This document shows, in pieces, positions 1 to 64,000 of a stretch of 64,000 bases of DNA. Position 1 is the stretch's first letter; every line of letters begins with the position of its first letter. The notes beneath the pieces are model-generated. The model ran no database searches, was not told where the DNA came from, and saw nothing but the letters and a program-made list of their open reading frames with translations. Made by a program: the position numbers and the translations under genes. This DNA comes from Phycisphaerales bacterium (GTDB taxonomy: Bacteria; Planctomycetota; Phycisphaerae; Phycisphaerales; UBA1924): positions 1 through 64,000 of the forward strand of contig JAJVHS010000045.1 of NCBI GenBank assembly GCA_022072615.1, written 5' to 3'.

Positions 1-29
1 TGGCACAACCACACAGGGGGGATCGACGG

Positions 30-1055
30 ATGGCACTTACTCGGCGGGGGTTCCTTGGCCCTTCCATGGCGGGCGTCGGGCTGGCCGTCTGTGGCCGGGC
101 CGCGGCTCGGGGACTGAGCGGAGACATCGGGGGCTGGGCCTCCGGCCACACGGAGGCGAGCTACTTCGAATGGAAGAAGGTCGCCGACGGCTGCCACGTT
201 GCGACCGGTGAGGGCGGTAACGCGCTGGCGGTGGTCGCCAAGGGCGAGACGTTTGTGATCGATGCGAAGAACGGCGGCTTTGGCGCGGCCCTGCGCCGCG
301 AGGCCGAGGCCCTGGGCCAGCCCGTGAAGACGCTGATCAACACGCACCACCACTTCGACCACACCGGCGGGAACCCGGCGTTCACGAAGGACCTGACGGT
401 GGTTGCGCACGCCAACCTGCCGGCCCGGATCGGATCCCATGTGAACCGGTCGATCCAAGCGGCGCAGGGAGCGATCGCGAAGTTGAAGCAGTCGCAGAAC
501 GCCGCGGCGCCCAAGGTGATCTCCGACGTCGAAGCGTTCCTCAAGAGCAACCCGACCGAGAAGGACTTCATGCCCAACAAGCTGATGCCCTCGTCGGGGA
601 CGATCACGCTCGGCGGGGTCTCGGTCGAGCTCTACCACGTCGGCGCGGGCCACACCGACAACGACCTGATCGTGTTCATCCCCGAGCACAACGTGGTGCA
701 CGGCGGCGACCTGCTCTTCCACCGGATGTGGCCCTACGTGGACCCGACCAACTCCGGCGCCGACACGGCGGGGTGGATCACGAGCTGCCGGAAGATCATC
801 GAGCTGTGCAACGAGAAGACGGTGGTGGTGCCCGGGCACGGCGAGGTCGGGGATGTATCGATCGCCCAGCGGCAGATCGACTTCTTCACGAAGATGCGGG
901 AGATCGCGGCTCGTGAGGTCGAGAAGGGCACGACGCGCGAGGAGTTCCTGAAGCTTTCCCCGGAAGAGTTCAAGGACTTCGGGCTCGCGGAGATGATCAA
1001 GCCGGCGACGCTCGGCGGCCTGTGGGACGAAGCATCAAAGGCCAAGGGCAAGTAG
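30..1055 (+). CDS. Exported metallo-beta-lactamase-fold hydrolase
   Basis: This 341-residue protein has the metallo-beta-lactamase fold signature. The zinc motif THHHFDHTGG (H106, H108, D110, H111) is intact, a later VPGHGE supplies a further metal histidine, and GAGHTDND matches the strand that carries the next ligand. The N-terminus TRRGFLG followed by a small-residue hydrophobic stretch looks like a twin-arginine signal, so the enzyme is probably folded in the cytoplasm and exported with its metals. The purine-rich GGGGGATC just before the ATG supports the start. Substrate cannot be told from sequence; relatives include lactonases, glyoxalase-like hydrolases and sulfatases. It stands alone, with a 318-bp gap before the next gene. 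Confidence 0.88.
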   Translation: MALTRRGFLGPSMAGVGLAVCGRAAARGLSGDIGGWASGHTEASYFEWKKVADGCHVATGEGGNALAVVAKGETFVIDAKNGGFGAALRREAEALGQPVKTLINTHHHFDHTGGNPAFTKDLTVVAHANLPARIGSHVNRSIQAAQGAIAKLKQSQNAAAPKVISDVEAFLKSNPTEKDFMPNKLMPSSGTITLGGVSVELYHVGAGHTDNDLIVFIPEHNVVHGGDLLFHRMWPYVDPTNSGADTAGWITSCRKIIELCNEKTVVVPGHGEVGDVSIAQRQIDFFTKMREIAAREVEKGTTREEFLKLSPEEFKDFGLAEMIKPATLGGLWDEASKAKGK

Positions 1056-1373
1056 CGGCGGCGAATCGGCTGGTCGTGTGTTTCTCGAGACAGGGTTTTC
1101 CCGGGAAGCGGTCGCTCCATTTCCCGTCGGCGTCCGTTGCTGTCCACCAGCAGCGGCGGACCGGCCGCTGGGAGCGCGGGGAGTCGCCGGCCGAAGGCGG
1201 GAGGCGGAACGGCGATCTGGATTTTTTGCGGGAACCGTTGTTTCGGCGCCGCGTCACACCCCCATCCGGCCCCGAGAGGGAACGCGCGGTCGCACCGACC
1301 GCCATCAGCCCGCCGCGCTCGCGCGAGCGCCCCGGGACGCGACCTCCACCGCCGGCACGCGAAGGGAGATGCC
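1056..1373. other. Gene-free stretch
   Basis: These 318 bases separate two same-strand genes. Reading frames run through it only as upstream extensions without a ribosome binding site. I see no tRNA, no clear terminator and no convincing promoter. It presumably holds the promoter of the FG-GAP protein gene. Confidence 0.4.
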
Positions 1374-2768
1374 ATGGCCATGTCGCGCACGCTCGCGAGC
1401 TTTCTCGCCGCACTGCTGTCGGTCTCGCTCGCCGGGCACGCCGCAGGACAGTCGCAGGTCCAGCGCATCACCCCCGGCGGCGCCCTCACCAGCGACATCT
1501 TCACGTACGACGTGGCGTACGACGGTGAGCTGATCGTGGCCGGCGCACCGTTCGCCACGTACTCCGGCGTCTCGCAGCCCGGGCGTGCGTTCGTCTTCGA
1601 AAAGCCGGGCGGAGCCTGGGTGCAGACCGCCGAGCTCCGGCCGCCGGTGCTGCAGGCCAACGCCGCCTTCGGCACGCAGGTGGCGTGCGCGGGCGGCGTG
1701 GTCGTGATTGGAACACCGGGCGAAGACGGATCCTTCCAGAACTCGGGCGCGGTCTACGTGTTCGAGCGCCTCGGGCCGATATGGACGCTCGTGCAGCGGC
1801 TGACGGCGCCGACCGAGTACGCGTCGGGAAACTTCGGGGTCGGGGTCGCGGTGCGAGCCGATGGCGGGATGATCGTCGTCGGGTCAAACGGGGCGACCTC
1901 ATCCGACATCCTGCTCGCGGGAGAGGTCTTCGTGTTCGAGAAGGCCGGCGGCGTGTGGACCCGGACGCAGACACTGGTCTCGCCCGACCCGGACTTCGAT
2001 GACAACTTCGGTACCCAGGTTGCGATCGACGGCGATCGGTTGATCGTGTCGGCGATCGACGACGATTCGGAGGAGGCGCCCGACGCGGGGGGCGTCTACG
2101 TGTTCGAACGCTCGGGCGGGAGCTGGGGATTCCAATCCAAGATCACGGGCGACGCGTTCGAAACCGACACGGACTTCGGCGGGTCCCTGGCGCTGCGTGG
2201 TCCGATCGCGGTGGTCGGCGCGCAGCTCGAAGACGAGCCGGATGAGAGCGACGCCGGCGCGGCGTACGTGTTCCGACTCGAGGGTGGGTCGTGGACGCAG
2301 GTGGCGAGGCTCACGGCGCCGGTGCCCGACGCCTCGGACAGGTTCGGCTGCGACGTCGCGACCGACGGGCGCACGGTGGTCGTCGGCGCGCACCTCGCCG
2401 CCGTCAACAGCCGGGTGGGCGGAGCCTTCGTCTACCGCGAATCGCACGGGAACTGGATCCACAGCGCGACGCTCAACGCGTCGGACGCGGGCAACACGAA
2501 CTTCGGCTGGCGGCTGGCGATGAAGGGCGACCGGGCGGTGATCGGCGGCCCGTTCTACCAGACCAACCGCGGGGCCGGGTACATCTTCGAATCGATGCGT
2601 TCGTGCCTGGCGGACATGGACGGGACGGGCTTTGTTGATACCGACGACTACGACGCCTTCGTGGTCGCGTACGAGGCGGGCGCCGCGCACGCGGACATGG
2701 ATGGGTCGGGGTTCGTCGACACCGACGACTTCGATGCGTTCGTGGCCGCGTACGAAGCTGGATGCTGA
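1374..2768 (+). CDS. Exported FG-GAP repeat protein with C-terminal dockerin-like module
   Basis: This 464-residue secreted protein starts at the ATG preceded by AGGGAG at a good distance, which gives a clean signal peptide (SRTLASFLAALLSVSLAG). The body is a run of FG-GAP/beta-propeller-like blades, each with the pattern VVGxP...GAxYVFE..GGxW. The last 50 residues are two copies of a calcium-loop-like motif, DGTGFVDTDDYDAF and DGSGFVDTDDFDAF, and the protein ends in Gly-Cys. The same ending occurs in two other proteins of this window (at 38728 and 53395). Such endings are usual in Phycisphaerae exported proteins; I infer a localisation or anchoring role. Its stop codon is followed after 6 bases by an octamer array. 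Confidence 0.85.
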   Translation: MAMSRTLASFLAALLSVSLAGHAAGQSQVQRITPGGALTSDIFTYDVAYDGELIVAGAPFATYSGVSQPGRAFVFEKPGGAWVQTAELRPPVLQANAAFGTQVACAGGVVVIGTPGEDGSFQNSGAVYVFERLGPIWTLVQRLTAPTEYASGNFGVGVAVRADGGMIVVGSNGATSSDILLAGEVFVFEKAGGVWTRTQTLVSPDPDFDDNFGTQVAIDGDRLIVSAIDDDSEEAPDAGGVYVFERSGGSWGFQSKITGDAFETDTDFGGSLALRGPIAVVGAQLEDEPDESDAGAAYVFRLEGGSWTQVARLTAPVPDASDRFGCDVATDGRTVVVGAHLAAVNSRVGGAFVYRESHGNWIHSATLNASDAGNTNFGWRLAMKGDRAVIGGPFYQTNRGAGYIFESMRSCLADMDGTGFVDTDDYDAFVVAYEAGAAHADMDGSGFVDTDDFDAFVAAYEAGC

Positions 2769-2774
2769 GCGGAA

Positions 2775-2830
2775 GGCATCGAGGCATCGAGGCATCGAGG
2801 CATCGAGGCATCGAGGCATCGAGGCATCGA
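2775..2830 (+). repeat. Octamer array, 7 x GGCATCGA
   Basis: Seven perfect tandem copies of GGCATCGA lie between the convergent ends of the FG-GAP protein gene and lysS. The array begins 6 bases after the stop codon of the former. The junction is nearly identical to that at 55057-55079 (22 of 23 bases). There are no spacers, so it is not CRISPR. Confidence 0.95.
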
Positions 2831-2851
2831 GCGGCAGATTCTGGCTTGCGG

Positions 2852-4474
2852 CTATTCCTCGGGCCGCATCAGCGGGAAGAGCATGACATCGCGGATGGTG
2901 CGCTGGTTGAGCAGCACCATGACGAGGCGGTCGACGCCCAGGCCCATGCCGCCGGCGGGCGGCATGCCGACCTTGAGCGCGCGGATGAAGTCGGCGTCGA
3001 AGGTGCGGAACGTGTTCTCTTCGGCATTCTTCTCGCTGTCGGAGCCCCTGAGCTGCTCGCGGAACTTGGCTTCCTGGACATCGGGGTCGTTGAGCTCGGT
3101 GTAGTGCGGGGCGATCTCCATGCCCGCGATAAAGAGGTCGGCCCTGTCGGCGAGCGGGAGCCGGCCCGGGCGGTTGTCGCGCTTGGGTCGGGTGAGCGGG
3201 CTGATGGCGGCGGGGTAGTCGGTGACGAAGGTCGGGCGTGACGGATCGAGCTGGGCCTCGCCGCCGTGGTGCTTGTCCTCAAAGAGCTCGTTGATGACCA
3301 TGACGTCGTCCATCTGGTCGATGGCGGCGGGGTTCTCGCGCGTGAGGCCCGGGTGGCGGCGGCGGAGTTCCTCGCGCGCCCGGGCGACATCGGAGATCGC
3401 AAAGCCGTAGGCCTTCTCGAAGAGCTGGGCGTAGGTGACGCGCTCGAACGGGCGCGAGTAGTTGATGGAGAGATCGCCGAACGGGAGCACGACGTCGCCC
3501 TGCGAGGCATCGCCGGCGAGCTGGTCGCGCACGAAGGTCGCCATGTCGCGGATAAGGCTCTCGGTCAGCTCCATGACCGTCTCGACGTCGCCGTAGGCGT
3601 GGTAGGCCTCGAGCATCGTGAACTCGGGGTTGTGCTGCTTGTCGAGTCCCTCGTTGCGGAAGTTGCGGTTGACCTCGAACACGCGCGGGAAGCCGCCGAC
3701 GAGCAGCCGCTTGAGGTACAGCTCGGGGGCGATGCGCATGTAGAGGTTGATGTCCAGCGCGTTCATCTTCGTGATAAAGGGCCGAGCGGCCGCCCCGCCC
3801 GCGAGCGATTGGAGCATCGGCGTTTCGACCTCGAGGTACCCGCGCGACTCAAGGAACCGGCGCATTCGCGAGATGAGCCGTGAGCGCAGCTCGAAGACCG
3901 ACACCGTCTCGGGATTCGCCCACAGGTCCATGTAGCGCTGGCGGTAGCGGATCTCGACGTCCTGGAGACCCGCGTGCTTCTCGGGGGGCGGCACGAGGCA
4001 CTTGCTGCCGGGCCGCAGCGACGAGCACCAGATCGTGATCTCGCCGGTGCGGGTCTTCATGACGCGGCCGTCGGCGACGACCAGGTCGCCCAAATCGATG
4101 AGCTTGGCCAGCTTGAAGCCGAGCTCGTCGCAGTCCTTCTGGCTGACCGCGACCTGCACGTCGCCGGTCGAGTCGCGCAGATTCATCCAGATGAGCTTGC
4201 CGTTGTCGCGGTGGAGCATGACGCGGCCGGCGATCGTGACCCGAGGCCGGCGATCGATGAACCCGGGTTCGCGCCCCTTTTCCTGCTGCTCCTTGTCGGC
4301 CGCGGCGTCGTACGCGGCACGGGCAGCGGTGATGTCGAGGCGCTGCTCGACCCGGTCGCCGTAGGGCGGAAGGCCCAGTTCGGCGATGGCGGAACGGTTG
4401 GCGCGTCGCTGGGCTTCGAGCTTGTGGATGTCGATCGGGGCCGATGGATCGGCGCCGGGCTGATCGGGAGTCAT
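2852..4474 (-). CDS. lysS: Lysyl-tRNA synthetase, class II
   Basis: This 540-residue enzyme charges tRNA-Lys with lysine in the cytoplasm. An N-terminal OB-fold anticodon-binding domain (about residues 80-180, [19 protein letters not shown]) precedes the class II catalytic core. Motif 2 is visible as [20 protein letters not shown] and motif 3 as [12 protein letters not shown]. The length is somewhat over the usual 500 because of an N-terminal extension of about 30 residues and a short insert. It is convergent with the FG-GAP gene and lies downstream of the Rrf2 regulator on the same strand with an 84-base gap. Confidence 0.97.
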
Positions 4475-4558
4475 GGCCCGATCGTTGGCGCACCAAAGCG
4501 CGAAGGACGGCCGGCGCCGGGATCGGACCGGACGTTTGCGTGTACCGCCGTTGAGGGG

Positions 4559-5050
4559 TCAGCGGCGGACGGCGGGCTTGGCGGCGGTGCCGTCGACGGT
4601 CAGCGTCGCGGACATGGTCGGGGCGCCGGGAACCTCGCACAGCGGGCGCGGGCGGTTGGGATCGGCGAGCAGGTCGGCGAGGGTTGTCCGTCCGTAGAGC
4701 TCGATGACGGCCGCGGCGGCTTCATCGACCTTGCGGTGGAGCGGGCAGAGGTTGGTGCCGTGCGTGGGAAGGCCCAGAGGGCACGCTCGGATGCGCTCGA
4801 CCTGGGTGACCGCCCGGATGACCTCGAGGAGGGTGATCTCACCGGCCGGGCGGGCGAGCTTGTATCCGCCCCCGACGCCGCGGCGGCCGGTGATCAGGTC
4901 GGCGGCAGCCAGGAGCTGAAGAACCTTGGCGAGGTAATTCGGCGGGACCTTGGTCTGACCGGCGAGGTTCGGCGTGGGGACGAGACGACCCGGGGCAAGA
5001 GCCAAGCAGGCCATCGCCCGGAGGGCGTACTCAGCCGTGAGGGAAAACAT
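4559..5050 (-). CDS. Rrf2-family transcriptional regulator with incomplete cysteine triad
   Basis: This 163-residue protein begins MFSLTAEYALRAMACLAL, the typical Rrf2 winged-helix start. The start is fixed by AGGAG six bases upstream of the ATG; a longer frame exists but lacks a site. The recognition region (PPNYLAKVLQLLAAADLI) and the glycine-rich wing (GRRGVGGGYKLAR) are clear. Iron-sulfur Rrf2 proteins such as IscR and NsrR carry C-x5-C-x5-C. Here the first and third cysteines are present (ACPLG...NLCPL) but the middle one is threonine, with a histidine next to it. It may bind a cluster in another way or sense something else. The target is unknown; the upstream neighbour is a metal-exporting ATPase. 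Confidence 0.9.
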   Translation of the reverse strand: MFSLTAEYALRAMACLALAPGRLVPTPNLAGQTKVPPNYLAKVLQLLAAADLITGRRGVGGGYKLARPAGEITLLEVIRAVTQVERIRACPLGLPTHGTNLCPLHRKVDEAAAAVIELYGRTTLADLLADPNRPRPLCEVPGAPTMSATLTVDGTAAKPAVRR

Positions 5051-5398
5051 GGCAAACTCCTGCGGGATCTCTTGGCCTCCAGAAACAGGTAGGTGATGAC
5101 GGAGGTCCCCGGAACCCGGAAAAACTCTGGGGATACCCAAACTGCGATCCTGTCCCCCGCCTGAACTTCGATAATACCGCGCGTATGTCGTGAATGCACG
5201 GACTATTACACCCCTGAATGGGTCGAAAGGTGAAATCAGGGTTTATCCGGCTTCATGATGGCCGTGTGCGCGCCCAAGAGGCATTCTAAAAAAGAATCAC
5301 TCGACCCCTTCAGGATCGCGCCAGCGGGTATGGATAGGCTTTCAGGATGCGTTTACCTGTTGCTAGCGCAATAAGTGACGCGCCAAAATTAATTCCCT
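5051..5398. other. Gene-free stretch with AT-rich inverted repeats
   Basis: This 348-base region lies upstream of the Rrf2 gene and downstream of the P-type ATPase gene. It is visibly richer in A+T than its surroundings. It holds an interrupted palindrome ATAC-N5-GTAT at 5174-5186, an ATTCT-N5-AGAAT repeat at 5283-5297, and AAAATTAA-N6-TTAATTTT at 5385-5406, which spans the ATPase stop codon. No gene is seen. Confidence 0.5.
5171..5186 (-). promoter_or_regulatory. Possible -10 box and operator of the Rrf2 gene
   Basis: On the minus strand TATTAT (5171-5176) could be a -10 element about 120 bases before the Rrf2 start. It overlaps the palindrome ATAC-CGCGC-GTAT at 5174-5186. Rrf2 proteins often repress their own promoter through such a site, so autoregulation is a fair guess. 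No good -35 element is seen. Confidence 0.2.
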
Positions 5399-5406
5399 TT
5401 AATTTT
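5385..5406 (-). terminator. AT-only inverted repeat at the end of the ATPase gene
   Basis: AAAATTAA and TTAATTTT flank six bases and include the TAA stop of the ATPase. The eight-pair stem is all A:T and no T-run follows, so it is a weak terminator at best. It could equally be a protein-binding palindrome. Confidence 0.25.
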
Positions 5407-7510
5407 GAACGCTGTTAGCTGCGGTGGAAACAACGGCGGCTTCCACCACGGCAGGGGATCCCTCTGGGGAGGCATGCCGATGGCGGCCGGGTGCGACCGG
5501 AGGCTCGGCGCTCGTCGGCGGCACCGACGGGAACCGCAGCAGCAAAAGGCTGTTCAGCACTACCAGCAGGGTTCCGCCCTCGTGGGCGAACACGCCCAGC
5601 GACAGGGGCACCTTGAACCCCATAAGCGAGCCCCCGAGCGTCGCGATCGCCATCACAACGATCACCGAGAGCGCAAACACGAGGTTGCCCCGGACCTTCT
5701 GCCGCGCGCGGCGGGCCAGGCGGATCGCCCAGGGGACCACGGAAAGGTCGTCGCTGAGCAGCACGACGTCGGCGGATTCCAGGGCCGCGTCGGTGCCGAT
5801 GGAGCCGATGCCGATCGCCACGTCGGCCGCGGAGAGCGCCGGGGCGTCGTTCACGCCGTCGCCGATCACGGCGACGCCCGGACGGGAGCGCCCGGCTCGT
5901 TTCGACTCGAGCAGCCGCTTGGTGTCCTCGACGGCGTTGACCTTGTCCTGCGGGAGCAGCTCGGCGTCGAAGCGATCCAGTCCCAGGGTTGTCGCGACCC
6001 GTTCGGCGGTGAGGCGGTTGTCGCCGGTCAGCATGCGCAGCGGCCGGATGCCCAGGTCATGGAGCCGGCGGACCATCTCGCCGGCGCCGGGCCGCACGAT
6101 GTCCGACATGATGAGCACCGCGGCCTGACCGGTGGCGGCGTCGGGATCGTGCGCGTGCGCGACCACGACGCCGAGGTCGCCGCGAGCCTGGATGCGGTTG
6201 AGGACCTCTTCGACCCGGCTGCGCAGGCACACGGGGATCAGGTCGCGCGTGTGCTTGAAGCTGCCCAGGCGGACGGGATTGCCCGCGTGCACCCCCGACA
6301 TGCCGCGACCGGTGGTGTGATCGAGCTCCTGGATGTCGACCGGGGTGATCCCACGGGCCTTGGCCGCTTCGGTGATGGCGGTGGCGATGGGGTGGGACGA
6401 GTGGCTTTCGAGGCCCGCGGCGATCGCGAGCAGTTCGTCGGCGCTCGACCATGCGACGGGGTGGACCTGCGTCAGCCTGGGTCGTCCGACGGTGAGCGTC
6501 CCGGTCTTGTCGAAGCACACCGCGCCCACGCGCGCGAGCCGCTCGATGGACTGGCCGCCCTTGAACAGGACGCCCGACCGGGCGGCTCGGGCGATGGCGG
6601 CGAGGGTCGCGGTGGGCGTCGCGATCACCAGCGCACAGGGTGACGCCACGATGAGGAGGGTGATGGCGGTGTAGAGGGCGCTGTCGAACGATCTGCCCAG
6701 AACCTGCCACCACACGACGAACACCAGCGCCCCGGCCACCATGACGGCGATCGCGTAGGGCTGGCTGAGCCTGTCGATGGCTCGCTGGACCGGCTCGCGC
6801 TGCTGACGGGCCTCGGTGACGAGGGTCAGGATCTTCTGGAGGCTCGATTCACCGGCGGGGCGCGTGACGATCGCGTCGACGGGATCGTCGACGTTGATCG
6901 TGCCGGCGAAGAGCGCATCGCCGGGCGCCACGGAGCGGGGCATCGATTCGCCGGTGATCGCCGATTGATCGAATGACGTTTCCCCGGTTTCGACTTTCGC
7001 GTCCGTTGGGACGCGGTCGCCGGGCCGGATGCGGATGTGGTCGCCGGTCCTGAGGTCCTCGGGCTTGCAGGTGACCCACTGACCGTCGCGCAGCACGCTC
7101 GCCTCAGACGGCATGAGCCTGTGGAGCGCCTCGATCTCCCGGCGCGTGCGCTCCATGGCGAGGTCCTCGAGGGCGCCGGCGAGGACGAAGAGAAAGAGCA
7201 GCGTCGCGCCCTCTTCGGAGTGGCCGATCAGCGCGGCCGCCACCGCGCCGACGACCATCAGCACGTCGATGTCGACCACCCACTCGCGGAGCGATTCCCA
7301 CGCGGCACGGGACCCGTACACCAGGCCGATGGTCAGGCTGATCCAGACCAGGATGCGTGCGGCGTCGATCCCCAGGGCCTGTCCGAGCACGACCCACGCG
7401 AGCAGGCACGAGCCCGAGATGATCGATGCCCAGATCTGTGCCCGGGTGGAAAAGACCCACGCCGCCGGGCCGTGCGTTTGCGAGGCGGCGTGTTGGAATG
7501 TCTGCATCAC
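5399..7510 (-). CDS. P1B-4-type heavy-metal-transporting ATPase
   Basis: This 703-residue inner-membrane pump exports a transition metal at the cost of ATP. The P-type hallmarks are all present: TGES in the actuator, phosphorylated Asp in DKTGTLTVG, the HP locus in HSSHPIA, and GDGVNDAPAL. The membrane metal site reads SPC instead of CPC, and the last membrane helix carries HEGGT. This pair defines the P1B-4 group (CoaT, PfeT, CtpD types; cobalt, iron or zinc). There is no N-terminal HMA metal-binding domain, also usual for the group. Known members protect against iron or cobalt excess. An Rrf2-type regulator gene lies 348 bases downstream on the same strand, which suggests but does not prove a link to iron or iron-sulfur status. 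Confidence 0.92.
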   Translation of the reverse strand: MMQTFQHAASQTHGPAAWVFSTRAQIWASIISGSCLLAWVVLGQALGIDAARILVWISLTIGLVYGSRAAWESLREWVVDIDVLMVVGAVAAALIGHSEEGATLLFLFVLAGALEDLAMERTRREIEALHRLMPSEASVLRDGQWVTCKPEDLRTGDHIRIRPGDRVPTDAKVETGETSFDQSAITGESMPRSVAPGDALFAGTINVDDPVDAIVTRPAGESSLQKILTLVTEARQQREPVQRAIDRLSQPYAIAVMVAGALVFVVWWQVLGRSFDSALYTAITLLIVASPCALVIATPTATLAAIARAARSGVLFKGGQSIERLARVGAVCFDKTGTLTVGRPRLTQVHPVAWSSADELLAIAAGLESHSSHPIATAITEAAKARGITPVDIQELDHTTGRGMSGVHAGNPVRLGSFKHTRDLIPVCLRSRVEEVLNRIQARGDLGVVVAHAHDPDAATGQAAVLIMSDIVRPGAGEMVRRLHDLGIRPLRMLTGDNRLTAERVATTLGLDRFDAELLPQDKVNAVEDTKRLLESKRAGRSRPGVAVIGDGVNDAPALSAADVAIGIGSIGTDAALESADVVLLSDDLSVVPWAIRLARRARQKVRGNLVFALSVIVVMAIATLGGSLMGFKVPLSLGVFAHEGGTLLVVLNSLLLLRFPSVPPTSAEPPVAPGRHRHASPEGSPAVVEAAVVSTAANSVQN

Positions 7511-7578
7511 GGAAGAACGCTATTCGGTTCGACCGACAGATTCGAGCAGCGACGGAGTCTCAACTCGGGTCGTCCGGA

Positions 7579-7899
7579 TCACGGCCGCTGGAGCAGCCAG
7601 CCGATCACGATCGCGGCCGCGGCGAGCGCCGCGGCGCCGAGCACGAGCTGCACCAGCAGACGATCGATGGACGCCAGCTTCTGCTCGGTCGTCCGGCGCA
7701 CGGCGCGCCGGGTCGCGGCACTATCGCCGCATTCCGGGCAGGTGCCCTTCGAAAGGCCGGTGAGGTCGTAGCCGCAGACTGGACAGGAGGTGGCGGTGGC
7801 GCCCGGCGGGGCCGACCGGCGTCGCGCCCTGAAGGAAGCGATGCCGATGGCGGCAATCACGCACGCCGCGCCCAGGGCCATGACGGCCAGGATCCACAT
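7579..7899 (-). CDS. Small membrane protein with CPxCGYDL zinc ribbon
   Basis: This is a 106-residue protein with an N-terminal membrane helix (MWILAVMALGAACVIAAIGI), a zinc ribbon CPVCGYDLTGLSKGTCPECG at about residues 41-60, and a second membrane helix near the C-terminus (LVLGAAALAAAAIVIGWLL). The CPxCGYDLxG...CPECG sequence is very frequent in planctomycete membrane proteins of unknown function. I chose the ATG at the first membrane helix; a frame 41 codons longer lacks support. It is divergent from clpS. Function unknown. Confidence 0.75.
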   Translation of the reverse strand: MWILAVMALGAACVIAAIGIASFRARRRSAPPGATATSCPVCGYDLTGLSKGTCPECGDSAATRRAVRRTTEQKLASIDRLLVQLVLGAAALAAAAIVIGWLLQRP

Positions 7900-8035
7900 C
7901 GCGGGGCATGGTAGGTGGGAGTGCGGGTCTCTCCCGCGTCGGTGAGTACCCACAAACATGATGTTCGTGCGAAGTCCGCCGGCCCGGTCGCCGATCGCCA
8001 GTAGACAGAGTTCGCCGCGCATCTAGGATGATCTG

Positions 8036-8398
8036 ATGGCATCAACGAGCGAGAGTCCCGGCGTTCAGACGCAGGAGCAGACGCGTGCACGGCAGGCACC
8101 GCTGTGGAACGTGATTCTCCTCGATGATGACGACCACACGTACGACTACGTGGTTCGAATGATGTCCCGGATCTTCGGCATGCCGCAGGAGGCCGGGATG
8201 AAGGTTGCCCGTACGGTGGATGCAACGGGTCGCGCGATCTGCATGACGGTGCACAAGGAGCTTGCGGAGCTCAAGCAAGCCCAGATCCACGCCTTCGGCA
8301 GCGACCCGCTGATCCCCCGGTGCCGCGGTTCGATGTCGGCGAAGATCGAGCCGGCCGAGGCCGATCCGGAATCGGGCAACGGCGGAGAGCGCGCGTGA
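8036..8398 (+). CDS. clpS: ATP-dependent Clp protease adaptor ClpS
   Basis: This 120-residue adaptor delivers N-degron substrates to ClpAP or ClpCP. The core matches ClpS: PLWNVILLDDDDHTYDYVV, then a helix (MMSRIFGMPQEAGMKVA), VHKELAELKQAQIHAFG. The Asp and His of the DDxDHTY region line the pocket that holds the N-terminal residue of the substrate. The first 20 residues and the last 20 are low-complexity. Its TGA overlaps the GTG start of the next gene by three bases, so the two are probably translated in a coupled way. Confidence 0.9.
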   Translation: MASTSESPGVQTQEQTRARQAPLWNVILLDDDDHTYDYVVRMMSRIFGMPQEAGMKVARTVDATGRAICMTVHKELAELKQAQIHAFGSDPLIPRCRGSMSAKIEPAEADPESGNGGERA

Positions 8399-9354
8399 GC
8401 GACCGACCCCTCGTGGTCCAGACCGAAGAACTCGAGACACGTGCCGCGGAGTGGCTGGGCCAGCGGTGCGACCTGGTGCGGTGCGAACCCCAGAAGCTCG
8501 CGACGCTCAACGGCGAGCTCGAGCACGCCGCGGGGCTGGTCGTGCGGACGTACACCAAGGTGAACCGCGAGGTGCTCGACCACATGCCCGGCCTGCGGGT
8601 CGTTGGACGAGCGGGCGTCGGTCTTGAGAACATCGACGTCGATGCCTGCCTTGAACGCGGCGTGCAGGTGGTGCACACGCCCGATGCGAATTCATCGGCC
8701 GTGGCCGAGCTGGTCATGGCGATGCTGCTGGACGCGATCAGGCCGCGGCACTATCTCAAGGCCGCCGTGAGCCCCCAGGACTGGTGCGGCCTGCGCTGCG
8801 GGCTCCGCGGGCGTCGGCAGTTGTGCGAGATGACGGTCGGCATCCTGGGGATGGGAAAGGTGGGCACCAGGGTGGCCCGGGCCGTGGCGGGTCTGGGGGC
8901 GCGGGTGCAGTACCACGACCTGATCGAGATCCCGCCGGCGCAGCGTCAGGGCGCGACCTGCGTGGACCAGCACACGCTGCTGACCACCAGCGACGTCGTG
9001 ACGGTGCATGTGGATGCGCGGCCGTCGAACGACGGCCTGCTCGGCGATGACCTGCTGCGGAAGCTCAAGCCCGACGCGATCCTCGTGAACACCAGCCGGG
9101 GGCCGGTGGTGGTCGCGGCCGCGCTTGCCCGGTTGCTCCACGAGCGGCCGGGCATGACGGCGCTGCTGGACGTTCACGACCCCGAACCGATCGGCCCTGA
9201 CTACCCGCTGCTGGCGTGCTCGAACGCCTTGCTGACCCCTCACATCGGGGCGGCGACGGAACTGGCCAACCAGAAGATGAGCTGGGTGGTGGAGGACGTC
9301 TGGCGGGTGTTATCCGGCCAGAAACCGATCTATTCGGCGACGCTGCGGAAGTAA
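8395..9354 (+). CDS. D-isomer-specific 2-hydroxyacid dehydrogenase
   Basis: This 319-residue NAD(P)-dependent oxidoreductase starts at a GTG inside the clpS stop (GTGA), preceded by GGAGAG. The dinucleotide-binding motif GILGMGKVGTRVA is intact. The catalytic residues of the family are visible: Arg in NTSRGP, Glu in DVHDPEP, His in TPHIGAAT. The N-terminal substrate domain contains GRAGVGLENID, as in D-3-phosphoglycerate dehydrogenase, but the C-terminal ACT domain of SerA is missing. A cysteine-bearing insert (DWCGLRCGLRGRRQLCEM) sits just before the NAD domain. Substrate unknown. Confidence 0.88.
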   Translation: MSDRPLVVQTEELETRAAEWLGQRCDLVRCEPQKLATLNGELEHAAGLVVRTYTKVNREVLDHMPGLRVVGRAGVGLENIDVDACLERGVQVVHTPDANSSAVAELVMAMLLDAIRPRHYLKAAVSPQDWCGLRCGLRGRRQLCEMTVGILGMGKVGTRVARAVAGLGARVQYHDLIEIPPAQRQGATCVDQHTLLTTSDVVTVHVDARPSNDGLLGDDLLRKLKPDAILVNTSRGPVVVAAALARLLHERPGMTALLDVHDPEPIGPDYPLLACSNALLTPHIGAATELANQKMSWVVEDVWRVLSGQKPIYSATLRK

Positions 9355-9503
9355 TCCGATCCAGATCGCCCGGATACCGTCCATATTCCTTTCATAACCC
9401 GTCCGTCGTCCGGATTGAGCCGTCGGAATCCCATGTCCGGCCGGGCGGCGTCACGTACAATCCGGTACTGGCCCCGTGCGGACAACGCGGCGGGCCCGGG
9501 ATC

Positions 9504-10028
9504 ATGGCAAACCAGTCTCAACTCAGTCATGCTCATGGCGGCGACGGTGCCCGGACGAGCGCGGGCGACATTTCCGCGCGCGACGTCGAGCTCACCGACG
9601 CCACCGGGCGGGTCGGGGCCGAGGACCTTCGGTGGATCGGGACCCACGCGCACGCGGCTCTTGCGGCGCTGGGGCTGGCGGGCGTGGTGCGGGTGAAGGT
9701 CATCGACGACGCCGAGATGACATCGGCGCACGCGGAGTTCCTGGACGACCCCACGACGACGGACGTGCTGACGTTTGACATGTCCGAGGACGGCGTGCTC
9801 GACGTCGACATCCTGGTGTGCCTGGACGTGGCCGAGCGTCAGGGCCGGGACCGGGGCCACGCGGCGAGGCGGGAGCTGCTGCTCTACATCGTGCACGGGG
9901 TGCTGCACTGCGCGGGCTACGACGATCACGACGAGGAATCGTGCCGGCGGATGCACGCCCGGGAGGATGAAGTGCTGGCGTTGATCGGCGCCGGCGCGAC
10001 GTACCAGGGCGAAAGGGACGAGCCATGA
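9504..10028 (+). CDS. ybeY: Endoribonuclease YbeY
   Basis: This 174-residue zinc-dependent endoribonuclease acts in 16S rRNA 3'-end maturation and ribosome quality control. The signature HGVLHCAGYDDH gives the three zinc histidines in H-x3-H-x5-H spacing. The preceding TTTDVLTFDMSEDG and the helix RRELLLYIVHG are as expected. The ATG at MANQSQ is chosen; about 30 residues before the core are variable. Its stop overlaps the start of the next gene (ATGA), a common ybeY-corC type pair. Confidence 0.93.
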   Translation: MANQSQLSHAHGGDGARTSAGDISARDVELTDATGRVGAEDLRWIGTHAHAALAALGLAGVVRVKVIDDAEMTSAHAEFLDDPTTTDVLTFDMSEDGVLDVDILVCLDVAERQGRDRGHAARRELLLYIVHGVLHCAGYDDHDEESCRRMHAREDEVLALIGAGATYQGERDEP

Positions 10029-11380
10029 CGGGAGGTCTTTGGCTCGGCATCTTGATCGTGGCGGTCGGGCTCGGGGCGATTTTCTCGTCGCTCTTCTACT
10101 CGCTGCACGAGCTGAAGCGCACGCGGCTGGAGGAACTGTCGGAGGGGCTGGCGCCGTCGCGCCGCAACCGGATCAGGAAGATCCTCGACGACCCGAGCGG
10201 GCACGCGGTGGCGGTGGCCTTCCCGCGCGTGATCTGCAGCATGGTGGCGGTGATCGCGGCGGTGTACTGGGTCGCGAGGCTGCGGGGGGCGGCCGCGCCG
10301 GACTTCATCGACAGCGTGCTGGGCGTGGCGGCGGCGTCGCTGATGGTGTGGCTGTTCGGGCTGGTGATCCCGTCGAGCATCGCGGCCCGGGCGGGGGAGG
10401 AATCGATCATCATCTGGTCCGGGCCGCTGCGTGCGCTGCACGTGGCGGCGGCGCCGCTGCGGCGGGTGGTGACTTTGCTGGACGAGCTGATCGGCCGGGT
10501 GCTGGGCGTGCGGGAGGACCCGCACGAGGAGGCCGAGGCGGAGGTCATGTCCGCGGTCGCCGAGGGGCAGGAAGAGGGCCGGTTCGACCAGTTCGAGCGC
10601 GACACCATCGAGAGCGTGCTGCGTTTCAGCGACAAGACGGTCGAGCAGATCATGACGCCGCGGACGGACATGGAGACGATGCCGCTCACCAGCAACCTGG
10701 GCGAGGTGACGGCGGCGATCCGCAGGTCGCGTCACAGCCGCATCCCGGTGTACGAGGGATCGCCCGACCGCGTCGTCGGGATCTTCTACATCAAGGACCT
10801 GCTCAAGTGGCTCGCCGGCGACAAGACCCGGGCGGGCGCGGCGTTCGACTTCCGAAAGCTGCTGCGGCCCGCGAGCTTCGTCCCCGAGACCAAGACGATC
10901 CGGGAAGTGCTCAACGACATGCGGGAGAAGAAGGTGCACCTCATGGTGGTCGCCGACGAGTACGGCGGCGTGTCGGGCCTTGTGACCATCGAGGACATCG
11001 TCGAGCAGATCATCGGCGACATCCGCGACGAGTTCGAGCCGTCGCACGAGGATGCGTCATCGGACGTCGAGATCGACGTCAAGGACCAGTCGGCGGAGAT
11101 CGATGCCCGGCTGTACATCCGCGAAGTGAACATGCAGCTCCGGGAACTGGGGATCGAGCTGCCCGAGAGCCCCGACTACGACACCGTGGGCGGGTACGTG
11201 ACGGTGACGCTGGGCCGCATCCCGCAGCCGGGCGAGACGCTGATGTTCGAGGGGCACGTGATCACGGTGCTCGAGGCCGAGCCCACGCACGTGGAGCGCC
11301 TGCGGGTGGAGGCATCGAAGAAGCCCGCGAGCGACACCGACCCTGCAGTGGCCGAAACGGCGGCCGTGCGGCGGGAGTGA
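10025..11380 (+). CDS. CorC/HlyC-type membrane protein with CNNM and CBS domains
   Basis: This 451-residue inner-membrane protein has a CNNM (DUF21) membrane region in about residues 1-150 with three or four hydrophobic helices, a paired CBS domain in about 195-340 (MTPRTDMETM, HSRIPVYEG, VVADEYGGVSGLVTIEDI) and a C-terminal CorC/HlyC transporter-associated domain (DTVGGYVTVTLGRIPQPGE). Family members take part in magnesium or cobalt efflux. It is translationally coupled to ybeY. The stop is followed by a short GGCA octamer array. Confidence 0.9.
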   Translation: MTGGLWLGILIVAVGLGAIFSSLFYSLHELKRTRLEELSEGLAPSRRNRIRKILDDPSGHAVAVAFPRVICSMVAVIAAVYWVARLRGAAAPDFIDSVLGVAAASLMVWLFGLVIPSSIAARAGEESIIIWSGPLRALHVAAAPLRRVVTLLDELIGRVLGVREDPHEEAEAEVMSAVAEGQEEGRFDQFERDTIESVLRFSDKTVEQIMTPRTDMETMPLTSNLGEVTAAIRRSRHSRIPVYEGSPDRVVGIFYIKDLLKWLAGDKTRAGAAFDFRKLLRPASFVPETKTIREVLNDMREKKVHLMVVADEYGGVSGLVTIEDIVEQIIGDIRDEFEPSHEDASSDVEIDVKDQSAEIDARLYIREVNMQLRELGIELPESPDYDTVGGYVTVTLGRIPQPGETLMFEGHVITVLEAEPTHVERLRVEASKKPASDTDPAVAETAAVRRE

Positions 11381-11391
11381 TGCGGAGGTGA

Positions 11392-11415
11392 GGCACGAAG
11401 GCACCGAGGCACAAA
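11392..11415 (+). repeat. Octamer array, 3 GGCAnnnA units
   Basis: Three tandem octamers GGCACGAA, GGCACCGA and GGCACAAA begin 11 bases after the stop of the CorC-type gene. A related GTCTC/GTCTTC run follows at about 11443-11473. The array sits between convergent genes. Confidence 0.85.
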
Positions 11416-11485
11416 GGGCATGATCCGAGCCTCTCACCCGGTCTGCGTCTCACCGTCTTCGCCGTCTCAGCGTGGATTTCACGTC

Positions 11486-12688
11486 CTACAGCGCCGGCTT
11501 GTCGGGCACGAGGTCGGTCTGGAGGAGCGGGTCGGCGGCTCGGATCGGTGACGTGTCCAGGCCGAGCTCGCGGCGGACGAGGTTGGTGCCCTGGGCGATG
11601 GAAGTCGTCTTGAAGAAGGCGATCTCGCGGTTGCAGCCCTGGCGGCCGAAGCCACAGTCGGTCGAGACGATGAGCCGGTCCGCCGGGACGAACTTGAGCG
11701 CGTGGCGGATGGTCCTGGCGACCTCCTCGGGCTGTTCGACCTGCAGGCGGCGGTGGCTGACGGCGCCGACGCAGATCTTCTTGCCCGCGTTCTTCATGTA
11801 CGGCGCGAGCAGCTCGACCTCGCGCATGTCACGGTCCTTGGTCTCGATGGTCCACACGTCGCCGCGGGCCTCGGACATGTACATGTCGAGCGACGCGGCG
11901 TAGCTGTCGTTCTCGATCACTCGCTGCATGTTGGGGTTGCCCCAGCAGGTGTGGATCCAGATCTCGACGTCCTCGAGGCCCGAGACCTCGCGGTTGTAGC
12001 AGTCGAGGTAGAACCGGACGTCCGAGTGGTCCTTGCCGAAGGTGTTGGCCATGAAGTGCAGGCAGGGCTCTTCGATCTGGATGGCTCGGCAGCCGGCGTC
12101 GCGCAGGGCTCGGAGCTCGGTGTTCATGGCGCCGGCCATGTCCCAGAGCACCTCGCGCTTGTCCTTGTAGTGCGGCGTGTGGATGTCGAGGAACAGCCCC
12201 ATGACCTGCGAGCAGCACGTTCCGAAGCGCACGGGCTTGTTGGTGCGGGCCTGGGCGAGGCGCCAGAGCTTGGGGTAGTCGAGCGGACGGTGCTCGATCT
12301 TGCCGGTGACGCGCGGCCATCGCCAGCCGGTGTAAATCTCGTTGAGCAGCGTGCCCGGCGGGTACTTGAGCCACGGCGAGCGGGTGAGCCAGGACTGGAG
12401 GTGGTCGCCCTCGAAGCCCGCCCAGCGCTGGAGGGGGTAGTGGTGCCAGGACCGACCCGCGAAGTCCTCGTCGCAGTGAAGGTCGCCGTGGGTGAGGATG
12501 TCGATGCCGGCTCGTTCCTGGTCGCAGAGGATGACCGAGAGCGCGTCCTGGAACTTCTCGCGGAAGCGGACGTCCATGAAGCAGGTGTCGAGGGGCTGAC
12601 CCCACATGGAGACATCCATCCATCGCGGGCGCGGCCACGAGCCGGTGATGGTGCAGGGGAGGGTGAGGTCGGCGGTGGTGGTAAACAT
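11486..12688 (-). CDS. MetE catalytic-domain-like protein (cobalamin-independent methionine synthase family)
   Basis: This 400-residue protein corresponds to the C-terminal catalytic TIM barrel of MetE without the N-terminal half. Zinc-site residues are visible: the His and Cys of IHTCWGN, a Glu in WTIETK, and the Cys of STDCGFGRQGC. MetE moves a methyl group to homocysteine. Stand-alone core proteins are known that do not use methyltetrahydrofolate polyglutamate and may take methyl groups from other donors. The N-terminal GSWPRPRWM matches the barrel start. It is monocistronic and divergent from the C25 peptidase gene. Substrate remains uncertain. Confidence 0.85.
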   Translation of the reverse strand: MFTTTADLTLPCTITGSWPRPRWMDVSMWGQPLDTCFMDVRFREKFQDALSVILCDQERAGIDILTHGDLHCDEDFAGRSWHHYPLQRWAGFEGDHLQSWLTRSPWLKYPPGTLLNEIYTGWRWPRVTGKIEHRPLDYPKLWRLAQARTNKPVRFGTCCSQVMGLFLDIHTPHYKDKREVLWDMAGAMNTELRALRDAGCRAIQIEEPCLHFMANTFGKDHSDVRFYLDCYNREVSGLEDVEIWIHTCWGNPNMQRVIENDSYAASLDMYMSEARGDVWTIETKDRDMREVELLAPYMKNAGKKICVGAVSHRRLQVEQPEEVARTIRHALKFVPADRLIVSTDCGFGRQGCNREIAFFKTTSIAQGTNLVRRELGLDTSPIRAADPLLQTDLVPDKPAL

Positions 12689-12784
12689 GGGTGGTTGGGT
12701 GGTGGGCGGGGATTGGTACGAGGGGGCGGAGTGCGCAGCGTATCACAAGGGGAAGGTGTCGAGGTGTCGAGGGAAGACAGCAAG

Positions 12785-12824
12785 GGCACGAAGGCACGAA
12801 GGCACGTAGGCACAAAGGCACACA
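12785..12824 (+). repeat. Octamer array, 5 GGCACnnA units
   Basis: Five tandem octamers lie in the region between divergent genes: GGCACGAA twice, GGCACGTA, GGCACAAA and GGCACACA. Just before it is a short GTGTCGAG duplication. This is the only array of the family located between two gene starts. Confidence 0.88.
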
Positions 12825-12918
12825 GACGCACGTCACGACGCCGATCGCGGGTCGGCTGATGAAGGCCAGGCGACAGATGGGGGACCGTGAGCCAGCCTTG
12901 ATGTGGTAAAGTGTGGGC

Positions 12919-14316
12919 ATGGTGCACGTACTCCTGGCGGCGGTCTTGAGCGGCATTGCGGTGGAGACGGGGCCGGGAGCGGCCTCGGGTTCGATGCTGA
13001 TCGTGGCGCCGCGGGCGCTCGCGGAGGCGTCGCAGCGGTACGCCGACCAGCGGAGCGCCGATGTCCGAGCATCGGTGGTGGTACTCGAAGAGGTGCTCGG
13101 GTCGAGCACGGGCTGCGACGACGCGGAGAAGCTCAAGAGGTACCTGTACGAGCGGTGGAAGCTGGGCGAGGGCACGGCCGACCGCCTGCGGTACGTGCTG
13201 CTGGTGGGTGATGCGGACGTGCTGCCCGTCCGGTACATGTGCCTGGATCGCTGGTGCCCGGAGGCGTTCAACTACGCGTTCTATCCGTCGGACCTGTACT
13301 ACGGCGACGTGGCGAAGGCCGACGGGTCGTTCGAGAGCTGGAACGGGTCCACGGCCGGCTTCCACAGCGGGTATTTCGGCGAGGTGCGCGGGGAGACGAA
13401 CAAGGCGGACCCGATCAACCTGGACGCGGTGGATTACCGCCCCGAGCTGGCGGTCGGGCGATGGCCCGCGAGCACGCCCGAGCAGGTCGCGGCGATCGCG
13501 AGCAAGTCGATCGCGTATATCGGGGCTCAGTCGAGCCGCGGCGCGTCGCCGCGGGCCGGGCTGATCGCGGTTGGCGGCTGGATCGAGAACCGCCCCGCGA
13601 TGGACGCGATGGGCGCAGCCCTCGGCGAGGGCTGGGAGCTTCAACGGCGGTACTTCAAGGATGGCGCGGACGCGGCCGCGGGCGGCGATGCGGCGGCCAC
13701 GCCGGCGCCCGGGCACGACGAGGCGAGCGTGGTGGCGCTGTTCAACGAGGGCGTGGACGTCGTGCTGCACTCCGGGCACGGGTTCGATGACGGGTGGGAC
13801 CAGTCGATCACAGCGGGATCGCTGGGGCAATTCACGAATTCGTCGCGGCCCGCGGTGGTGATGTCGGCGGGATGCTCGACGGCGAGGTTCGCGACGCTGC
13901 CGCCCTACGAGGCGTACATCGACTGCTGGGGGCATGAGCAGGCGGGTTCGAACAACGGCCAGAAGTTCACCGAGCCGCCGCCGCCGCCCGCGTGCTACCA
14001 GACGGGCCGGTACAACCTCACCGGGCTGGGCGAGCGGATGGTGCGGGACATCCCCGGCGGCGCGGTCGCGTACATCGGCTGCAACACCGGCAGCCAGCCC
14101 TGCGGCATGACGCTGATCACGGCGATGGCCGAGCGGATCGGGAAGCGGCACGGGCGGCTGGGGGACTGCTGGGCGGCCGCCGTGAGCGATTACTACGACC
14201 GGGAGCGCCTGGGCGAACTCAAGCCCGATGACGGGTGGTACCCGCCGAGCATCTTCTTCCAGGGGATGAAGTTCATGCTGTTCGGGGACCCGTCGCTGCC
14301 CGTGGCCGCGCCCTGA
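12919..14316 (+). CDS. Exported gingipain-like (C25 family) cysteine peptidase
   Basis: This 465-residue protein has a short hydrophobic N-terminus ([14 protein letters not shown]) that is a plausible signal. The body matches peptidase family C25: [41 protein letters not shown]. The catalytic pair is visible as His in LHSGHGF (about residue 287) and Cys in SAGCSTARF (about 319). It lacks the prodomain and the adhesin domains of gingipains. A GTG six bases upstream of the ATG is an alternative start. Predicted to act outside the cytoplasm; substrate unknown. Confidence 0.82.
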
Positions 14317-14581
14317 TTCGTGGGTTTCGGTTGTGTGTTCATCGCCTGATTCGCCCGCGGCGGACCGACGCCCGCGTGGGTCGATTGGCGCGCGTGCCCG
14401 GGCCGGCGAGGCCCGTGGTTGCAGCGGTGATTCGTGATGGATGCGCGTTGAACGGGGCGGCACGCGCCAGTATGCTGGTCGCAACTACAACCCCTTCACA
14501 AGTGTTCCGCAATCTTGAGTACAAGGGGGTCTCGTGCGGGATCCGCGAGTACTGGTCGGTGTGACTGGGAGGGACACTCTC

Positions 14582-15373
14582 ATGCTTCAAGCAGGCGCGT
14601 TCGTCGCGGCGGTCGGGGTATGCGCGTTCACGGCCGCGGGCCAGGGCACGCTCCTGGTTTCCCATCAGCAAGCCCAGGCCGAGGCGACGTACCGGATCGG
14701 TTCCACCACCTTCGGCAACTCCGGATCCCAGACCGACAACACGGGGATCGACTTTAACGCCATCGAGACTCAGTCGTTTGCCTTCGGCGGCTACAGCGGG
14801 CGCGGGTACGCGCAAGAGGCGGTGATGTTCAACCCCTCGAGCCCGATGATCGGGAACCAGTTCGACACGGCGGTGCTGGAAGCCTGCACGTCGGCGGAGA
14901 TCTTCACGTCGAACATCGGCGCGCACACGACTGAAACGGCGCACGGGCTCGCGATCGGCATCATCGAGTTCAGCGTCAGCGAGCCGATGGGGTGGTCGTG
15001 GGTCGGTGCGTGGCAGGGGTGGACGCAATCGACGCCGGGGTTCTACGCCGTCGGCGGGGAACTGCTGCTCGAGGATGTGAACACGTCGTTCGCGCACGTG
15101 AGCCAGACGCGCCTGAGCATCAACGGGTCGGCCGGCTGGCAGGAGACCTTCGCGTACGGCGGCGTTCTCAACCCCGGCGTCTACCGGCTGCTGTGGTCCC
15201 ACGAGTCGCTTGTGATGGGCGGCAACACGCCGTTTGGCTTCTACCCCGACGGCGAGGGTGGCGCTCCGCTCATCTCGTGCGTGAACAGCACGTTCCACCT
15301 GTTCCCGATCCCCGCGCCCGGTTCGATGGGGTTGTTTGCGGTCGCCGCGGCGGTGCTGCGCCGGCGGCGGTAG
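14582..15373 (+). CDS. Exported protein with PEP-CTERM-type sorting tail
   Basis: This 263-residue secreted protein starts at an ATG eight bases after GGGAGGG and has a signal peptide (LQAGAFVAAVGVCAFTAAGQG). The middle is beta-rich with no family I can name. The C-terminus has the sorting-signal form: a proline-containing motif (IPAPGSMG), a short hydrophobic helix (LFAVAAAVL) and a terminal arginine cluster RRRR. Such tails are cut by exosortases, and an XrtA-type polysaccharide deacetylase gene occurs at 34279. Confidence 0.78.
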   Translation: MLQAGAFVAAVGVCAFTAAGQGTLLVSHQQAQAEATYRIGSTTFGNSGSQTDNTGIDFNAIETQSFAFGGYSGRGYAQEAVMFNPSSPMIGNQFDTAVLEACTSAEIFTSNIGAHTTETAHGLAIGIIEFSVSEPMGWSWVGAWQGWTQSTPGFYAVGGELLLEDVNTSFAHVSQTRLSINGSAGWQETFAYGGVLNPGVYRLLWSHESLVMGGNTPFGFYPDGEGGAPLISCVNSTFHLFPIPAPGSMGLFAVAAAVLRRRR

Positions 15374-15592
15374 CGCACGCGACGGGAGAGGAATCGATTG
15401 CGGCATCGCCGGACTGACCGCTCGGTGATGCCATTGGCTTGGAAACTCGCGCTACACGCGGGAACGACGACTGGAAACCGGCTTCACGCGCGGACGCGCG
15501 GTGGTGCCGACGGCTGACGTGCGAGACGGAAAAGTCAACCCGAGCGATCACTCAGCCCAACAAACTCGCCGCGCCGATGATGGCTGGCATCA

Positions 15593-18500
15593 TCACGGTT
15601 TCACCACGAACGAATACGTGCCCGACCCCACGGTAACGGCGGTCATGCTGCCGCGGGACTCGGCCTTGAGCCCGCTGACCTGGTCGAGCGGCTTGCCGCC
15701 TTCGGTCGCGCTGCCCGCGGGCAGGATGATGGTGGCCGTCGCGTTCGCGGGGATCGTGACGTCGAGCGCGAAGCCAGACCCGTCCTGCTCCCACGACGAC
15801 TCGTAGCGCCCGTACACGCTGTCGTAGTGGCCCTTGGCCCAGGTGAGCCCGCCGCCCGGGCGGGGGTGGATGATCGCCTTCTTGAAGCCGGGCGTGTGCG
15901 GGTCAAGGTCGATGCCCAGGACCGTCGAGTACATCCACTCGCCGACGGACCCGAGCGAGTAGTGGTTGAAGGAGTTCATGCCGGGGTCCTGGAAGCCCTT
16001 TTCCTTGGTCCAGCCGTCCCATCGCTCCCAGATGGTGGTGGCGCCGTTCTTCACGCTGTAGAGCCAGCCGGGGAAGGTCTCCTGTATGAGCAGCGCGTAC
16101 GCGAGGTCGGGCTTGCCGACGCGGGTCAGGGTCGGCGTCAGGTGGCCGACGCCCACGAAGCCGGTGGAGAGGTGGTTGCCCTTGGCCTTGATGTCCGCGG
16201 CGAGGTGCTCGGCCGCGAGCGGGCGGAGTTCCTCGGGCAGCAGCTCAAACGACAGCGCGAGCACGTAGCACGTCTGCGTGTCGCCCTTGATGCGGCCGTC
16301 GGCGGAGACGTAGGCCCGGTTGAACGCGACCTTGATGCGCTCGAAGAGATCTCGGTACTTCTCGGCGTCGGCGTGCTGGCCGATGACCGACGCCCACGAT
16401 GCCACGATGCTGGTGGCGTGGGCGAAGTACGCGGTGGCGAGGACGTCCTTGGGAGTGTCGGCGCCGATGGCGATCCAGTCGCCGTAGCCCTGCGCCGGCC
16501 GAAGCAGGTCCTTGCTGTTGGTCTCGAGGTACGAGATCCACTTCTTCGCGGACTGGTAGCGTTCGTGGAGGATGCGGGTGTCGCCGTAGACGCGGTAGAC
16601 GGTCCACGGGCAGATGACGCCCGCGTCGCCCCAGGCCGCGGTCCCGGCGCCGGCGGCGACGAAGGGCGCGACGTCGGTGAACGCGCCGTCGGGCCGCTGG
16701 GCTTCCTCGAGGTCGCGGCACCACTTGGTGAAGAACCGCGAGACGTCCATGTTGAAGGTCGCGGTGCGGATGAAGATCTGGGCGTCGCCGGTCCAGCCCA
16801 GGCGCTCATCGCGCTGCGGGCAGTCGGTCGGCACCGAGAGGAAGTTGCCGCGCTGGCCCCAGATGATGTTGCTCTGGAGTTGGTTGATGCGCGAATCCGA
16901 GCACTCGAACGCTCCCGACGGCGGCGTGTCGCTGTACGCCACGATGCCCGTGACGGCGTCGGTGCCGGGCTTGCCGGGATAGCCGGTGAGCTCGACGTAG
17001 CGGAAGCCGTGGAACGTGAAGCGCGGCTCGTAGGTTTCGCCGCCGGCCCTGCCCGCGAGCGTGTAGACATCCGTGCACTTGGCGCCACGGAGGTTGGTGG
17101 TGTAGATCGTGCCGTCGGGGTTGAGCATCTCGGCGAAGCGGAGGGTGACGGTGTCGCCCGCCTTTCCCTTCACCTTGAGCCGGGCCCAGCCGACCATGTT
17201 CTGGCCCAGGTCGAAGACGAACACGCCGGGCTTGGGTTCGGCGACGGTCCGTGACTCGAGCTCGGCCATGACGCGGACGGGCTCGTCGACGGCGGCGGTC
17301 ATCGCGGGGAAGGGACCGGCGAAGAGCTGCGCGGGCTTCCAGGAGGCGTCGCTGAAGCCGGGCTGGTTCCAGCCGGGCATCTCGCGGCGCGCGTCGTACG
17401 TCTCGCCCATGAGCATGTCGGACTGGAGGAGCGGCCCGTTGGAGGCTCGCCACGTCTGGTCGGTGCCGACGGCGCTGGTGGTGCCGTCCTCGTAGGTGAT
17501 ATCGAGCCGGGCCCACGCCCGGGCGGTGGCGCCGTAGCGGTGCGGGCCGCCGAGCCCCACGTGGCCGGCGTACCAGCCGTCGCCGAGGATGATCCCGATG
17601 GCGTTGTCGCCGGACTTGAGCAGGTCGGTGACGTCATACGTGTGGTACTGGACGCGCTGGGCAAAGTCGGTCCATCCCGGGTTGAAATAGTCGCGGCCGA
17701 CGCGCCGACCGTTGATCGTGGCTTCGTACACACCCAGGGCGCTGGCGTACAACCGAGCGGACGCCACGGGTTTCTGGACCTCGAACTGCTTGCGGAAATG
17801 CGGGCACTTGCCCAGCTCGCCGCCGGTGAACTTCCACGGGCCGCCGCCCATGGGGGCGACCGCGACGGCGGGCGACCAGCCGTCCCCGCCGGCTTGGCCG
17901 GGCCAGCCTTCACCGGCGTTCGAGGCGACGGTCCACGAGGGATCGGTAACGACGCGCGTGCGCTTGTCGCCGCTTTCGATGGCGATGCTCGCGATGAGGC
18001 CCGCCGCGGAATGACCCTGCGAGCACTTCACGGCGATCAGGTTCACGCCGCTCTTGAGGTGGCGGGAGATGTCGAACACCTGGATGGTCTTCCACGCGTC
18101 CTCCTGGCCGCTGCTCTTGCCCGCGGGCTGGCCGTTGACGAACAGCTCGAACTGATCGTCGGCAGTGATGCGGGTCTTGGCGGTGAAGGACGCGGGCCAG
18201 CCGGAGAGGTCGACCTCGCGCACGAAGAACCGGTCGGTGTTCGCCGGCGGGTTCTGCTGATCCTGTTCGCGGCTCCAGATCCATGAGGCGCCCTCGAACT
18301 GGAGCGAGGGGTCATCGGCCTGCTCGGTGAACTGGATCCACCTGGCGGCGCCGGCGGCCTGGTCGAGGAGGCCCATCTCCCACCGCGTGATGTCGCTGGT
18401 CGCCGTTCCTCCGTGGTTGTCCCACACCTGGACCTGCCAGAAGAGCTGCTGGCGGGGCTTGAGCGCGGGCCCGGCGTACTCGACGTGCACCGACTGGTCG

Positions 18501-18802
18501 GACCGGACCTCTCCCGAGTCCCAGATGTCGGCCTTGCCCGCCTCGAGGCCCGCTCGCGTCGAACCGACGCGGATGCGATAGCCGGTCTGGCGCGCGTTCC
18601 GCTCGGTCGATTCGAGAATCCAGCTCAGGCGCGGCCGAGCGATGTCGATGCCGAGGGGATCGGCGGCGTATTCGCAGCGGGGCGTCGTGATCTTGAGGTC
18701 GGCGTACGCCGCGGACGCGGCCAGGAGCGCGGTGGCGACGAACGCGACGGCGCGGGCGGTGAATCCAGGACGCCCGTGGCGGAGGGTGGCGGGATGGCTC
18801 AT
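15593..18802 (-). CDS. Exported alpha-L-rhamnosidase, GH78
   Basis: This 1069-residue enzyme hydrolyses terminal alpha-L-rhamnose from glycans. The ATG at 18802 gives a clear signal peptide ending AAYA-D; a longer frame upstream has no such property. Domains in order: an N-terminal fibronectin-like domain (about 35-150), an inserted carbohydrate-binding domain (about 160-290), the Bac_rhamnosid_N domain with GDGWYAGHVG (about 390-510), then the six-hairpin catalytic domain. The acid residues are in the conserved DCPQRDERLGWTGD. Length and order agree with GH78 family proteins. It probably acts in the periplasm or outside on polysaccharide from algae or plants. Confidence 0.94.
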   Translation of the reverse strand: MSHPATLRHGRPGFTARAVAFVATALLAASAAYADLKITTPRCEYAADPLGIDIARPRLSWILESTERNARQTGYRIRVGSTRAGLEAGKADIWDSGEVRSDQSVHVEYAGPALKPRQQLFWQVQVWDNHGGTATSDITRWEMGLLDQAAGAARWIQFTEQADDPSLQFEGASWIWSREQDQQNPPANTDRFFVREVDLSGWPASFTAKTRITADDQFELFVNGQPAGKSSGQEDAWKTIQVFDISRHLKSGVNLIAVKCSQGHSAAGLIASIAIESGDKRTRVVTDPSWTVASNAGEGWPGQAGGDGWSPAVAVAPMGGGPWKFTGGELGKCPHFRKQFEVQKPVASARLYASALGVYEATINGRRVGRDYFNPGWTDFAQRVQYHTYDVTDLLKSGDNAIGIILGDGWYAGHVGLGGPHRYGATARAWARLDITYEDGTTSAVGTDQTWRASNGPLLQSDMLMGETYDARREMPGWNQPGFSDASWKPAQLFAGPFPAMTAAVDEPVRVMAELESRTVAEPKPGVFVFDLGQNMVGWARLKVKGKAGDTVTLRFAEMLNPDGTIYTTNLRGAKCTDVYTLAGRAGGETYEPRFTFHGFRYVELTGYPGKPGTDAVTGIVAYSDTPPSGAFECSDSRINQLQSNIIWGQRGNFLSVPTDCPQRDERLGWTGDAQIFIRTATFNMDVSRFFTKWCRDLEEAQRPDGAFTDVAPFVAAGAGTAAWGDAGVICPWTVYRVYGDTRILHERYQSAKKWISYLETNSKDLLRPAQGYGDWIAIGADTPKDVLATAYFAHATSIVASWASVIGQHADAEKYRDLFERIKVAFNRAYVSADGRIKGDTQTCYVLALSFELLPEELRPLAAEHLAADIKAKGNHLSTGFVGVGHLTPTLTRVGKPDLAYALLIQETFPGWLYSVKNGATTIWERWDGWTKEKGFQDPGMNSFNHYSLGSVGEWMYSTVLGIDLDPHTPGFKKAIIHPRPGGGLTWAKGHYDSVYGRYESSWEQDGSGFALDVTIPANATATIILPAGSATEGGKPLDQVSGLKAESRGSMTAVTVGSGTYSFVVKP

Positions 18803-18812
18803 GCACCCGAGC

Positions 18813-19496
18813 TTACACGGGTCGGGGCGGCGATGCATCCGCCGGTGCCACGGCTGGTCGTGCCCGGCTGGGCCAGGCGGTCGCCACGACCCAGATCGCG
18901 GGGAGGAGCGAGCCCGCGAGGCTGAGGGCGACATCCTTCGACGCGTCGTAGATATCCCCCTGCTGGCCGTTGTAGTCCGCGGCCGCTTCGGGCGAGACGG
19001 TGAAGGTGAAGAGCCACTCGAGCGCCTCGTAGGCGTTGGCGCACAGCGAGACGCCGCCGATTCCAAAGACGGCCGCCCAGAAGCCGGGCCGGATCCCCGC
19101 GAAGCGCCCCGCCACCTCGGCGGCGGGGATCACCATGAGCAGGCCGAACGCCGCGTGCACGAAGCGGTCGTAGTGGTTGCGCGGCGTGGCCAGCCAGTCG
19201 CCGGCGGCCTCACCGAGCAGCGATCTGCCCCACCGCTGGTACGGCACCTGGCTGTAGAGGTAATGCGCACCGACCGCGTGCAGCATGAGCATGACGAAGA
19301 TCAGCGTGTAGCTGAGGTTGCTGAGCGGGCGTGCTCGGGCGTGGTAGATCAGCAGCGAGAGCAGCGCCGCCGTGGGGATGTGCTCGATCAGGAAATCCGA
19401 CCGCGATGTCGGGGCAACGGCCGTGATTGCGACAACGGCGCCGACAGCCGCGAGCAGGGCTGCTCTATAGGAGATCCGCCGCGTGCAGCGGGGCAT
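18813..19496 (-). CDS. DUF2238 (YjdF-like) membrane protein
   Basis: This 227-residue protein has six or so hydrophobic helices. It matches the DUF2238 family by its conserved polar residues: HAVGAHYLYSQVPY, RNHYDRFVHAAFG, the EALEW helix and GQQGDIYDASKDVALSLAG. The charged, invariant positions inside membrane segments suggest a transport or enzymatic role, but none is known. It ends 10 bases before the rhamnosidase start on the same strand, so the two may be cotranscribed. Confidence 0.85.
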   Translation of the reverse strand: MPRCTRRISYRAALLAAVGAVVAITAVAPTSRSDFLIEHIPTAALLSLLIYHARARPLSNLSYTLIFVMLMLHAVGAHYLYSQVPYQRWGRSLLGEAAGDWLATPRNHYDRFVHAAFGLLMVIPAAEVAGRFAGIRPGFWAAVFGIGGVSLCANAYEALEWLFTFTVSPEAAADYNGQQGDIYDASKDVALSLAGSLLPAIWVVATAWPSRARPAVAPADASPPRPV

Positions 19497-19504
19497 GCGT
19501 CATT

Positions 19505-20239
19505 CTACCGGCGGCGTGTCCGCCTCGCGGTGCGCGCGGACGCCGTCTCCGCCGGTCGCGTCCGCGTCGCGCCCGACGCCCTGACGGCGGAACGTGTCCG
19601 GTCCTTGACGGCCGTCGCCCGATCCTTGGTCTTCTTGCCGCGCGACTGGCTCACGCCCGAGTAGCCCGCGTGCCCGGCCTGCGTGCGCGTTCGCTGACGC
19701 GGCTGCGCCGACCGGACGGGTCGAGGTCCCCTGATGTCGAGCGGGTCCTTGCCCTTGTGGAGCGCCTTGACGGCGGCGAGCACCGCCGCGGCGTGCCCGG
19801 GGGTCTTGACGCTGTCCCAGCGCCGCGCCACGCGACCCTCGGGATCGATGAGGTACGTGGTGCGCACCATGGACACGACCTTGTTGCCGTACATCGATTT
19901 CTCCCGCCATGTGCCCAGCAGCGAGCTGACTTGCGGGACGCCGCCCGGCGGCGCGGGGTCCGCGAGCAGCGTGAAGGGCAGCGCGTGACTGGCGGCGAAC
20001 CTCGCCTTGGACTGCGGGTCCTGGGGGCTGATGCCGATCACCGCGGCCTTGATCTTGGCGAAATCCGGGTGGTGGTCGCGGAACTGGCACGCCTGGGCGG
20101 TGCACAGCGGCGTGTCGTCCTCGGGATAGAAGTAGAGCACGACGATCCGACCGCGGTAGTCCGAGAGCGCGTGCCACTTGCCGTGCTGGTCCTGCAGCGA
20201 GAACTCCGGGACTTTCGCACCGACTTCGATCAGCGCCAT
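19505..20239 (-). CDS. Bcp-type peroxiredoxin with long basic C-terminal tail
   Basis: This 244-residue thiol peroxidase reduces hydroperoxides. The ATG at 20239 is preceded by GGAGG. The thioredoxin fold carries VVLYFYPEDDTPLC, with the peroxidatic Cys in TPLCTAQACQFRD and a possible resolving Cys five residues on, as in Bcp/PrxQ. Residues 1-160 are the normal family length. The last 80 or so residues are an unusual tail very rich in Arg, Lys, Thr and Ala ending in RTARRTRRR; it may bind nucleic acid or another acidic partner. The gene ends 8 bases before the DUF2238 gene start. Confidence 0.9.
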   Translation of the reverse strand: MALIEVGAKVPEFSLQDQHGKWHALSDYRGRIVVLYFYPEDDTPLCTAQACQFRDHHPDFAKIKAAVIGISPQDPQSKARFAASHALPFTLLADPAPPGGVPQVSSLLGTWREKSMYGNKVVSMVRTTYLIDPEGRVARRWDSVKTPGHAAAVLAAVKALHKGKDPLDIRGPRPVRSAQPRQRTRTQAGHAGYSGVSQSRGKKTKDRATAVKDRTRSAVRASGATRTRPAETASARTARRTRRR

Positions 20240-20442
20240 GATGACCTCCAAGCGCTCGGCACGCGGAGCGGGCGCTCGATCCACGGTGGCGGATGCACGC
20301 CGCGCGACGGCGCCTGGCGTCCCGAGCCAAGGACTCTAGGTATCCGGCAGGCGACACTCGTCACCGAAATCTGCCGCGCATGTGAACGGCATGCGAACAC
20401 GTCCGCGGTCGCCTCGGCGCCGTGCCGCGAGAACAATCGGCC

Positions 20443-20802
20443 ATGCGAGTCGCGATCATCGGCGCTTCCTCGGACCGGTCCAAGTACGGCAACAAGTCGC
20501 TGCGGGCGCACCTGCGACGCGGCCACGAGGTCATCCCGGTGAACCCCAACGAATCGACGGTCGAAGGGCTGAAGGCGTACGCGTCGATCCGGGATGTGCC
20601 CGGTGATCTGGACCGCGTCTCGATGTACGTACCGCCCGCGATCGGCGCCACGCTCATGGCCGATATCGCGGGCAGGGGGAATATCAAGGAAGTCTGGCTC
20701 AACCCGGGAGCCGAGTCGGAGGAAGTCATCGCGGCGGCCCGGGCGGTCGGGATCGAGCCCATTCTGGGCTGCTCGATCATCGACATCGGTGAACGTCCCT
20801 GA
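20443..20802 (+). CDS. CoA-binding domain protein
   Basis: This 119-residue Rossmann-fold protein of the CoA-binding (COG1832, YccU-like) family begins MRVAIIGASSDRSKYGNK, which contains the nucleotide-binding loop. HLRRGHEVIPVNP and the later LNPGAESEEV are characteristic. Relatives bind CoA or nucleotides without a known reaction. An upstream in-frame ATG seven codons earlier is possible. It is divergent from the peroxiredoxin gene. Confidence 0.85.
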   Translation: MRVAIIGASSDRSKYGNKSLRAHLRRGHEVIPVNPNESTVEGLKAYASIRDVPGDLDRVSMYVPPAIGATLMADIAGRGNIKEVWLNPGAESEEVIAAARAVGIEPILGCSIIDIGERP

Positions 20803-20963
20803 CGCGCTCACCTCGACCGCCCGTCTTTCTGCCGCCTCACCACGAGCGCACGCACGGCGTTTCCGACCTGCCGCGGGCCAGGGGACCCGCGACGCCCCCA
20901 CCCTTCCCCATCACGGACCTCTCTTCCCTCGCTCGCCAACGCCCCCGCGAGGCCCCCACGCGC

Positions 20964-20987
20964 TCCCCTACTCCCCCACTCCCCCAC
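20964..20987 (+). repeat. Octamer array, 3 TCCCCCAC units
   Basis: Three tandem octamers, TCCCCTAC then TCCCCCAC twice, in a C-rich stretch. The unit differs from the GGCA family but shares the 8-bp period. Confidence 0.7.
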
Positions 20988-21029
20988 TTCGCCGTCCGTG
21001 CGTGCGGCAGGACCGCCGCCCAACCGATG

Positions 21030-21077
21030 CGAGTCAACCCGTCGCAGGCGCTTATCAGGCTGCGACGGATTGACTCG
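21030..21077. repeat. 18-bp inverted repeat
   Basis: Arms 21030-21047 and 21060-21077 are complementary at 17 of 18 positions, with a 12-base loop. No T-run follows directly. The following 21078-21103 forms a second perfect stem (GCTCGCGAA with TTCGCGAGC, 8-base loop). Confidence 0.85.
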
Positions 21078-21188
21078 GCTCGCGAATCTCACCGTTCGCG
21101 AGCGTGCGCCGTGCGTGCTCGGTCGGTCGAATGCCGGTGCTCGAGCCCCGCCACGGCGGGATAATCCATACGTCGGTATCCTAATTCT

Positions 21189-21216
21189 GGCTGATCATCA
21201 AATCAAGCCTTTTTTT
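21189..21216 (+). terminator. Rho-independent terminator
   Basis: GGCTGAT pairs with ATC(A)AGCC across a short loop, with one bulged A, and seven T follow. It is oriented on the plus strand, 387 bases after the CoA-binding gene stop, so it probably ends either a long 3' UTR or a separate small RNA. Confidence 0.6.
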
Positions 21217-21470
21217 GTCACTTCAGGTTCTCGGAACATGACACCGGCGGCCCCGTGGCGCGGGCCCGCGCGGTGCTTCACGCGCGACGTGAACGCCGCC
21301 AGAACGGTGATCCCGCCGACGACGACCGCGCTGCCCGACCGGGCGGCGCCCTGCCGCGGTGCGGCTGTCTTTCTTCTCGTGGCAAGCGACCGGGAGTAGC
21401 CGGCGGCGCCGAGATTCAGCACGTCGCCCGGCCGGCGCTGAGAACTTCATCGGAGAGTGTTCCCGCGCGC

Positions 21471-21962
21471 TCAGGATTTCATGTTGATGTACTGCAGGGG
21501 GATCCCGACGTCCGACGATCCGAGCATCTTGATCACGGCTTGGAGATCGTCGATCTTCTTGCCGGTGACTCGCAGCTCGTCGCCCTGGATCGAGGCCTGC
21601 ACCTTGAGCCCGGATTCCTTGATCATCCTGACGATGCTCTTGGCCTTTTCCTGCTCGATGCCGTCGTTGATCTTGACCTCGACCTTCGCCTTGCCGGCCA
21701 AGGCGTGTTCGAATTCGCCCCAGGAGAAGGTCTTGAGCGTGATGCCGCGCTTGACGGCGGCGGTCTCGAACATCTCGCGCACGCCCTTGAGCTTGCTGTC
21801 GTCCTCGGTGACGATCTTGAGCTTCTTCTCCTTCTTGTCGAGGTTGAACTCGACGGGCACGCCGCGGAAATCGAAGCGCGCCGCGATGGCCTTCTGGGTG
21901 TTGTTGATGGCGTTGTCGAGCTCGGCGTAATTGACGCGGGAGACGATGTCAAAGGAGGGCAT
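21471..21962 (-). CDS. yajQ: YajQ-family nucleotide-binding protein
   Basis: This 163-residue protein belongs to the YajQ family (UPF0234), whose members bind cyclic di-GMP or other nucleotides and act with regulators. The N-terminus MPSFDIVSRVNYAELDNAIN is typical, as are FDFRG, KGITLK-like (KRGITLKTFSWG) and the end DVGIPLQYINM. Full family length. It lies alone, 57 bases from the MscS gene stop on the same strand. Confidence 0.95.
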   Translation of the reverse strand: MPSFDIVSRVNYAELDNAINNTQKAIAARFDFRGVPVEFNLDKKEKKLKIVTEDDSKLKGVREMFETAAVKRGITLKTFSWGEFEHALAGKAKVEVKINDGIEQEKAKSIVRMIKESGLKVQASIQGDELRVTGKKIDDLQAVIKMLGSSDVGIPLQYINMKS

Positions 21963-22019
21963 ACTGGACCCCTGGTACCCGGACGATCGGGGAGCATTAT
22001 TGCCCGCGGGAGCGGCGGT

Positions 22020-23207
22020 TCACGGGGCCGCGGCGTGGCCGTCGCCGGGATGCCCGGCCGTCGCGTTCGGATCGCCGGCGATCAGCCCCGGCTCGGAAAC
22101 GCGGAACTCCGTCCGCGTCCTGGGCAGGCTGGTGCGGAACTCGCGCTGGATGAAGTCGATCAGCTTCTCGCGCACCTGGCAGCGGAGGTCGAAGAGCTGC
22201 GACCCGTCGCGGGCGCTCATGAGCGCCCGAAGTTCGACGGTGTTGGCGGTGTTGCCCGTCACCTGCAACGCCCAGGCCCGGCGGTCCCACAGCGGGGACT
22301 CGTTGAGGATGCGTTCGAGCTCAGCGCGGATCACCGGAACGGGGGCGGTGTAATCGGCGTGGACCGTGACGGTACCGAGCACGTTGGCGGTGCGGCGCGT
22401 CCAGTTCTCGATCGGGTTGGTGATGAAATAGGACAGCGGCACGACCAGGCGACGATCGTCCCAGATGCGCACGACGATGTAGGTAGGCGTGACCTCTTCA
22501 ATCCGCCCCCACTCCTTCTGGATCACGACCACGTCGTCGAGCTGGATCGGCTCGGTGAAGGCGATCTGGATGCCGGCCAGCAGGTTCTCGACAATCGGCC
22601 GGGCGGCCATGCCGGTGACCAGGCCGATGATGCCGGCGGAGGCCAGCAGGCTCGCGCCCACCTGGCGCACCTGGGGGAACGTCATGAGCGACGCCGCGAT
22701 CCCGACGATCAGCATCACCACGATGAGCATCCGCCCCAGGACGGTGACCTGCGTGGTCACCCGCCGGGCCTGGTAGTTGTCCGGGACGTCAAGCCGATGA
22801 CGCGCCGTGACGAAGTCCTCCAGGACGCTCACGCCGCGGATCGCCGCCCACGTCAGCGACATGATCAGCGCGACCGTGGCGACGCGGACCACGCTCGACA
22901 CGACGGTCACGCCCGCGACCGAGGACCCGAGCACGAACTGCAGCGCCAGCAGGGGGAACATGATCCTCGACGGCGCGGCCATGCGCTCCACGATCGAGCG
23001 GATCAGCTTGCGGTCCTCATTCGTGGCCAGACGTGCCATCACGGCGAAAAGGATGGTGTGCGCGAGGATTCCCGCGATGATCGCGATGAGCGCCATCCCG
23101 CCCAGCCACATCCACGTCTCGGCGGCGGCTTCGCTCGGCGTTCCCACGGGCGGCGCGGCCTCGACCGCGTCGGCTGGAGCGGCGGCGTTCTCCGTCTGTA
23201 TCAGCAT
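22020..23207 (-). CDS. MscS-type mechanosensitive ion channel
   Basis: This 395-residue inner-membrane protein has four predicted membrane helices in its first half, then the pore-lining helix and beta domain of MscS: VGASLLASAGIIGLVTGMAA with PIVENLLAGIQIAFTEPIQLDD, then WGRIEEVTPTYIVVRIWDDRRLVVPLSYF. The channel opens on membrane tension and releases solutes in osmotic downshock. The C-terminal tail is Pro/Gly/Ala-rich. Upstream lies a hypothetical gene on the same strand at 96 bases. Confidence 0.93.
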   Translation of the reverse strand: MLIQTENAAAPADAVEAAPPVGTPSEAAAETWMWLGGMALIAIIAGILAHTILFAVMARLATNEDRKLIRSIVERMAAPSRIMFPLLALQFVLGSSVAGVTVVSSVVRVATVALIMSLTWAAIRGVSVLEDFVTARHRLDVPDNYQARRVTTQVTVLGRMLIVVMLIVGIAASLMTFPQVRQVGASLLASAGIIGLVTGMAARPIVENLLAGIQIAFTEPIQLDDVVVIQKEWGRIEEVTPTYIVVRIWDDRRLVVPLSYFITNPIENWTRRTANVLGTVTVHADYTAPVPVIRAELERILNESPLWDRRAWALQVTGNTANTVELRALMSARDGSQLFDLRCQVREKLIDFIQREFRTSLPRTRTEFRVSEPGLIAGDPNATAGHPGDGHAAAP

Positions 23208-23303
23208 CGATGTGCCCCGGGTTGGTCAGCCCCGTCCGGTCGAAAGGACGCGGCACACGGCCGGTGCACCCCCGTGATGACAAATGCATGAAAAAAACAC
23301 GCG

Positions 23304-23879
23304 CTAGGACGCCGCCGTTCCCGCGGCGCTGACGGCGCCGATGGTCGCGGCCATCGCGTCCTGCGAGGCGAGCACGACCAGGTACCACAGCAGGCATGCC
23401 AGCAGCGGGGCCTGCGGATGATCCGGCTCCACGACCGTGATCGAGGCTCGCCAGCGGAACAGGCCGGCCATGTCGCCGATGCGGACGATGGGCGGCCCGG
23501 GCTGCTCGGACCCGGCGGCCGGGGCAACGCGGAACTGCCACGTGCTCGACCAGAAGCCCTCGCGTTCAAGGATGATCGACGTTCCGTCGGGGAAGTTCAG
23601 CACGCCCGACGCCCCGGTCCAGCCCCGCGGCGTGAACACCGCCATGTCGTCGGCGGCGCCCTCGCGGCGGACGGTCACGCGCGGCGACCAGAACCCGACG
23701 CGCTTGAAGGTCCACGAACCCGACTCGGTCCTCGCCGTCGCGAGCGTCCCGAAGCTGCTCCGCCACTCGAGGGTGGCGAACACGCTGTCGGCCTGGCGCA
23801 GCTCGAACGACCACTGGAATCCACTCTTCTGGACCCATTCCATGTCGCCGGACGAGCGTTGCGCCAGGGGCATCAGCAC
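23304..23879 (-). CDS. Hypothetical protein, possibly LURP-one/tubby-like
   Basis: This 191-residue protein is beta-rich with repeating tryptophan and phenylalanine positions (WSFELRQADSVFATLEWRS, TESGSWTFKRVGFW, LEREGFWSSTWQFRV). The pattern of a substrate-independent barrel around a hydrophobic C-terminal helix (LLACLLWYLVVLAS) recalls the LURP-one-related or scramblase-like fold, but I cannot name it with confidence. An inner ATG at 23843 (MEWVQKSG) is an alternative start. Confidence 0.6.
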   Translation of the reverse strand: MLMPLAQRSSGDMEWVQKSGFQWSFELRQADSVFATLEWRSSFGTLATARTESGSWTFKRVGFWSPRVTVRREGAADDMAVFTPRGWTGASGVLNFPDGTSIILEREGFWSSTWQFRVAPAAGSEQPGPPIVRIGDMAGLFRWRASITVVEPDHPQAPLLACLLWYLVVLASQDAMAATIGAVSAAGTAAS

Positions 23880-24026
23880 GGCGCCATTCTAGCGACCGTG
23901 GCGTGCCTTCCACAACGACTCCGGGCACCGCGCCCACCGCGAGGGCCCGCGCGCCGTGCTGCTGCGGCGCCGCCATCGGCGGCTCGACCCGGTTCGGCGG
24001 TCACGGGGGCTCTATCATCGCGGTCC

Positions 24027-25889
24027 ATGTCAGCGCTCGAAGATCCATCTCTCGTCCTCCGGCAGCGTTTCGAAGCGGCGATCGCGGCGGCGTTTCCTCA
24101 GTTGCCCGGGCCCGTGGACCCGGTGATCACCGCCTCGCGCCAGCCGCAGTTCGGCGATTTTCAGTCCAACGCGGCCATGGCGCTGGCCAAGCAGCTCGGG
24201 CTCAAGCCGCGGGACGTCGCCGCCGCCATCGTGGCGAAGCTCGACCTGGCGGGGATCGCCGAGCCGTTGACCGAGAAGTCGATCGCCGGCCCGGGCTTCA
24301 TCAACATCTCCCTGCGGGGCGATGCGCTCGCGGCCGGTGTGACGGCGCTGGACGCCGCGGGGACGGCCGACGACCTGGGAGTCGCTCGCACCAGTTCGCC
24401 GCAAACCGTCGTCGTCGACCTGTGCGGCGTGAACCTCGCCAAGCAGATGCACGTCGGACACCTGCGCTCGACGGTGATCCCCGATGCGATCGCCCGGGCG
24501 TTCGAGCGGCTGGGCCACAAGGTCATCCGCCAGAGCCACGTCGGCGACTGGGGGCTCCCCATCGCGATGGTGACCGGCAAGCTGAAGGGCGAGCTCGACG
24601 CCGGCCGCGTCACGCCGGCAACCCTGACGCTCGATGCGCTCGAGCAGCTATACCGCGCGGCGCAGGCCGAATGCGAGCGGGATCTCAAGGGCCTCGAGGC
24701 GGTCCGGCGGTACGGACTGGGGCCCAAGCTCGAGGCCGAGGTGCAGGCGCAGGTTGACACCGCGACCGAGGCGTTCAACAGGGCTCGGGAAGTCCTGCTC
24801 AAGCTCCAGTCGCACGACCCCGACACGGTCGCGGTGTGGAAGCTGATCTACGACATCACGATGCGGGCGTGCCTCGAAACGTGCTCGCGGCTGCACGCGA
24901 ACATCACCGCCGACCACACCGCGGGCGAATCCTCGTACGCCGAGGAACTGGGCGGCGTGGTGAAGGACCTGCTCGATCGGGGCGTCGCCGCGATCGACCA
25001 GGGCGCGGTGGTGGTGCGCGTGCAGGGGCTGGAGGTTCCTTGCCTGGTCCGCAAGAGCGACGGGGGGTACCTCTACGCGACGACGGACCTGGCGGCGATC
25101 CGGCGGCGGGTGCAGAAATTCGGCGCTTCGCGCGTCATCTACGGCGTGGATATCCGCCAGTCGCTGCACTTCCAGCAGGTGTTCGGAGCCGCCATCAAGG
25201 CCGGCTACGCCGACGTCCCTGGCGACGGCGTGGCCCGGCTCGAGCACGCGGCGTTCGGCACCGTGCTCGGCGCCGACGGCAAGCCCTTCAAGACCCGGTC
25301 GGGTGAGAACGTCAAGCTCGCCGACCTGCTCGACGAGGCGGTGCAGCGGGCGAGGAAGGTCGTCGACGACCGGTCCGCGTCGCTGGCCGAAGCCGACCGC
25401 GCGCGGATCGCCGAAGCGGTGGGCATCGCGGCGATCAAGTACATGGACCTCTCGACCGAGCGGAGCAAGGACTACGTCTTTGATTTCGACCGCATGCTCG
25501 CGTTCGAGGGCAACACCGGGCCGTACCTGCTGTACGCGCTGGTGCGCACGCGGTCGATCTTCCGGAAGGCCGCGGAGGAGGGCCGCGACGGCGGCTGGCG
25601 GGGCGCCGTGATCTCGATCACCGAGCCGGCGGAGAAATCGCTCGCGCTGGCGCTCCTGCGGTACGGGAAGGTCGTCGAATCCGTCGCGGAAACGCTCGAG
25701 CCGCACCGGCTGTGCCAGTACCTGATCGAGCTCTCGACGGCGTTCAGCGCGTTCTTCGACCAGTGCAAGGTCATCTGGGCGCCCGACGACGCCACGCGGC
25801 GCTCGCGCCTGCGCCTGTGCGACATCACCGGCCGCGTGCTGGCGGATGGGCTCAAGACGCTCGGGATTCCTACGGTGGAGCGGATGTAA
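24027..25889 (+). CDS. argS: Arginyl-tRNA synthetase
   Basis: This 620-residue class I enzyme charges tRNA-Arg. The N-terminal additional domain with QFGDFQSNAAMALAK is followed by the HIGH-type signature in NLAKQMHVGHLRSTVIPDAIAR, and by SDGGYLYATTDLAAIRRR. The C-terminal DALR anticodon-binding domain ends in GIPTVERM, the usual final motif. The KMSKS loop is degenerate, a common trait of ArgS. The ATG at MSALED is used; the upstream frame is non-homologous. Confidence 0.96.
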   Translation: MSALEDPSLVLRQRFEAAIAAAFPQLPGPVDPVITASRQPQFGDFQSNAAMALAKQLGLKPRDVAAAIVAKLDLAGIAEPLTEKSIAGPGFINISLRGDALAAGVTALDAAGTADDLGVARTSSPQTVVVDLCGVNLAKQMHVGHLRSTVIPDAIARAFERLGHKVIRQSHVGDWGLPIAMVTGKLKGELDAGRVTPATLTLDALEQLYRAAQAECERDLKGLEAVRRYGLGPKLEAEVQAQVDTATEAFNRAREVLLKLQSHDPDTVAVWKLIYDITMRACLETCSRLHANITADHTAGESSYAEELGGVVKDLLDRGVAAIDQGAVVVRVQGLEVPCLVRKSDGGYLYATTDLAAIRRRVQKFGASRVIYGVDIRQSLHFQQVFGAAIKAGYADVPGDGVARLEHAAFGTVLGADGKPFKTRSGENVKLADLLDEAVQRARKVVDDRSASLAEADRARIAEAVGIAAIKYMDLSTERSKDYVFDFDRMLAFEGNTGPYLLYALVRTRSIFRKAAEEGRDGGWRGAVISITEPAEKSLALALLRYGKVVESVAETLEPHRLCQYLIELSTAFSAFFDQCKVIWAPDDATRRSRLRLCDITGRVLADGLKTLGIPTVERM

Positions 25890-25963
25890 GTCCGTGGCCC
25901 AAGAGGCGCAGCGCCTCCACGTATGTGCTTGCTCGCTCTCGCCACGTGCCGATCCACCAGAGA

Positions 25964-26004
25964 GTGGTTATTTATCAACCACTTCGTGGCTGATTTTCAG
26001 CCAC
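25964..26004. terminator. Tandem hairpins between convergent genes
   Basis: GTGGTT (25964-25969) pairs with AACCAC (25977-25982), and four bases on GTGGCTGA (25986-25993) pairs with TCAGCCAC (25997-26004) over a TTT loop. They lie between the ends of argS and rtcB and probably stop transcription from both sides, though no long T-run is present. Confidence 0.5.
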
Positions 26005-26019
26005 ATGTTCGGTCGTTGA

Positions 26020-27555
26020 TCAGTCGTCGGCCTTGTCGCCGTCCTTGATGACAAAGCGGGCATGCAGACGGGCCACCTCGCTCGCCAGGCCGGCCGTTTT
26101 CACGCTCGCGAGCACGTCCTCGAAGTCCTTGTACGCCTTGGGGGCCTCGTCGATGGGGTAGTTGCGGCAGTTGGAAAGGATGTCGCAGCGCTCGAACGAC
26201 TCGTCGACACGCTTCTGATCGAGCGTCTTGGCGGCCGCCGACCGCGACATCCGCCGGCCCGCGCCGTGGTTGACGCTGTAGCACGACAGCTCGGCGCCGG
26301 GCTCGGCCACCATGACCGCCGAACCCGCCTGCGGGTTTCCGGGGAGCAGGATGGGATGCCCCGTGGCACTGAACGGCGTGTCCTTGAGGGCATGGTGGCC
26401 GGCGGGGAAGGCCCGGGTGGCACCCTTGCGGTGCACCCACGCGGGCTGGTTGTTCACGATCTCGCGCCGCGCGATGTTGTGGCTGATGAAGTAGACCAGT
26501 TCGCCCCGCACGCCGGGCAGTACCTCCTGGAAGGCCTCGAGCACGAGGGCGTTGATCAGCAGGTGATTGACCGTGGCAAAATTGGCGCCCAGCGCCATGT
26601 CGTCGAGGTACGCGTCGGCCTCCGCCGTGCCCAGCGGCGCGTACACGAGCTGGCGGTCGTTGCCCGGCAGCGGGATGTCCCACTCCTCGAACTTGCGCTG
26701 CAACGTCTTGAACTGCCGATCCGCGAGCATCGCGCCCCAGCCGCGGCTCCCGCAGTGCGACAGGAACGCCGCGCGCCCGTCGAGCAGCCCGAACGTGGCG
26801 GCCGCGGCCCGTGCCCGGTCCGAATCCACGATCCGCACGTCCTCGCATTCGCCGAAGTGGTTGCCGCCGCCGTACGACCCGAGCTGGGTCATCTTGTCCG
26901 CAAACAGGCGCTCCTTCGCCGGGTCGGCGGCCAGGAGCCGGTCAACCCGATCGCGCAGGGACACCGAGGTTCCGTCGTGCCCGGTGTGCGATGAGTCTTC
27001 GCAGCGATTGCTCCACTCGACGGGCACGCCCAGGTCGCGGAGCACGCCCTCGGAAGCGCCTTCGGTCACGACCCGCAGGCCCATCGTCGCGTCCACGCGC
27101 CGGGCCTTGGGCGCATGGCGGGTCCCTCCGCGCCCCGCTCCTGTCGGCGTCCGCTGGACGATCGCGTCGATCAGCGCTCGCCGGAGCTTTTTGTCGCGCA
27201 GGTCCGCCGACGGGACGTCGAGCTGAAGCAGGCTCATCGAGCACTTGATGTCCACCCCGACCGGGCCCGGGTAGATGTGCGTCGGGGAGACGAGCACGCA
27301 GCCCACCGGCGCCCCGTACCCCAGGTGCGCATCGGGGTTGATGATCACGTCCGTCACCCCCGGCGCAAGCCGCGAGTTGATCGCCTGCTTGAGGCACGGC
27401 GTGTCGAGCGTCTGGCGGATCGCGGCGTTGGCGATCACCGTGATCGGCTTGCCGCCCGAGCGCCGGGGGCCCGGGCCCACCGAGTCAACCGGCAGGATCG
27501 CCGTCGCCTCCCCGGTGGGGATCAGACGGGCCGGGATGTCCGGGGTGGTATCCAT
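26020..27555 (-). CDS. RtcB-family RNA ligase, variant metal motif
   Basis: This 511-residue protein resembles RtcB, which joins 2',3'-cyclic phosphate or 3'-phosphate RNA ends to 5'-OH ends using GTP and manganese. Recognisable motifs are NPDAHLGYGAPVG, GGGNHFGE, LSHCGSRGWGA, FISHNIARRE and the guanylylated His in NHGAGRRMSRS. The metal-binding cysteine lies in GVDIKCSM, where canonical bacterial RtcB has GVDIGCGM. It is longer than E. coli RtcB (408 residues). It is best called an RtcB-family protein of a divergent branch. The ATG at MDTTPD is chosen since the codons before it look non-coding. Confidence 0.88.
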   Translation of the reverse strand: MDTTPDIPARLIPTGEATAILPVDSVGPGPRRSGGKPITVIANAAIRQTLDTPCLKQAINSRLAPGVTDVIINPDAHLGYGAPVGCVLVSPTHIYPGPVGVDIKCSMSLLQLDVPSADLRDKKLRRALIDAIVQRTPTGAGRGGTRHAPKARRVDATMGLRVVTEGASEGVLRDLGVPVEWSNRCEDSSHTGHDGTSVSLRDRVDRLLAADPAKERLFADKMTQLGSYGGGNHFGECEDVRIVDSDRARAAAATFGLLDGRAAFLSHCGSRGWGAMLADRQFKTLQRKFEEWDIPLPGNDRQLVYAPLGTAEADAYLDDMALGANFATVNHLLINALVLEAFQEVLPGVRGELVYFISHNIARREIVNNQPAWVHRKGATRAFPAGHHALKDTPFSATGHPILLPGNPQAGSAVMVAEPGAELSCYSVNHGAGRRMSRSAAAKTLDQKRVDESFERCDILSNCRNYPIDEAPKAYKDFEDVLASVKTAGLASEVARLHARFVIKDGDKADD

Positions 27556-27669
27556 CGCGTGGATTCTGGCCTGCGAACATAGCTTGCCAGGGTTCACGAC
27601 TCTGATCTCGGCCCTCGGGGATCATTTTTCGAATTATGTTACCCGATCACATCACGAACAATTTCGGGC

Positions 27670-27675
27670 TATACT
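27670..27675 (+). promoter_or_regulatory. Possible -10 element of the DUF1579 gene
   Basis: TATACT lies 57 bases upstream of the DUF1579 protein start in a locally AT-rich segment. The expected -35 position reads TCACAT, a poor match. Confidence 0.25.
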
Positions 27676-27731
27676 GGGAGCGATGACCGTGGGCGTGTGG
27701 GTCGCTTGCCGTCGTCAATGGAGACTCGACC

Positions 27732-28343
27732 ATGAAGCGGATCGCGTGGCGGAGCATGAGCGTGGTGGTGGGTGCGGCGCTGGTCGCCGGTGCGATGGCG
27801 TTCGCGCAGCCGGAGAAGAAGGCCGACCAGCCGGCGGACCACAACGCGGAGATGGAAGCCTGGCAGAAGTCGGCCCAGCCCGGCGAGCATCACAAGCACA
27901 TGGAGAAGTTCGCGGGCGAGTGGGACGCCAAGGTGTCGAGCTGGATGGCGCCCGGCACCGAGCCGATGGTCAGCCACGGCGTGATGAAGAACACGATGGT
28001 GCTCGGCGGCCGCCACCTGATCCATGAATTCAAGGGCGACATGATGGGCGAGGTCTTCGAGGGCAAGGGAAGCTGGTCCTACGACAACAACGCCAAGCGG
28101 TACGTGGGCGTGTGGATCGACTCGATGAGCACCGGGCCGATGGTGTCCTACGGGACGTGCGACGCGGCGGGCAAGGTGTTCACGATGATCGGCGACAGCG
28201 CCGAGCCGGGCGGCAAGGTCTCCAAGACCCGTGAGGTCGTCACCTACAAGGACGCCAATACCAACACCATGGAAATGTTCACCACCGGACCGGACGGCAA
28301 GGAGTTCCGGGTGATGGAGATCGTCTACACCCGCCGCAAGTAA
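27732..28343 (+). CDS. Exported DUF1579 protein
   Basis: This 203-residue protein has a signal peptide (MSVVVGAALVAGAMAFAQ) followed by a charged linker and a DUF1579 domain: HHKHMEKFAGEWDAKVSSWM, GGRHLIHEFKGDMMG, SYDNNAKRYVGVWIDSMSTG. The fold is a lipocalin-like beta-barrel by family knowledge; no reaction is known. Members are frequent and exported in planctomycetes. Confidence 0.85.
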   Translation: MKRIAWRSMSVVVGAALVAGAMAFAQPEKKADQPADHNAEMEAWQKSAQPGEHHKHMEKFAGEWDAKVSSWMAPGTEPMVSHGVMKNTMVLGGRHLIHEFKGDMMGEVFEGKGSWSYDNNAKRYVGVWIDSMSTGPMVSYGTCDAAGKVFTMIGDSAEPGGKVSKTREVVTYKDANTNTMEMFTTGPDGKEFRVMEIVYTRRK

Positions 28344-28417
28344 GCCCCCCGCTGAGGCGGCGCGGGTCCGGCCGCCGCACGCCGGGGCAGCAAAGAGACC
28401 CGGACACATTCCGCGTC

Positions 28418-28456
28418 AAAAACACAACCGCCGCGGGCGAACCCCGCGGCGGTTGT
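28418..28456 (-). terminator. Rho-independent terminator of tRNA-Ala
   Basis: A perfect 14-bp GC-rich stem (arms 28424-28437 and 28443-28456, five-base loop) is followed on the minus strand by five T. It begins seven bases beyond the tRNA 3' end. Because the stem is symmetric it may also slow transcription from the plus strand, but the T-run is only on the minus side. Confidence 0.9.
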
Positions 28457-28462
28457 CGTAAG

Positions 28463-28537
28463 TGGAGGCGACGAGACTCGAACTCGTGACCTCTTCCATG
28501 CCATGGAAGCGCTCTACCAAAACTGAGCTACGCCCCC
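28463..28537 (-). tRNA. tRNA-Ala(GGC)
   Basis: The minus strand folds as a full cloverleaf of 75 bases: acceptor GGGGGCG with CGCCTCC, D arm GCTC/GAGC, anticodon stem CTTCC/GGAAG, T arm ACGAG/CTCGT with loop TTCGAGT. The seven-base anticodon loop ATGGCAT gives anticodon GGC, which reads GCC and GCU alanine codons. The third acceptor pair is G3-U70, the identity mark of alanine tRNAs. The discriminator is A, and CCA is not encoded. Confidence 0.96.
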
Positions 28538-28648
28538 AGATTGTCGCTCCGCCCGGGCGGCCCGGAAACGAAGAACGTCCACTTACTTCCCGGGCCGGGG
28601 ATGGTGGCACGGTCCGAGACGGGAATGCTAGAGGATCGGCCACGAGGG

Positions 28649-29812
28649 TCAAGGTGTCCGGATCGGATCTGAATCCGCGGGCCAATCCGGGTCGGTTCTG
28701 CAGTCTGTGACGGCCGTCACGGGGCCCTTCCACCCTGCCAGTTGCCGATCGACCGCCCGGATGACGTCCGACGTCGGGATCCGGTCGACCCGGCAGCGGT
28801 CCGGATGGTCGTTGGCGAGCTGGTTCTCGGGGAGCTCGGGATCGGCCAGGAGGATCATCTCCGGCGATCCGGGACGGGTCGGGATGGTCGTCCAGCGGTG
28901 GTCCGTCGGTCCAAAGAGCGTCACGAGCCGAACGCCCGAGGCCGCCGCCACGTGCCTGGGGCCGGTGTCGTTGGTCACCATGATGCGGCTGCGGGCGATG
29001 ACACCCTTGAGCGACCCCAGCGTCACGCCGAGTTCCGGCAGGCTCGCCACCCGCTCGCGGACCGATGGAGGCAGCGCCGAGCGGATCTCCTCCACGAGCG
29101 CTGCCTCGGCGGGCGAACCGTTGACCACGACGGTCAGCGCCTGCGCCTGCGCCAGGTGCTGCGCGACGGCGGCGTAGCGGTCAGCGGGCCAGCGCTTCGC
29201 GGCGTTGTTCCCACCCGGGTTGAGAATCGCGAGCGGCGCCGACGCGTCGATCCCGCCGCGCCCGAGCAGTTCATCCGCCGCGGCACGCTGCGAGTCGGAC
29301 ACCGGCAGTTCGAGCGGGTATCCCCCGTCGCGCCACGCCGGGACGGGCGTACCGAGCAGGCGGTCGCACGCGGCTCGGAGGTAGTACTCGACGGCGGGCA
29401 CGGCGTCGTAGCTGCCATCGGCTCGCTGCGGCGCCGAGAGCCGATCGGTGAGCAGCAGGCCCCGGGCGTCGCGGTCGTAGCCGATGCGGCGGGGAATCCC
29501 CGCGATCCGCGTAATGAGCGCGGTCGAGAAGGAGTTGGTGAGCAGCAGCGCCGTGTCGTAGCGGCGCGGGCGGAGCCTGGACGCGACGAACTTGGGGCCC
29601 ATCACGCCCGATGATCGCGCCACGTGCAGCTCGTCGAAGTACGACGAACCCTCGAGCAGCTCATCAAGCCCCGGGCGAACCAGCCCCCCGATGAAGCACC
29701 CGGGCAGGCTGCGGCGGACCAATGCAAGCGTGGGCGACGCCATCGCGACGTCGCCCACCCAGGATGGACAGACGATCAGCAGCCTCAGCGGACGGGGACA
29801 TTCGTTCTCCAC
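28649..29812 (-). CDS. Glycosyltransferase family 9, heptosyltransferase II-like
   Basis: This 387-residue protein matches the ADP-heptose:LPS heptosyltransferase family, which builds the inner core of lipopolysaccharide on the cytoplasmic face. Features are the N-terminal RLLIVCPSWVGDVAMASPTL, NPGGNNAAKRWPADRYA, and the sugar-nucleotide motif TNDTGPRHVAAASGVRLVTLFGPT. The order and length are those of WaaF. The tRNA-Ala gene follows 111 bases downstream on the same strand. Confidence 0.9.
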   Translation of the reverse strand: MENECPRPLRLLIVCPSWVGDVAMASPTLALVRRSLPGCFIGGLVRPGLDELLEGSSYFDELHVARSSGVMGPKFVASRLRPRRYDTALLLTNSFSTALITRIAGIPRRIGYDRDARGLLLTDRLSAPQRADGSYDAVPAVEYYLRAACDRLLGTPVPAWRDGGYPLELPVSDSQRAAADELLGRGGIDASAPLAILNPGGNNAAKRWPADRYAAVAQHLAQAQALTVVVNGSPAEAALVEEIRSALPPSVRERVASLPELGVTLGSLKGVIARSRIMVTNDTGPRHVAAASGVRLVTLFGPTDHRWTTIPTRPGSPEMILLADPELPENQLANDHPDRCRVDRIPTSDVIRAVDRQLAGWKGPVTAVTDCRTDPDWPADSDPIRTP

Positions 29813-29866
29813 GACTGAGCGTTGCCTTGCTCGGGCGAGGAGTCCACCGTCCCGGCCGGTGCGATC

Positions 29867-30538
29867 TCACTGTTCAACGACGTCGCAGCACGTCCCCAGG
29901 CAATCATGGAGGCCGTCGCTGCAGATGATGAGCACGCAGCTCGAGGCCGGGTTGCCCTGCGCGTCAACGCAGTAATACCCGGTGACCAGGCACGCCGGCA
30001 AGCCGGGCTCCTCGCCCCATCCGCCGATGCGGAACTTGCAGCGCGTGAAGGGGATGGGGATGTGGATGTCCCACAGCCGGCCCGCGACGGGCTGCGACTC
30101 GTTGGACGTGAAGGTCTTCATCGTCGCATCGCCATTGAACGACACGTTCGTGGCGCCGCCCGTGACGTTCTCGAACCAGATCTTGTCGCCGTCGTCGGCA
30201 AGCGTGATCGCGCCGGTGTACTCCCACAGATCTGCCTGGAATGTCGCCGTCTGGTTCCCGCTCGAATCGTGCTCGTAGCCGCTGACCACGACCCACGAGG
30301 TGTTCCCGCGGGCCTCCACCGAGAGCACGGCCGTGACGGTCAGGTCGCCGGCCTTGCGTTCGATCACCGCGTCGTTGTTCTTGTCGATGGTCCACTTCGC
30401 CGGGTCGTCGTCGACCATCGACGCCGGCGCGGGGTTGCTCAACGTTCCAAGGAACGCGGCGCCCACGCCGCACAGGGCCAGGCCGGCGTACGACCACGCG
30501 TGGCGACGGCTGGTCACGGAACCATTCGATCGGTGCAT
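29867..30538 (-). CDS. Hypothetical exported protein
   Basis: This 223-residue protein is supported by GGGGAGA upstream of the ATG and by an N-terminal signal-like helix (WSYAGLALCGVGAAFLGTL). I do not recognise a family. The body is beta-rich. The C-terminal 35 residues are cysteine-rich (YYCVDAQ, SCVLIICSDG, HDCLGTCCDV), so disulfides are likely in the exported form. It ends 54 bases before the heptosyltransferase start on the same strand. Confidence 0.6.
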   Translation of the reverse strand: MHRSNGSVTSRRHAWSYAGLALCGVGAAFLGTLSNPAPASMVDDDPAKWTIDKNNDAVIERKAGDLTVTAVLSVEARGNTSWVVVSGYEHDSSGNQTATFQADLWEYTGAITLADDGDKIWFENVTGGATNVSFNGDATMKTFTSNESQPVAGRLWDIHIPIPFTRCKFRIGGWGEEPGLPACLVTGYYCVDAQGNPASSCVLIICSDGLHDCLGTCCDVVEQ

Positions 30539-30739
30539 GAGATGTCTCCCCGGATGACGGGCTTGCGCAGAAACGCAATGCCGGATTACTGGAGCGCACA
30601 CAGAAGAAGGGACGTTCCCCGCGCTTCCGAGGCCACTCTAACATGACCCCGTGTCATCGCAAGACGATTCCGCAACCCTTGAGCAAGACTTCATGCTCGC
30701 GCTCGAAGAATGCTCAAAATCCTCGTGCGCACACGAGCA

Positions 30740-31963
30740 TTACGCCCGGGCCAGCGCGACTTCGCACATGATCTCGACGCCTGTGGGCAGCGCGTCGTCA
30801 TTGAAATCAAACTCCGGCTGGTGGAGCGTCGGGTAGTCGCTCACGCCGTTTGGCCGAAGCCCGAGGAAGAAGAAGCACGAGGGCACGTGCGCACCGTAAT
30901 ACGAGAAGTCCTCGCCCCCCATCGTCGGGTGCTCGAGCACCACCACGCGCCCCGGTCCCAGCGTCCGGCGGGCGATGTCGAGCAGACGAGCCGTTGCCTG
31001 CGCATCGTTCTGCGTCACCGGGTAGCTCTCGTGCCAGGTGATCTTCGCTCGGCAGCCGTGCGCACGAGCCGTGGACTCCGCGATCGCGAAGAACCGCTCG
31101 CGGGCGAGCAGCCGCAGCGCCGGCTTGAGCGTTCGGACCGTGCCCTCCAGGCGCACCGACCCGGGAATGATGTTGTTCGCGGTTCCGGCGTGGATCATGC
31201 ACACCGAGCAAATGACCGATTCGAGCGGGCCCACGTTGCGGCTCGCGATCGATTGCACGGCCGTCACGACGTGCGCGGCGGCGAGGATGGGGTCCGCCGC
31301 CAGGTGCGGGTAGGCCGCGTGGCCGCCGACGCCCTCCACCTCGACGATGAAGTCATCGACCGACGCGAGCATCGGGCCCGGGCGGGTCGCGACCTGGCCG
31401 AGCTGGAGCGTCGGCCACCCGTGGAGGCCGTAGATCGAACCCACCGGGTTTCCGAGCCCGCCGCCGGAATCACCGCGCAGGGCGCCTTCGGCGCACATCA
31501 TTTCTCCGCCCGCGCCGCCCTCTTCCGCCGGCTGGAACACGAAGGTCACCGGGTTTGGCCGGTGCGCGACCTTCGAGAGCACCCGTGCCGCGCCGAGCAG
31601 GATCGCCGTGTGGCCGTCGTGACCGCACGCGTGCATGACGCCCGGGCGGGTCGACGCGTAGGACACGCCGGTGAGCTCGGTGATCGGCAGCGCGTCCATG
31701 TCGGCCCGCAGCGCGACGGCTGGCCGCGAGGCCCCGTCGGCGGTCGTGGCCGGCATGTACGCGATGATGCCCGTGCCCTTGGCGTAACCGGCCTTGTGCG
31801 CGATGCCCATGGCCGCCAGCTCGCGTTGCACGACCTCGGCGGTGCGCTTCTCGTCGAAGCTCAGCTCGGGGTGCGCGTGGAAATCGCGCCGCACCGCGAT
31901 CAGGTCGGGCAGTTCGTGTGCGATCAGCGACTTGAGCGACGCGGCGTCCGCCATGGTGGTCAT
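30740..31963 (-). CDS. M20-family amidohydrolase
   Basis: This 407-residue metal-dependent hydrolase belongs to the M20D (hippurate hydrolase, N-acyl amino acid amidohydrolase) group. Visible metal and catalytic motifs are RRDFHAHPELSFDE, ALRADMDALPI, MHACGHDGHTAIL, FQPAEEGGAGG, HGWP and PTMGGEDFSYY. A dimerisation domain (about 190-310) carries the conserved VEGVGGHAAYPH and NIIPGSV. The substrate may be an N-acylated amino acid or a cell-wall-related amide. Confidence 0.92.
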   Translation of the reverse strand: MTTMADAASLKSLIAHELPDLIAVRRDFHAHPELSFDEKRTAEVVQRELAAMGIAHKAGYAKGTGIIAYMPATTADGASRPAVALRADMDALPITELTGVSYASTRPGVMHACGHDGHTAILLGAARVLSKVAHRPNPVTFVFQPAEEGGAGGEMMCAEGALRGDSGGGLGNPVGSIYGLHGWPTLQLGQVATRPGPMLASVDDFIVEVEGVGGHAAYPHLAADPILAAAHVVTAVQSIASRNVGPLESVICSVCMIHAGTANNIIPGSVRLEGTVRTLKPALRLLARERFFAIAESTARAHGCRAKITWHESYPVTQNDAQATARLLDIARRTLGPGRVVVLEHPTMGGEDFSYYGAHVPSCFFFLGLRPNGVSDYPTLHQPEFDFNDDALPTGVEIMCEVALARA

Positions 31964-32020
31964 GGGGGAGAGGGTAGGGTCATCCGAACCGGCGTGGTCG
32001 CGTCCGCTCGGCGCCCGGGC

Positions 32021-32596
32021 TCACTTGTCCTGGCCGGCCGGCGCCGCGTCCTCGTCTTCACCCTCGCCGAACTTCTCGTGCGCGTCGTCGCGGAACTTGG
32101 CCAGTTTCTCGACCATCGCCGCGGCCTGATCGTGCTTGCCGTCGAGCAGGCTGAGCTCGAGTTCCAGGAGCATCCCCATCAGCTTGATCTGCTCGCGGCG
32201 GTAGTCTTCGACGCTGACGCCTTCCTTGAGGTGCTTGGGCACCGACGCCTTCGCCGCCAGGCACCCGCGCTGCATCAGCCCGACGGCCTGAAGCGACGCA
32301 TCCTTCTTGGCGGGGTCACCGGCGGCGTCGCGCAGGACGCGGAGGCCCTGGCGCATGGCCTTCATGCCGGCGTCCACGGTCAGCATCTCGCGGCCGGGCG
32401 CGCCGTCCGGACGCGGCCCGCGGGGGGGGCGCTGGCCGGGCTGGCCGTCCACCGGCTGGCCTTCGCGGGGCTGGCCCTGCGGCGGCGGCTGATCCTGCGG
32501 CTGGCCCGACACCACCGTGGCGCCCGCCAGCAGCAGCCCGGCCCCCGCAACCAACGACAGCAAACGACCACGACCGCTCGAAGAACGCACCGCCAT
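32021..32596 (-). CDS. Exported cytochrome b562-like protein
   Basis: This 191-residue protein has a signal peptide (LLSLVAGAGLLLAGATVVSG), a Gln/Pro/Gly-rich linker (about 32-68), and a four-helix domain resembling cytochrome b562. The family binds heme b through a Met near the start and a His near the end, 95 residues apart in E. coli (Met7, His102). Here Met78 (GMKAMRQGLRVL) and His173 (KFRDDAHEKF) are exactly 95 apart and sit in matching sequence. I chose the inner ATG because AGGAG lies seven bases before it; an ATG five codons earlier is possible. It is divergent from a cytochrome c-containing dehydrogenase, which fits periplasmic electron transfer. Confidence 0.72.
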   Translation of the reverse strand: MAVRSSSGRGRLLSLVAGAGLLLAGATVVSGQPQDQPPPQGQPREGQPVDGQPGQRPPRGPRPDGAPGREMLTVDAGMKAMRQGLRVLRDAAGDPAKKDASLQAVGLMQRGCLAAKASVPKHLKEGVSVEDYRREQIKLMGMLLELELSLLDGKHDQAAAMVEKLAKFRDDAHEKFGEGEDEDAAPAGQDK

Positions 32597-32732
32597 CGCG
32601 AAGCTCCTCATTGCCAGGAAACCAGCGACCGGGCGTCGGCCCGGTCAGGTCAGAGCATATCGCACGAAAACCTCTGCCATTGCACGGCCGCGACCGTTCG
32701 CGTCGTGAGATGCGATGTACCATCACGGACCT

Positions 32733-34277
32733 ATGCGAATTCCCCTCCCGGCGTCGAAGCTGAGTCTGATTGTCCTCGCGGGCCTGTGCTCCCAGGCCGC
32801 CGCCCAGACGGTGGACAGGATGTGGCGGGAACACTGCGCCTCCTGCCATTCCAACGACGGGTCCGGCGGCCCCAAGGCCGCGTCGCTGCTGGATGACGAG
32901 TGGAAGACGGGCGGCAGCCTCCGCGAGATGTTTGCCGCCGTCAAGACCGGCCACAAGGACCTCGGTGACGCCGCCCAGTTCGACAAGACCCTCACCGACC
33001 CCAGGATCTGGGCCCTGGTGAACTACCTGCACGAGCTCCGCTTCCAGAACTACCGGGCCAACGACGGCGGCCCCAAGCGCGAGTCCGGCGATGTGTTCGC
33101 CTCGCAGCACCACCGCTACAAGATCGAACGGGTCGTTGAAGACGGCCTGGCCACCCCGTGGTCCGTCGAGTTTGTTCCCGACCTGGGAGACCGGACGGCC
33201 GAGCCGCTCTCGGGCGCGATGCTGATCACCGAGAAGCCCGGCAAGATGCGAGTCGGCACGCTCGGCACCGATGGCGCGCGAGCGACGCTCAGTGCCCCGA
33301 TTGAAGGCATTCCGGAGGTCAGCAACGACGGTCAGGGCGGATTGATGGACATCGCCCTGCACCCCAATTTCAAGGAAAACCGGCTCGTCTACCTGTCGTA
33401 CGCCGAAGCACTCGGCGGCGACCCGAAGAAGGTGATGACCAAGGTGATCCGCGGTCGGATCAACCCGTCGAAGGGCGGCGGCTGGACGTGGACCACCGAC
33501 CGCGTCATCTTCGAAGCCAGGCCCGAGCACTACCTCAGCCCCGGCGTTCACTACGGCTGCCGCATCGCCTTCGACCCCAAGGACAGCTCGATTCTCTTCT
33601 TCGCCATCGGCGAGCGCGGCCGCATGCAGATGGCCCAGGACCTCACCCGCCCCAACGGCAAGGTCCACCGCGTCAAGGACGACGGTTCGATTCCCTTCGA
33701 CAACCCGTTCGCGTCCAACACCGGGCCCGTCTACAAGAGCATCTGGTCCTACGGCCACCGCAACCCGCAGGGACTGGTCTTTGATCTCTACGGCCACCTG
33801 TGGGACACCGAGCACGGCCCGCGCGGCGGCGACGAGCTGAACCTGATCATCAAGGGCCGCAACTACGGCTGGCCGGTCGTGACCTACGGCATCAATTACG
33901 ACGGCAACCCCTTCGGTCTGCCCTGGCCGGACATGGTCGGGAAGAAGGAAGCCTCGCTCGACCCCGCGGTGTACGAGTCCGACCCCGATTCGATCGCCAT
34001 GCCGACATATGTCTGGCTGCCGTCGATCGCGGCGTGCGGGCTCACGGTCTCCAACGGCGGCATCCTGCCGGAGTGGAAGGGCGACCTGTTCGCCGGCGGT
34101 CTCGCTGGCCTGACCGTGCAGCGGATGCGGGTGAAGGACGGCAAGGTGGTCGAGCGCGAGGAGATCGTCCACAACGAGGGCCGCGTGCGCGACGTCGTGT
34201 GCGGTCCCGACGGCGCGATCTACATCGCGGTCAACCAGCCCGATGCCATCATCAGGGTCGTGCCCGCCGACAAGTGA
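32733..34277 (+). CDS. Exported cytochrome c / PQQ-dependent sugar dehydrogenase
   Basis: This 514-residue protein starts MRIPLPASKLSLIVLAGL, a signal peptide. A small cytochrome c domain follows with the heme site CASCH (about residues 44-48) and ends near residue 105. The rest is a six-bladed propeller of the soluble glucose/sorbosone dehydrogenase family (GLATPWSVEFVPD, IALHPNFKENRLVYLSY, SIWSYGHRNPQGLVFD, EHGPRGGDELNLI). Such enzymes oxidise sugars with PQQ and pass electrons to the fused heme. It is convergent with the deacetylase gene, only one base apart. Confidence 0.9.
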   Translation: MRIPLPASKLSLIVLAGLCSQAAAQTVDRMWREHCASCHSNDGSGGPKAASLLDDEWKTGGSLREMFAAVKTGHKDLGDAAQFDKTLTDPRIWALVNYLHELRFQNYRANDGGPKRESGDVFASQHHRYKIERVVEDGLATPWSVEFVPDLGDRTAEPLSGAMLITEKPGKMRVGTLGTDGARATLSAPIEGIPEVSNDGQGGLMDIALHPNFKENRLVYLSYAEALGGDPKKVMTKVIRGRINPSKGGGWTWTTDRVIFEARPEHYLSPGVHYGCRIAFDPKDSSILFFAIGERGRMQMAQDLTRPNGKVHRVKDDGSIPFDNPFASNTGPVYKSIWSYGHRNPQGLVFDLYGHLWDTEHGPRGGDELNLIIKGRNYGWPVVTYGINYDGNPFGLPWPDMVGKKEASLDPAVYESDPDSIAMPTYVWLPSIAACGLTVSNGGILPEWKGDLFAGGLAGLTVQRMRVKDGKVVEREEIVHNEGRVRDVVCGPDGAIYIAVNQPDAIIRVVPADK

Positions 34278-34278
34278 G

Positions 34279-35151
34279 CTACGCCGCGGCGACCGACGCC
34301 GACGCGGCGATGACCTCTTCGCACGTCCCCCACCGGTACTTCTTCAGCAGCCCGCGGAGCTTGCCCTCGGTCGTCGCCGTCCCCACGTAGCACTTGAAGT
34401 AGCGGTGCGGGGGCATCTTCACCTTCGGGCAGTCGGGGGCGAAATCGCGCGGGTGCAGGTACACCACCGTCGGACGGCCCGCCGCCGCTTCCTGGTCGAC
34501 GCCCTGCTCGATCAACGACAGCGGCAGCAGTCGCATGTACCCGCCGCCGCAATAGCACATTTTCTTCCGAGCCGGGCCGACGCCGACCCTCGCGATGCTC
34601 ATCGGCAGCTCGGGGAGCGATCGTCCCTTGGGGGTCGTCAGCGTGTGCAGGCCGGGGGTGCACGCGTACCCGCCGTGGCCGCGCGATGCCGGGAACAGGC
34701 TCGCGTCGTAGGTGATCCCCTGCTCCATGAGCACGTCGAACGCCCACTCGGTTCCCTCGGTGATCGAGAACGAGGGCGCTCGGAACCCGTGGATGGGGAT
34801 CTCGCGACCCACGGCCGACCGGATCGCCTTCAGCGAGTCGGAGATGTCCTGCGCGAAGACCTCCGGCGTTAATTCGTACACCTTGCGGTGCCAGAAGGAG
34901 TGCGTCCCCAGTTCGTGCCCGGCGTCGTGGATGCGCTTCACCAGCGCCGGGTGGCGATCGGCGATCCAGCCGAGCATGAAGAACGTGGCCCTGGTCTTGT
35001 GATCGTCGCAGATTCTGAGAATCAGGTCGGTGTAACGCTCGACCAGGGAGGACTCGGCCGACAGCTTCGGCCACAGCGACGGATCCTCGACGGCCTTGAC
35101 CTCGACGATGTGGAACCAGTCTTCGATGTCGAACGAGAGGGCGTGGATCAT
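34279..35151 (-). CDS. XrtA/PEP-CTERM-system-type polysaccharide deacetylase
   Basis: This 290-residue protein is a NodB-type polysaccharide deacetylase. It starts MIHALSFDIEDWFHIVEV, and metal residues are in SFDIEDW and GTHSFWHR. The C-terminal DUF3473 segment (YLHPRDFAPDCPK, PPHRYFKCYVG, KYRWGTCEEV) marks the subgroup found in exopolysaccharide loci together with exosortase. No exosortase gene is in the window, but a PEP-CTERM-type protein is at 14582. It lies 49 bases after pyrB on the same strand. Confidence 0.9.
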   Translation of the reverse strand: MIHALSFDIEDWFHIVEVKAVEDPSLWPKLSAESSLVERYTDLILRICDDHKTRATFFMLGWIADRHPALVKRIHDAGHELGTHSFWHRKVYELTPEVFAQDISDSLKAIRSAVGREIPIHGFRAPSFSITEGTEWAFDVLMEQGITYDASLFPASRGHGGYACTPGLHTLTTPKGRSLPELPMSIARVGVGPARKKMCYCGGGYMRLLPLSLIEQGVDQEAAAGRPTVVYLHPRDFAPDCPKVKMPPHRYFKCYVGTATTEGKLRGLLKKYRWGTCEEVIAASASVAAA

Positions 35152-35200
35152 GGCGGGCACGGAACTGGAACGGTCGGGACGCAAGGCCTCAGCAGTGCAG

Positions 35201-36328
35201 CTATCTCGTCTTGGCCGCCGCGTGGCACAGCGCCAGCGCGGCCATGCGCACACGGACACCGTTGGAGACCTGGCGGAGGATCACCGACCGTGGTCCATCG
35301 GCCACTTCGCCGTCGATCTCCAGTCCGCGGTTCATCGGACCCGGGTGCATGACGATCGCGCCCTCCTTCATCCGGGCCGCGCGATCGACCGTCATGGCGT
35401 AACCGTGGCGGTACTCGCGGACCGACGGGATGATGTTTGTCTTCTTCGCGGCGGGGACGCCCGCGACCGCCGACCCGGCGGACCCGCCGTCGCCGGCACG
35501 CTCGAACTGGATGCGGAGCATCATCACCGCGTCGGCGGTTCCGATCACCGCGTCGAGGTCGTGGTCGATCCGGCACCTGCCGGTCGCGGCCGGCGAGGCC
35601 AGGCTCGCGTGCGCCGGCGACACCATGCCCGCCGGGCCGATCGCCACCACATCCGCCCCGAGCGTGGTGAGGCCGGCGATCGCGGAACGCGCCACGCGCG
35701 AGCTCGCGACGTCGCCGACGATCGCGATCGTCAGCCCGGAGAGGTCGAAGGTCTCGCCGCGCCCGTGCGCCTCGGCGATCGTGAGGATGTCGAGCAGGCC
35801 CTGCGTGGGGTGCTCGTGGCGGCCGTCGCCGGCGTTGATCACCGGGCACTGCACGTGCTCGGCGGCCATCGCGGCCGCGCCGGATTGCCGGGCCCGGACG
35901 ATGATGGCGTCGATGCCCATGGCCTCGACGTTGGTCGCGGTGTCGACGATCGTCTCGCCCTTGTTGATGCTGGTCGTGCCCCCCGAGAGGTCGACCACAT
36001 CCGCCCCGAGCCGCTGGGCCGCGATCGTGAAGCTCGTCCGCGTGCGGGTCGAGTCCTCGAAGAAGAGCGTGGCGACGGTCCGCCCGCGCAGATCATCGCG
36101 CCGCGGGATCTCGGCCGCGCCGCCGCCGGTCACCAGCGGAATACGCGCCGCGAAACCCAGGATCGCTCGCAGCGACGCCGCGTCCATCCCGTGCAGGCCC
36201 AGCAGGTGCCGATGCCTCCATGCCCCCCCCGCCGCCGGGCTCGAAGCGTTCCCGGTTGGGGTCCGCCACTGGGCGCTGCGGGTTGACGAGATCGCGGTTC
36301 GGATTTCGGTAGTCACGCCCCGAATCAT
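35201..36328 (-). CDS. pyrB: Aspartate carbamoyltransferase, catalytic subunit
   Basis: This 375-residue enzyme makes carbamoyl aspartate, the first committed step of pyrimidine synthesis. The carbamoyl phosphate site FFEDSTRTRTSF, GRHEHPTQGLLD, and the C-terminal HPGPMNRGLEI are all present. It is longer than the usual 310 because of about 36 N-terminal residues before RHRHLLGL and an insert around residue 250. No pyrI or pyrC is adjacent. It lies 31 bases after argH on the same strand; both use carbamoyl phosphate- or aspartate-linked chemistry. Confidence 0.95.
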   Translation of the reverse strand: MIRGVTTEIRTAISSTRSAQWRTPTGNASSPAAGGAWRHRHLLGLHGMDAASLRAILGFAARIPLVTGGGAAEIPRRDDLRGRTVATLFFEDSTRTRTSFTIAAQRLGADVVDLSGGTTSINKGETIVDTATNVEAMGIDAIIVRARQSGAAAMAAEHVQCPVINAGDGRHEHPTQGLLDILTIAEAHGRGETFDLSGLTIAIVGDVASSRVARSAIAGLTTLGADVVAIGPAGMVSPAHASLASPAATGRCRIDHDLDAVIGTADAVMMLRIQFERAGDGGSAGSAVAGVPAAKKTNIIPSVREYRHGYAMTVDRAARMKEGAIVMHPGPMNRGLEIDGEVADGPRSVILRQVSNGVRVRMAALALCHAAAKTR

Positions 36329-36359
36329 ATGGGAGCGCGGAACACCGGGCCGTCAATTG

Positions 36360-37757
36360 TCACGCCATCCCCAGACGCCGGGCCGCCGACTCAACCGCCT
36401 TCGACACCGCGGCCGGACCCGTCCCCCCGGCCACTTCCCGCTTGCGCAGGCAGGACTCAACCGCCAGCGCCGCGAATACGTCTTCGCCGATCAGCGGGCA
36501 GAACTGGCGCAGCTCGTCGAGGGTCAGGTCCTCCAGGGGCTTGTCCGCGGCCAGCGCGAAACGCACGGCCCGGCCCACGATCTCGTGCGACTCGCGGAAC
36601 GCGACGCCCTTCGCGACGAGGTAGTCGGCAAGGTCGGTCGCGTTGGAATACCCGCCCTTGGCCGCGGCGAGCGTGCGCTGCTCGCGCACCGAGGTGTTCG
36701 CCACCACCACCGCGGCCATGCGCAGGCTCAGCGACGCCGATTCCATGGCGTCAAAGAGCGGCTCCTTGTCCTCCTGCATGTCCTTGTTGTACGCCAGGGG
36801 CAGCCCCTTGAGCGTCACCGTCATCGCCGCGTGCGAGCCGACGATCCGCCCGCACTTGCCGCGGATGAGCTCGAGCGAGTCGGGGTTCTTCTTCTGCGGC
36901 ATCAGCGAGCTGCCGCTCGACACCGCGTCGGAGAGCTCCAGGAACCCGAACTCCTGCGTGCAGTAGAGGATCATGTCCTCGGCCATGCGCGACAGGTGGA
37001 CCGCCGCGAGCGACAGGGCCCCGAGCGTCTCGACGACAAAGTCGCGATCGCTCACCGCGTCGAGGCTGTTGGCCGTCGCCGCGTCGAACCCAAGGTCGCG
37101 AGCGATCTGGTCCCGGTCGACGGCGTACGCCGTGCCCGCCAGCGCCCCCGAACCCAGCGGGCACACGTTGACGCGGCGGCGAGCGTCGGCCAGGCGCGCC
37201 CGGTCGCGGTCGAACATCTCCACGTACGCCAGGCACCAGTGACCGAGCAGCACCGGCTGGGCCCGCTGCAGATGCGTGTAGCCGGGAATGACGCACGACG
37301 CGTGCCGCCGGGCAAGGTCCACCAACGACCGCTGGAGGTCCACCAGTTCCCCGGCCCGGGCATCGATCTGCGAGCGCGTCCACAGGCGCAGGTCGGTCGC
37401 GACCTGGTCGTTGCGGCTCCGCCCGGTGTGCAGCTTCTTGCCCAGCGTGCCCACCCGCTTGATCAGCCGGGATTCGACCCAGGAGTGAACATCTTCCTCG
37501 CCCGATCCCAGGGGCGCCGCGGGGTTCTTCTCGATGTCCACCGCGAGCTCGGCGAGCGCCGCCAGGAGCTGGGCCAGTTCCTCGGGGCTGAGCACGCCGG
37601 CTCGGTGGATGGCCTTTGCCCACGCGATCGACCCGGCGATGTCCTCCATCGCCAGGCGATAGTCAAAGGGAAGCGAATCGTTGAACCTGCGAAACAGCGG
37701 GTCCGATGCGCCCTCGAACCGACCACCCCACAGCGCCTGCTTGCCTGCCTCAGACAT
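36360..37757 (-). CDS. argH: Argininosuccinate lyase
   Basis: This 465-residue enzyme splits argininosuccinate into arginine and fumarate. The N-terminus [20 protein letters not shown] and the fumarase/aspartase-superfamily signature [12 protein letters not shown] are diagnostic. I chose the second ATG since GGGAG lies seven bases before it; the other is five codons upstream. It lies in a run of minus-strand genes (LolD-like, argH, pyrB, deacetylase). Confidence 0.96.
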
Positions 37758-37840
37758 CGCGTGCTCCCGCATGGCCCGGTCGCGGCCGCGGCCCGACCGA
37801 GCGTGCGGGGTGAGGATAGCGGCGTGCCAACCGCGCCCGG

Positions 37841-38542
37841 CTATGCCGACCGTTCGAGCGGACGCCCGGCCAGCCGGTCGAGCGACTCCCGCCGCTCGAA
37901 CCGTTCGCCCATCGCCGGGTCATGGCTGACGCACACCAGCGCGGCGTTCTTCTCGCGGCACGCGTCCTGGATGAGCTGGATGGCCGTCGAGGCGTTCTCG
38001 GGGTCGAGGCTGGCCGTCGGCTCGTCCGCGAGCACCAGCACCGGGTCGCACACGACCGCCCTCGCGACGGCGACCCGCTGCTGCTGTCCGACGCTGAGGC
38101 GATCGGGGTCCGCGTCCACGCGGTCGATCCCCAGGTGCTTGAGCAGCGCGGCGGCCCGGTCCTTGTGCTCGCGGGGAGGGATCGTCGAGAACATCAGCGC
38201 CGCCATCACGTTCTCGAGGGCGGAGAAACCGTGCAGCAGGTTGAAGGTCTGGAAGATCATCCCGATGTGCCGCCCGCGGAACAGGTCCCGGGCCGCACCG
38301 TGCAGGTCGTGCACGCGCGTCCCCGCGATCGACACCGTTCCTTCCGCCGGGTCCAGCAACCCGGCGACAACCTGCAGCAGCGTGCTCTTGCCGTGGCCGG
38401 AGGCGGCGGTCAGCAGCACCTGCTCGCCCCGAGCGACCTCCAGCGAGGACACGCTGACATTCCACGGGGCGCCCGCCGGCTGGTCGGGGTAGCGGAACTT
38501 GAGGTTCTGAATCGACAGTGCTGACATTTGATCACCGGGCAT
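37841..38542 (-). CDS. LolD-like ABC transporter ATP-binding protein
   Basis: This 233-residue ATPase carries Walker A ([12 protein letters not shown]), Q-loop ([10 protein letters not shown]), signature [14 protein letters not shown], Walker B ([13 protein letters not shown]) and the switch His (CVSHDP). The subgroup is that of LolD and MacB. AGGAGG six bases before the ATG fixes the start. The frame continues open for 64 codons upstream through an octamer array, but that part would be repeat-encoded (HQGTKA-type) and is rejected. No permease gene is adjacent. Confidence 0.92.
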
Positions 38543-38646
38543 GTCGCCCTCCTGGACTTGACGGACAACGACCCAGCCGCCTCCGGCACGGCGGCTGGGT
38601 CGGAGCGTCGCGACCATGGTACCGCCACCATCCGCGTTCGCACGCC

Positions 38647-38718
38647 TCGATACCTCGGCGCCTTGATGCCTTGATGCCTTGGTGCCTTGGTGCCTTGGTG
38701 CCTTGGTGCCTTGATGCC
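38647..38718 (-). repeat. Octamer array, 9 GGCAYCRA-type units
   Basis: On the minus strand nine tandem octamers begin 9 bases after the stop of the dockerin-like gene: GGCATCAA, four GGCACCAA, two GGCATCAA, then GGCGCCGA and GGTATCGA. The outer two units are decayed. It ends 104 bases before the LolD-like gene start. Confidence 0.93.
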
Positions 38719-38727
38719 GTCTGCTAT

Positions 38728-39507
38728 TCAGCACCCCGCCTCATAGGCGAGCACAAAGAAATCGAAGTCGTCGGTGTCGACGAAACCGGTCCGGTCGACG
38801 TCCGCGGTGAAGTCACCGGCCTCGTACGCCCGGACGAACGCATCGAAGTCGTCCGTGTCGGTGAAGCCCGAGGCGTCAAAGTCGCTCGGGCAGCCGGCGA
38901 GATTCGCGCGAACCCACTGGGTCGCCGCCTCGTGGTTCTCCTCGCTGTCGAGCTGGTTGAAGACTATCCAGAACGGCCGCGACGTGCCGAGCGAACCGTC
39001 GCCGCTCCACAGTTCGAGCTCGAGGAGGTAGATGCCCGGCTGCGCCGGGTCCGTCAGCGTGTACCCGAGATGGTGGTGGAACTCTCCTTCGGACCCGACC
39101 TGCAGCGCGAATCCAGTGACCGGGGTGTCGTCCGTCGGCGAGAGCACCGGCCCGAGGTTCCCGAGCTTGACGCGGATCTGCTCGGCGGGAATCGTGTCGA
39201 AGTCGGCGCCGTCCCAGGCTCGCAGAGCCCGGCGGATCGTGAACCCGATCGTGGACCCCGGGGTGAAGGCGTCGATGGCCGAATCGAAGCCCGGGTCGTT
39301 GGTGAAGTTCGGCGACTCGCCGAATTCCGCGCCAAAAACTCGGGTGTTGTGGGTCACTTCTCCCGTCTCGTCGTCGATCTCGCCGGTGCAGATCCGGCCC
39401 AGGTAGTCCTGCTCGAGGTACACGTCGCCGCCATGCTGGCCCAGCGCGGCCGAGCACGCAAGCGCGGACGCGATTGCGGCCATCATCGTGTTCAAACTGA
39501 GATTCAT
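38728..39507 (-). CDS. Exported protein with C-terminal dockerin-like module
   Basis: This 259-residue protein starts at the ATG preceded by AGGAGA and has a signal peptide (MMAAIASALACSAALGQ). The body is an unnamed beta-rich domain with a HHH stretch (EFHHHLGYTLTD) and FWIVFNQ near its end. The last 45 residues are two calcium-loop-like units (DASGFTDTDDFDAF and DRTGFVDTDDFDFF), and the protein ends EAGC. Same ending as the proteins at 1374 and 53395. An octamer array follows. It shares orientation and a 25-base gap with the prepilin-type gene upstream. Confidence 0.8.
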   Translation of the reverse strand: MNLSLNTMMAAIASALACSAALGQHGGDVYLEQDYLGRICTGEIDDETGEVTHNTRVFGAEFGESPNFTNDPGFDSAIDAFTPGSTIGFTIRRALRAWDGADFDTIPAEQIRVKLGNLGPVLSPTDDTPVTGFALQVGSEGEFHHHLGYTLTDPAQPGIYLLELELWSGDGSLGTSRPFWIVFNQLDSEENHEAATQWVRANLAGCPSDFDASGFTDTDDFDAFVRAYEAGDFTADVDRTGFVDTDDFDFFVLAYEAGC

Positions 39508-39532
39508 CGCAAGGTCTCCTTGCCCGCGGGCT

Positions 39533-40330
39533 CTAGCGCTCGCGAGCATTGGGGTAAAACATGTTCCTGTTGAAATCCGTGTACACGCGGTCAAAGCGGA
39601 GCGTCTCGGCGTGACCGTCGAGGAACGCATAGTTGGCGATCGAGGCGAAGCTCTTGGGCGGTCCCCCCCAGGCGGCGATTTCCATCTCGCTCGACGCGGT
39701 CCCGGGCGGGAAGTCCGCGTCGCTCCAGGATTCGGCGTGGACGTGATCGGAGTACGCGTAGTCCGCGTTCCCATCGCCCTCGGTCATCATCAGGAAGTGC
39801 ACCGTCTGCGAGGGAAACGCGATCTTGGAAAGCCTGTCGAAGGGCTCGGACCGGTCCATGCCGGGGTTGAGCGTCCGGCTCGTCCAGTTGTTGATGCCGT
39901 AGCTCGTCCACCGAGCGATCTTCGAGACGTCGGGAGTACCGCCGCTTCTGATCTGCTCGAGGATCTGGTCCAGCGACGGGCGCGTGCTCGTCCCGCCCTG
40001 GCTGACCGGCCAGTACCGGCTGGTGTCGCCGGGTGAACGGAGCACCAGCGGCGATCCGTACAGCTCCGACAGCACCACCGGCCACGCGCGCCTGACCTTG
40101 GCGAGCGAGTTTGACCCGCCGTGAGCAAGCCCCGCGTCGATGAACTGCTCCTTGTAGGTGTTGATGTAGAGGGTGTGCGCGTACTCGAGCTGCTGCATCT
40201 GCACCAGGCACTTGGCCGTCCGGCCTGTCTGCCGCGCCTTTCCGAGCACCGGCAGAAGGATTCCGATCAGCAGCGCCATGATGGCGATGACGACCAGGAG
40301 CTCGATGAGCGTGAATGCTCGTCGTGGCAT
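39533..40330 (-). CDS. Prepilin-type exported protein
   Basis: This 265-residue protein has a type IV prepilin signal: RRA then FTLIELLVVIAIMALLIGILL, with Glu at position 5 after the expected cleavage site. GGAGG just before the ATG fixes the start. After the helix come KARQTGRTAKCLVQMQQL, and near the C-terminus ANYAFLDGHAETLRFDRVY, the motif common in planctomycete prepilin-like proteins. Many such genes exist per planctomycete genome, and the role is unclear. A second upstream ATG exists 11 codons earlier. Confidence 0.85.
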   Translation of the reverse strand: MPRRAFTLIELLVVIAIMALLIGILLPVLGKARQTGRTAKCLVQMQQLEYAHTLYINTYKEQFIDAGLAHGGSNSLAKVRRAWPVVLSELYGSPLVLRSPGDTSRYWPVSQGGTSTRPSLDQILEQIRSGGTPDVSKIARWTSYGINNWTSRTLNPGMDRSEPFDRLSKIAFPSQTVHFLMMTEGDGNADYAYSDHVHAESWSDADFPPGTASSEMEIAAWGGPPKSFASIANYAFLDGHAETLRFDRVYTDFNRNMFYPNARER

Positions 40331-40702
40331 GCCGCCTCCACGGGGCAGGACGCCCGCGGACATGGGGTTCTCATCGGTGGATCGACCGCCCTTGCGGTCA
40401 CAGGGCGAAACCGCCGGCGATCCGCCGCTCACCGACCGGGTTGAACGCCCGGTGGCGGCAGGATCACGGCCGGTGTGCCCGCTCTCGATGCTGGAGATGC
40501 GCCCTGGAGCCTCACGCCGGTGGCGGGCCGCGAGCGAGCCGGATCCCAGGCTCGCTTGAACGGACTCGATCGATCACGGCGACCTGGTCGGCCCAGGAGA
40601 TGAGCGCCACGACGAGATCGGCCCCCGGAGCACTCCACCCGCCCACCAGCGTCGCGATCAGCAGGTCAACGCATACCGAGCACGGCCCCTCGTTGCCAGG
40701 GG

Positions 40703-40720
40703 ATTCTCTGTGGTGAGAAT
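40703..40720. repeat. Inverted repeat ATTCTC-N6-GAGAAT
   Basis: Six-base arms around six bases. GAGAAT resembles the half-site of the palindrome 210 bases on, in opposite arrangement. Function unknown. Confidence 0.4.
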
Positions 40721-40928
40721 GACCCGGTGTTTCATACGGTGTCCCGTGGGAAGCACTTGTATCCGCATCTTCGATTTCATGGGAATGCGTCTCCCAGTTG
40801 TGTGAGAGAGCATGATGTGACCACGCAAGTGGTATCCCTAGTAACCCCGCAGCGCATACAACCGCCGCGAGAACCCCGCGGAGGCGAGCCGAGCAGAGAT
40901 GGGAGATCGAGACGACCAGAAGCGACCC

Positions 40929-40954
40929 CTTATTGAAAACTCGTTCTCAATAAG
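40929..40954. promoter_or_regulatory. Fur-like 26-bp palindrome
   Basis: The 26 bases read CTTATTGA-AAAC-TCGTTC-TCAATAAG in outline and match their own reverse complement at 22 positions. The core TTGAAAA-N4-TTCTCAA is close to Fur-family boxes (TTGAGAA with TTCTCAA). It lies 78 bases beyond the LuxR gene stop and 600 bases upstream of the prepilin-type gene. No iron gene is adjacent. It has no T-run, so a terminator is less likely. Confidence 0.4.
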
Positions 40955-41032
40955 AGTACCGCGCTCGGCGGCTTCCGGCAACGCGATTTTTCTGGAGAAG
41001 CCGGCGTTTCCTTTGGTCAGGCGGAGAGCGGC

Positions 41033-41773
41033 CTATTCGCCGTCCTGGCGAACGGCCTTGCGGCGGCCGTCGGCCCGGCGCGCGGGCGAATCGCCATGCC
41101 GGGCCCGCGGGATTTCGAGCTGGGCAAGGCCGGCGCGAAGGGCGATGTGCGCCAGCTCGACGCGGTTGGCGACTCCGAGCTTGGTCCCCAGGGAAACACG
41201 GTGCCACTCGATGGTCTTGACGCTCCGGCCCAGGTGCTCCGCAATTTCCACCGTGCTCAGCCCGCGGCCGATGAGCGCGAGGATTTCGCGCTCCCGAGCC
41301 GTCAGCCCCGACAGCGAGCCCAGGTCGTCGTGGCGAAGACGGATGCGCTGCTGGTGAGACGAGGCCGGCGCAGTCGCGCTGTCGATCTGGAGAATGAGCC
41401 CATCGGACGTCGGGAGGAGCCGAAGGGACGTGACCCGCCAGGAACCGCGCAGGATGCCCTCAAAGACGATGGTCTTGCCGGTACGGGCGACCTCCTGGAT
41501 GTGACCGAGTCGCTCGGCCGCCACCTGGTCGCTGTAGAGGTCTTTCACGTTCGTGCCGACGAGCGCATTGGGATCGACGCGGGCAAACATCTCCGCGTCG
41601 CGGTTGGCGAACACAATCTTGCCCTGCGATGTCATTACAACGACTTCGGCCGTGACGTCGTGCGTCAACGTTTCCCAGAGTGCCTTGGCGAGTGGTTCCC
41701 AAGTTGCTGACAGCCCCCCGGCCGTCTCACTTGAAGACGCTGAACTGTATCCGGATTTCATGCTCGATGCCAT
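41033..41773 (-). CDS. PAS-LuxR-type transcriptional regulator
   Basis: This 246-residue protein has an N-terminal PAS domain (about 40-130: EVVVMTSQGKIVFANRDAEMF, VGTNVKDLY) and a C-terminal LuxR/GerE helix-turn-helix (about 155-215: LSGLTAREREILALIGRG, STVEIAEHLGRSVKTIEWHR). It lacks a receiver domain, so it probably senses a ligand or redox state through PAS. The last 25 residues are basic and disordered. An ATG four codons in is an alternative start. It is divergent from the LOG gene. Confidence 0.88.
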   Translation of the reverse strand: MASSMKSGYSSASSSETAGGLSATWEPLAKALWETLTHDVTAEVVVMTSQGKIVFANRDAEMFARVDPNALVGTNVKDLYSDQVAAERLGHIQEVARTGKTIVFEGILRGSWRVTSLRLLPTSDGLILQIDSATAPASSHQQRIRLRHDDLGSLSGLTAREREILALIGRGLSTVEIAEHLGRSVKTIEWHRVSLGTKLGVANRVELAHIALRAGLAQLEIPRARHGDSPARRADGRRKAVRQDGE

Positions 41774-41915
41774 GCCTCACACGCAGCGCCAGTACGAGTC
41801 CTCACGCTGGAATGTAACAGTGTACGAGCGCGAGCGGCCCCGCCGCAACCTCCGGGCGTGCAACGCCGCATTCATCCGGTTCTTTTTTTGCCGAGAGTCT
41901 CTACGCTGTTCATTG

Positions 41916-42761
41916 ATGACCGATCCGACCTATTCATCAACCCCGTCAGAAACGCCTCCACGCACGCTGATCGCGGGTCCGCGCACGGCCCCCATCGCGC
42001 GCGAGCAAGGCTGGTGGGGAAAGAACCCGTCAACACCGGAAGCCAGGAATTTCCTTGAAGGACCGCTCGGCCGACTTTCTGAACTCAAGCGGGCGGTCCG
42101 CATCTTTCTCGAGTTCCTCAGCGGCTTTCGCGCGCTGCACTTCGTCGGGCCGTGCGTCACGGTGTTCGGGTCGGCCCGGTTCCGTGAGGACCACCGCTAT
42201 TACGCCATGGCTCGGAACATGGGCGGACGCCTCGCGGATCTGGGCGTCACGACCATGACCGGCGGCGGACCGGGCATCATGGAGGCGGCCAACCGGGGCG
42301 CCAAGGAACACCGGGGTCGGTCGCTGGGGTGCAACATCCTCCTGCCCATGGAGCAGAAGCCCAATCCCTATGTGGATAGCTTCCTGGAGTTCAAGTACTT
42401 CTTCGTGCGCAAGGTGATGCTGGTCAAATACTCGTACGCCTTCGTGGTATTCCCGGGTGGATTCGGGACGCTCGACGAAGTGTTCGAGACGCTGACACTC
42501 GTGCAGACCGAGAAGATCAAGCAGTTCCCAGTGATCCTCATCGGCACGGACTACTGGAAACCACTGGTCGAGTACATCGAGTTCATGGCGTCGGAGGGCA
42601 CGATCAGCCCCGGCGACATCGAGCTGCTCACCGTGACCGACGACCTCTCACTGGCGATCTCCGTCATCCGCCAGAGTCTCGAAGCCAACAAGCCGCGCAC
42701 CATCAAGCGCCGCTGGTGGCTCGGCGAGCCGCGGCCCCGCGTCAGTCCTTCACGCCCTTGA
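41916..42761 (+). CDS. LOG-family protein (TIGR00730-like)
   Basis: This 281-residue Rossmann-fold protein matches the LOG family, named for cytokinin riboside 5'-monophosphate phosphoribohydrolase. The signature PGGFGTLDE and the GGGPGIMEAANRGA loop are intact, and TVFGSARF starts the fold. Bacterial members split nucleoside monophosphates into base and ribose phosphate. About 75 residues precede the core. Its end overlaps the convergent MazG-like gene by 20 bases. Confidence 0.9.
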   Translation: MTDPTYSSTPSETPPRTLIAGPRTAPIAREQGWWGKNPSTPEARNFLEGPLGRLSELKRAVRIFLEFLSGFRALHFVGPCVTVFGSARFREDHRYYAMARNMGGRLADLGVTTMTGGGPGIMEAANRGAKEHRGRSLGCNILLPMEQKPNPYVDSFLEFKYFFVRKVMLVKYSYAFVVFPGGFGTLDEVFETLTLVQTEKIKQFPVILIGTDYWKPLVEYIEFMASEGTISPGDIELLTVTDDLSLAISVIRQSLEANKPRTIKRRWWLGEPRPRVSPSRP

Positions 42762-43056
42762 CCCGGTCGGGATCGGTGTACTTCACCAGCGCCTCGGCGA
42801 TGTCGACGCCGTGGATGTTGGCGAGCGTACACAGCCACGCGAACACGTCCGCGAACTCCTCCCCGAGGTTTCTGCGCTGCTCGGGCGTCGGCGTTTTCCC
42901 CGGGAGATTCTCCTGCAGCGACGTCGACAGCTCACCGACCTCCTCGATGAACCACATGAAAGTACCTGCCGTTCCCCGGGCCGAATCGGTCTTGTAGTAG
43001 CGCTCGCGGATGAGCTGCTGGAACGCCGCGACGGTGATCGTGGAGGGGTCGTGCAT
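42742..43056 (-). CDS. MazG-like nucleotide pyrophosphohydrolase
   Basis: This 104-residue all-alpha protein has the MazG metal pattern EEVGELSTSL and NLGEEFADVFAW. Such small proteins hydrolyse non-canonical or excess nucleoside triphosphates to monophosphates. The ATG at MHDPST is chosen because codons before it look non-coding. The pairing with a nucleotide-acting LOG protein on the other strand is suggestive only. Confidence 0.88.
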   Translation of the reverse strand: MHDPSTITVAAFQQLIRERYYKTDSARGTAGTFMWFIEEVGELSTSLQENLPGKTPTPEQRRNLGEEFADVFAWLCTLANIHGVDIAEALVKYTDPDRVKGVKD

Positions 43057-43118
43057 GCCCAAGCGTACTGCCGCCCGCGCTCGAAGCAAGCCGACGGCGC
43101 GGCCCGGCTCACATCGAT

Positions 43119-44966
43119 TCAGTCGTTCCACGTCGACAGGTCAATGACGGTCCGAGCGGGAACGTCCTGCCACGGGAGCATCGGCCGTGGCCACGCGGTC
43201 CTGACGCCACGCGCGTCCGTCCGCTCGATCCCCAGCCGAAGCCGGCCAGACTCTTCCACGCACGACGCGGGCAGCGTGATGACCGAGATCCACCCGGTCT
43301 CCTGCCGCGTCACCCGGGCCTGCGCCCCAAGCGACGACGACCCGCGCTCATCCATCATCTCGGTCGTGCCCGTCTCGTCGACCCTGAGCACCATGCGCGG
43401 CCGTGACCGCGAACCCGCGTGGATGACCACCTCGTCGGGGAATGCGGACGGCGCCGCCCCGGGCGGACGCGAGCAGGCGATGTAAAGCTCCCACCTCACG
43501 CCCGCGTCGGACCATGTGCGGTAAAGCAACGCGCTGGTCGACCACTCGCTGTCGGAGGGCGTCGCGCCGCGCCCCGCAAGAAACTGCTCCAGCGTCATGT
43601 CACGCACGAGGGGACCGAGCACGACCCCCGGCGGCGCCGCCTCCGTCACTCCCAGGTCCACGGGCACGCGAAGGTCGCTGCTCCCGACGTGCACCCCGAG
43701 CATCGCCGACCGGATCTTCTCCCCCGACGCGGCCACCGCGACCTGCTGGGCGCCGGGCACCACGGGCACCGTGAGCTCGGTCCCGCGCAGCGGGCCAAGG
43801 GGCGAGCCCTGGGGCCGCTCGCCCACCTCGCGGCCGGCCGCATCCAGCCACGTCGACCACGCGGTGACGGGCCTGGTCGAGAGGTTCGCGATGCCGATCC
43901 GAGGGATGCGTCGCCCCGTCATGCCTTCCTGCTCGGCGGCGTCATCGATCATCCACGCGACCGCCGACGGCTGGCGATCGATCCAGCGACGAGCCGCCGC
44001 CGCTCGGGCGGGCAACTCCGCGCCCGGGTCGAGCAGGTCCGCCAGCAGTTCGTCGAGCACCGCCTGATCAACCTCCCACACCGGCGCGACGGCGTCGTCA
44101 TCCAGCGCGACAACCGTGCACAACCGAGCGGTCAGCTCCAGCGCGACCTGCGGCTCGTGGCGGTGGAGCAGCCCCAGCGCGATCGTCCATCGTGATTCGA
44201 TCTGCTCGGCCAGCGCCTCCAGCAGAGGGTCGGCGAACTGCGCCGGCTCGCCCGCGACGCGCGGCGGCAACGCCGCGGGGTGGAGCCCCGTCATCATGAG
44301 GCGGTAGCGCCATCGGCGCACGGGGCTCAGCCGCTCGGCCCGGGTCACGCGCTGCAGCGAGGGGCTCTCGCGCAGCGAGGCGGGCACCGCGGGGAGGTAA
44401 TCGACCCCGGGACCGGCCGCGAGCACCGCGGGATCGGGGAGCCAGTTGATCTTCATGCGGCGGTTGCCGATCAACAGGTCCTGCCCGGCGCCCTCCGCCG
44501 GAAGCTGGATCGCGGCGACCGTCATCGTCAGCGCGGGATCGGTCGGCGGGCTTGGCGACGTGCTCCACCGGCCGGCGAGCGGGAGCCACGCATCGAACCC
44601 GTGGTCGGCGACATACTGGGCACCCTGCTCGGCCTCGGAGTCACCCGCCCGGATCGTGATCCAGCGCAGCGCCGCGTCGAGCCGCCGCCCGCCGCTGAGA
44701 CGCACATCGATCGGCGGCAGCGGGTCTGGCGCGCCGCTGACGATCCGCACCGGCAGCACGAGCATCGTCCCGGTCACGGCGTCGATCCGACGGTCGATCG
44801 GCTCGATCCACGGCTGCTCGCCACGGGCAATCGCCGGGGCGGCGGCATCCTCCGTCCCCGCGCAACCAGCCAGGCCGAGGCCCGCGGAACCCGCCAGCAG
44901 CGCGGCCAGGCACGCGAGCGTGCCCTTCCACGCGTCGCGGAAGGAGTTTGGAAGTCCGGCGGTCAC
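43119..44966 (-). CDS. Large hypothetical lipoprotein
   Basis: This 615-residue protein begins with a lipoprotein signal: hydrophobic LACLAALLAGSAGLGL and lipobox LAGC. I do not recognise a family. It has two beta-rich ends (about 60-150 and 330-600) and a helix-rich middle (about 230-320) without clear motifs. It is anchored in a membrane on the outside. It is divergent from fabD with a 72-base spacer. Confidence 0.7.
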   Translation of the reverse strand: MTAGLPNSFRDAWKGTLACLAALLAGSAGLGLAGCAGTEDAAAPAIARGEQPWIEPIDRRIDAVTGTMLVLPVRIVSGAPDPLPPIDVRLSGGRRLDAALRWITIRAGDSEAEQGAQYVADHGFDAWLPLAGRWSTSPSPPTDPALTMTVAAIQLPAEGAGQDLLIGNRRMKINWLPDPAVLAAGPGVDYLPAVPASLRESPSLQRVTRAERLSPVRRWRYRLMMTGLHPAALPPRVAGEPAQFADPLLEALAEQIESRWTIALGLLHRHEPQVALELTARLCTVVALDDDAVAPVWEVDQAVLDELLADLLDPGAELPARAAAARRWIDRQPSAVAWMIDDAAEQEGMTGRRIPRIGIANLSTRPVTAWSTWLDAAGREVGERPQGSPLGPLRGTELTVPVVPGAQQVAVAASGEKIRSAMLGVHVGSSDLRVPVDLGVTEAAPPGVVLGPLVRDMTLEQFLAGRGATPSDSEWSTSALLYRTWSDAGVRWELYIACSRPPGAAPSAFPDEVVIHAGSRSRPRMVLRVDETGTTEMMDERGSSSLGAQARVTRQETGWISVITLPASCVEESGRLRLGIERTDARGVRTAWPRPMLPWQDVPARTVIDLSTWND

Positions 44967-45038
44967 GGCAGATTATCGCTCGCCCGTGCGACCCTGCTCG
45001 GTCCGCACGCCCGGGACGTGCCACGTATCATCACACCA

Positions 45039-45971
45039 ATGACGACATCCATGGTGATCCTCTGCCCGGGTCAGGGCGCACAGTCGGTCGGGATGGGTCG
45101 CGCCTGGCGCGCGGCGTCGGCCGAGGCCCGGGCCATCTTCGATCAGGCCGACAAGATCCTCGGCACGCGGCTGGGTTCGCCGCTCTCCACGCTCTGCTTT
45201 GAAGGTCCCGAGGAGCGCCTCAACCGCACCGACGTCTCCCAGCCCGCGATCTTCACGGTCTCGATCGCCTGCTGGAAGGGCCTCATCGCCGCGGGCGGGT
45301 TCGGCAACGGCGAGGCTCCCATCGCCGCCACCGCCGGCCTCTCATTAGGGGAATATACGGCCCTGGTGCTCGGCGGTTCAATGGCGTTCGCCGACGCTCT
45401 CGAGCTGGTCGCCCTGCGCGGTCGAGCGATGCAGGACGCCGCCGAAGCATCGCCGGGCGGGATGGTCGCACTGATCGGCGCTGACGAATCGCAGGCCGAC
45501 GACATCTGCGCCAAGGCCCGGGGGTCCGACGTCCTGGTCTGCGCCAACTACAACGCGCCCGGGCAGATCGTCCTCAGCGGCCACAAGGTCGCCTGCGACC
45601 GAGCCGCGGGCGTCGCGTCGGAGATGGGCCTGCGAGCCACGCCGCTGACCGTCGCCGGGGCGTTCCATTCGCCGCTCATGCAGCCTGCCGCGGACCGCCT
45701 CGCCGCCGCCCTCGCCAGGACCGCGATCACGCCGGCCAAGGTCACCGTCGTCTCCAACGTCACCGCCCAGCCGCACGCGGCCGACTCGGCCTCCATCCGC
45801 CAGCGCCTTGTCGATCAGCTCACGAGCCCGGTACGCTGGTCGCAGTCCTGCCAGTGGCTGACGTCGACAATCAAGGCCGAGTACCACGAGCTGGCGCCCG
45901 GCAAGACCCTCGCGGGACTGATGCGAAGAATCGACAAGAACACGAAGGTGATCACCCATGACGAGCCGTAA
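45039..45971 (+). CDS. fabD: Malonyl-CoA:ACP transacylase
   Basis: This 310-residue enzyme loads malonate from CoA onto acyl carrier protein for fatty acid synthesis. The N-terminal ILCPGQGAQSVGMG and the nucleophile Ser102 in AGLSLGEYTALV are diagnostic, and the catalytic His lies in GAFHSPLM. Full family length. No other fab genes are adjacent. Its end overlaps the lipoprotein gene start by 14 bases. Confidence 0.95.
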   Translation: MTTSMVILCPGQGAQSVGMGRAWRAASAEARAIFDQADKILGTRLGSPLSTLCFEGPEERLNRTDVSQPAIFTVSIACWKGLIAAGGFGNGEAPIAATAGLSLGEYTALVLGGSMAFADALELVALRGRAMQDAAEASPGGMVALIGADESQADDICAKARGSDVLVCANYNAPGQIVLSGHKVACDRAAGVASEMGLRATPLTVAGAFHSPLMQPAADRLAAALARTAITPAKVTVVSNVTAQPHAADSASIRQRLVDQLTSPVRWSQSCQWLTSTIKAEYHELAPGKTLAGLMRRIDKNTKVITHDEP

Positions 45972-46761
45972 CAGCAGATCCGCGAGAACGATGGCGCGAG
46001 CCCTGGCGTGCGCCGCGTCCATCGCCACCGCCGCGCCGGTGCTCATCGCGGCCGTCGGAGTTGCCGTGTCGGTGAGCGGCTGCAAGAAGGAAGAGCCGCC
46101 GCCCCCCCCGCCACCGCCGCCGCCGCCGCCACCGCCGCCGCCCGAGCCGGTGCAGATCGACCCGCTGTTCCAGGCGATGAAGATCGACGCCCGGGTGCAG
46201 TTCCCGCAGGAGAAGGCGCCGACCAACGAGGAGTTCGCTCGCGGCATCCTCTCGCTCGCCGACGCGCTGGTGAAGGGCGACGCCGGGGCGATGCAGTCGC
46301 TGCTCGACACGACCGGCGAGTCCGCGCTGTCGACGCTCATGAGCTCGGGCGAGTGGGAGCAGGAAACCGGCAAGATCGAAGCGATCCGCGTCATCCGCGT
46401 CGTCGGGTCCGGGACGGGCGGCACCGTGTCCATGGCGATCCAGGATCCGCGGGGCGCCTACGTCCTCAACTGGGCGGCAACCAAGACGGGCGAAAAGCTG
46501 GCCTTCGCCGGTCGCCCGGGCCCCGATGAGATCAAGCCCCGAGCCAGCGACTGGGAGCGGCCGGGCGTCTCGCTCGAACCCGGAGCGACGATCGGATCTT
46601 CCGCGCCCGGTTCCGGCGACGCCGGCGAGGAAGAAGGCGACACGCCCACCGAGGAAGCCCCGGCTCCGGCGGAAGAAGAGACCCCGGGCAGCGACGAGAC
46701 GATCAAGCGGACGCCCGCCGGGCCCGTCAAGATCCCCAAGCCCGGCGACGGCGGGGGCTGA
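45958..46761 (+). CDS. Lipoprotein with polyproline stretch
   Basis: This 267-residue protein has a signal ending in lipobox SGC followed by KKEEP and a run of 16 prolines (about residues 47-62). The middle (about 70-170) is a globular alpha/beta region without a known family; the C-terminal 80 residues are Glu/Pro/Ala-rich. Long proline runs stall ribosomes and require elongation factor P, and in the envelope they can span a distance. Overlap with fabD suggests one operon. The stop is followed by a GGCA array. Confidence 0.75.
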   Translation: MTSRNSRSARTMARALACAASIATAAPVLIAAVGVAVSVSGCKKEEPPPPPPPPPPPPPPPPEPVQIDPLFQAMKIDARVQFPQEKAPTNEEFARGILSLADALVKGDAGAMQSLLDTTGESALSTLMSSGEWEQETGKIEAIRVIRVVGSGTGGTVSMAIQDPRGAYVLNWAATKTGEKLAFAGRPGPDEIKPRASDWERPGVSLEPGATIGSSAPGSGDAGEEEGDTPTEEAPAPAEEETPGSDETIKRTPAGPVKIPKPGDGGG

Positions 46762-46768
46762 AAAAGCA

Positions 46769-46799
46769 GGCACAGGGCACCGAGGCACGAAGGCACAAA
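46769..46799 (+). repeat. GGCA array after lipoprotein gene
   Basis: One heptamer GGCACAG and three octamers GGCACCGA, GGCACGAA and GGCACAAA start 7 bases after the lipoprotein stop codon. It is the plus-strand arm of an inverted pair with the array at 46922-46977. Confidence 0.85.
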
Positions 46800-46921
46800 G
46801 GGCGGGACACCCTGCCCTTTTTCTTTTGCTTCGATACATGTGCCGACGGCAGGCCGTGGACAGCACGCCGCGGACAGGCACGCCGCGGACAGGCACGCGC
46901 ATCAGCTTCCGTCGTTTTCCC

Positions 46922-46977
46922 TGTGTGCCTCTGTGCCTTCGTGCCTCTGTGCCTTCGTGCCTCTGTGCCTTCGTGCC
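46922..46977 (-). repeat. Octamer array, 7 units, inverted to the previous
   Basis: Seven units read TGTGTGCC, TCTGTGCC and TTCGTGCC in alternation on the plus strand, i.e. GGCACAGA and GGCACGAA on the minus. It ends 32 bases before the GH38-like gene start. Between the arms a 15- to 16-bp direct repeat (GCACGCCGCGGACAG-like) occurs at about 46860-46900. Confidence 0.9.
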
Positions 46978-47009
46978 CTTCCGGCGTGTCCCTTCCGCTA
47001 CGCTTGCGC

Positions 47010-49631
47010 ATGCCCCGCCCGCCGCTGTATTACACGTTCGGCAACCACATGCACTGGGTCGACATGCAGTGGCTCTGGGGGTACGACGTCCTGCCCGGGT
47101 CGGTCGACGACATGCTGCGGCTGATCGAGGAGACGGGCGCTCGCGGCAACATCAACTTCGACGCCATCGGCTACGAGAAGATGGCCGTCGAGTGCCCCGA
47201 GCACCTGGCCAAGCTGCGGGACGCGGTCGCTCGGGGGCTGGTCGAGCCCGTCGGCTGCTCGTACGGCCAGCCCTACGGCCTGTTCCACGGGCTCGAATCG
47301 AACATCCGCCAACTCATCTACGGCGTGCGCACGACACGCCGCCTGCTGGGCGTTCGCCCGCGCACGTTCTGGGAAGAGGAGTTCTATTTCTTTCCGCAGC
47401 TCCCGCAGCTTCTGGCGCAGTGCGGCTACACGGGCGCGTGCCTGTTCTTCCAGTGGACGTGGCACACGCCCGAGATCCCAAAGGAGAACGGCTCGCTGAT
47501 CCTCTGGGAAGGCGCCGACGGGACCCGCCTGCCCGCGCTGCCTCGCAACGACCTGAACGTGCACCAGTGGCCAGAAGACTTCGACGGCCTCCTGGAGAAG
47601 GTCGAAAGCAGAGGCAATGGGCAACGGGCATCAGGCAGCAGTGAACGCATGATCCGGGCGAGAGCTGAATCACCAGCTCTTCCTGATGCCCGATGCCTGG
47701 TGCCCGATGCCTCGACCAGCCCGGCTTCCGCACCAGCGATAGTCCAATGGCTCGAACTCATGCCGAGCAAAGACTGGATGTGCCGCAGCGAGGTGCTGCT
47801 GCCGCGGCTCAAGGAGCTGATGAACGACCCACGGTTTGAAGTCCGCCCGCGAACGGCGGGCGCCCTCATCGCCGAGCTGCTCGGGGGTCGCGCTCTCGAG
47901 CCCGCGGCGGATCTCCCGGCTCGCCGCTACACCATGGACGACGTGTGGCACGGCATGACGCTCGGCAAGAACGCCGATGCGCACCCGCGAGCCAGCCGCG
48001 AGACCGAAGCGATACTGCTCCACGCCGAGGCGCTCTCCGCGACCGTGAGCCTGCTCGGCCGGCCGTACCCGAGCTGGGACGTCTACCCGACGTGGGAACT
48101 CGACGAAGCCTGGCGCGAGCTGCTCGCCGCGCAGCACCACGACAACCACGAGTGCGAGGGCCTCTGCGGCTTTGTCGGCCATCACCAGATGCAGCGGGCG
48201 CAGGCAGCCGCCGCCGAAGCGGCGGGTCGCGTCGATCGGCTGCTCCGCTCGCGATCCGGCGAGAGCGACGACGCGTTCACCAACCCGCTCGGTTGGACGC
48301 TGCCCCTCGAACACTCGTCGGTACCGCCCTTCGGGTACTCGAGCAGCGCCACGGATCCCGAGGAAGAAGGCCCCGACTCCGAAACCGATCTCCCGGATTT
48401 CACCGTCACGCTCGGCGGCAAGCCCGCGGATCGCGTCGCGAAGGGCGCGGGGAAAGACGAGGACGGGGACCCGCAGATCACGTGGAAGTACGCGTTCGGC
48501 GAGCAGTCCGTGGTCGCCGCCGCGCGACCCATGGAGAACGGCTGGGCCCTGACTGTGGACTTCCGCGACTCCACCGGCGAACTGCCGATCAAGCCCGGCC
48601 CGGGCTTTGGCGGCGCTCTTGAAGTTGTGTTCCGCATCGGCGCAGATCAGCGGCTCATCGCCGACTCGCCGGGCACGTCCGACACGGCGACGCCATCGAT
48701 CTCCGGCAAGCGCAAGTATCCGCAGGGCGACTGGATGACCTCCCCTCAGTGGTTCGAGCCGGTCAACCGGCCGTTCACCGCTCGCTCGTTCGTGGACGTC
48801 TGCGGCGCCGATGGTTCGGGCACGCTCATCGTGCACGACGGCTCGCAGCAGTGGTTCCGCGACGAGCGTTCACTCCGCGCCGTGCTCACCGCGTACGACC
48901 CCTGGGATGAACAGCGGTACGGCGTTCCCGGGCACGGGGTCGCGAGCTTCGTGCTCATCAGGCACGGCCCGATTGCACACGCCGACCGAGTGCGCCTCGC
49001 GACCGAGGCCGCGGACGCCGGGAGAGTCTTCGCGACGCACGCCGCGCCTGTCGGCGGAGGAACACCGACGCCCGCGGATGCTGTTCCGGCACGCTTCGGC
49101 CCGCTTGAAGTGTGCGGTGCGCCGGGCGTCCTCGCCCACGCGTTCTTCCGCGAATCCATGAAAGGCGGCGAGCACTTCCCGGACTGGGCCGGGCACCGCA
49201 TGGCTCGTGATTCCGGGGGCGCCTGCACGCACCCGTTTGTCATCCGCCTGGTTGAGTGGAACGGCGAGCCGGCGGAAGTCACTCTCAAACTCGCCGGGCC
49301 CGTCGCGATGGCCGCCAAGACCAACCTGCTCGGTGAGGTCCTGCACGACGGCCCGCCTCGCCGAGCCGTCGGGGAGGGTGGTGGCTGGTCGCCGAGCGAC
49401 ACCGGCTGGCTCACCGTCGAGCCCGCCGACCCGCCCGAGTGGGCCATCGTCAACGGCAGGCCCATCGAGTTCCGCGGCGAGCCGATCACGTGGTCGCAGG
49501 TCCGCTTCAGGATGCGGCCCCGCGAGATCACGACGATCTACGCCGACATGCTCATGGGTCGCAAGGAATTCCGCGACCTCGACGCCAAGCGCGAAGTGTG
49601 GGCGACGGTGCACAAGCAGCCTTCCACCTGA
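47010..49631 (+). CDS. GH38-like alpha-mannosidase-type glycoside hydrolase
   Basis: This 873-residue protein resembles the glycoside hydrolase 38 N-terminal catalytic domain (NHMHWVDMQW, NINFDAIGYEKM, the segment GLVEPVGCSYGQPYGLFHGLESNIRQLIYG, RPRTFWEEEFYFFPQ), followed by a mid helix domain (about 290-420, LLAAQHHDNHECEG) and a beta-rich C-terminal half. It has no signal peptide, so it acts in the cytoplasm unless exported otherwise. The ATG at MPRPPLYY is chosen; the frame is open upstream through the octamer array but that would encode repeat peptide. Residues about 202-234 come from a palindromic repeat element and have no counterpart in the family. Confidence 0.8.
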   Translation: MPRPPLYYTFGNHMHWVDMQWLWGYDVLPGSVDDMLRLIEETGARGNINFDAIGYEKMAVECPEHLAKLRDAVARGLVEPVGCSYGQPYGLFHGLESNIRQLIYGVRTTRRLLGVRPRTFWEEEFYFFPQLPQLLAQCGYTGACLFFQWTWHTPEIPKENGSLILWEGADGTRLPALPRNDLNVHQWPEDFDGLLEKVESRGNGQRASGSSERMIRARAESPALPDARCLVPDASTSPASAPAIVQWLELMPSKDWMCRSEVLLPRLKELMNDPRFEVRPRTAGALIAELLGGRALEPAADLPARRYTMDDVWHGMTLGKNADAHPRASRETEAILLHAEALSATVSLLGRPYPSWDVYPTWELDEAWRELLAAQHHDNHECEGLCGFVGHHQMQRAQAAAAEAAGRVDRLLRSRSGESDDAFTNPLGWTLPLEHSSVPPFGYSSSATDPEEEGPDSETDLPDFTVTLGGKPADRVAKGAGKDEDGDPQITWKYAFGEQSVVAAARPMENGWALTVDFRDSTGELPIKPGPGFGGALEVVFRIGADQRLIADSPGTSDTATPSISGKRKYPQGDWMTSPQWFEPVNRPFTARSFVDVCGADGSGTLIVHDGSQQWFRDERSLRAVLTAYDPWDEQRYGVPGHGVASFVLIRHGPIAHADRVRLATEAADAGRVFATHAAPVGGGTPTPADAVPARFGPLEVCGAPGVLAHAFFRESMKGGEHFPDWAGHRMARDSGGACTHPFVIRLVEWNGEPAEVTLKLAGPVAMAAKTNLLGEVLHDGPPRRAVGEGGGWSPSDTGWLTVEPADPPEWAIVNGRPIEFRGEPITWSQVRFRMRPREITTIYADMLMGRKEFRDLDAKREVWATVHKQPST
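47613..47711. repeat. Palindromic GGCAnnn heptamer element inside a gene
   Basis: Four heptamers (GGCAATG, GGCAACG, GGCATCA, GGCAGCA; 47613-47640), a central hairpin AGAGCTG-N6-CAGCTCT (47661-47680), then four inverted heptamers (TGATGCC, CGATGCC, TGGTGCC, CGATGCC; 47684-47711). The element is 99 bases, exactly 33 codons, and keeps the mannosidase frame open. Confidence 0.82.
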
Positions 49632-49671
49632 ACCGCGTTGTATGCTGTCTTTCCGAGTGCCTTCTTGCATG

Positions 49672-49734
49672 CGCGAGGCCCGGCTCCACAGCCGGGGTGC
49701 CTTTGCCAGTGCCTGATGCCCGATGCCCAGTGCC
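49672..49734 (+). repeat. Hairpin and TGCC heptamer array between genes
   Basis: CCCGGCT-CCAC-AGCCGGG (49679-49696) is followed by four heptamers CAGTGCC, TGATGCC, CGATGCC, CAGTGCC at 49707-49734. This resembles the right half of the element inside the upstream gene. It ends 12 bases before the ribokinase start. Confidence 0.75.
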
Positions 49735-49746
49735 TACGTCTTGACC

Positions 49747-50718
49747 ATGCCTCCCCCCTCCCTCTGCATCCTCGGTTCCATCAACATGGACCTGGTCGTC
49801 CGCGCGCCGTCCCTGCCCACGCCGGGCCAGACGCTCCTGGGCGGGCCGTTCGACACGCTGCCGGGCGGCAAGGGCGCCAACCAGGCCGTCGCGGCCGCCC
49901 GGGCCGGCGCTTCGGTCGCCATGATCGGCATGACCGGCCGTGACGACTTCGGCTCTCGCATGCGAGCCGTCCTCGCCGAGAACGCCGTCTCGCTCGCCGC
50001 CGTCGGAACGGCCGATACGGCCCCCACCGGCGTCGCGCTCATCACCGTCGCCGACGACACCTCCGACAACACGATCATCGTCGCCCCCGGCGCCAACGCG
50101 CTCGTCACTCCCAACCACGTCGACCGCGCCGCGGGCGCCATCATCTCCGCCGACGTCCTGCTCATGCAGCTCGAGGTGCCCCTCGCCGCGGTCACCCGGG
50201 CCGCTCAGATCGCCAAGGACGCCGGCGTGACGGTCATGCTCAACGCCGCGCCCGCCGCGAAGCTGCCGTGGGATCTGCTCGCCGCGCTCGACGTGCTCAT
50301 CGTCAACCAGTCCGAAGCGGCGCACATCGTCGCCGCCGCGACCATGGGCGGCGACCCCGACGAAGTCGCCCGCAGGCCCGTCGAGGACCAGCTCGACGCC
50401 ATCGAGCGCCTCGGCGTCTCGTGCGCGGTGATGACCCTGGGCGCCGACGGCGCGGCGGTTTCCCGATCGCGATCCACTCGCCGCGTCTCCACCTTCGCGG
50501 TCGATGCGGTGGACACCGTGGGCGCGGGCGACGCGTTCTGCGGCGTGTTCGCGGCTCGGTGGGCCGAGCACCAGGCGTCGAGCAGCCTTGACGCCGACGC
50601 GATCATCGATGCCGCGACCTGGGCGTGCGCCGCGGGCGCGCTGGCGACGACCCGCCGCGGCGCGATCCCCTCTATCCCGCAGCGATCCGAGATCATCAGG
50701 CTGCTGTGCTCACGGTGA
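49747..50718 (+). CDS. rbsK: Ribokinase (PfkB family)
   Basis: This 323-residue sugar kinase has the PfkB signatures: N-terminal CILGSINMDLVVRAP, PGGKGANQAVAAARAGA, and the C-terminal DTVGAGDAFCGVF with the catalytic Asp. Ribokinase phosphorylates D-ribose at O5. The upstream ATG eight codons earlier lies in the repeat and is less likely. Its end overlaps the convergent EEP-family gene by nine bases. Confidence 0.88.
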   Translation: MPPPSLCILGSINMDLVVRAPSLPTPGQTLLGGPFDTLPGGKGANQAVAAARAGASVAMIGMTGRDDFGSRMRAVLAENAVSLAAVGTADTAPTGVALITVADDTSDNTIIVAPGANALVTPNHVDRAAGAIISADVLLMQLEVPLAAVTRAAQIAKDAGVTVMLNAAPAAKLPWDLLAALDVLIVNQSEAAHIVAAATMGGDPDEVARRPVEDQLDAIERLGVSCAVMTLGADGAAVSRSRSTRRVSTFAVDAVDTVGAGDAFCGVFAARWAEHQASSSLDADAIIDAATWACAAGALATTRRGAIPSIPQRSEIIRLLCSR

Positions 50719-51945
50719 GCGGTACTCGACGTCCGCCCACACGCCACGGTGCGTCCCCGTCCCCGTCGAGAACGTTCCGTAGCCCACGGCTCGGAGCCCC
50801 GGTCCCACAAACACCTGGTCGAGGTGCCACAACGGCCGCGTCCGCGGATAGGTCGCGGTCAGCCCCGCGCCCGCCTGGGACCACGCATCCGTCAGCCCGG
50901 CCTCGTGGAGCCGGGTGATGTGCCCCAGCGACCACGACCCGCGCGGGATGTTGCAGTCGCCCACGACGACGTCGGGCGTCGGGAACCCTCCGCGCGGCCA
51001 GTCGGCGTCGGTCCACCGGCCCGAGGCCGACATCTCCAGCACGGGTCCGCGGAACGCCCTGATCGCGTCGGCCGCCTGCTCGGTGATGAGCGCCTTGGGC
51101 AGGCTCAGGTCCGAGGGCAGGTCGAGGACCCACACGACCAGGGGCTTCTCGCCGCCGGCGGGGTGCTCGACCTCGAGGAACATGGCGCGGCCGGGGTCGT
51201 AGTAGCGCTTCGGTCCCTGCTCGCGCGGGTCAAGGCCGCTGCCGCGCGAGATGTTGAGCTCGATGAACCCGCACCGGATCATCCGCCAGCGGCTGATGAA
51301 CGTGAAACGGTCGTGCGTGAGGACCCACGCGGGCCAGTTCACCGGGTCTTTGCTCATAGCCTGGGCGATCGGCGCGACCAGGCCCTCGTGCGAGAGGCTC
51401 GTGAAGACACACAGGTCGGGCGTGAGGTCCTGGATGCTCTGCGCCCATCCCTGGTTGTCCTCGCCGCCGCTGTTCCAGAAGACGACGCGGAGGTGCTCGC
51501 CCGCATTCGAGGATCGCAGCAGCCAGCGCCCGACCCTGAGCTCGAACACCACGAAATACCCCAGCACGCACGCCCAGGCGAGCGCCGCGACGGCCACGCC
51601 GATTCGCAGCCGGCCCAGCGCGGGGTCGTGCGCCCGGGCGCGCCGCATCAGGCGCCGGCCGACATCCGCGGCGACGATCAGCAGGCCCGCGGCGATGAGC
51701 ACGAGGAACGTCGGGATCCATTCGAGGAACTGCGACCACCAGAAGCGGTCGCTCACGACCTCGCCGGTCAACCATGACCCGATGATGATGAGCGCGCCCG
51801 CCGCCGGGACGGCGGACCAGAGCCGCAGCAGCGACGCGGCCGCGACCTGGTGCAGCGGGTCGCCACGGAAGGCTCGTTCCCGGTCGGCCCATGCGGCTTC
51901 GTCGGCGTCGTCCTGTCGTGCGATGTTGGGCGGAGGCAGGCTCAT
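50710..51945 (-). CDS. Membrane-anchored endonuclease/exonuclease/phosphatase-family protein
   Basis: This 411-residue protein has three membrane helices in its first 140 residues (AVPAAGALIIIGSWL, WIPTFLVLIAAGLLIVAA, IGVAVAALAWACVLGYFVVF) and a C-terminal EEP domain (about 165-411): LRVVFWNSGGEDNQGW, VVVGDCNIPRGS, WHLDQVFVGPGL. The usual catalytic residues (N, E, D-N, D-H) are partly replaced: GDCN is intact but the final SDH is not seen, with GTGTHRGV instead. It may be a diverged nuclease or phosphatase, perhaps not active. Confidence 0.75.
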   Translation of the reverse strand: MSLPPPNIARQDDADEAAWADRERAFRGDPLHQVAAASLLRLWSAVPAAGALIIIGSWLTGEVVSDRFWWSQFLEWIPTFLVLIAAGLLIVAADVGRRLMRRARAHDPALGRLRIGVAVAALAWACVLGYFVVFELRVGRWLLRSSNAGEHLRVVFWNSGGEDNQGWAQSIQDLTPDLCVFTSLSHEGLVAPIAQAMSKDPVNWPAWVLTHDRFTFISRWRMIRCGFIELNISRGSGLDPREQGPKRYYDPGRAMFLEVEHPAGGEKPLVVWVLDLPSDLSLPKALITEQAADAIRAFRGPVLEMSASGRWTDADWPRGGFPTPDVVVGDCNIPRGSWSLGHITRLHEAGLTDAWSQAGAGLTATYPRTRPLWHLDQVFVGPGLRAVGYGTFSTGTGTHRGVWADVEYRSP

Positions 51946-52081
51946 GTGAGACGGGCGGCAGGAGAATACCATTCGGCCCGCCGGGGCCACTCCCCTCGGC
52001 GGCAGTCCACCTCAGGCAGCGATTGTTGCCCGACCCGCCGCGCGGCGGCCGCCACGCACGACGCTCTTTGATTGAGGCACC

Positions 52082-53104
52082 ATGACGACGCCCGCAAGCA
52101 CACCGACATCCCCCGCGCCGGTCACAGACAAGCCGCTCGCCGGCAAGCGGATCATCCTCACCGGCGGCGCCGGGTTCCTCGGGCGGCAGGTCCGGCGCGT
52201 GCTCGTGGAGCGCGGCGTCAGCGACCAGGACATCTTCGTCCCCCGCGCCCGTGACTACGACCTGACCAGCGAGATGGCCGTGGCCCGGCTCTACCGCCAG
52301 GCCTTCGGAACGCAGAAAGTCGACGTGGTGATCCACCTGGCCGCCGAGGTCGGCGGGATCGGCGCCAACCGCAAGAACCCGGGCCGGTACTTCTTCGCGA
52401 ACATGGCGATGGCGCTGCACCTGATCGAACAGGCCCGTCTCGACGGCCTCATCGAACGCGGCGGCAAGTTCGTGCAGGTGGGCACGATCTGCGCATACCC
52501 CAAGTTCACGCCCGTGCCCTTCCGCGAGGAGGAGCTCTGGAACGGCTACCCCGAGGAGACCAACGCGCCGTACGGCGTCGCCAAGAAGGCCGCGTGGCAG
52601 ATGCTCGACGCGTACAAGCTCCAGTACGCCATGAAGAGCAGCTACGTGCTGCCGGTGAACTTGTACGGGCCCTTCGACAACTTCGACCTCGAGTCCTCGC
52701 ACGTGATCCCGGCGCTGATCCGCAAGTGCGTGGAGGCGCAGCAGCGGCGCGACAAGGAGATCGTCTGCTGGGGCACCGGGTCGGCCAGCCGCGAGTTCCT
52801 GTACGTCGACGACGCCGCCGAGGGCATCGTCCGGGCCGCCGAGGTCATGAACGACCCCACGCCCATGAACCTGGGCGCGGGCTTCGAGATCAAGATCAAG
52901 GACCTGGTCGAGCTGATCGTGAAGCTCACCGGCTTTGCGGGCGGCATCACGTGGGACTCGACCAAGCCCGACGGCCAGCCCCGCCGCTGCCTCGACACCT
53001 CGCGCGCGATGCAGCTCATGAACTGGAAGGCGAAAGTCGGCTTCGAAGAAGGCCTGAAGCGCACCATCGAGTGGTACCGAGCCAGCCTTACAGGCGGGCA
53101 CTGA
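52082..53104 (+). CDS. GDP-L-fucose synthase-like epimerase/reductase
   Basis: This 340-residue short-chain dehydrogenase has the NAD(P) motif [22 protein letters not shown], the catalytic YxxxK in YGVAKKAAW and GTICAYPKF before it, and [18 protein letters not shown]. The order matches GDP-L-fucose synthase (Fcl/WcaG), which makes GDP-fucose from a GDP-4-keto-6-deoxymannose. No GMD gene is adjacent. The product would feed surface polysaccharide. Confidence 0.9.
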
Positions 53105-53394
53105 CCTCGTTGAGACAGCGCGGAGGCGCGCATAAACAGCGTCGATTTTTTCCAGGCCGGTTTTTCGCCTCCCTCTCGCGTCGCAGCGAGGGAGGGCCTC
53201 CGAGGCCACCCGACCCCGCGGAACGCGGCAGGATCGATCGTCGTGCATCGACGTTCGGCGCGCACGCGTGCGGCGGTTACACGACCTCGGACGGGGCGCC
53301 CGCCGGCGGAATCTGCCCGCGGCCGCCGAATGGGCTTGTGCCCGTGGCCGGTCCCTGATATCACTCGGGCTTCCGCAGAACCCTGGAGCCGTTC

Positions 53395-55065
53395 ATGGAT
53401 CTGGCCATCTTTTCGCTCATCGCCGCCATCGCCGCGCCCGCGGCTCAGCCTGCCCGGCAGGGCTTACCCGCCGCGGCCGAGCAGAAACTGTGGGTGTACT
53501 TCACGAACAAGGGGTTCTCGGACCGGGCGACGCTCGACGCCGCGGTGGCGGGCCTTGCGGCGGCCGCGGACCCTCGCACGGTGCAGCGCCGGACGCTCCG
53601 CCGGACTCGGCCTGGCCTGTTCGATGAGACCGACCTGCCGGTGGCTCGGGCGTACGTGGCCGCGATTGAGGCGACGGGCGCCCGGGTGCACGTCGAGAGC
53701 CGGTGGCTGAACGCGGTGAGCGTCCGGGCCACGGCCGCTGAAGCCGCGGCGCTGCGGGCGCTGCCGTTCGTGGCTCGGGTCGAGCCCGTGCGGGGCGGGC
53801 GACGAGTGGAAGACCTGGACATGGCCGAGTCGGGCGGCAGCGCGGCGCGAGCGTTCTATGGCCTTGCCAACGACCAGCTCGCGCAGGTCAACGTGCCCGC
53901 GCTGCACGCCCAGGGGTTCACGGGCGCGGGCGTCGTCGTGGGCGTGCTCGACACCGGCTTCCGCACCGATCACGTCGCCTTCCACCAGCCCGGGCACGAG
54001 CTCCAGGTCGTCGCGGCGCACGACTTCATCAACAACGACTCGAACGTCGGGCCCGAACCTTCGGACCACGCCGACCAGCATGTCCACGGGACGCTGATCC
54101 TGGGCTGCCTTGCGGCGTACAAGCCCGATGAGCTCGTCGGCGGCGCGTTCGGCGCGTCGTACATCCTGTGCAAGACCGAGGACGTGACCTCCGAGACGCC
54201 GATCGAGGAAGACAATTACGTCGCGGGCCTGGAGTTCATCGAGGCGAACGGCGGCGACATGGCGACCGCGAGCCTGGGCTACATCGACTGGTACACGCAG
54301 GCGGATCTTGACGGCCAGACCGCCGTCACGACCGTCGCCGTCAACCTCGCAACCCAGAACGGCCTGCACGTGTGCACCGCCGCCGGCAACCGCGGCCACG
54401 ACACCGAGCCCGGAACCAGCTCGCTGATCGCGCCCGCCGACGCGATGCAGGTCATCACCTGCGGCGCGGTGTTCTCGTGGGGCGACATCGTGTACTTCAG
54501 CTCGGACGGGCCGACGGCGGACGGGCGCGTCAAGCCCGAGCTCCTGGCCCGGGGCGTCGAGACGTTCACCATCTGGCCGCGGGAGACGACGGGCTACGCC
54601 TCCGCCAACGGCACGAGCCTTTCGACGCCCATCGTGGCGTGCGCGGTGGCGTGCCTGATCCAGGCCCGTCCGCAGTGGACCGTGGACCAGATGCGCAGCA
54701 TGCTGTTCGCCACGGCGTCGGACCAGGTCGCCAACGGCCAGCCCGACCCGCGCTTCGTGCGCGGCTACGGGATCGTCAACGCCGCCGCCGCGCTGGGGCT
54801 TGACTGCAACGCCAACGGCAGCGCGGATGCACAGGACATCTCAACGGGCACGAGCCTGGATACCGACGGCGACGGCGTGCCCAACGAGTGCGAAAGCGAT
54901 TGCCCGTCGGACTTCGACGGCTCCGGATTCGTCGATACCGATGATTACGACGCGTTCGTCCAGGCCTTCGAGGCGGGCGATGAATCCACGGACGTGGACG
55001 CGTCGGGGTTCGTTGATACCGATGACTTCGACGCCTTCGTGCAGGCGTTCGAGCGGGGATGCTGA
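53395..55065 (+). CDS. Exported S8 subtilisin-like serine protease with dockerin-like tail
   Basis: This 556-residue protein has a short N-terminal hydrophobic segment, an inhibitor-like propeptide (about 25-140), then the peptidase S8 domain with Asp in VLDTGFRTDH (about 185), His in HVHGTLILG (about 230), Asn in AAGNRGHD and Ser in NGTSLSTPIVA (about 407). After CNANGSADAQDI and a DTDGDGVPNECE calcium loop come two units, DGSGFVDTDDYDAF and DASGFVDTDDFDAF, and the end RGC. The last part equals that of the proteins at 1374 and 38728. The gene is convergent with the GT2 gene with an octamer array between. Confidence 0.92.
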   Translation: MDLAIFSLIAAIAAPAAQPARQGLPAAAEQKLWVYFTNKGFSDRATLDAAVAGLAAAADPRTVQRRTLRRTRPGLFDETDLPVARAYVAAIEATGARVHVESRWLNAVSVRATAAEAAALRALPFVARVEPVRGGRRVEDLDMAESGGSAARAFYGLANDQLAQVNVPALHAQGFTGAGVVVGVLDTGFRTDHVAFHQPGHELQVVAAHDFINNDSNVGPEPSDHADQHVHGTLILGCLAAYKPDELVGGAFGASYILCKTEDVTSETPIEEDNYVAGLEFIEANGGDMATASLGYIDWYTQADLDGQTAVTTVAVNLATQNGLHVCTAAGNRGHDTEPGTSSLIAPADAMQVITCGAVFSWGDIVYFSSDGPTADGRVKPELLARGVETFTIWPRETTGYASANGTSLSTPIVACAVACLIQARPQWTVDQMRSMLFATASDQVANGQPDPRFVRGYGIVNAAAALGLDCNANGSADAQDISTGTSLDTDGDGVPNECESDCPSDFDGSGFVDTDDYDAFVQAFEAGDESTDVDASGFVDTDDFDAFVQAFERGC

Positions 55066-55071
55066 GAGGAA

Positions 55072-55135
55072 GGCATCGAGGCATCGAGGCATCGAGGCAT
55101 CGAGGCATCGAGGCATCGAGGCATCGAGGCATCGA
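55072..55135 (+). repeat. Octamer array, 8 x GGCATCGA
   Basis: Eight perfect copies of GGCATCGA start six bases after the protease stop and end six bases before the end of the convergent GT2 gene. The junction is shared with the array at 2775. Confidence 0.95.
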
Positions 55136-55141
55136 GCAAGA

Positions 55142-56182
55142 CTACACCCCGGGGTAGTCGATGACGTCCTGCGGGCGGTCCTCGGCGGCGGCGACCAGGC
55201 CCGCTCGCCACATCCAGCGCTTCAGCGGCAGCAGGTGCAGGTACGTCATACGGAGCATGGCGTCGGTGTTCGACCCGTGGACCGAGGGCGCGGGGATCGA
55301 GTCCAGCGTGAGGCAGGTGTGCTCGACCATGACCGCGAGCGAACGTTCGCGTTCGAGGAACTCGCGCGAGTAGGCGATCTCCGCGTGCGACCTGATGTCG
55401 CGGCGGAAAACGGCCTCGCAGAAGGCGGGGTCCCGTCCGGCAAAGTGCCACGCGGAGTGACCGAGCTTGAACTCGCGGTCGAGGACTTCGCGCGGGCCGT
55501 AGCGGTGGTCGTGCTCGGCGAGCGCGTCGGGCCGGAACAGTACCGGCGCGCCGTATCGGCACGAGAGGCGGAACGCCAGCTCGATGTCGTCGTAGCCGTA
55601 GGCGAGCGGGAAGGCGACGAAGCCGCCCGACTCGCGGACCATCTGCAGCGGAGCGGAGAAGTTGAGGCCGTAGCAGTGACGGAAGCCCCAATCGTGCATC
55701 GGGCCCACCTGCGCGACCTTGTCGTCGGACATCTGGTCGTAGAAGAAGATCAAAGAAGTCCGAGCGACGATCTCATCGAAGTAGTTCGGGTCGCTCCATC
55801 GCCTCCAGGGCGAATAGCCGCTCACGATCGCCGGACGCCCGCGCTGCGTCGCGGCTATCTGCTCGCGCAGGTGGGTTTCAAGGAGCGTCGAGCAGGGCAC
55901 GACGTCGTCGTTGAGTGAGAGCAGGTACTGACCGGTCGCGGCCGCGAGGAGCTGGTTGCGGACGGTGTTGTACCCGCTGCGCGGGCAGGGGAGCACGGTC
56001 AACTCGGCGGAGCAGCCCTCCCAGGCCTGGCGCGCGGCGGCCTGGCTCTCGGGATCCGGGCCGTCGATCCCGACCAGGACTTGATAACGGGTGGCCGGCA
56101 GCGTCTGCCGGGCCAGCGCTCGGAGGCAGGCGGCCAGCTTCGCGGGCCGGCGATAGGTGGGGATGACGACCGAGAGTTCCAT
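55142..56182 (-). CDS. Family 2 glycosyltransferase
   Basis: This 346-residue enzyme has a GT-A fold: MELSVVIPTYRRPAKLAACL, VGIDGPDPES, the metal motif LSLNDDVVP (DxD-like NDD), and GYDDIELAFRL, as in enzymes that add sugars to surface glycans. The last 100 residues are a helical tail. No membrane segment is clear. The neighbour on the other strand is a protease; the sugar pathway partner may be the fucose synthase. Confidence 0.9.
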   Translation of the reverse strand: MELSVVIPTYRRPAKLAACLRALARQTLPATRYQVLVGIDGPDPESQAAARQAWEGCSAELTVLPCPRSGYNTVRNQLLAAATGQYLLSLNDDVVPCSTLLETHLREQIAATQRGRPAIVSGYSPWRRWSDPNYFDEIVARTSLIFFYDQMSDDKVAQVGPMHDWGFRHCYGLNFSAPLQMVRESGGFVAFPLAYGYDDIELAFRLSCRYGAPVLFRPDALAEHDHRYGPREVLDREFKLGHSAWHFAGRDPAFCEAVFRRDIRSHAEIAYSREFLERERSLAVMVEHTCLTLDSIPAPSVHGSNTDAMLRMTYLHLLPLKRWMWRAGLVAAAEDRPQDVIDYPGV

Positions 56183-56358
56183 GAAATCCTGGGGAGGAGC
56201 ACACGTTATCGGCCTTCCCGGCGGGCCGCGTCAGCGGCAACGGGCGAAATCCCGAAAGTCCGCCAGAAGGGGGCGATTGTCTCAGGTGGTGGCGTGGAAC
56301 GCCCGATATCACCGCGGGTGGGACTTCCGGCCCGCTCGCTGATCAGGGAGGATCAGTC

Positions 56359-56733
56359 ATGAGTCTGGAATGTGTATCGGCGGGTCACGCGACTCCGCAG
56401 AACGAAGACACCGCGTCGACGGCCGAACGTCGTCGTCATGCGCGGCGGTCGGTGAGCAAGCCGTGCAAACTGTTCCACTGTCCGTCGCGGCGGTACCTGG
56501 CGGCTCGGACCTGCGACCTGTCCTCGGGCGGCGCACTGGTCCACCTCGAGAACGGTCGGCCGCTATCGCCGGGCGAAGAGGTGCTGCTGGTCGTCGATTG
56601 GACGGGCCGCGCGGTGCTGCCGTCGGACCGCATGGTGCACGGGACGGTCGTGCGCGTCGCGGGCGCGATCGGCCGCCACCAGTCGGTGGGCGTGCAGTTC
56701 GCTCGTTCCTCCGAGCTTGCCGCGGTGGCCTGA
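56359..56733 (+). CDS. PilZ-domain protein
   Basis: This 124-residue protein is almost all one PilZ domain, which binds cyclic di-GMP. The two binding motifs are visible: RRRHARR (RxxxR type) and DLSSGGALV (D/NxSxxG). VVDWTGR and VGVQFARSS complete the barrel. It lacks an effector domain, so it acts by contact with a partner. It is convergent with the HtrA gene, six bases apart. Confidence 0.9.
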   Translation: MSLECVSAGHATPQNEDTASTAERRRHARRSVSKPCKLFHCPSRRYLAARTCDLSSGGALVHLENGRPLSPGEEVLLVVDWTGRAVLPSDRMVHGTVVRVAGAIGRHQSVGVQFARSSELAAVA

Positions 56734-56739
56734 ACCCGA

Positions 56740-58152
56740 TCAGGGTTCCAGCACCAGCCAGCCGGATTCACCGCCTCGCAGAACGCTGAGGCGGACGCCG
56801 TTCTCATCATCGGACTCCAGCAGCAGCCGGTAGAAGCTGTCGGTGTCGCTGATCTGCTGGCGATCGACTTCGACGATCACGTCGCGGGCCTCGATGCCCG
56901 AACGAGCGGCCCGGCTGCCGGGTTCGACCCGCTGCACGACGACACCGCGGACCCCGCGGTAGCCCATGCGCTGGGCGTCCTGCGCCGCGAGCGTCTCGAC
57001 GGTCATGCCGAGCGAATCCATCCACGCCTGCTCGCGGTCGCCGACCTTCACGGTGAGCGTCTGGAGCTTGCCGTCGCGGATGACGTCGAGGGTGGCCTCG
57101 CTCTCCGGGGGCGTCAGCGCGATGGCGGTGCGGGTGCGGTAGACCTGGTCCACCGGTCGACCCTGGTAGCGCACGAGGATGTCGCCCGATCGCAGGCCGG
57201 CCTTCTCGGCCGGGCTGTCAGGGATGACGGTGCGAACGGCCACGCCCTCGACGGGCCGGATGCCCGCGGCGGCGGCGAGGTCGGGCGTGAGGGGCGCCAT
57301 GTCGATGCCCAGGTAGCCGCGTTCGACGCGACCCTGCTTGATGAGGGTGTCGGCGACGTACCGCGCGATGTTGCTGGGGATGGCAAAGCCCAGGCCGACC
57401 GATCCGCCCGATCGGGTCGCGATCGCGGAGTTGATGCCGATGACGCGTCCGTCGAGGTCGTAGAGCGGCCCGCCGGAGTTGCCGGGGTTGATCGGGGCGT
57501 CGGTCTGGATGAAGTCCTCGTTTGCGCGTTCGGACCCGGAGAGGGCGCGGCCCTTGGCGCTGACGATCCCGGCGGTGACGGTGTTGTCGAAGCCGAAGGG
57601 GTTGCCGACGGCGACGACCCAGTCCCCCACTTCGATCTCGTCGGAATCCGCCATGACCGCGGGCTTCAGGCCGTCGGCCTCGATGCGGATGACCGCCAGG
57701 TCCGTGGCGCGGTCGCGGCCGATGATGCGGGCTTCGAACTCGCGGCCGTCGAAGAGCCGGACCTTTAGCGCGTCGGCCTCGGCGACGACGTGGTTGTTGG
57801 TGAGGATGTAGCCGTCATTGGACAGCACGACGCCCGATCCCACGCCCGACGGCGCCAAGCGTTCACCCTGCTCGATGATGCGCCCGAAGAAGTCGCGGCG
57901 GACGATGCGGTTGAGGGCGTTGATGTGGACCACGGACGGTTCGGCGGTCTTGGCGACGAACCGGAACGCCTTGGAGAGCGACCGGGCGTGCTCGACCTCC
58001 GGCGGCGGGTCGGCGGGCTGGCGTTCGAGGGTTCGCGGGGACGAGGCGGCGGCGGGCGGCAAGAACGAGTGGGCGGCGAACCCCGCGGTGACGGCGGCGG
58101 CGGCGAGCAAGGCCTGCACGGATCGACGCTTGAACATCCGGTTGATCTCCAT
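56740..58152 (-). CDS. HtrA/Deg-type serine protease with two PDZ domains
   Basis: This 470-residue periplasmic protease acts in envelope protein quality control. A signal peptide (VQALLAAAAVTAGFAAHSF) precedes the trypsin-like domain with the triad His in LTNNHVV, Asp in ATDLAVIRI and Ser in INPGNSGGPL. Two PDZ domains follow (about 265-360, GYLGIDMAPL; and 370-465, GVVVQRVEPG). Inner ATG at 58137 (MFKRRS) is an equally good start. It lies 46 bases downstream of queD on the same strand. Confidence 0.93.
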   Translation of the reverse strand: MEINRMFKRRSVQALLAAAAVTAGFAAHSFLPPAAASSPRTLERQPADPPPEVEHARSLSKAFRFVAKTAEPSVVHINALNRIVRRDFFGRIIEQGERLAPSGVGSGVVLSNDGYILTNNHVVAEADALKVRLFDGREFEARIIGRDRATDLAVIRIEADGLKPAVMADSDEIEVGDWVVAVGNPFGFDNTVTAGIVSAKGRALSGSERANEDFIQTDAPINPGNSGGPLYDLDGRVIGINSAIATRSGGSVGLGFAIPSNIARYVADTLIKQGRVERGYLGIDMAPLTPDLAAAAGIRPVEGVAVRTVIPDSPAEKAGLRSGDILVRYQGRPVDQVYRTRTAIALTPPESEATLDVIRDGKLQTLTVKVGDREQAWMDSLGMTVETLAAQDAQRMGYRGVRGVVVQRVEPGSRAARSGIEARDVIVEVDRQQISDTDSFYRLLLESDDENGVRLSVLRGGESGWLVLEP

Positions 58153-58198
58153 GGCGGCATCGACGGGCGATACGGCGGGTGAACCGCCGGCCCGCGGG

Positions 58199-58657
58199 CT
58201 ACCGCCCATACTCGGCCCAGGAAGTGGACGTCTCGGTCACGCGGACCCGCTCGACGACCAGGCCGGGCGGGAAGCGGTAGCGTCTGCCACCGCCTTCGAA
58301 GTCGCGTCCCGAACCGATCAGTTCCACCAGGAAGTCGTAGATGCCGCGTGCGATCACTTCCGTCGTGGGATCGCGATCGGGAAACGTCACCACCCGATCC
58401 CCGACCGAACCGAGGTGCTCGATCCGCGGGTCGGCGCTGTTGACCGCCATGGCATGATCGAGCCGGTCGATGTGGTCGGCGACCGCGTGCTTGATGGCGG
58501 CAAAGTCGCACACCATGTCGTTTGCGTCGAGTTCGGGACTTGCAAGGACGACGTCGATCCGGCGCGTGTGGCCGTGCGGGAAACGGCAGCGGCCGGGGTG
58601 CTTGGAGAGCATGTGCCCGGACTCGACCTCGAACGATTTGCATACCCGGTACAGCAT
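58199..58657 (-). CDS. queD: 6-carboxytetrahydropterin synthase QueD
   Basis: This 152-residue enzyme converts dihydroneopterin triphosphate to 6-carboxytetrahydropterin, the first dedicated step of queuosine synthesis. The zinc histidines H15 (SGHML), H28 and H30 (RFPHGHT) and the catalytic Cys24 (CxxxHGH) are present, as is DFAAIKHAVADHIDRLDHA with the catalytic Asp-His. It follows the QueE-containing gene by 36 bases on the same strand, so the two form an operon for consecutive steps. Confidence 0.93.
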   Translation of the reverse strand: MLYRVCKSFEVESGHMLSKHPGRCRFPHGHTRRIDVVLASPELDANDMVCDFAAIKHAVADHIDRLDHAMAVNSADPRIEHLGSVGDRVVTFPDRDPTTEVIARGIYDFLVELIGSGRDFEGGGRRYRFPPGLVVERVRVTETSTSWAEYGR

Positions 58658-58693
58658 GGGCCGCAGATCGTATGTGTGGGGAGGGTCGCCGGT

Positions 58694-60205
58694 TCACGTT
58701 CCCCGTCGATGACCGAACAGATCAAGGTGCAGCCGGGTGCAGTACCGCCAGCCGCGAGCGAGGCATTCACGGACCAGCAGATCTTTCAGGTCGGGGCCTG
58801 GGGGCGCCGTTCCCTCGGGCATCAGCAGGATGTCGTCGCGAGACCAGCCGCGGACCCTCGCGAGGACCTCATCGATCTCGGCGAGGTCTGCCGGGCGGGA
58901 GACGACAAACTTGAGTTGACGATCGGGTGCTCGGCGGAGGAGGGCCTCGATCGCGCCGGGGTTCATGCGCCGCTGGTCGTGGCGGGTTCGCCAGGTACCC
59001 GTCGGGTCGCGCGGGTCGTCCGCCCCGGGCGTGGAGTTCGCGAGCTTGGGGCTGATGCTCATGAGGTCGCAGGCGACGTCGTCGCGATCGACGGTGCCCG
59101 CGGTTTCGATGGTGATGTGCAGACCCGCGTTCCTGAGCCCGGCGGCCAGCAGAGAGAGCTGCGGGAAGATCATCGGCTCGCCGCCGGTGAGAACGACGTG
59201 GCTCGCCCCCGAGGCCTTGGCCTGCCGGACGAGTTCCGCGATGGCGACGGGTTTTCCTTCGGGCTGCCAGCTCGCGTACGGCGTGTCGCACCACGCGCAG
59301 CGGAGGTTGCACCCGCTCAGCCTGATGAAGAAGGAGGGGACGCCGGTGAGTTTGCCCTCGCCCTGCAGGCTGAGAAAGACCTCCGAGACGGGGACGTGGG
59401 CAGCCGGGTCGGGGGCGCCGGCGGCGTCCAGGGCGACGACCGTGCCGGCCTGATCGCCGGGCTGGTGAGCAGAACCGGGGGACGGCGCGGCCGTGGACGC
59501 GGAGGGATCGACGGCTCGGAGCACCACGGAGTGGAACGGGCGGCCTTCCCGTCGGTACTTGCGCTCGAAGTTGGTGCCGACGAGCTCGCCCGTTCCGGCG
59601 GAGGCGGGCGGCGTGAACGGGCGGCGCTCGAAGAGCGGATCTCCGCTCGGCGCGGTTACGCGGTCGATGCGGGGCTGCATCCACTCCCAGTACTCGGAGT
59701 GATCGGTGACGATGCGCAGCTCGCCGCCGGCCACGAGGACGCGGCGGCACTCGCGGAGGAAGGGCTCCTGCACGACGCGGCGCTTGTGGTGGCGGGTCTT
59801 CGGCCAGGGGTCGGAGAAATAGAGGTGAACGACCTGGGCGACCGCGGACGGGCACCGCCAGCGCAGGAACTCCACCGCGTCGGCGTGGACCATGCGAACG
59901 TTGGTGATGCCCGCTCGCCGGATGCGGTCGCAGGCGTAGGCGAAGAACTCGTACTCCCATTCGAAGCCCAGAAAGTTGGTGCCGGGCCGGTCCCGAGCCT
60001 CGTTGAGGATGAAAGTGCCCTTGCCGCATCCGATTTCGATCTCGAGCGGGGCCGCGGGCGCGGGGAACCAGCTCCGCACGTCGATGCGGGCCGAATCGGG
60101 CGAGGTGAGGATGTCGTCGGGGAGCGGGGGGAGCTGATCCCGCGTCACGGCCACGATGCCCGGTGCGGTATCGAACGCCCCGGTCCCACCGGCGGCTTGT
60201 GACAT
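58694..60205 (-). CDS. TrmB-QueE fusion: tRNA m7G46 methyltransferase and 7-carboxy-7-deazaguanine synthase
   Basis: This 503-residue protein joins two tRNA-modification enzymes in one frame. Residues about 1-232 are TrmB: SAM motif EIEIGCGKGTF, YFSDPWPKTRHHKRR, and the C-terminal NFERKYRREG. A Pro/Ala/Ser-rich linker covers about 233-271. Residues about 272-503 are QueE, a radical SAM enzyme: FLSLQGEG, the iron-sulfur motif CNLRCAWC (C299, C303, C306), LTGGEPM, ETAGT, SISPKLANSTP. TrmB makes m7G46 in the tRNA variable loop; QueE ring-contracts CPH4 to CDG, the precursor of queuosine at position 34. QueD is next in the operon. Both halves keep their key residues. Confidence 0.9.
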   Translation of the reverse strand: MSQAAGGTGAFDTAPGIVAVTRDQLPPLPDDILTSPDSARIDVRSWFPAPAAPLEIEIGCGKGTFILNEARDRPGTNFLGFEWEYEFFAYACDRIRRAGITNVRMVHADAVEFLRWRCPSAVAQVVHLYFSDPWPKTRHHKRRVVQEPFLRECRRVLVAGGELRIVTDHSEYWEWMQPRIDRVTAPSGDPLFERRPFTPPASAGTGELVGTNFERKYRREGRPFHSVVLRAVDPSASTAAPSPGSAHQPGDQAGTVVALDAAGAPDPAAHVPVSEVFLSLQGEGKLTGVPSFFIRLSGCNLRCAWCDTPYASWQPEGKPVAIAELVRQAKASGASHVVLTGGEPMIFPQLSLLAAGLRNAGLHITIETAGTVDRDDVACDLMSISPKLANSTPGADDPRDPTGTWRTRHDQRRMNPGAIEALLRRAPDRQLKFVVSRPADLAEIDEVLARVRGWSRDDILLMPEGTAPPGPDLKDLLVRECLARGWRYCTRLHLDLFGHRRGT

Positions 60206-60767
60206 CGGGTGAGTGTATGGGGGCGTGGGGCCCGTGCCCCCGCCCGGGGTGCGACCGGCGACGCCGGGGCCGAGCGTCCGGGGTTCACGCGGACGCGGGG
60301 TTGGACGTCGCGGCGTGCGCGGTGCGCAGCGTGCAGCGCCGGCCATCAGCGCGGCGAGCGTGCAGGGGGGTATCGGCCTCAGATGAATGCTCGTTTAATC
60401 CAACTGAGGCATTCCGGGAGTCTGATCGGGGGCGGAACCCGCGAATCGGGATGGACGGATCGGCCCGCGCGCGGGAATACGAACAGATGGAAGACACCGG
60501 TGCGATCTGGCGGCGTTCGAAGACGTATAAGGAGAAGACGGATGTTTGACCGAACCGACTGGCGGCGGTCCGCGCACGGGCCGATACGGATGGTTGGATG
60601 CGCAGGATCGCGTATTCTGTGACGGCGCGCCCCGCGGGGGCCGGCACCGCGGATCCAACCCGCGATCGACCGGCTCGCACGCCAACGCTCGCCGCGCATC
60701 ATCTCGGCCCAGCACCGCACGACCCCAGCACTCCCCCACCTGCACGACGCTTCGGAGGGACTCGGAC
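60206..60767. other. Intergenic stretch before prkA
   Basis: These 562 bases hold the divergent starts of the TrmB-QueE and prkA genes. A hairpin-forming GAATGC...GCATTC pair lies at 60385-60414. A 26-codon frame with a strong ribosome binding site is at 60542. The rest shows nothing definite. Confidence 0.5.
60542..60622 (+). CDS. Possible 26-residue peptide or leader
   Basis: An ATG seven bases after AAGGAG opens a frame of 26 codons (MFDRTDWRR...GSRIL) ending 145 bases before prkA. The ribosome binding site is among the best in the window. The peptide has no known relative that I recognise. It may be a leader peptide for prkA or chance. Confidence 0.2.
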
Positions 60768-62864
<2,097 letters not shown>

Positions 62865-62921
62865 CGCCCGCTGGAGGGGCAGCGACTGCTGAGACAGACA
62901 CGGCCACACGCACGCAGCAGA

Positions 62922-62951
62922 GAGGCTCCCGCCGGGCGGGGGCCTCTTTTT
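62922..62951 (+). terminator. Rho-independent terminator of prkA
   Basis: GAGGC-T-CCCGCC pairs with GGCGGG-G-GCCTC (one T-G wobble) and five T follow. It begins 57 bases after the prkA stop. Confidence 0.88.
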
Positions 62952-63040
62952 CTTGCCACCTTGCGGTGGAACGACTCGAACGGGCGTGGCGACATCCGCG
63001 TCGCCCGGCGGCGCCGCCGTGGCATGATGCGGCAACGACC

Positions 63041-63080
63041 GTTCTCCGGTACGCTACAGCTCCGGCTTCAATCGGAGAAC
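63041..63080 (+). promoter_or_regulatory. Hairpin that covers the ribosome binding site of the DUF2961 gene
   Basis: GTTCTCCG (63041-63048) is the exact complement of CGGAGAAC (63073-63080), separated by 24 bases. The second arm contains GGAG, the ribosome binding site six bases before the ATG at 63084. If formed, the stem would block translation. Confidence 0.35.
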
Positions 63081-63083
63081 GCC

Positions 63084-64000
63084 ATGCGCCATCTCGCCGT
63101 GTTCCTTGCGGTCGCCATCTGTGCTCTCGCCTCGGGGTCGCGGGCAGCAGAACCGGTGACCACCGCGTCGCTCGTCGCGTCGATGTCGGACCTCGAGGCC
63201 CTGACCCGGCTGCCCGCGCCTGGCACGCGCGTGGTGCAGTTCTCGTCCTACGACCGGCGGTCCAGCATGCCCGGCGGGCCGGGGTGGTTCGGCAATGCCG
63301 ACGGCTTCGGCGGCGAGCCGATCCCCGGGTTCGAATCGGTCGCGAAGGAGCCGGGCCCCGACGGCGTGGGCACGTACGTGATCTGCGACGTGCAGCAGCC
63401 CGGCGCCATCGTGCGCACGTGGACCGCGGCGATCGACGGCACCATCCGCGTTTACCTCGACGGATCGGCGACCCCCGTTTACGACGGACCGGCGTACGAC
63501 TTCCTGATGCACCACGCCACGGCGCTGGGAAAGGCCGCGGGGTTGAGCGAGGACGAGGATGCCCTCAAGAGCCTGGCCGCGTTCGAGCAGCGGTACTCGG
63601 ATTACTTCCCGATTCCCTTTGCCCGGTCCTGCCGGATCGAGTGGATCGGCGATCTGAAACGCGTGCACTTCTACCACGTGCAGCTCAAGCTGTTCCCCGC
63701 GGGCACGCCGGTGACACCGTACTCGCCGGCGGAGCTGATGAACGCCCGCGAGGCGATCACGGCGTCGGCGAAGGCACTGCGCGACCCAGCGCCGGCGCCG
63801 AATACCACGACCCGCGAGGCGAGCGTGACGGTGCCGCCGCACGAGGAACGCCAGTTGCTCGCGCTCGAGGGCCAGGGAGCCGTCCGCGGGCTTGACGTCG
63901 TGGTGAACGGCCACTCGGTGGAGACGGTTCTGCGCGGCGTGCTGCTCAAGGTGTCGTTTGACGGCCACGAGACGCCGCAGATCGTCGCGCCGATCGGCGA
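63084..64000 (+). CDS. Exported DUF2961 protein (cut by window end)
   Basis: The first 305 residues are visible and the gene runs off the window. A signal peptide (RHLAVFLAVAICALASGSRA) is followed by the DUF2961 pattern LTRLPAPGTRVVQFSSYDRRS, NADGFGG, GAIVRTWTAAIDGTIRVYLDG. The family is a jelly-roll pair common in planctomycetes and Bacteroidetes; some members are glycoside hydrolases. GGAG precedes the ATG inside a hairpin arm. Confidence 0.85.
   Translation, partial: MRHLAVFLAVAICALASGSRAAEPVTTASLVASMSDLEALTRLPAPGTRVVQFSSYDRRSSMPGGPGWFGNADGFGGEPIPGFESVAKEPGPDGVGTYVICDVQQPGAIVRTWTAAIDGTIRVYLDGSATPVYDGPAYDFLMHHATALGKAAGLSEDEDALKSLAAFEQRYSDYFPIPFARSCRIEWIGDLKRVHFYHVQLKLFPAGTPVTPYSPAELMNAREAITASAKALRDPAPAPNTTTREASVTVPPHEERQLLALEGQGAVRGLDVVVNGHSVETVLRGVLLKVSFDGHETPQIVAPIG

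Follow-up and report, generated by a model that had tools for sequence, protein, structure and literature searches.

The window analysed here, a 64,000-nucleotide stretch of a 4.4-Mb Phycisphaerales genome assembled in 104 contigs, contains a 668-base gap in which a structured element lies between two genes that converge on it. A gene for a CoA-binding-domain protein, for which a longer open reading frame starts at 20422, ends on the + strand with its stop at 20802, and a gene of family PF04461, which we take to be YajQ, ends on the − strand at 21471, so that the two face each other across the gap as a preliminary description of this DNA had stated. The same description put nearly 400 bases between the element and the closest gene end, which is wrong: the CoA-binding stop is ~230 bases before the inverted repeat and the YajQ-family stop is 254 bases beyond the T-run, and it is the T-run alone that lies ~400 bases (about 408 nt) from the CoA-binding stop. 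Five open reading frames in the gap were searched against Pfam, with no match at E ≤ 0.01. The YajQ/DUF520 gene is patchy, with a match at E ≤ 0.001 in 11 of the 41 genomes searched, its own included. The features of the locus are as follows.

20443–20802, + strand: gene for a CoA-binding-domain protein (PF13380), upstream of the element, whose + transcript would enter it
20886–20985, + strand: C-rich, G-poor, rut-like tract (62 C and 14 G per 100)
21023–21029, + strand: 5' strand of P1, the 7-bp closing stem (pairing probability 0.93–1.0)
21030–21077, + strand: P2, 18-bp inverted repeat with a 12-nt loop (repeat scan, fold and inverted-repeat score)
21078–21103, + strand: P3, hairpin of 9–10 bp, flush with P2 (repeat scan and fold)
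21107–21158, + strand: P4, interrupted GC-rich hairpin (predicted fold)
21171–21177, + strand: 3' strand of P1 (predicted fold)
21178–21188, + strand: AU-rich linker, predicted unpaired (mean 0.86)
21189–21216, + strand: weak terminator hairpin (−5.4 kcal/mol) and T7 (fold and energy)
21471–21962, − strand: YajQ/DUF520 family gene (PF04461), the convergent neighbour

The predicted fold and its background

The + strand from 21022 to 21219 is predicted to fold into a compact four-way junction of −97.4 kcal/mol, in which most pairs have a probability above 0.9. An 18-bp inverted repeat, a 9-bp hairpin and a further GC hairpin had been described before, and all three are present: the P2 arms (21030–21047 and 21060–21077) pair at 17 of 18 positions with a single C/A mismatch on the + strand, the P3 arms (21078–21086 and 21095–21103) form 9 perfect pairs, and P4 occupies 21107–21158. 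To these we add P1, which is flush with the 18-bp repeat, and a small hairpin that follows P4 in the predicted fold, before the unpaired linker. What had been called a clear T-tailed terminator does consist of a hairpin (21189–21209) with T7 (21210–21216) directly after it, but the hairpin is weak, reaching only −6.6 kcal/mol when the first T is included, and 21189–21216 is not among the entries of a consensus terminator scan. By comparison, a listing of hairpin-T runs in the scanned sample, itself cut at −6, has 26 that are intergenic, and 20 of these are at −12 or better.

The local structure is real and unusual. The region 21015–21220 folds with a z of −5.4 relative to 200 dinucleotide shuffles, none of which folds as well, and 21021–21220 on the + strand ranks fourth by fold after dinucleotide regression among 15,224 200-nt strand-windows in 384 kb of the source genome (67.9% G+C), a non-random sample that comprises the window and, from contigs C1 and C3–C17, the first 20 kb each, with its genes predicted by a crude GC-by-position script. 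The three strand-windows that out-rank it lie one each in two other contigs and in a repetitive stretch at 46771. P2 has the top inverted-repeat score in this sample (15; Watson-Crick, ungapped, loop 3–20), where four repeats score at least 13. Simulating the 64-kb window eight times with a Markov model gave a single repeat that scored 13 or more and none with 15. Two of the three repeats of the sample other than P2 adjoin a minus-strand T-run, one as A7 at L128:129 and one beyond a tRNA gene. The T7 is one of only four runs of at least seven A or T in the 384 kb. A flush closing stem of at least 7 bp appeared in 1.2% of 20,000 shuffled flanks, in a test that used single-base shuffles and was devised after the stem had been seen.

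Other repeats and hairpins are found elsewhere in the window. In fold residual the + window at 46771 stands above the element, in first place among the 15,224; 46757–46970 lies between two + genes and holds, by eye, a GGCAC-AAGG-CACGAAGG-like repeat in direct and inverted copies, with a second stretch of similar word-like repeats at ~47600–47710; the open reading frame at 45958–46761 appears by eye to have a lipoprotein-like start and then a long proline run. A perfect 13-bp inverted repeat with an 8-nt loop at 38569–38602 is among the four that score at least 13, and at 28424–28456 a strong 14-bp hairpin with T5 on the − strand, directly beyond a tRNA-Ala gene (28462–28537, −), has the look of a textbook terminator.

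The stems differ in how well they tolerate sequence context. P2 and P3 keep a pairing probability of at least 0.89 in all four transcript lengths folded. P1 and P4 drop to 0.31 when the transcript is taken from the stop codon on (20803–21219), the one length of the four in which P4 is displaced by competing upstream sequence, and are restored in a longer transcript in which the terminator hairpin drops to 0.25. Complementary stretches (CGCACGCACGG / CCGTGCGTGCG) occur at 20847–20859, 20990–21006 and 21108–21118, and these may allow the upstream 3' UTR either to pair with itself or to pair with the 5' side of P4.

Searches for relatives and known RNA families

The preliminary description called for an RNA family search, and this returned no Rfam match to the element at the gathering score, the sole match in the 64-kb window being the tRNA at 28463–28537. 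At E ≤ 10 nothing credible was found in the gap: three sub-threshold matches all fall on the − strand, and the longest of them (21030–21167) scores 11.5 bits, where the gathering score is 50. The model for 6S RNA (RF00013) has no match in the genome, while the same search is positive in 5 of 14 control genomes. A CsrB-like sponge was rejected as well. Hairpin loops carrying GGA motifs are a hallmark of CsrB-type RNAs, and the element has only two such motifs (at 21067 and 21159), neither in a predicted hairpin loop.

Nucleotide comparison of 211 bases with 61 genomes (own included) using blastn gives some match at E ≤ 1 in 58 of them; besides the self match, the matches listed are short, covering at most 41 query bases with a best E of 0.002, and the whole gap compared with relatives' loci likewise gives short pieces only (best E 2e-4). 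A covariance model, R1, was built from the window sequence alone, entered twice. Among 163 genomes of the family, which include its own and two congeners, R1 has two non-self matches at E ≤ 1 (17–20 bits), and among 397 genomes of the class, a set that includes its own and overlaps the family set, it has two at E ≤ 0.1 (19–20 bits); these large searches used strict filters that passed only 15 and 6 candidates per genome to scoring, so that distant relatives could be missed. All four matches were rejected: on alignment they have many broken pairs, and the one in L124 is on the reverse strand, where an apparent regulator gene, read by eye, begins. The family search found no match in the whole congener genomes, and R1 run with filters off at the two congener YajQ loci gives nothing above 5.7 bits. 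As no convincing match was seen in the family or class genomes, a conserved housekeeping RNA is unlikely on this sequence comparison.

The gene order of the two congeners was read by eye together with translated and nucleotide comparison. G001 has the CoA-binding and YajQ genes in the same orientation, with proteins 67% and 75% identical, at a distance of ~2.45 kb and with two other reading frames between them; neither the C-rich tract nor the hairpins were found at this locus by eye or with the covariance model. In G002, YajQ is 86% identical and its neighbour is related to the peroxiredoxin gene of the window (PF00578); a search for the CoA-binding protein gave no match there. The preliminary description had named missing conservation of pairing in relatives, along with a missing transcript, as what would speak against its proposal. 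On the first of these, no searched relative shows the pairing and none was found carrying the element, so covariation cannot be counted; a young RNA would also fail to show conserved pairing.

The element is not a repeated one: it is present in a single copy in the genome, and the one further place matched is its own P2 read from the opposite strand. Plasmid and phage collections contain no similar DNA, and viral contigs contain one exact match to a 17-base piece that lacks the second arm.

Proposed termination of the CoA-binding transcript and alternative explanations

We read the stretch as the 3' UTR and transcription-termination region of the + strand CoA-binding gene, with a probability of roughly 0.48. 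A C-rich tract starts ~80 bases past the stop of this gene, and 20886–20985 has the highest C-minus-G value of any 100-nt stretch in the 384 kb (48; next 47), a tie for the top when 76,460 strand-windows are taken on a 10-nt grid; its mean unpaired value is 0.63 in the predicted 20803–21219 RNA. Rho is encoded in the genome, with a score of 638.6 bits against a family cut-off of 509.45. As described in an excerpt of PMC7815308, Rho acts from a C-rich, G-poor, unstructured rut site and typically releases the transcript 100–200 nt downstream, and the 3' ends that result are processed by 3'-to-5' exonucleases. Because the order of the parts matches this excerpted description, and because the top C-over-G tract and a Rho gene are both present, we rank a 3' UTR and termination region above a free-standing small RNA. 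A scan confined to sigma-70-like promoters, with thresholds of 8 and 9 of 12 matches, found none on the + strand of the gap, which makes read-through from the CoA-binding gene the simplest source of a + transcript.

Past the stop codon at 20802, the RNA would enter the C-rich, G-poor and mostly unpaired tract, where Rho would load. RNA polymerase would be released over the next 100–200 nt or, if Rho fails, at the U7 tract (21210–21216), and P2, P3 and P4, closed by P1, would stop 3'-to-5' exonucleases and set a stable 3' end, from which a stable 3' fragment may accumulate. We infer all four steps: the CoA-binding gene as the source of the transcript, the loading of Rho, the termination and the protection of the 3' end. 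The reading is supported by the robust pairing of P2 and P3 and by the lack of a T-tailed terminator next to either gene end: 53 such terminators with a hairpin of −6 kcal/mol or better are listed in the sample, and none lies within the gap. Within the gap, the consensus scan lists just two candidates on the + strand, which fall inside 21346–21365, with 1.8 expected by chance in the scanned region.

Several observations count against a termination region. The T7 is far from the stop, whereas a hand count of comparable hairpin-T runs in the sample (at least T5, intergenic, after a same-strand gene, −6 or better) puts 10 of 16 within 100 nt of the gene. Rut sites are not reliably callable from composition, and as C-over-G stretches nearly as extreme also occur within predicted genes, the tract at 20886–20985 may be incidental. 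G001 keeps the CoA-binding gene without tract or hairpins, P1 and P4 weaken when folded from the stop codon and the terminator hairpin when folded in the longer transcript, and the compact four-way junction exceeds what a terminator needs. Even so, an ordinary gene end is the likeliest home of the structure.

A small RNA of ~195 nt (~21022–21216), whether transcribed from a promoter of its own that went unrecognised or cleaved out of the CoA-binding 3' UTR, and acting in trans through the linker at 21178–21188 or a bound protein, is possible but doubtful. P1, P2 and P3 are flush, a flush stem being rare among shuffled flanks in the post hoc test, the fold is better on the + strand, and the T7 tail is itself rare in the sample; 3' UTR-derived small RNAs processed by RNase E, such as OppZ and CarZ, are also known (PMC7398697, excerpt). 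The preliminary description took four stems and then a terminator as the layout of a small RNA, and as T-tailed + strand anatomy this is fair, but it lacks support from a sigma-70-like + promoter, from Rfam at the gathering score or from a convincing homologue among 162 other family genomes (two congeners included) and 396 other class genomes, was not found at the two congener loci with filters off, ends in a weak hairpin, and fits an mRNA 3' end too. A small RNA cut from the CoA-binding 3' UTR would satisfy both views. More specifically, and unlikely as a whole, a lineage-specific RNA of ~195 nt, built as a compact four-way junction with an exposed AU-rich linker, could be freed from the CoA-binding mRNA 3' end by combined Rho and U-tract termination, as a Phycisphaeraceae small RNA without a family in the Rfam copy searched.

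Three further explanations are much less probable. The AT-rich 21160–21216 holds two overlapping promoter-like sites on the − strand (9 and 8 of 12 matches), and 50-nt windows starting at 21160–21200 are the only ones in the gap with more than 50% AT. These sites count against the strand assigned in the preliminary description, and we therefore keep as a rival a minus-strand promoter that includes the T7 and drives a non-coding transcript with the hairpins at its 5' end; P2 alone slightly favours this strand (−34.8 versus −32.7 on +). We give it only a slim chance, as the sample holds many such sites (304 in 768 kb of strand), the listed T-tailed terminators include none on the − strand of the gap, and the fold is better on + both for the whole element (−97.4 versus −92.0) and for P1–P4 (−89.8 versus −82.8), where P1 is complete on + only, a U-G pair there being an A/C mismatch on − as read from the sequence. 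A DNA-level palindrome, whether a site for protein binding or recombination or what is left of an insertion specific to this lineage, would account for a repeat that is nearly perfect on both strands and an element found only in the source genome; it is nevertheless quite improbable given the single copy, the plasmid, phage and viral comparisons, and the lack of Pfam matches in the five gap reading frames searched. That the structure arose by chance in a GC-rich, fast-changing intergenic stretch and has no function is similarly remote: no conservation could be shown, three strand-windows out-rank it, and the fold of a single sequence is no evidence of function (PMC8250186, excerpt), but the z of −5.4, the top-scoring inverted repeat and the presence of the highest C-over-G tract and a T7 at the same place all argue against chance.

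The element is a structure seen in a single genome of those searched, and structures of this kind are, as we judge, mostly ordinary ends of genes. No dedicated paper on planctomycete small RNAs, transcriptomes or start sites was found by title, which makes a mapped 3' end here a concrete test of transcript ending, and one at the element would test how GC-rich planctomycetes end their transcripts.

Comparison with known systems

With 6S RNA (RF00013, a model of 187 positions) the element shares a length near 190 nt. The shape of 6S RNA is a long rod with a central bubble, unlike the four-way junction predicted here, and the genome has no match to its model. With RNAs of the OppZ and CarZ type, which are cut from 3' UTRs by RNase E (PMC7398697, excerpt), it shares a structured + strand mRNA tail that ends in a hairpin and T-run, but at ~195 nt it is far longer than the 52 bp given for oppZ in that excerpt, and it has no conserved seed or known target. 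Compared with Rho termination of the E. coli type with stabilizing 3' hairpins, the element, not found at the congener loci, adds a T7 tail and a closed multi-branch fold; what it shares with that system is a C-rich, G-poor tract, predicted to be mostly unpaired, after the stop, strong stem-loops within 200 nt after the tract, and a genome that encodes Rho.
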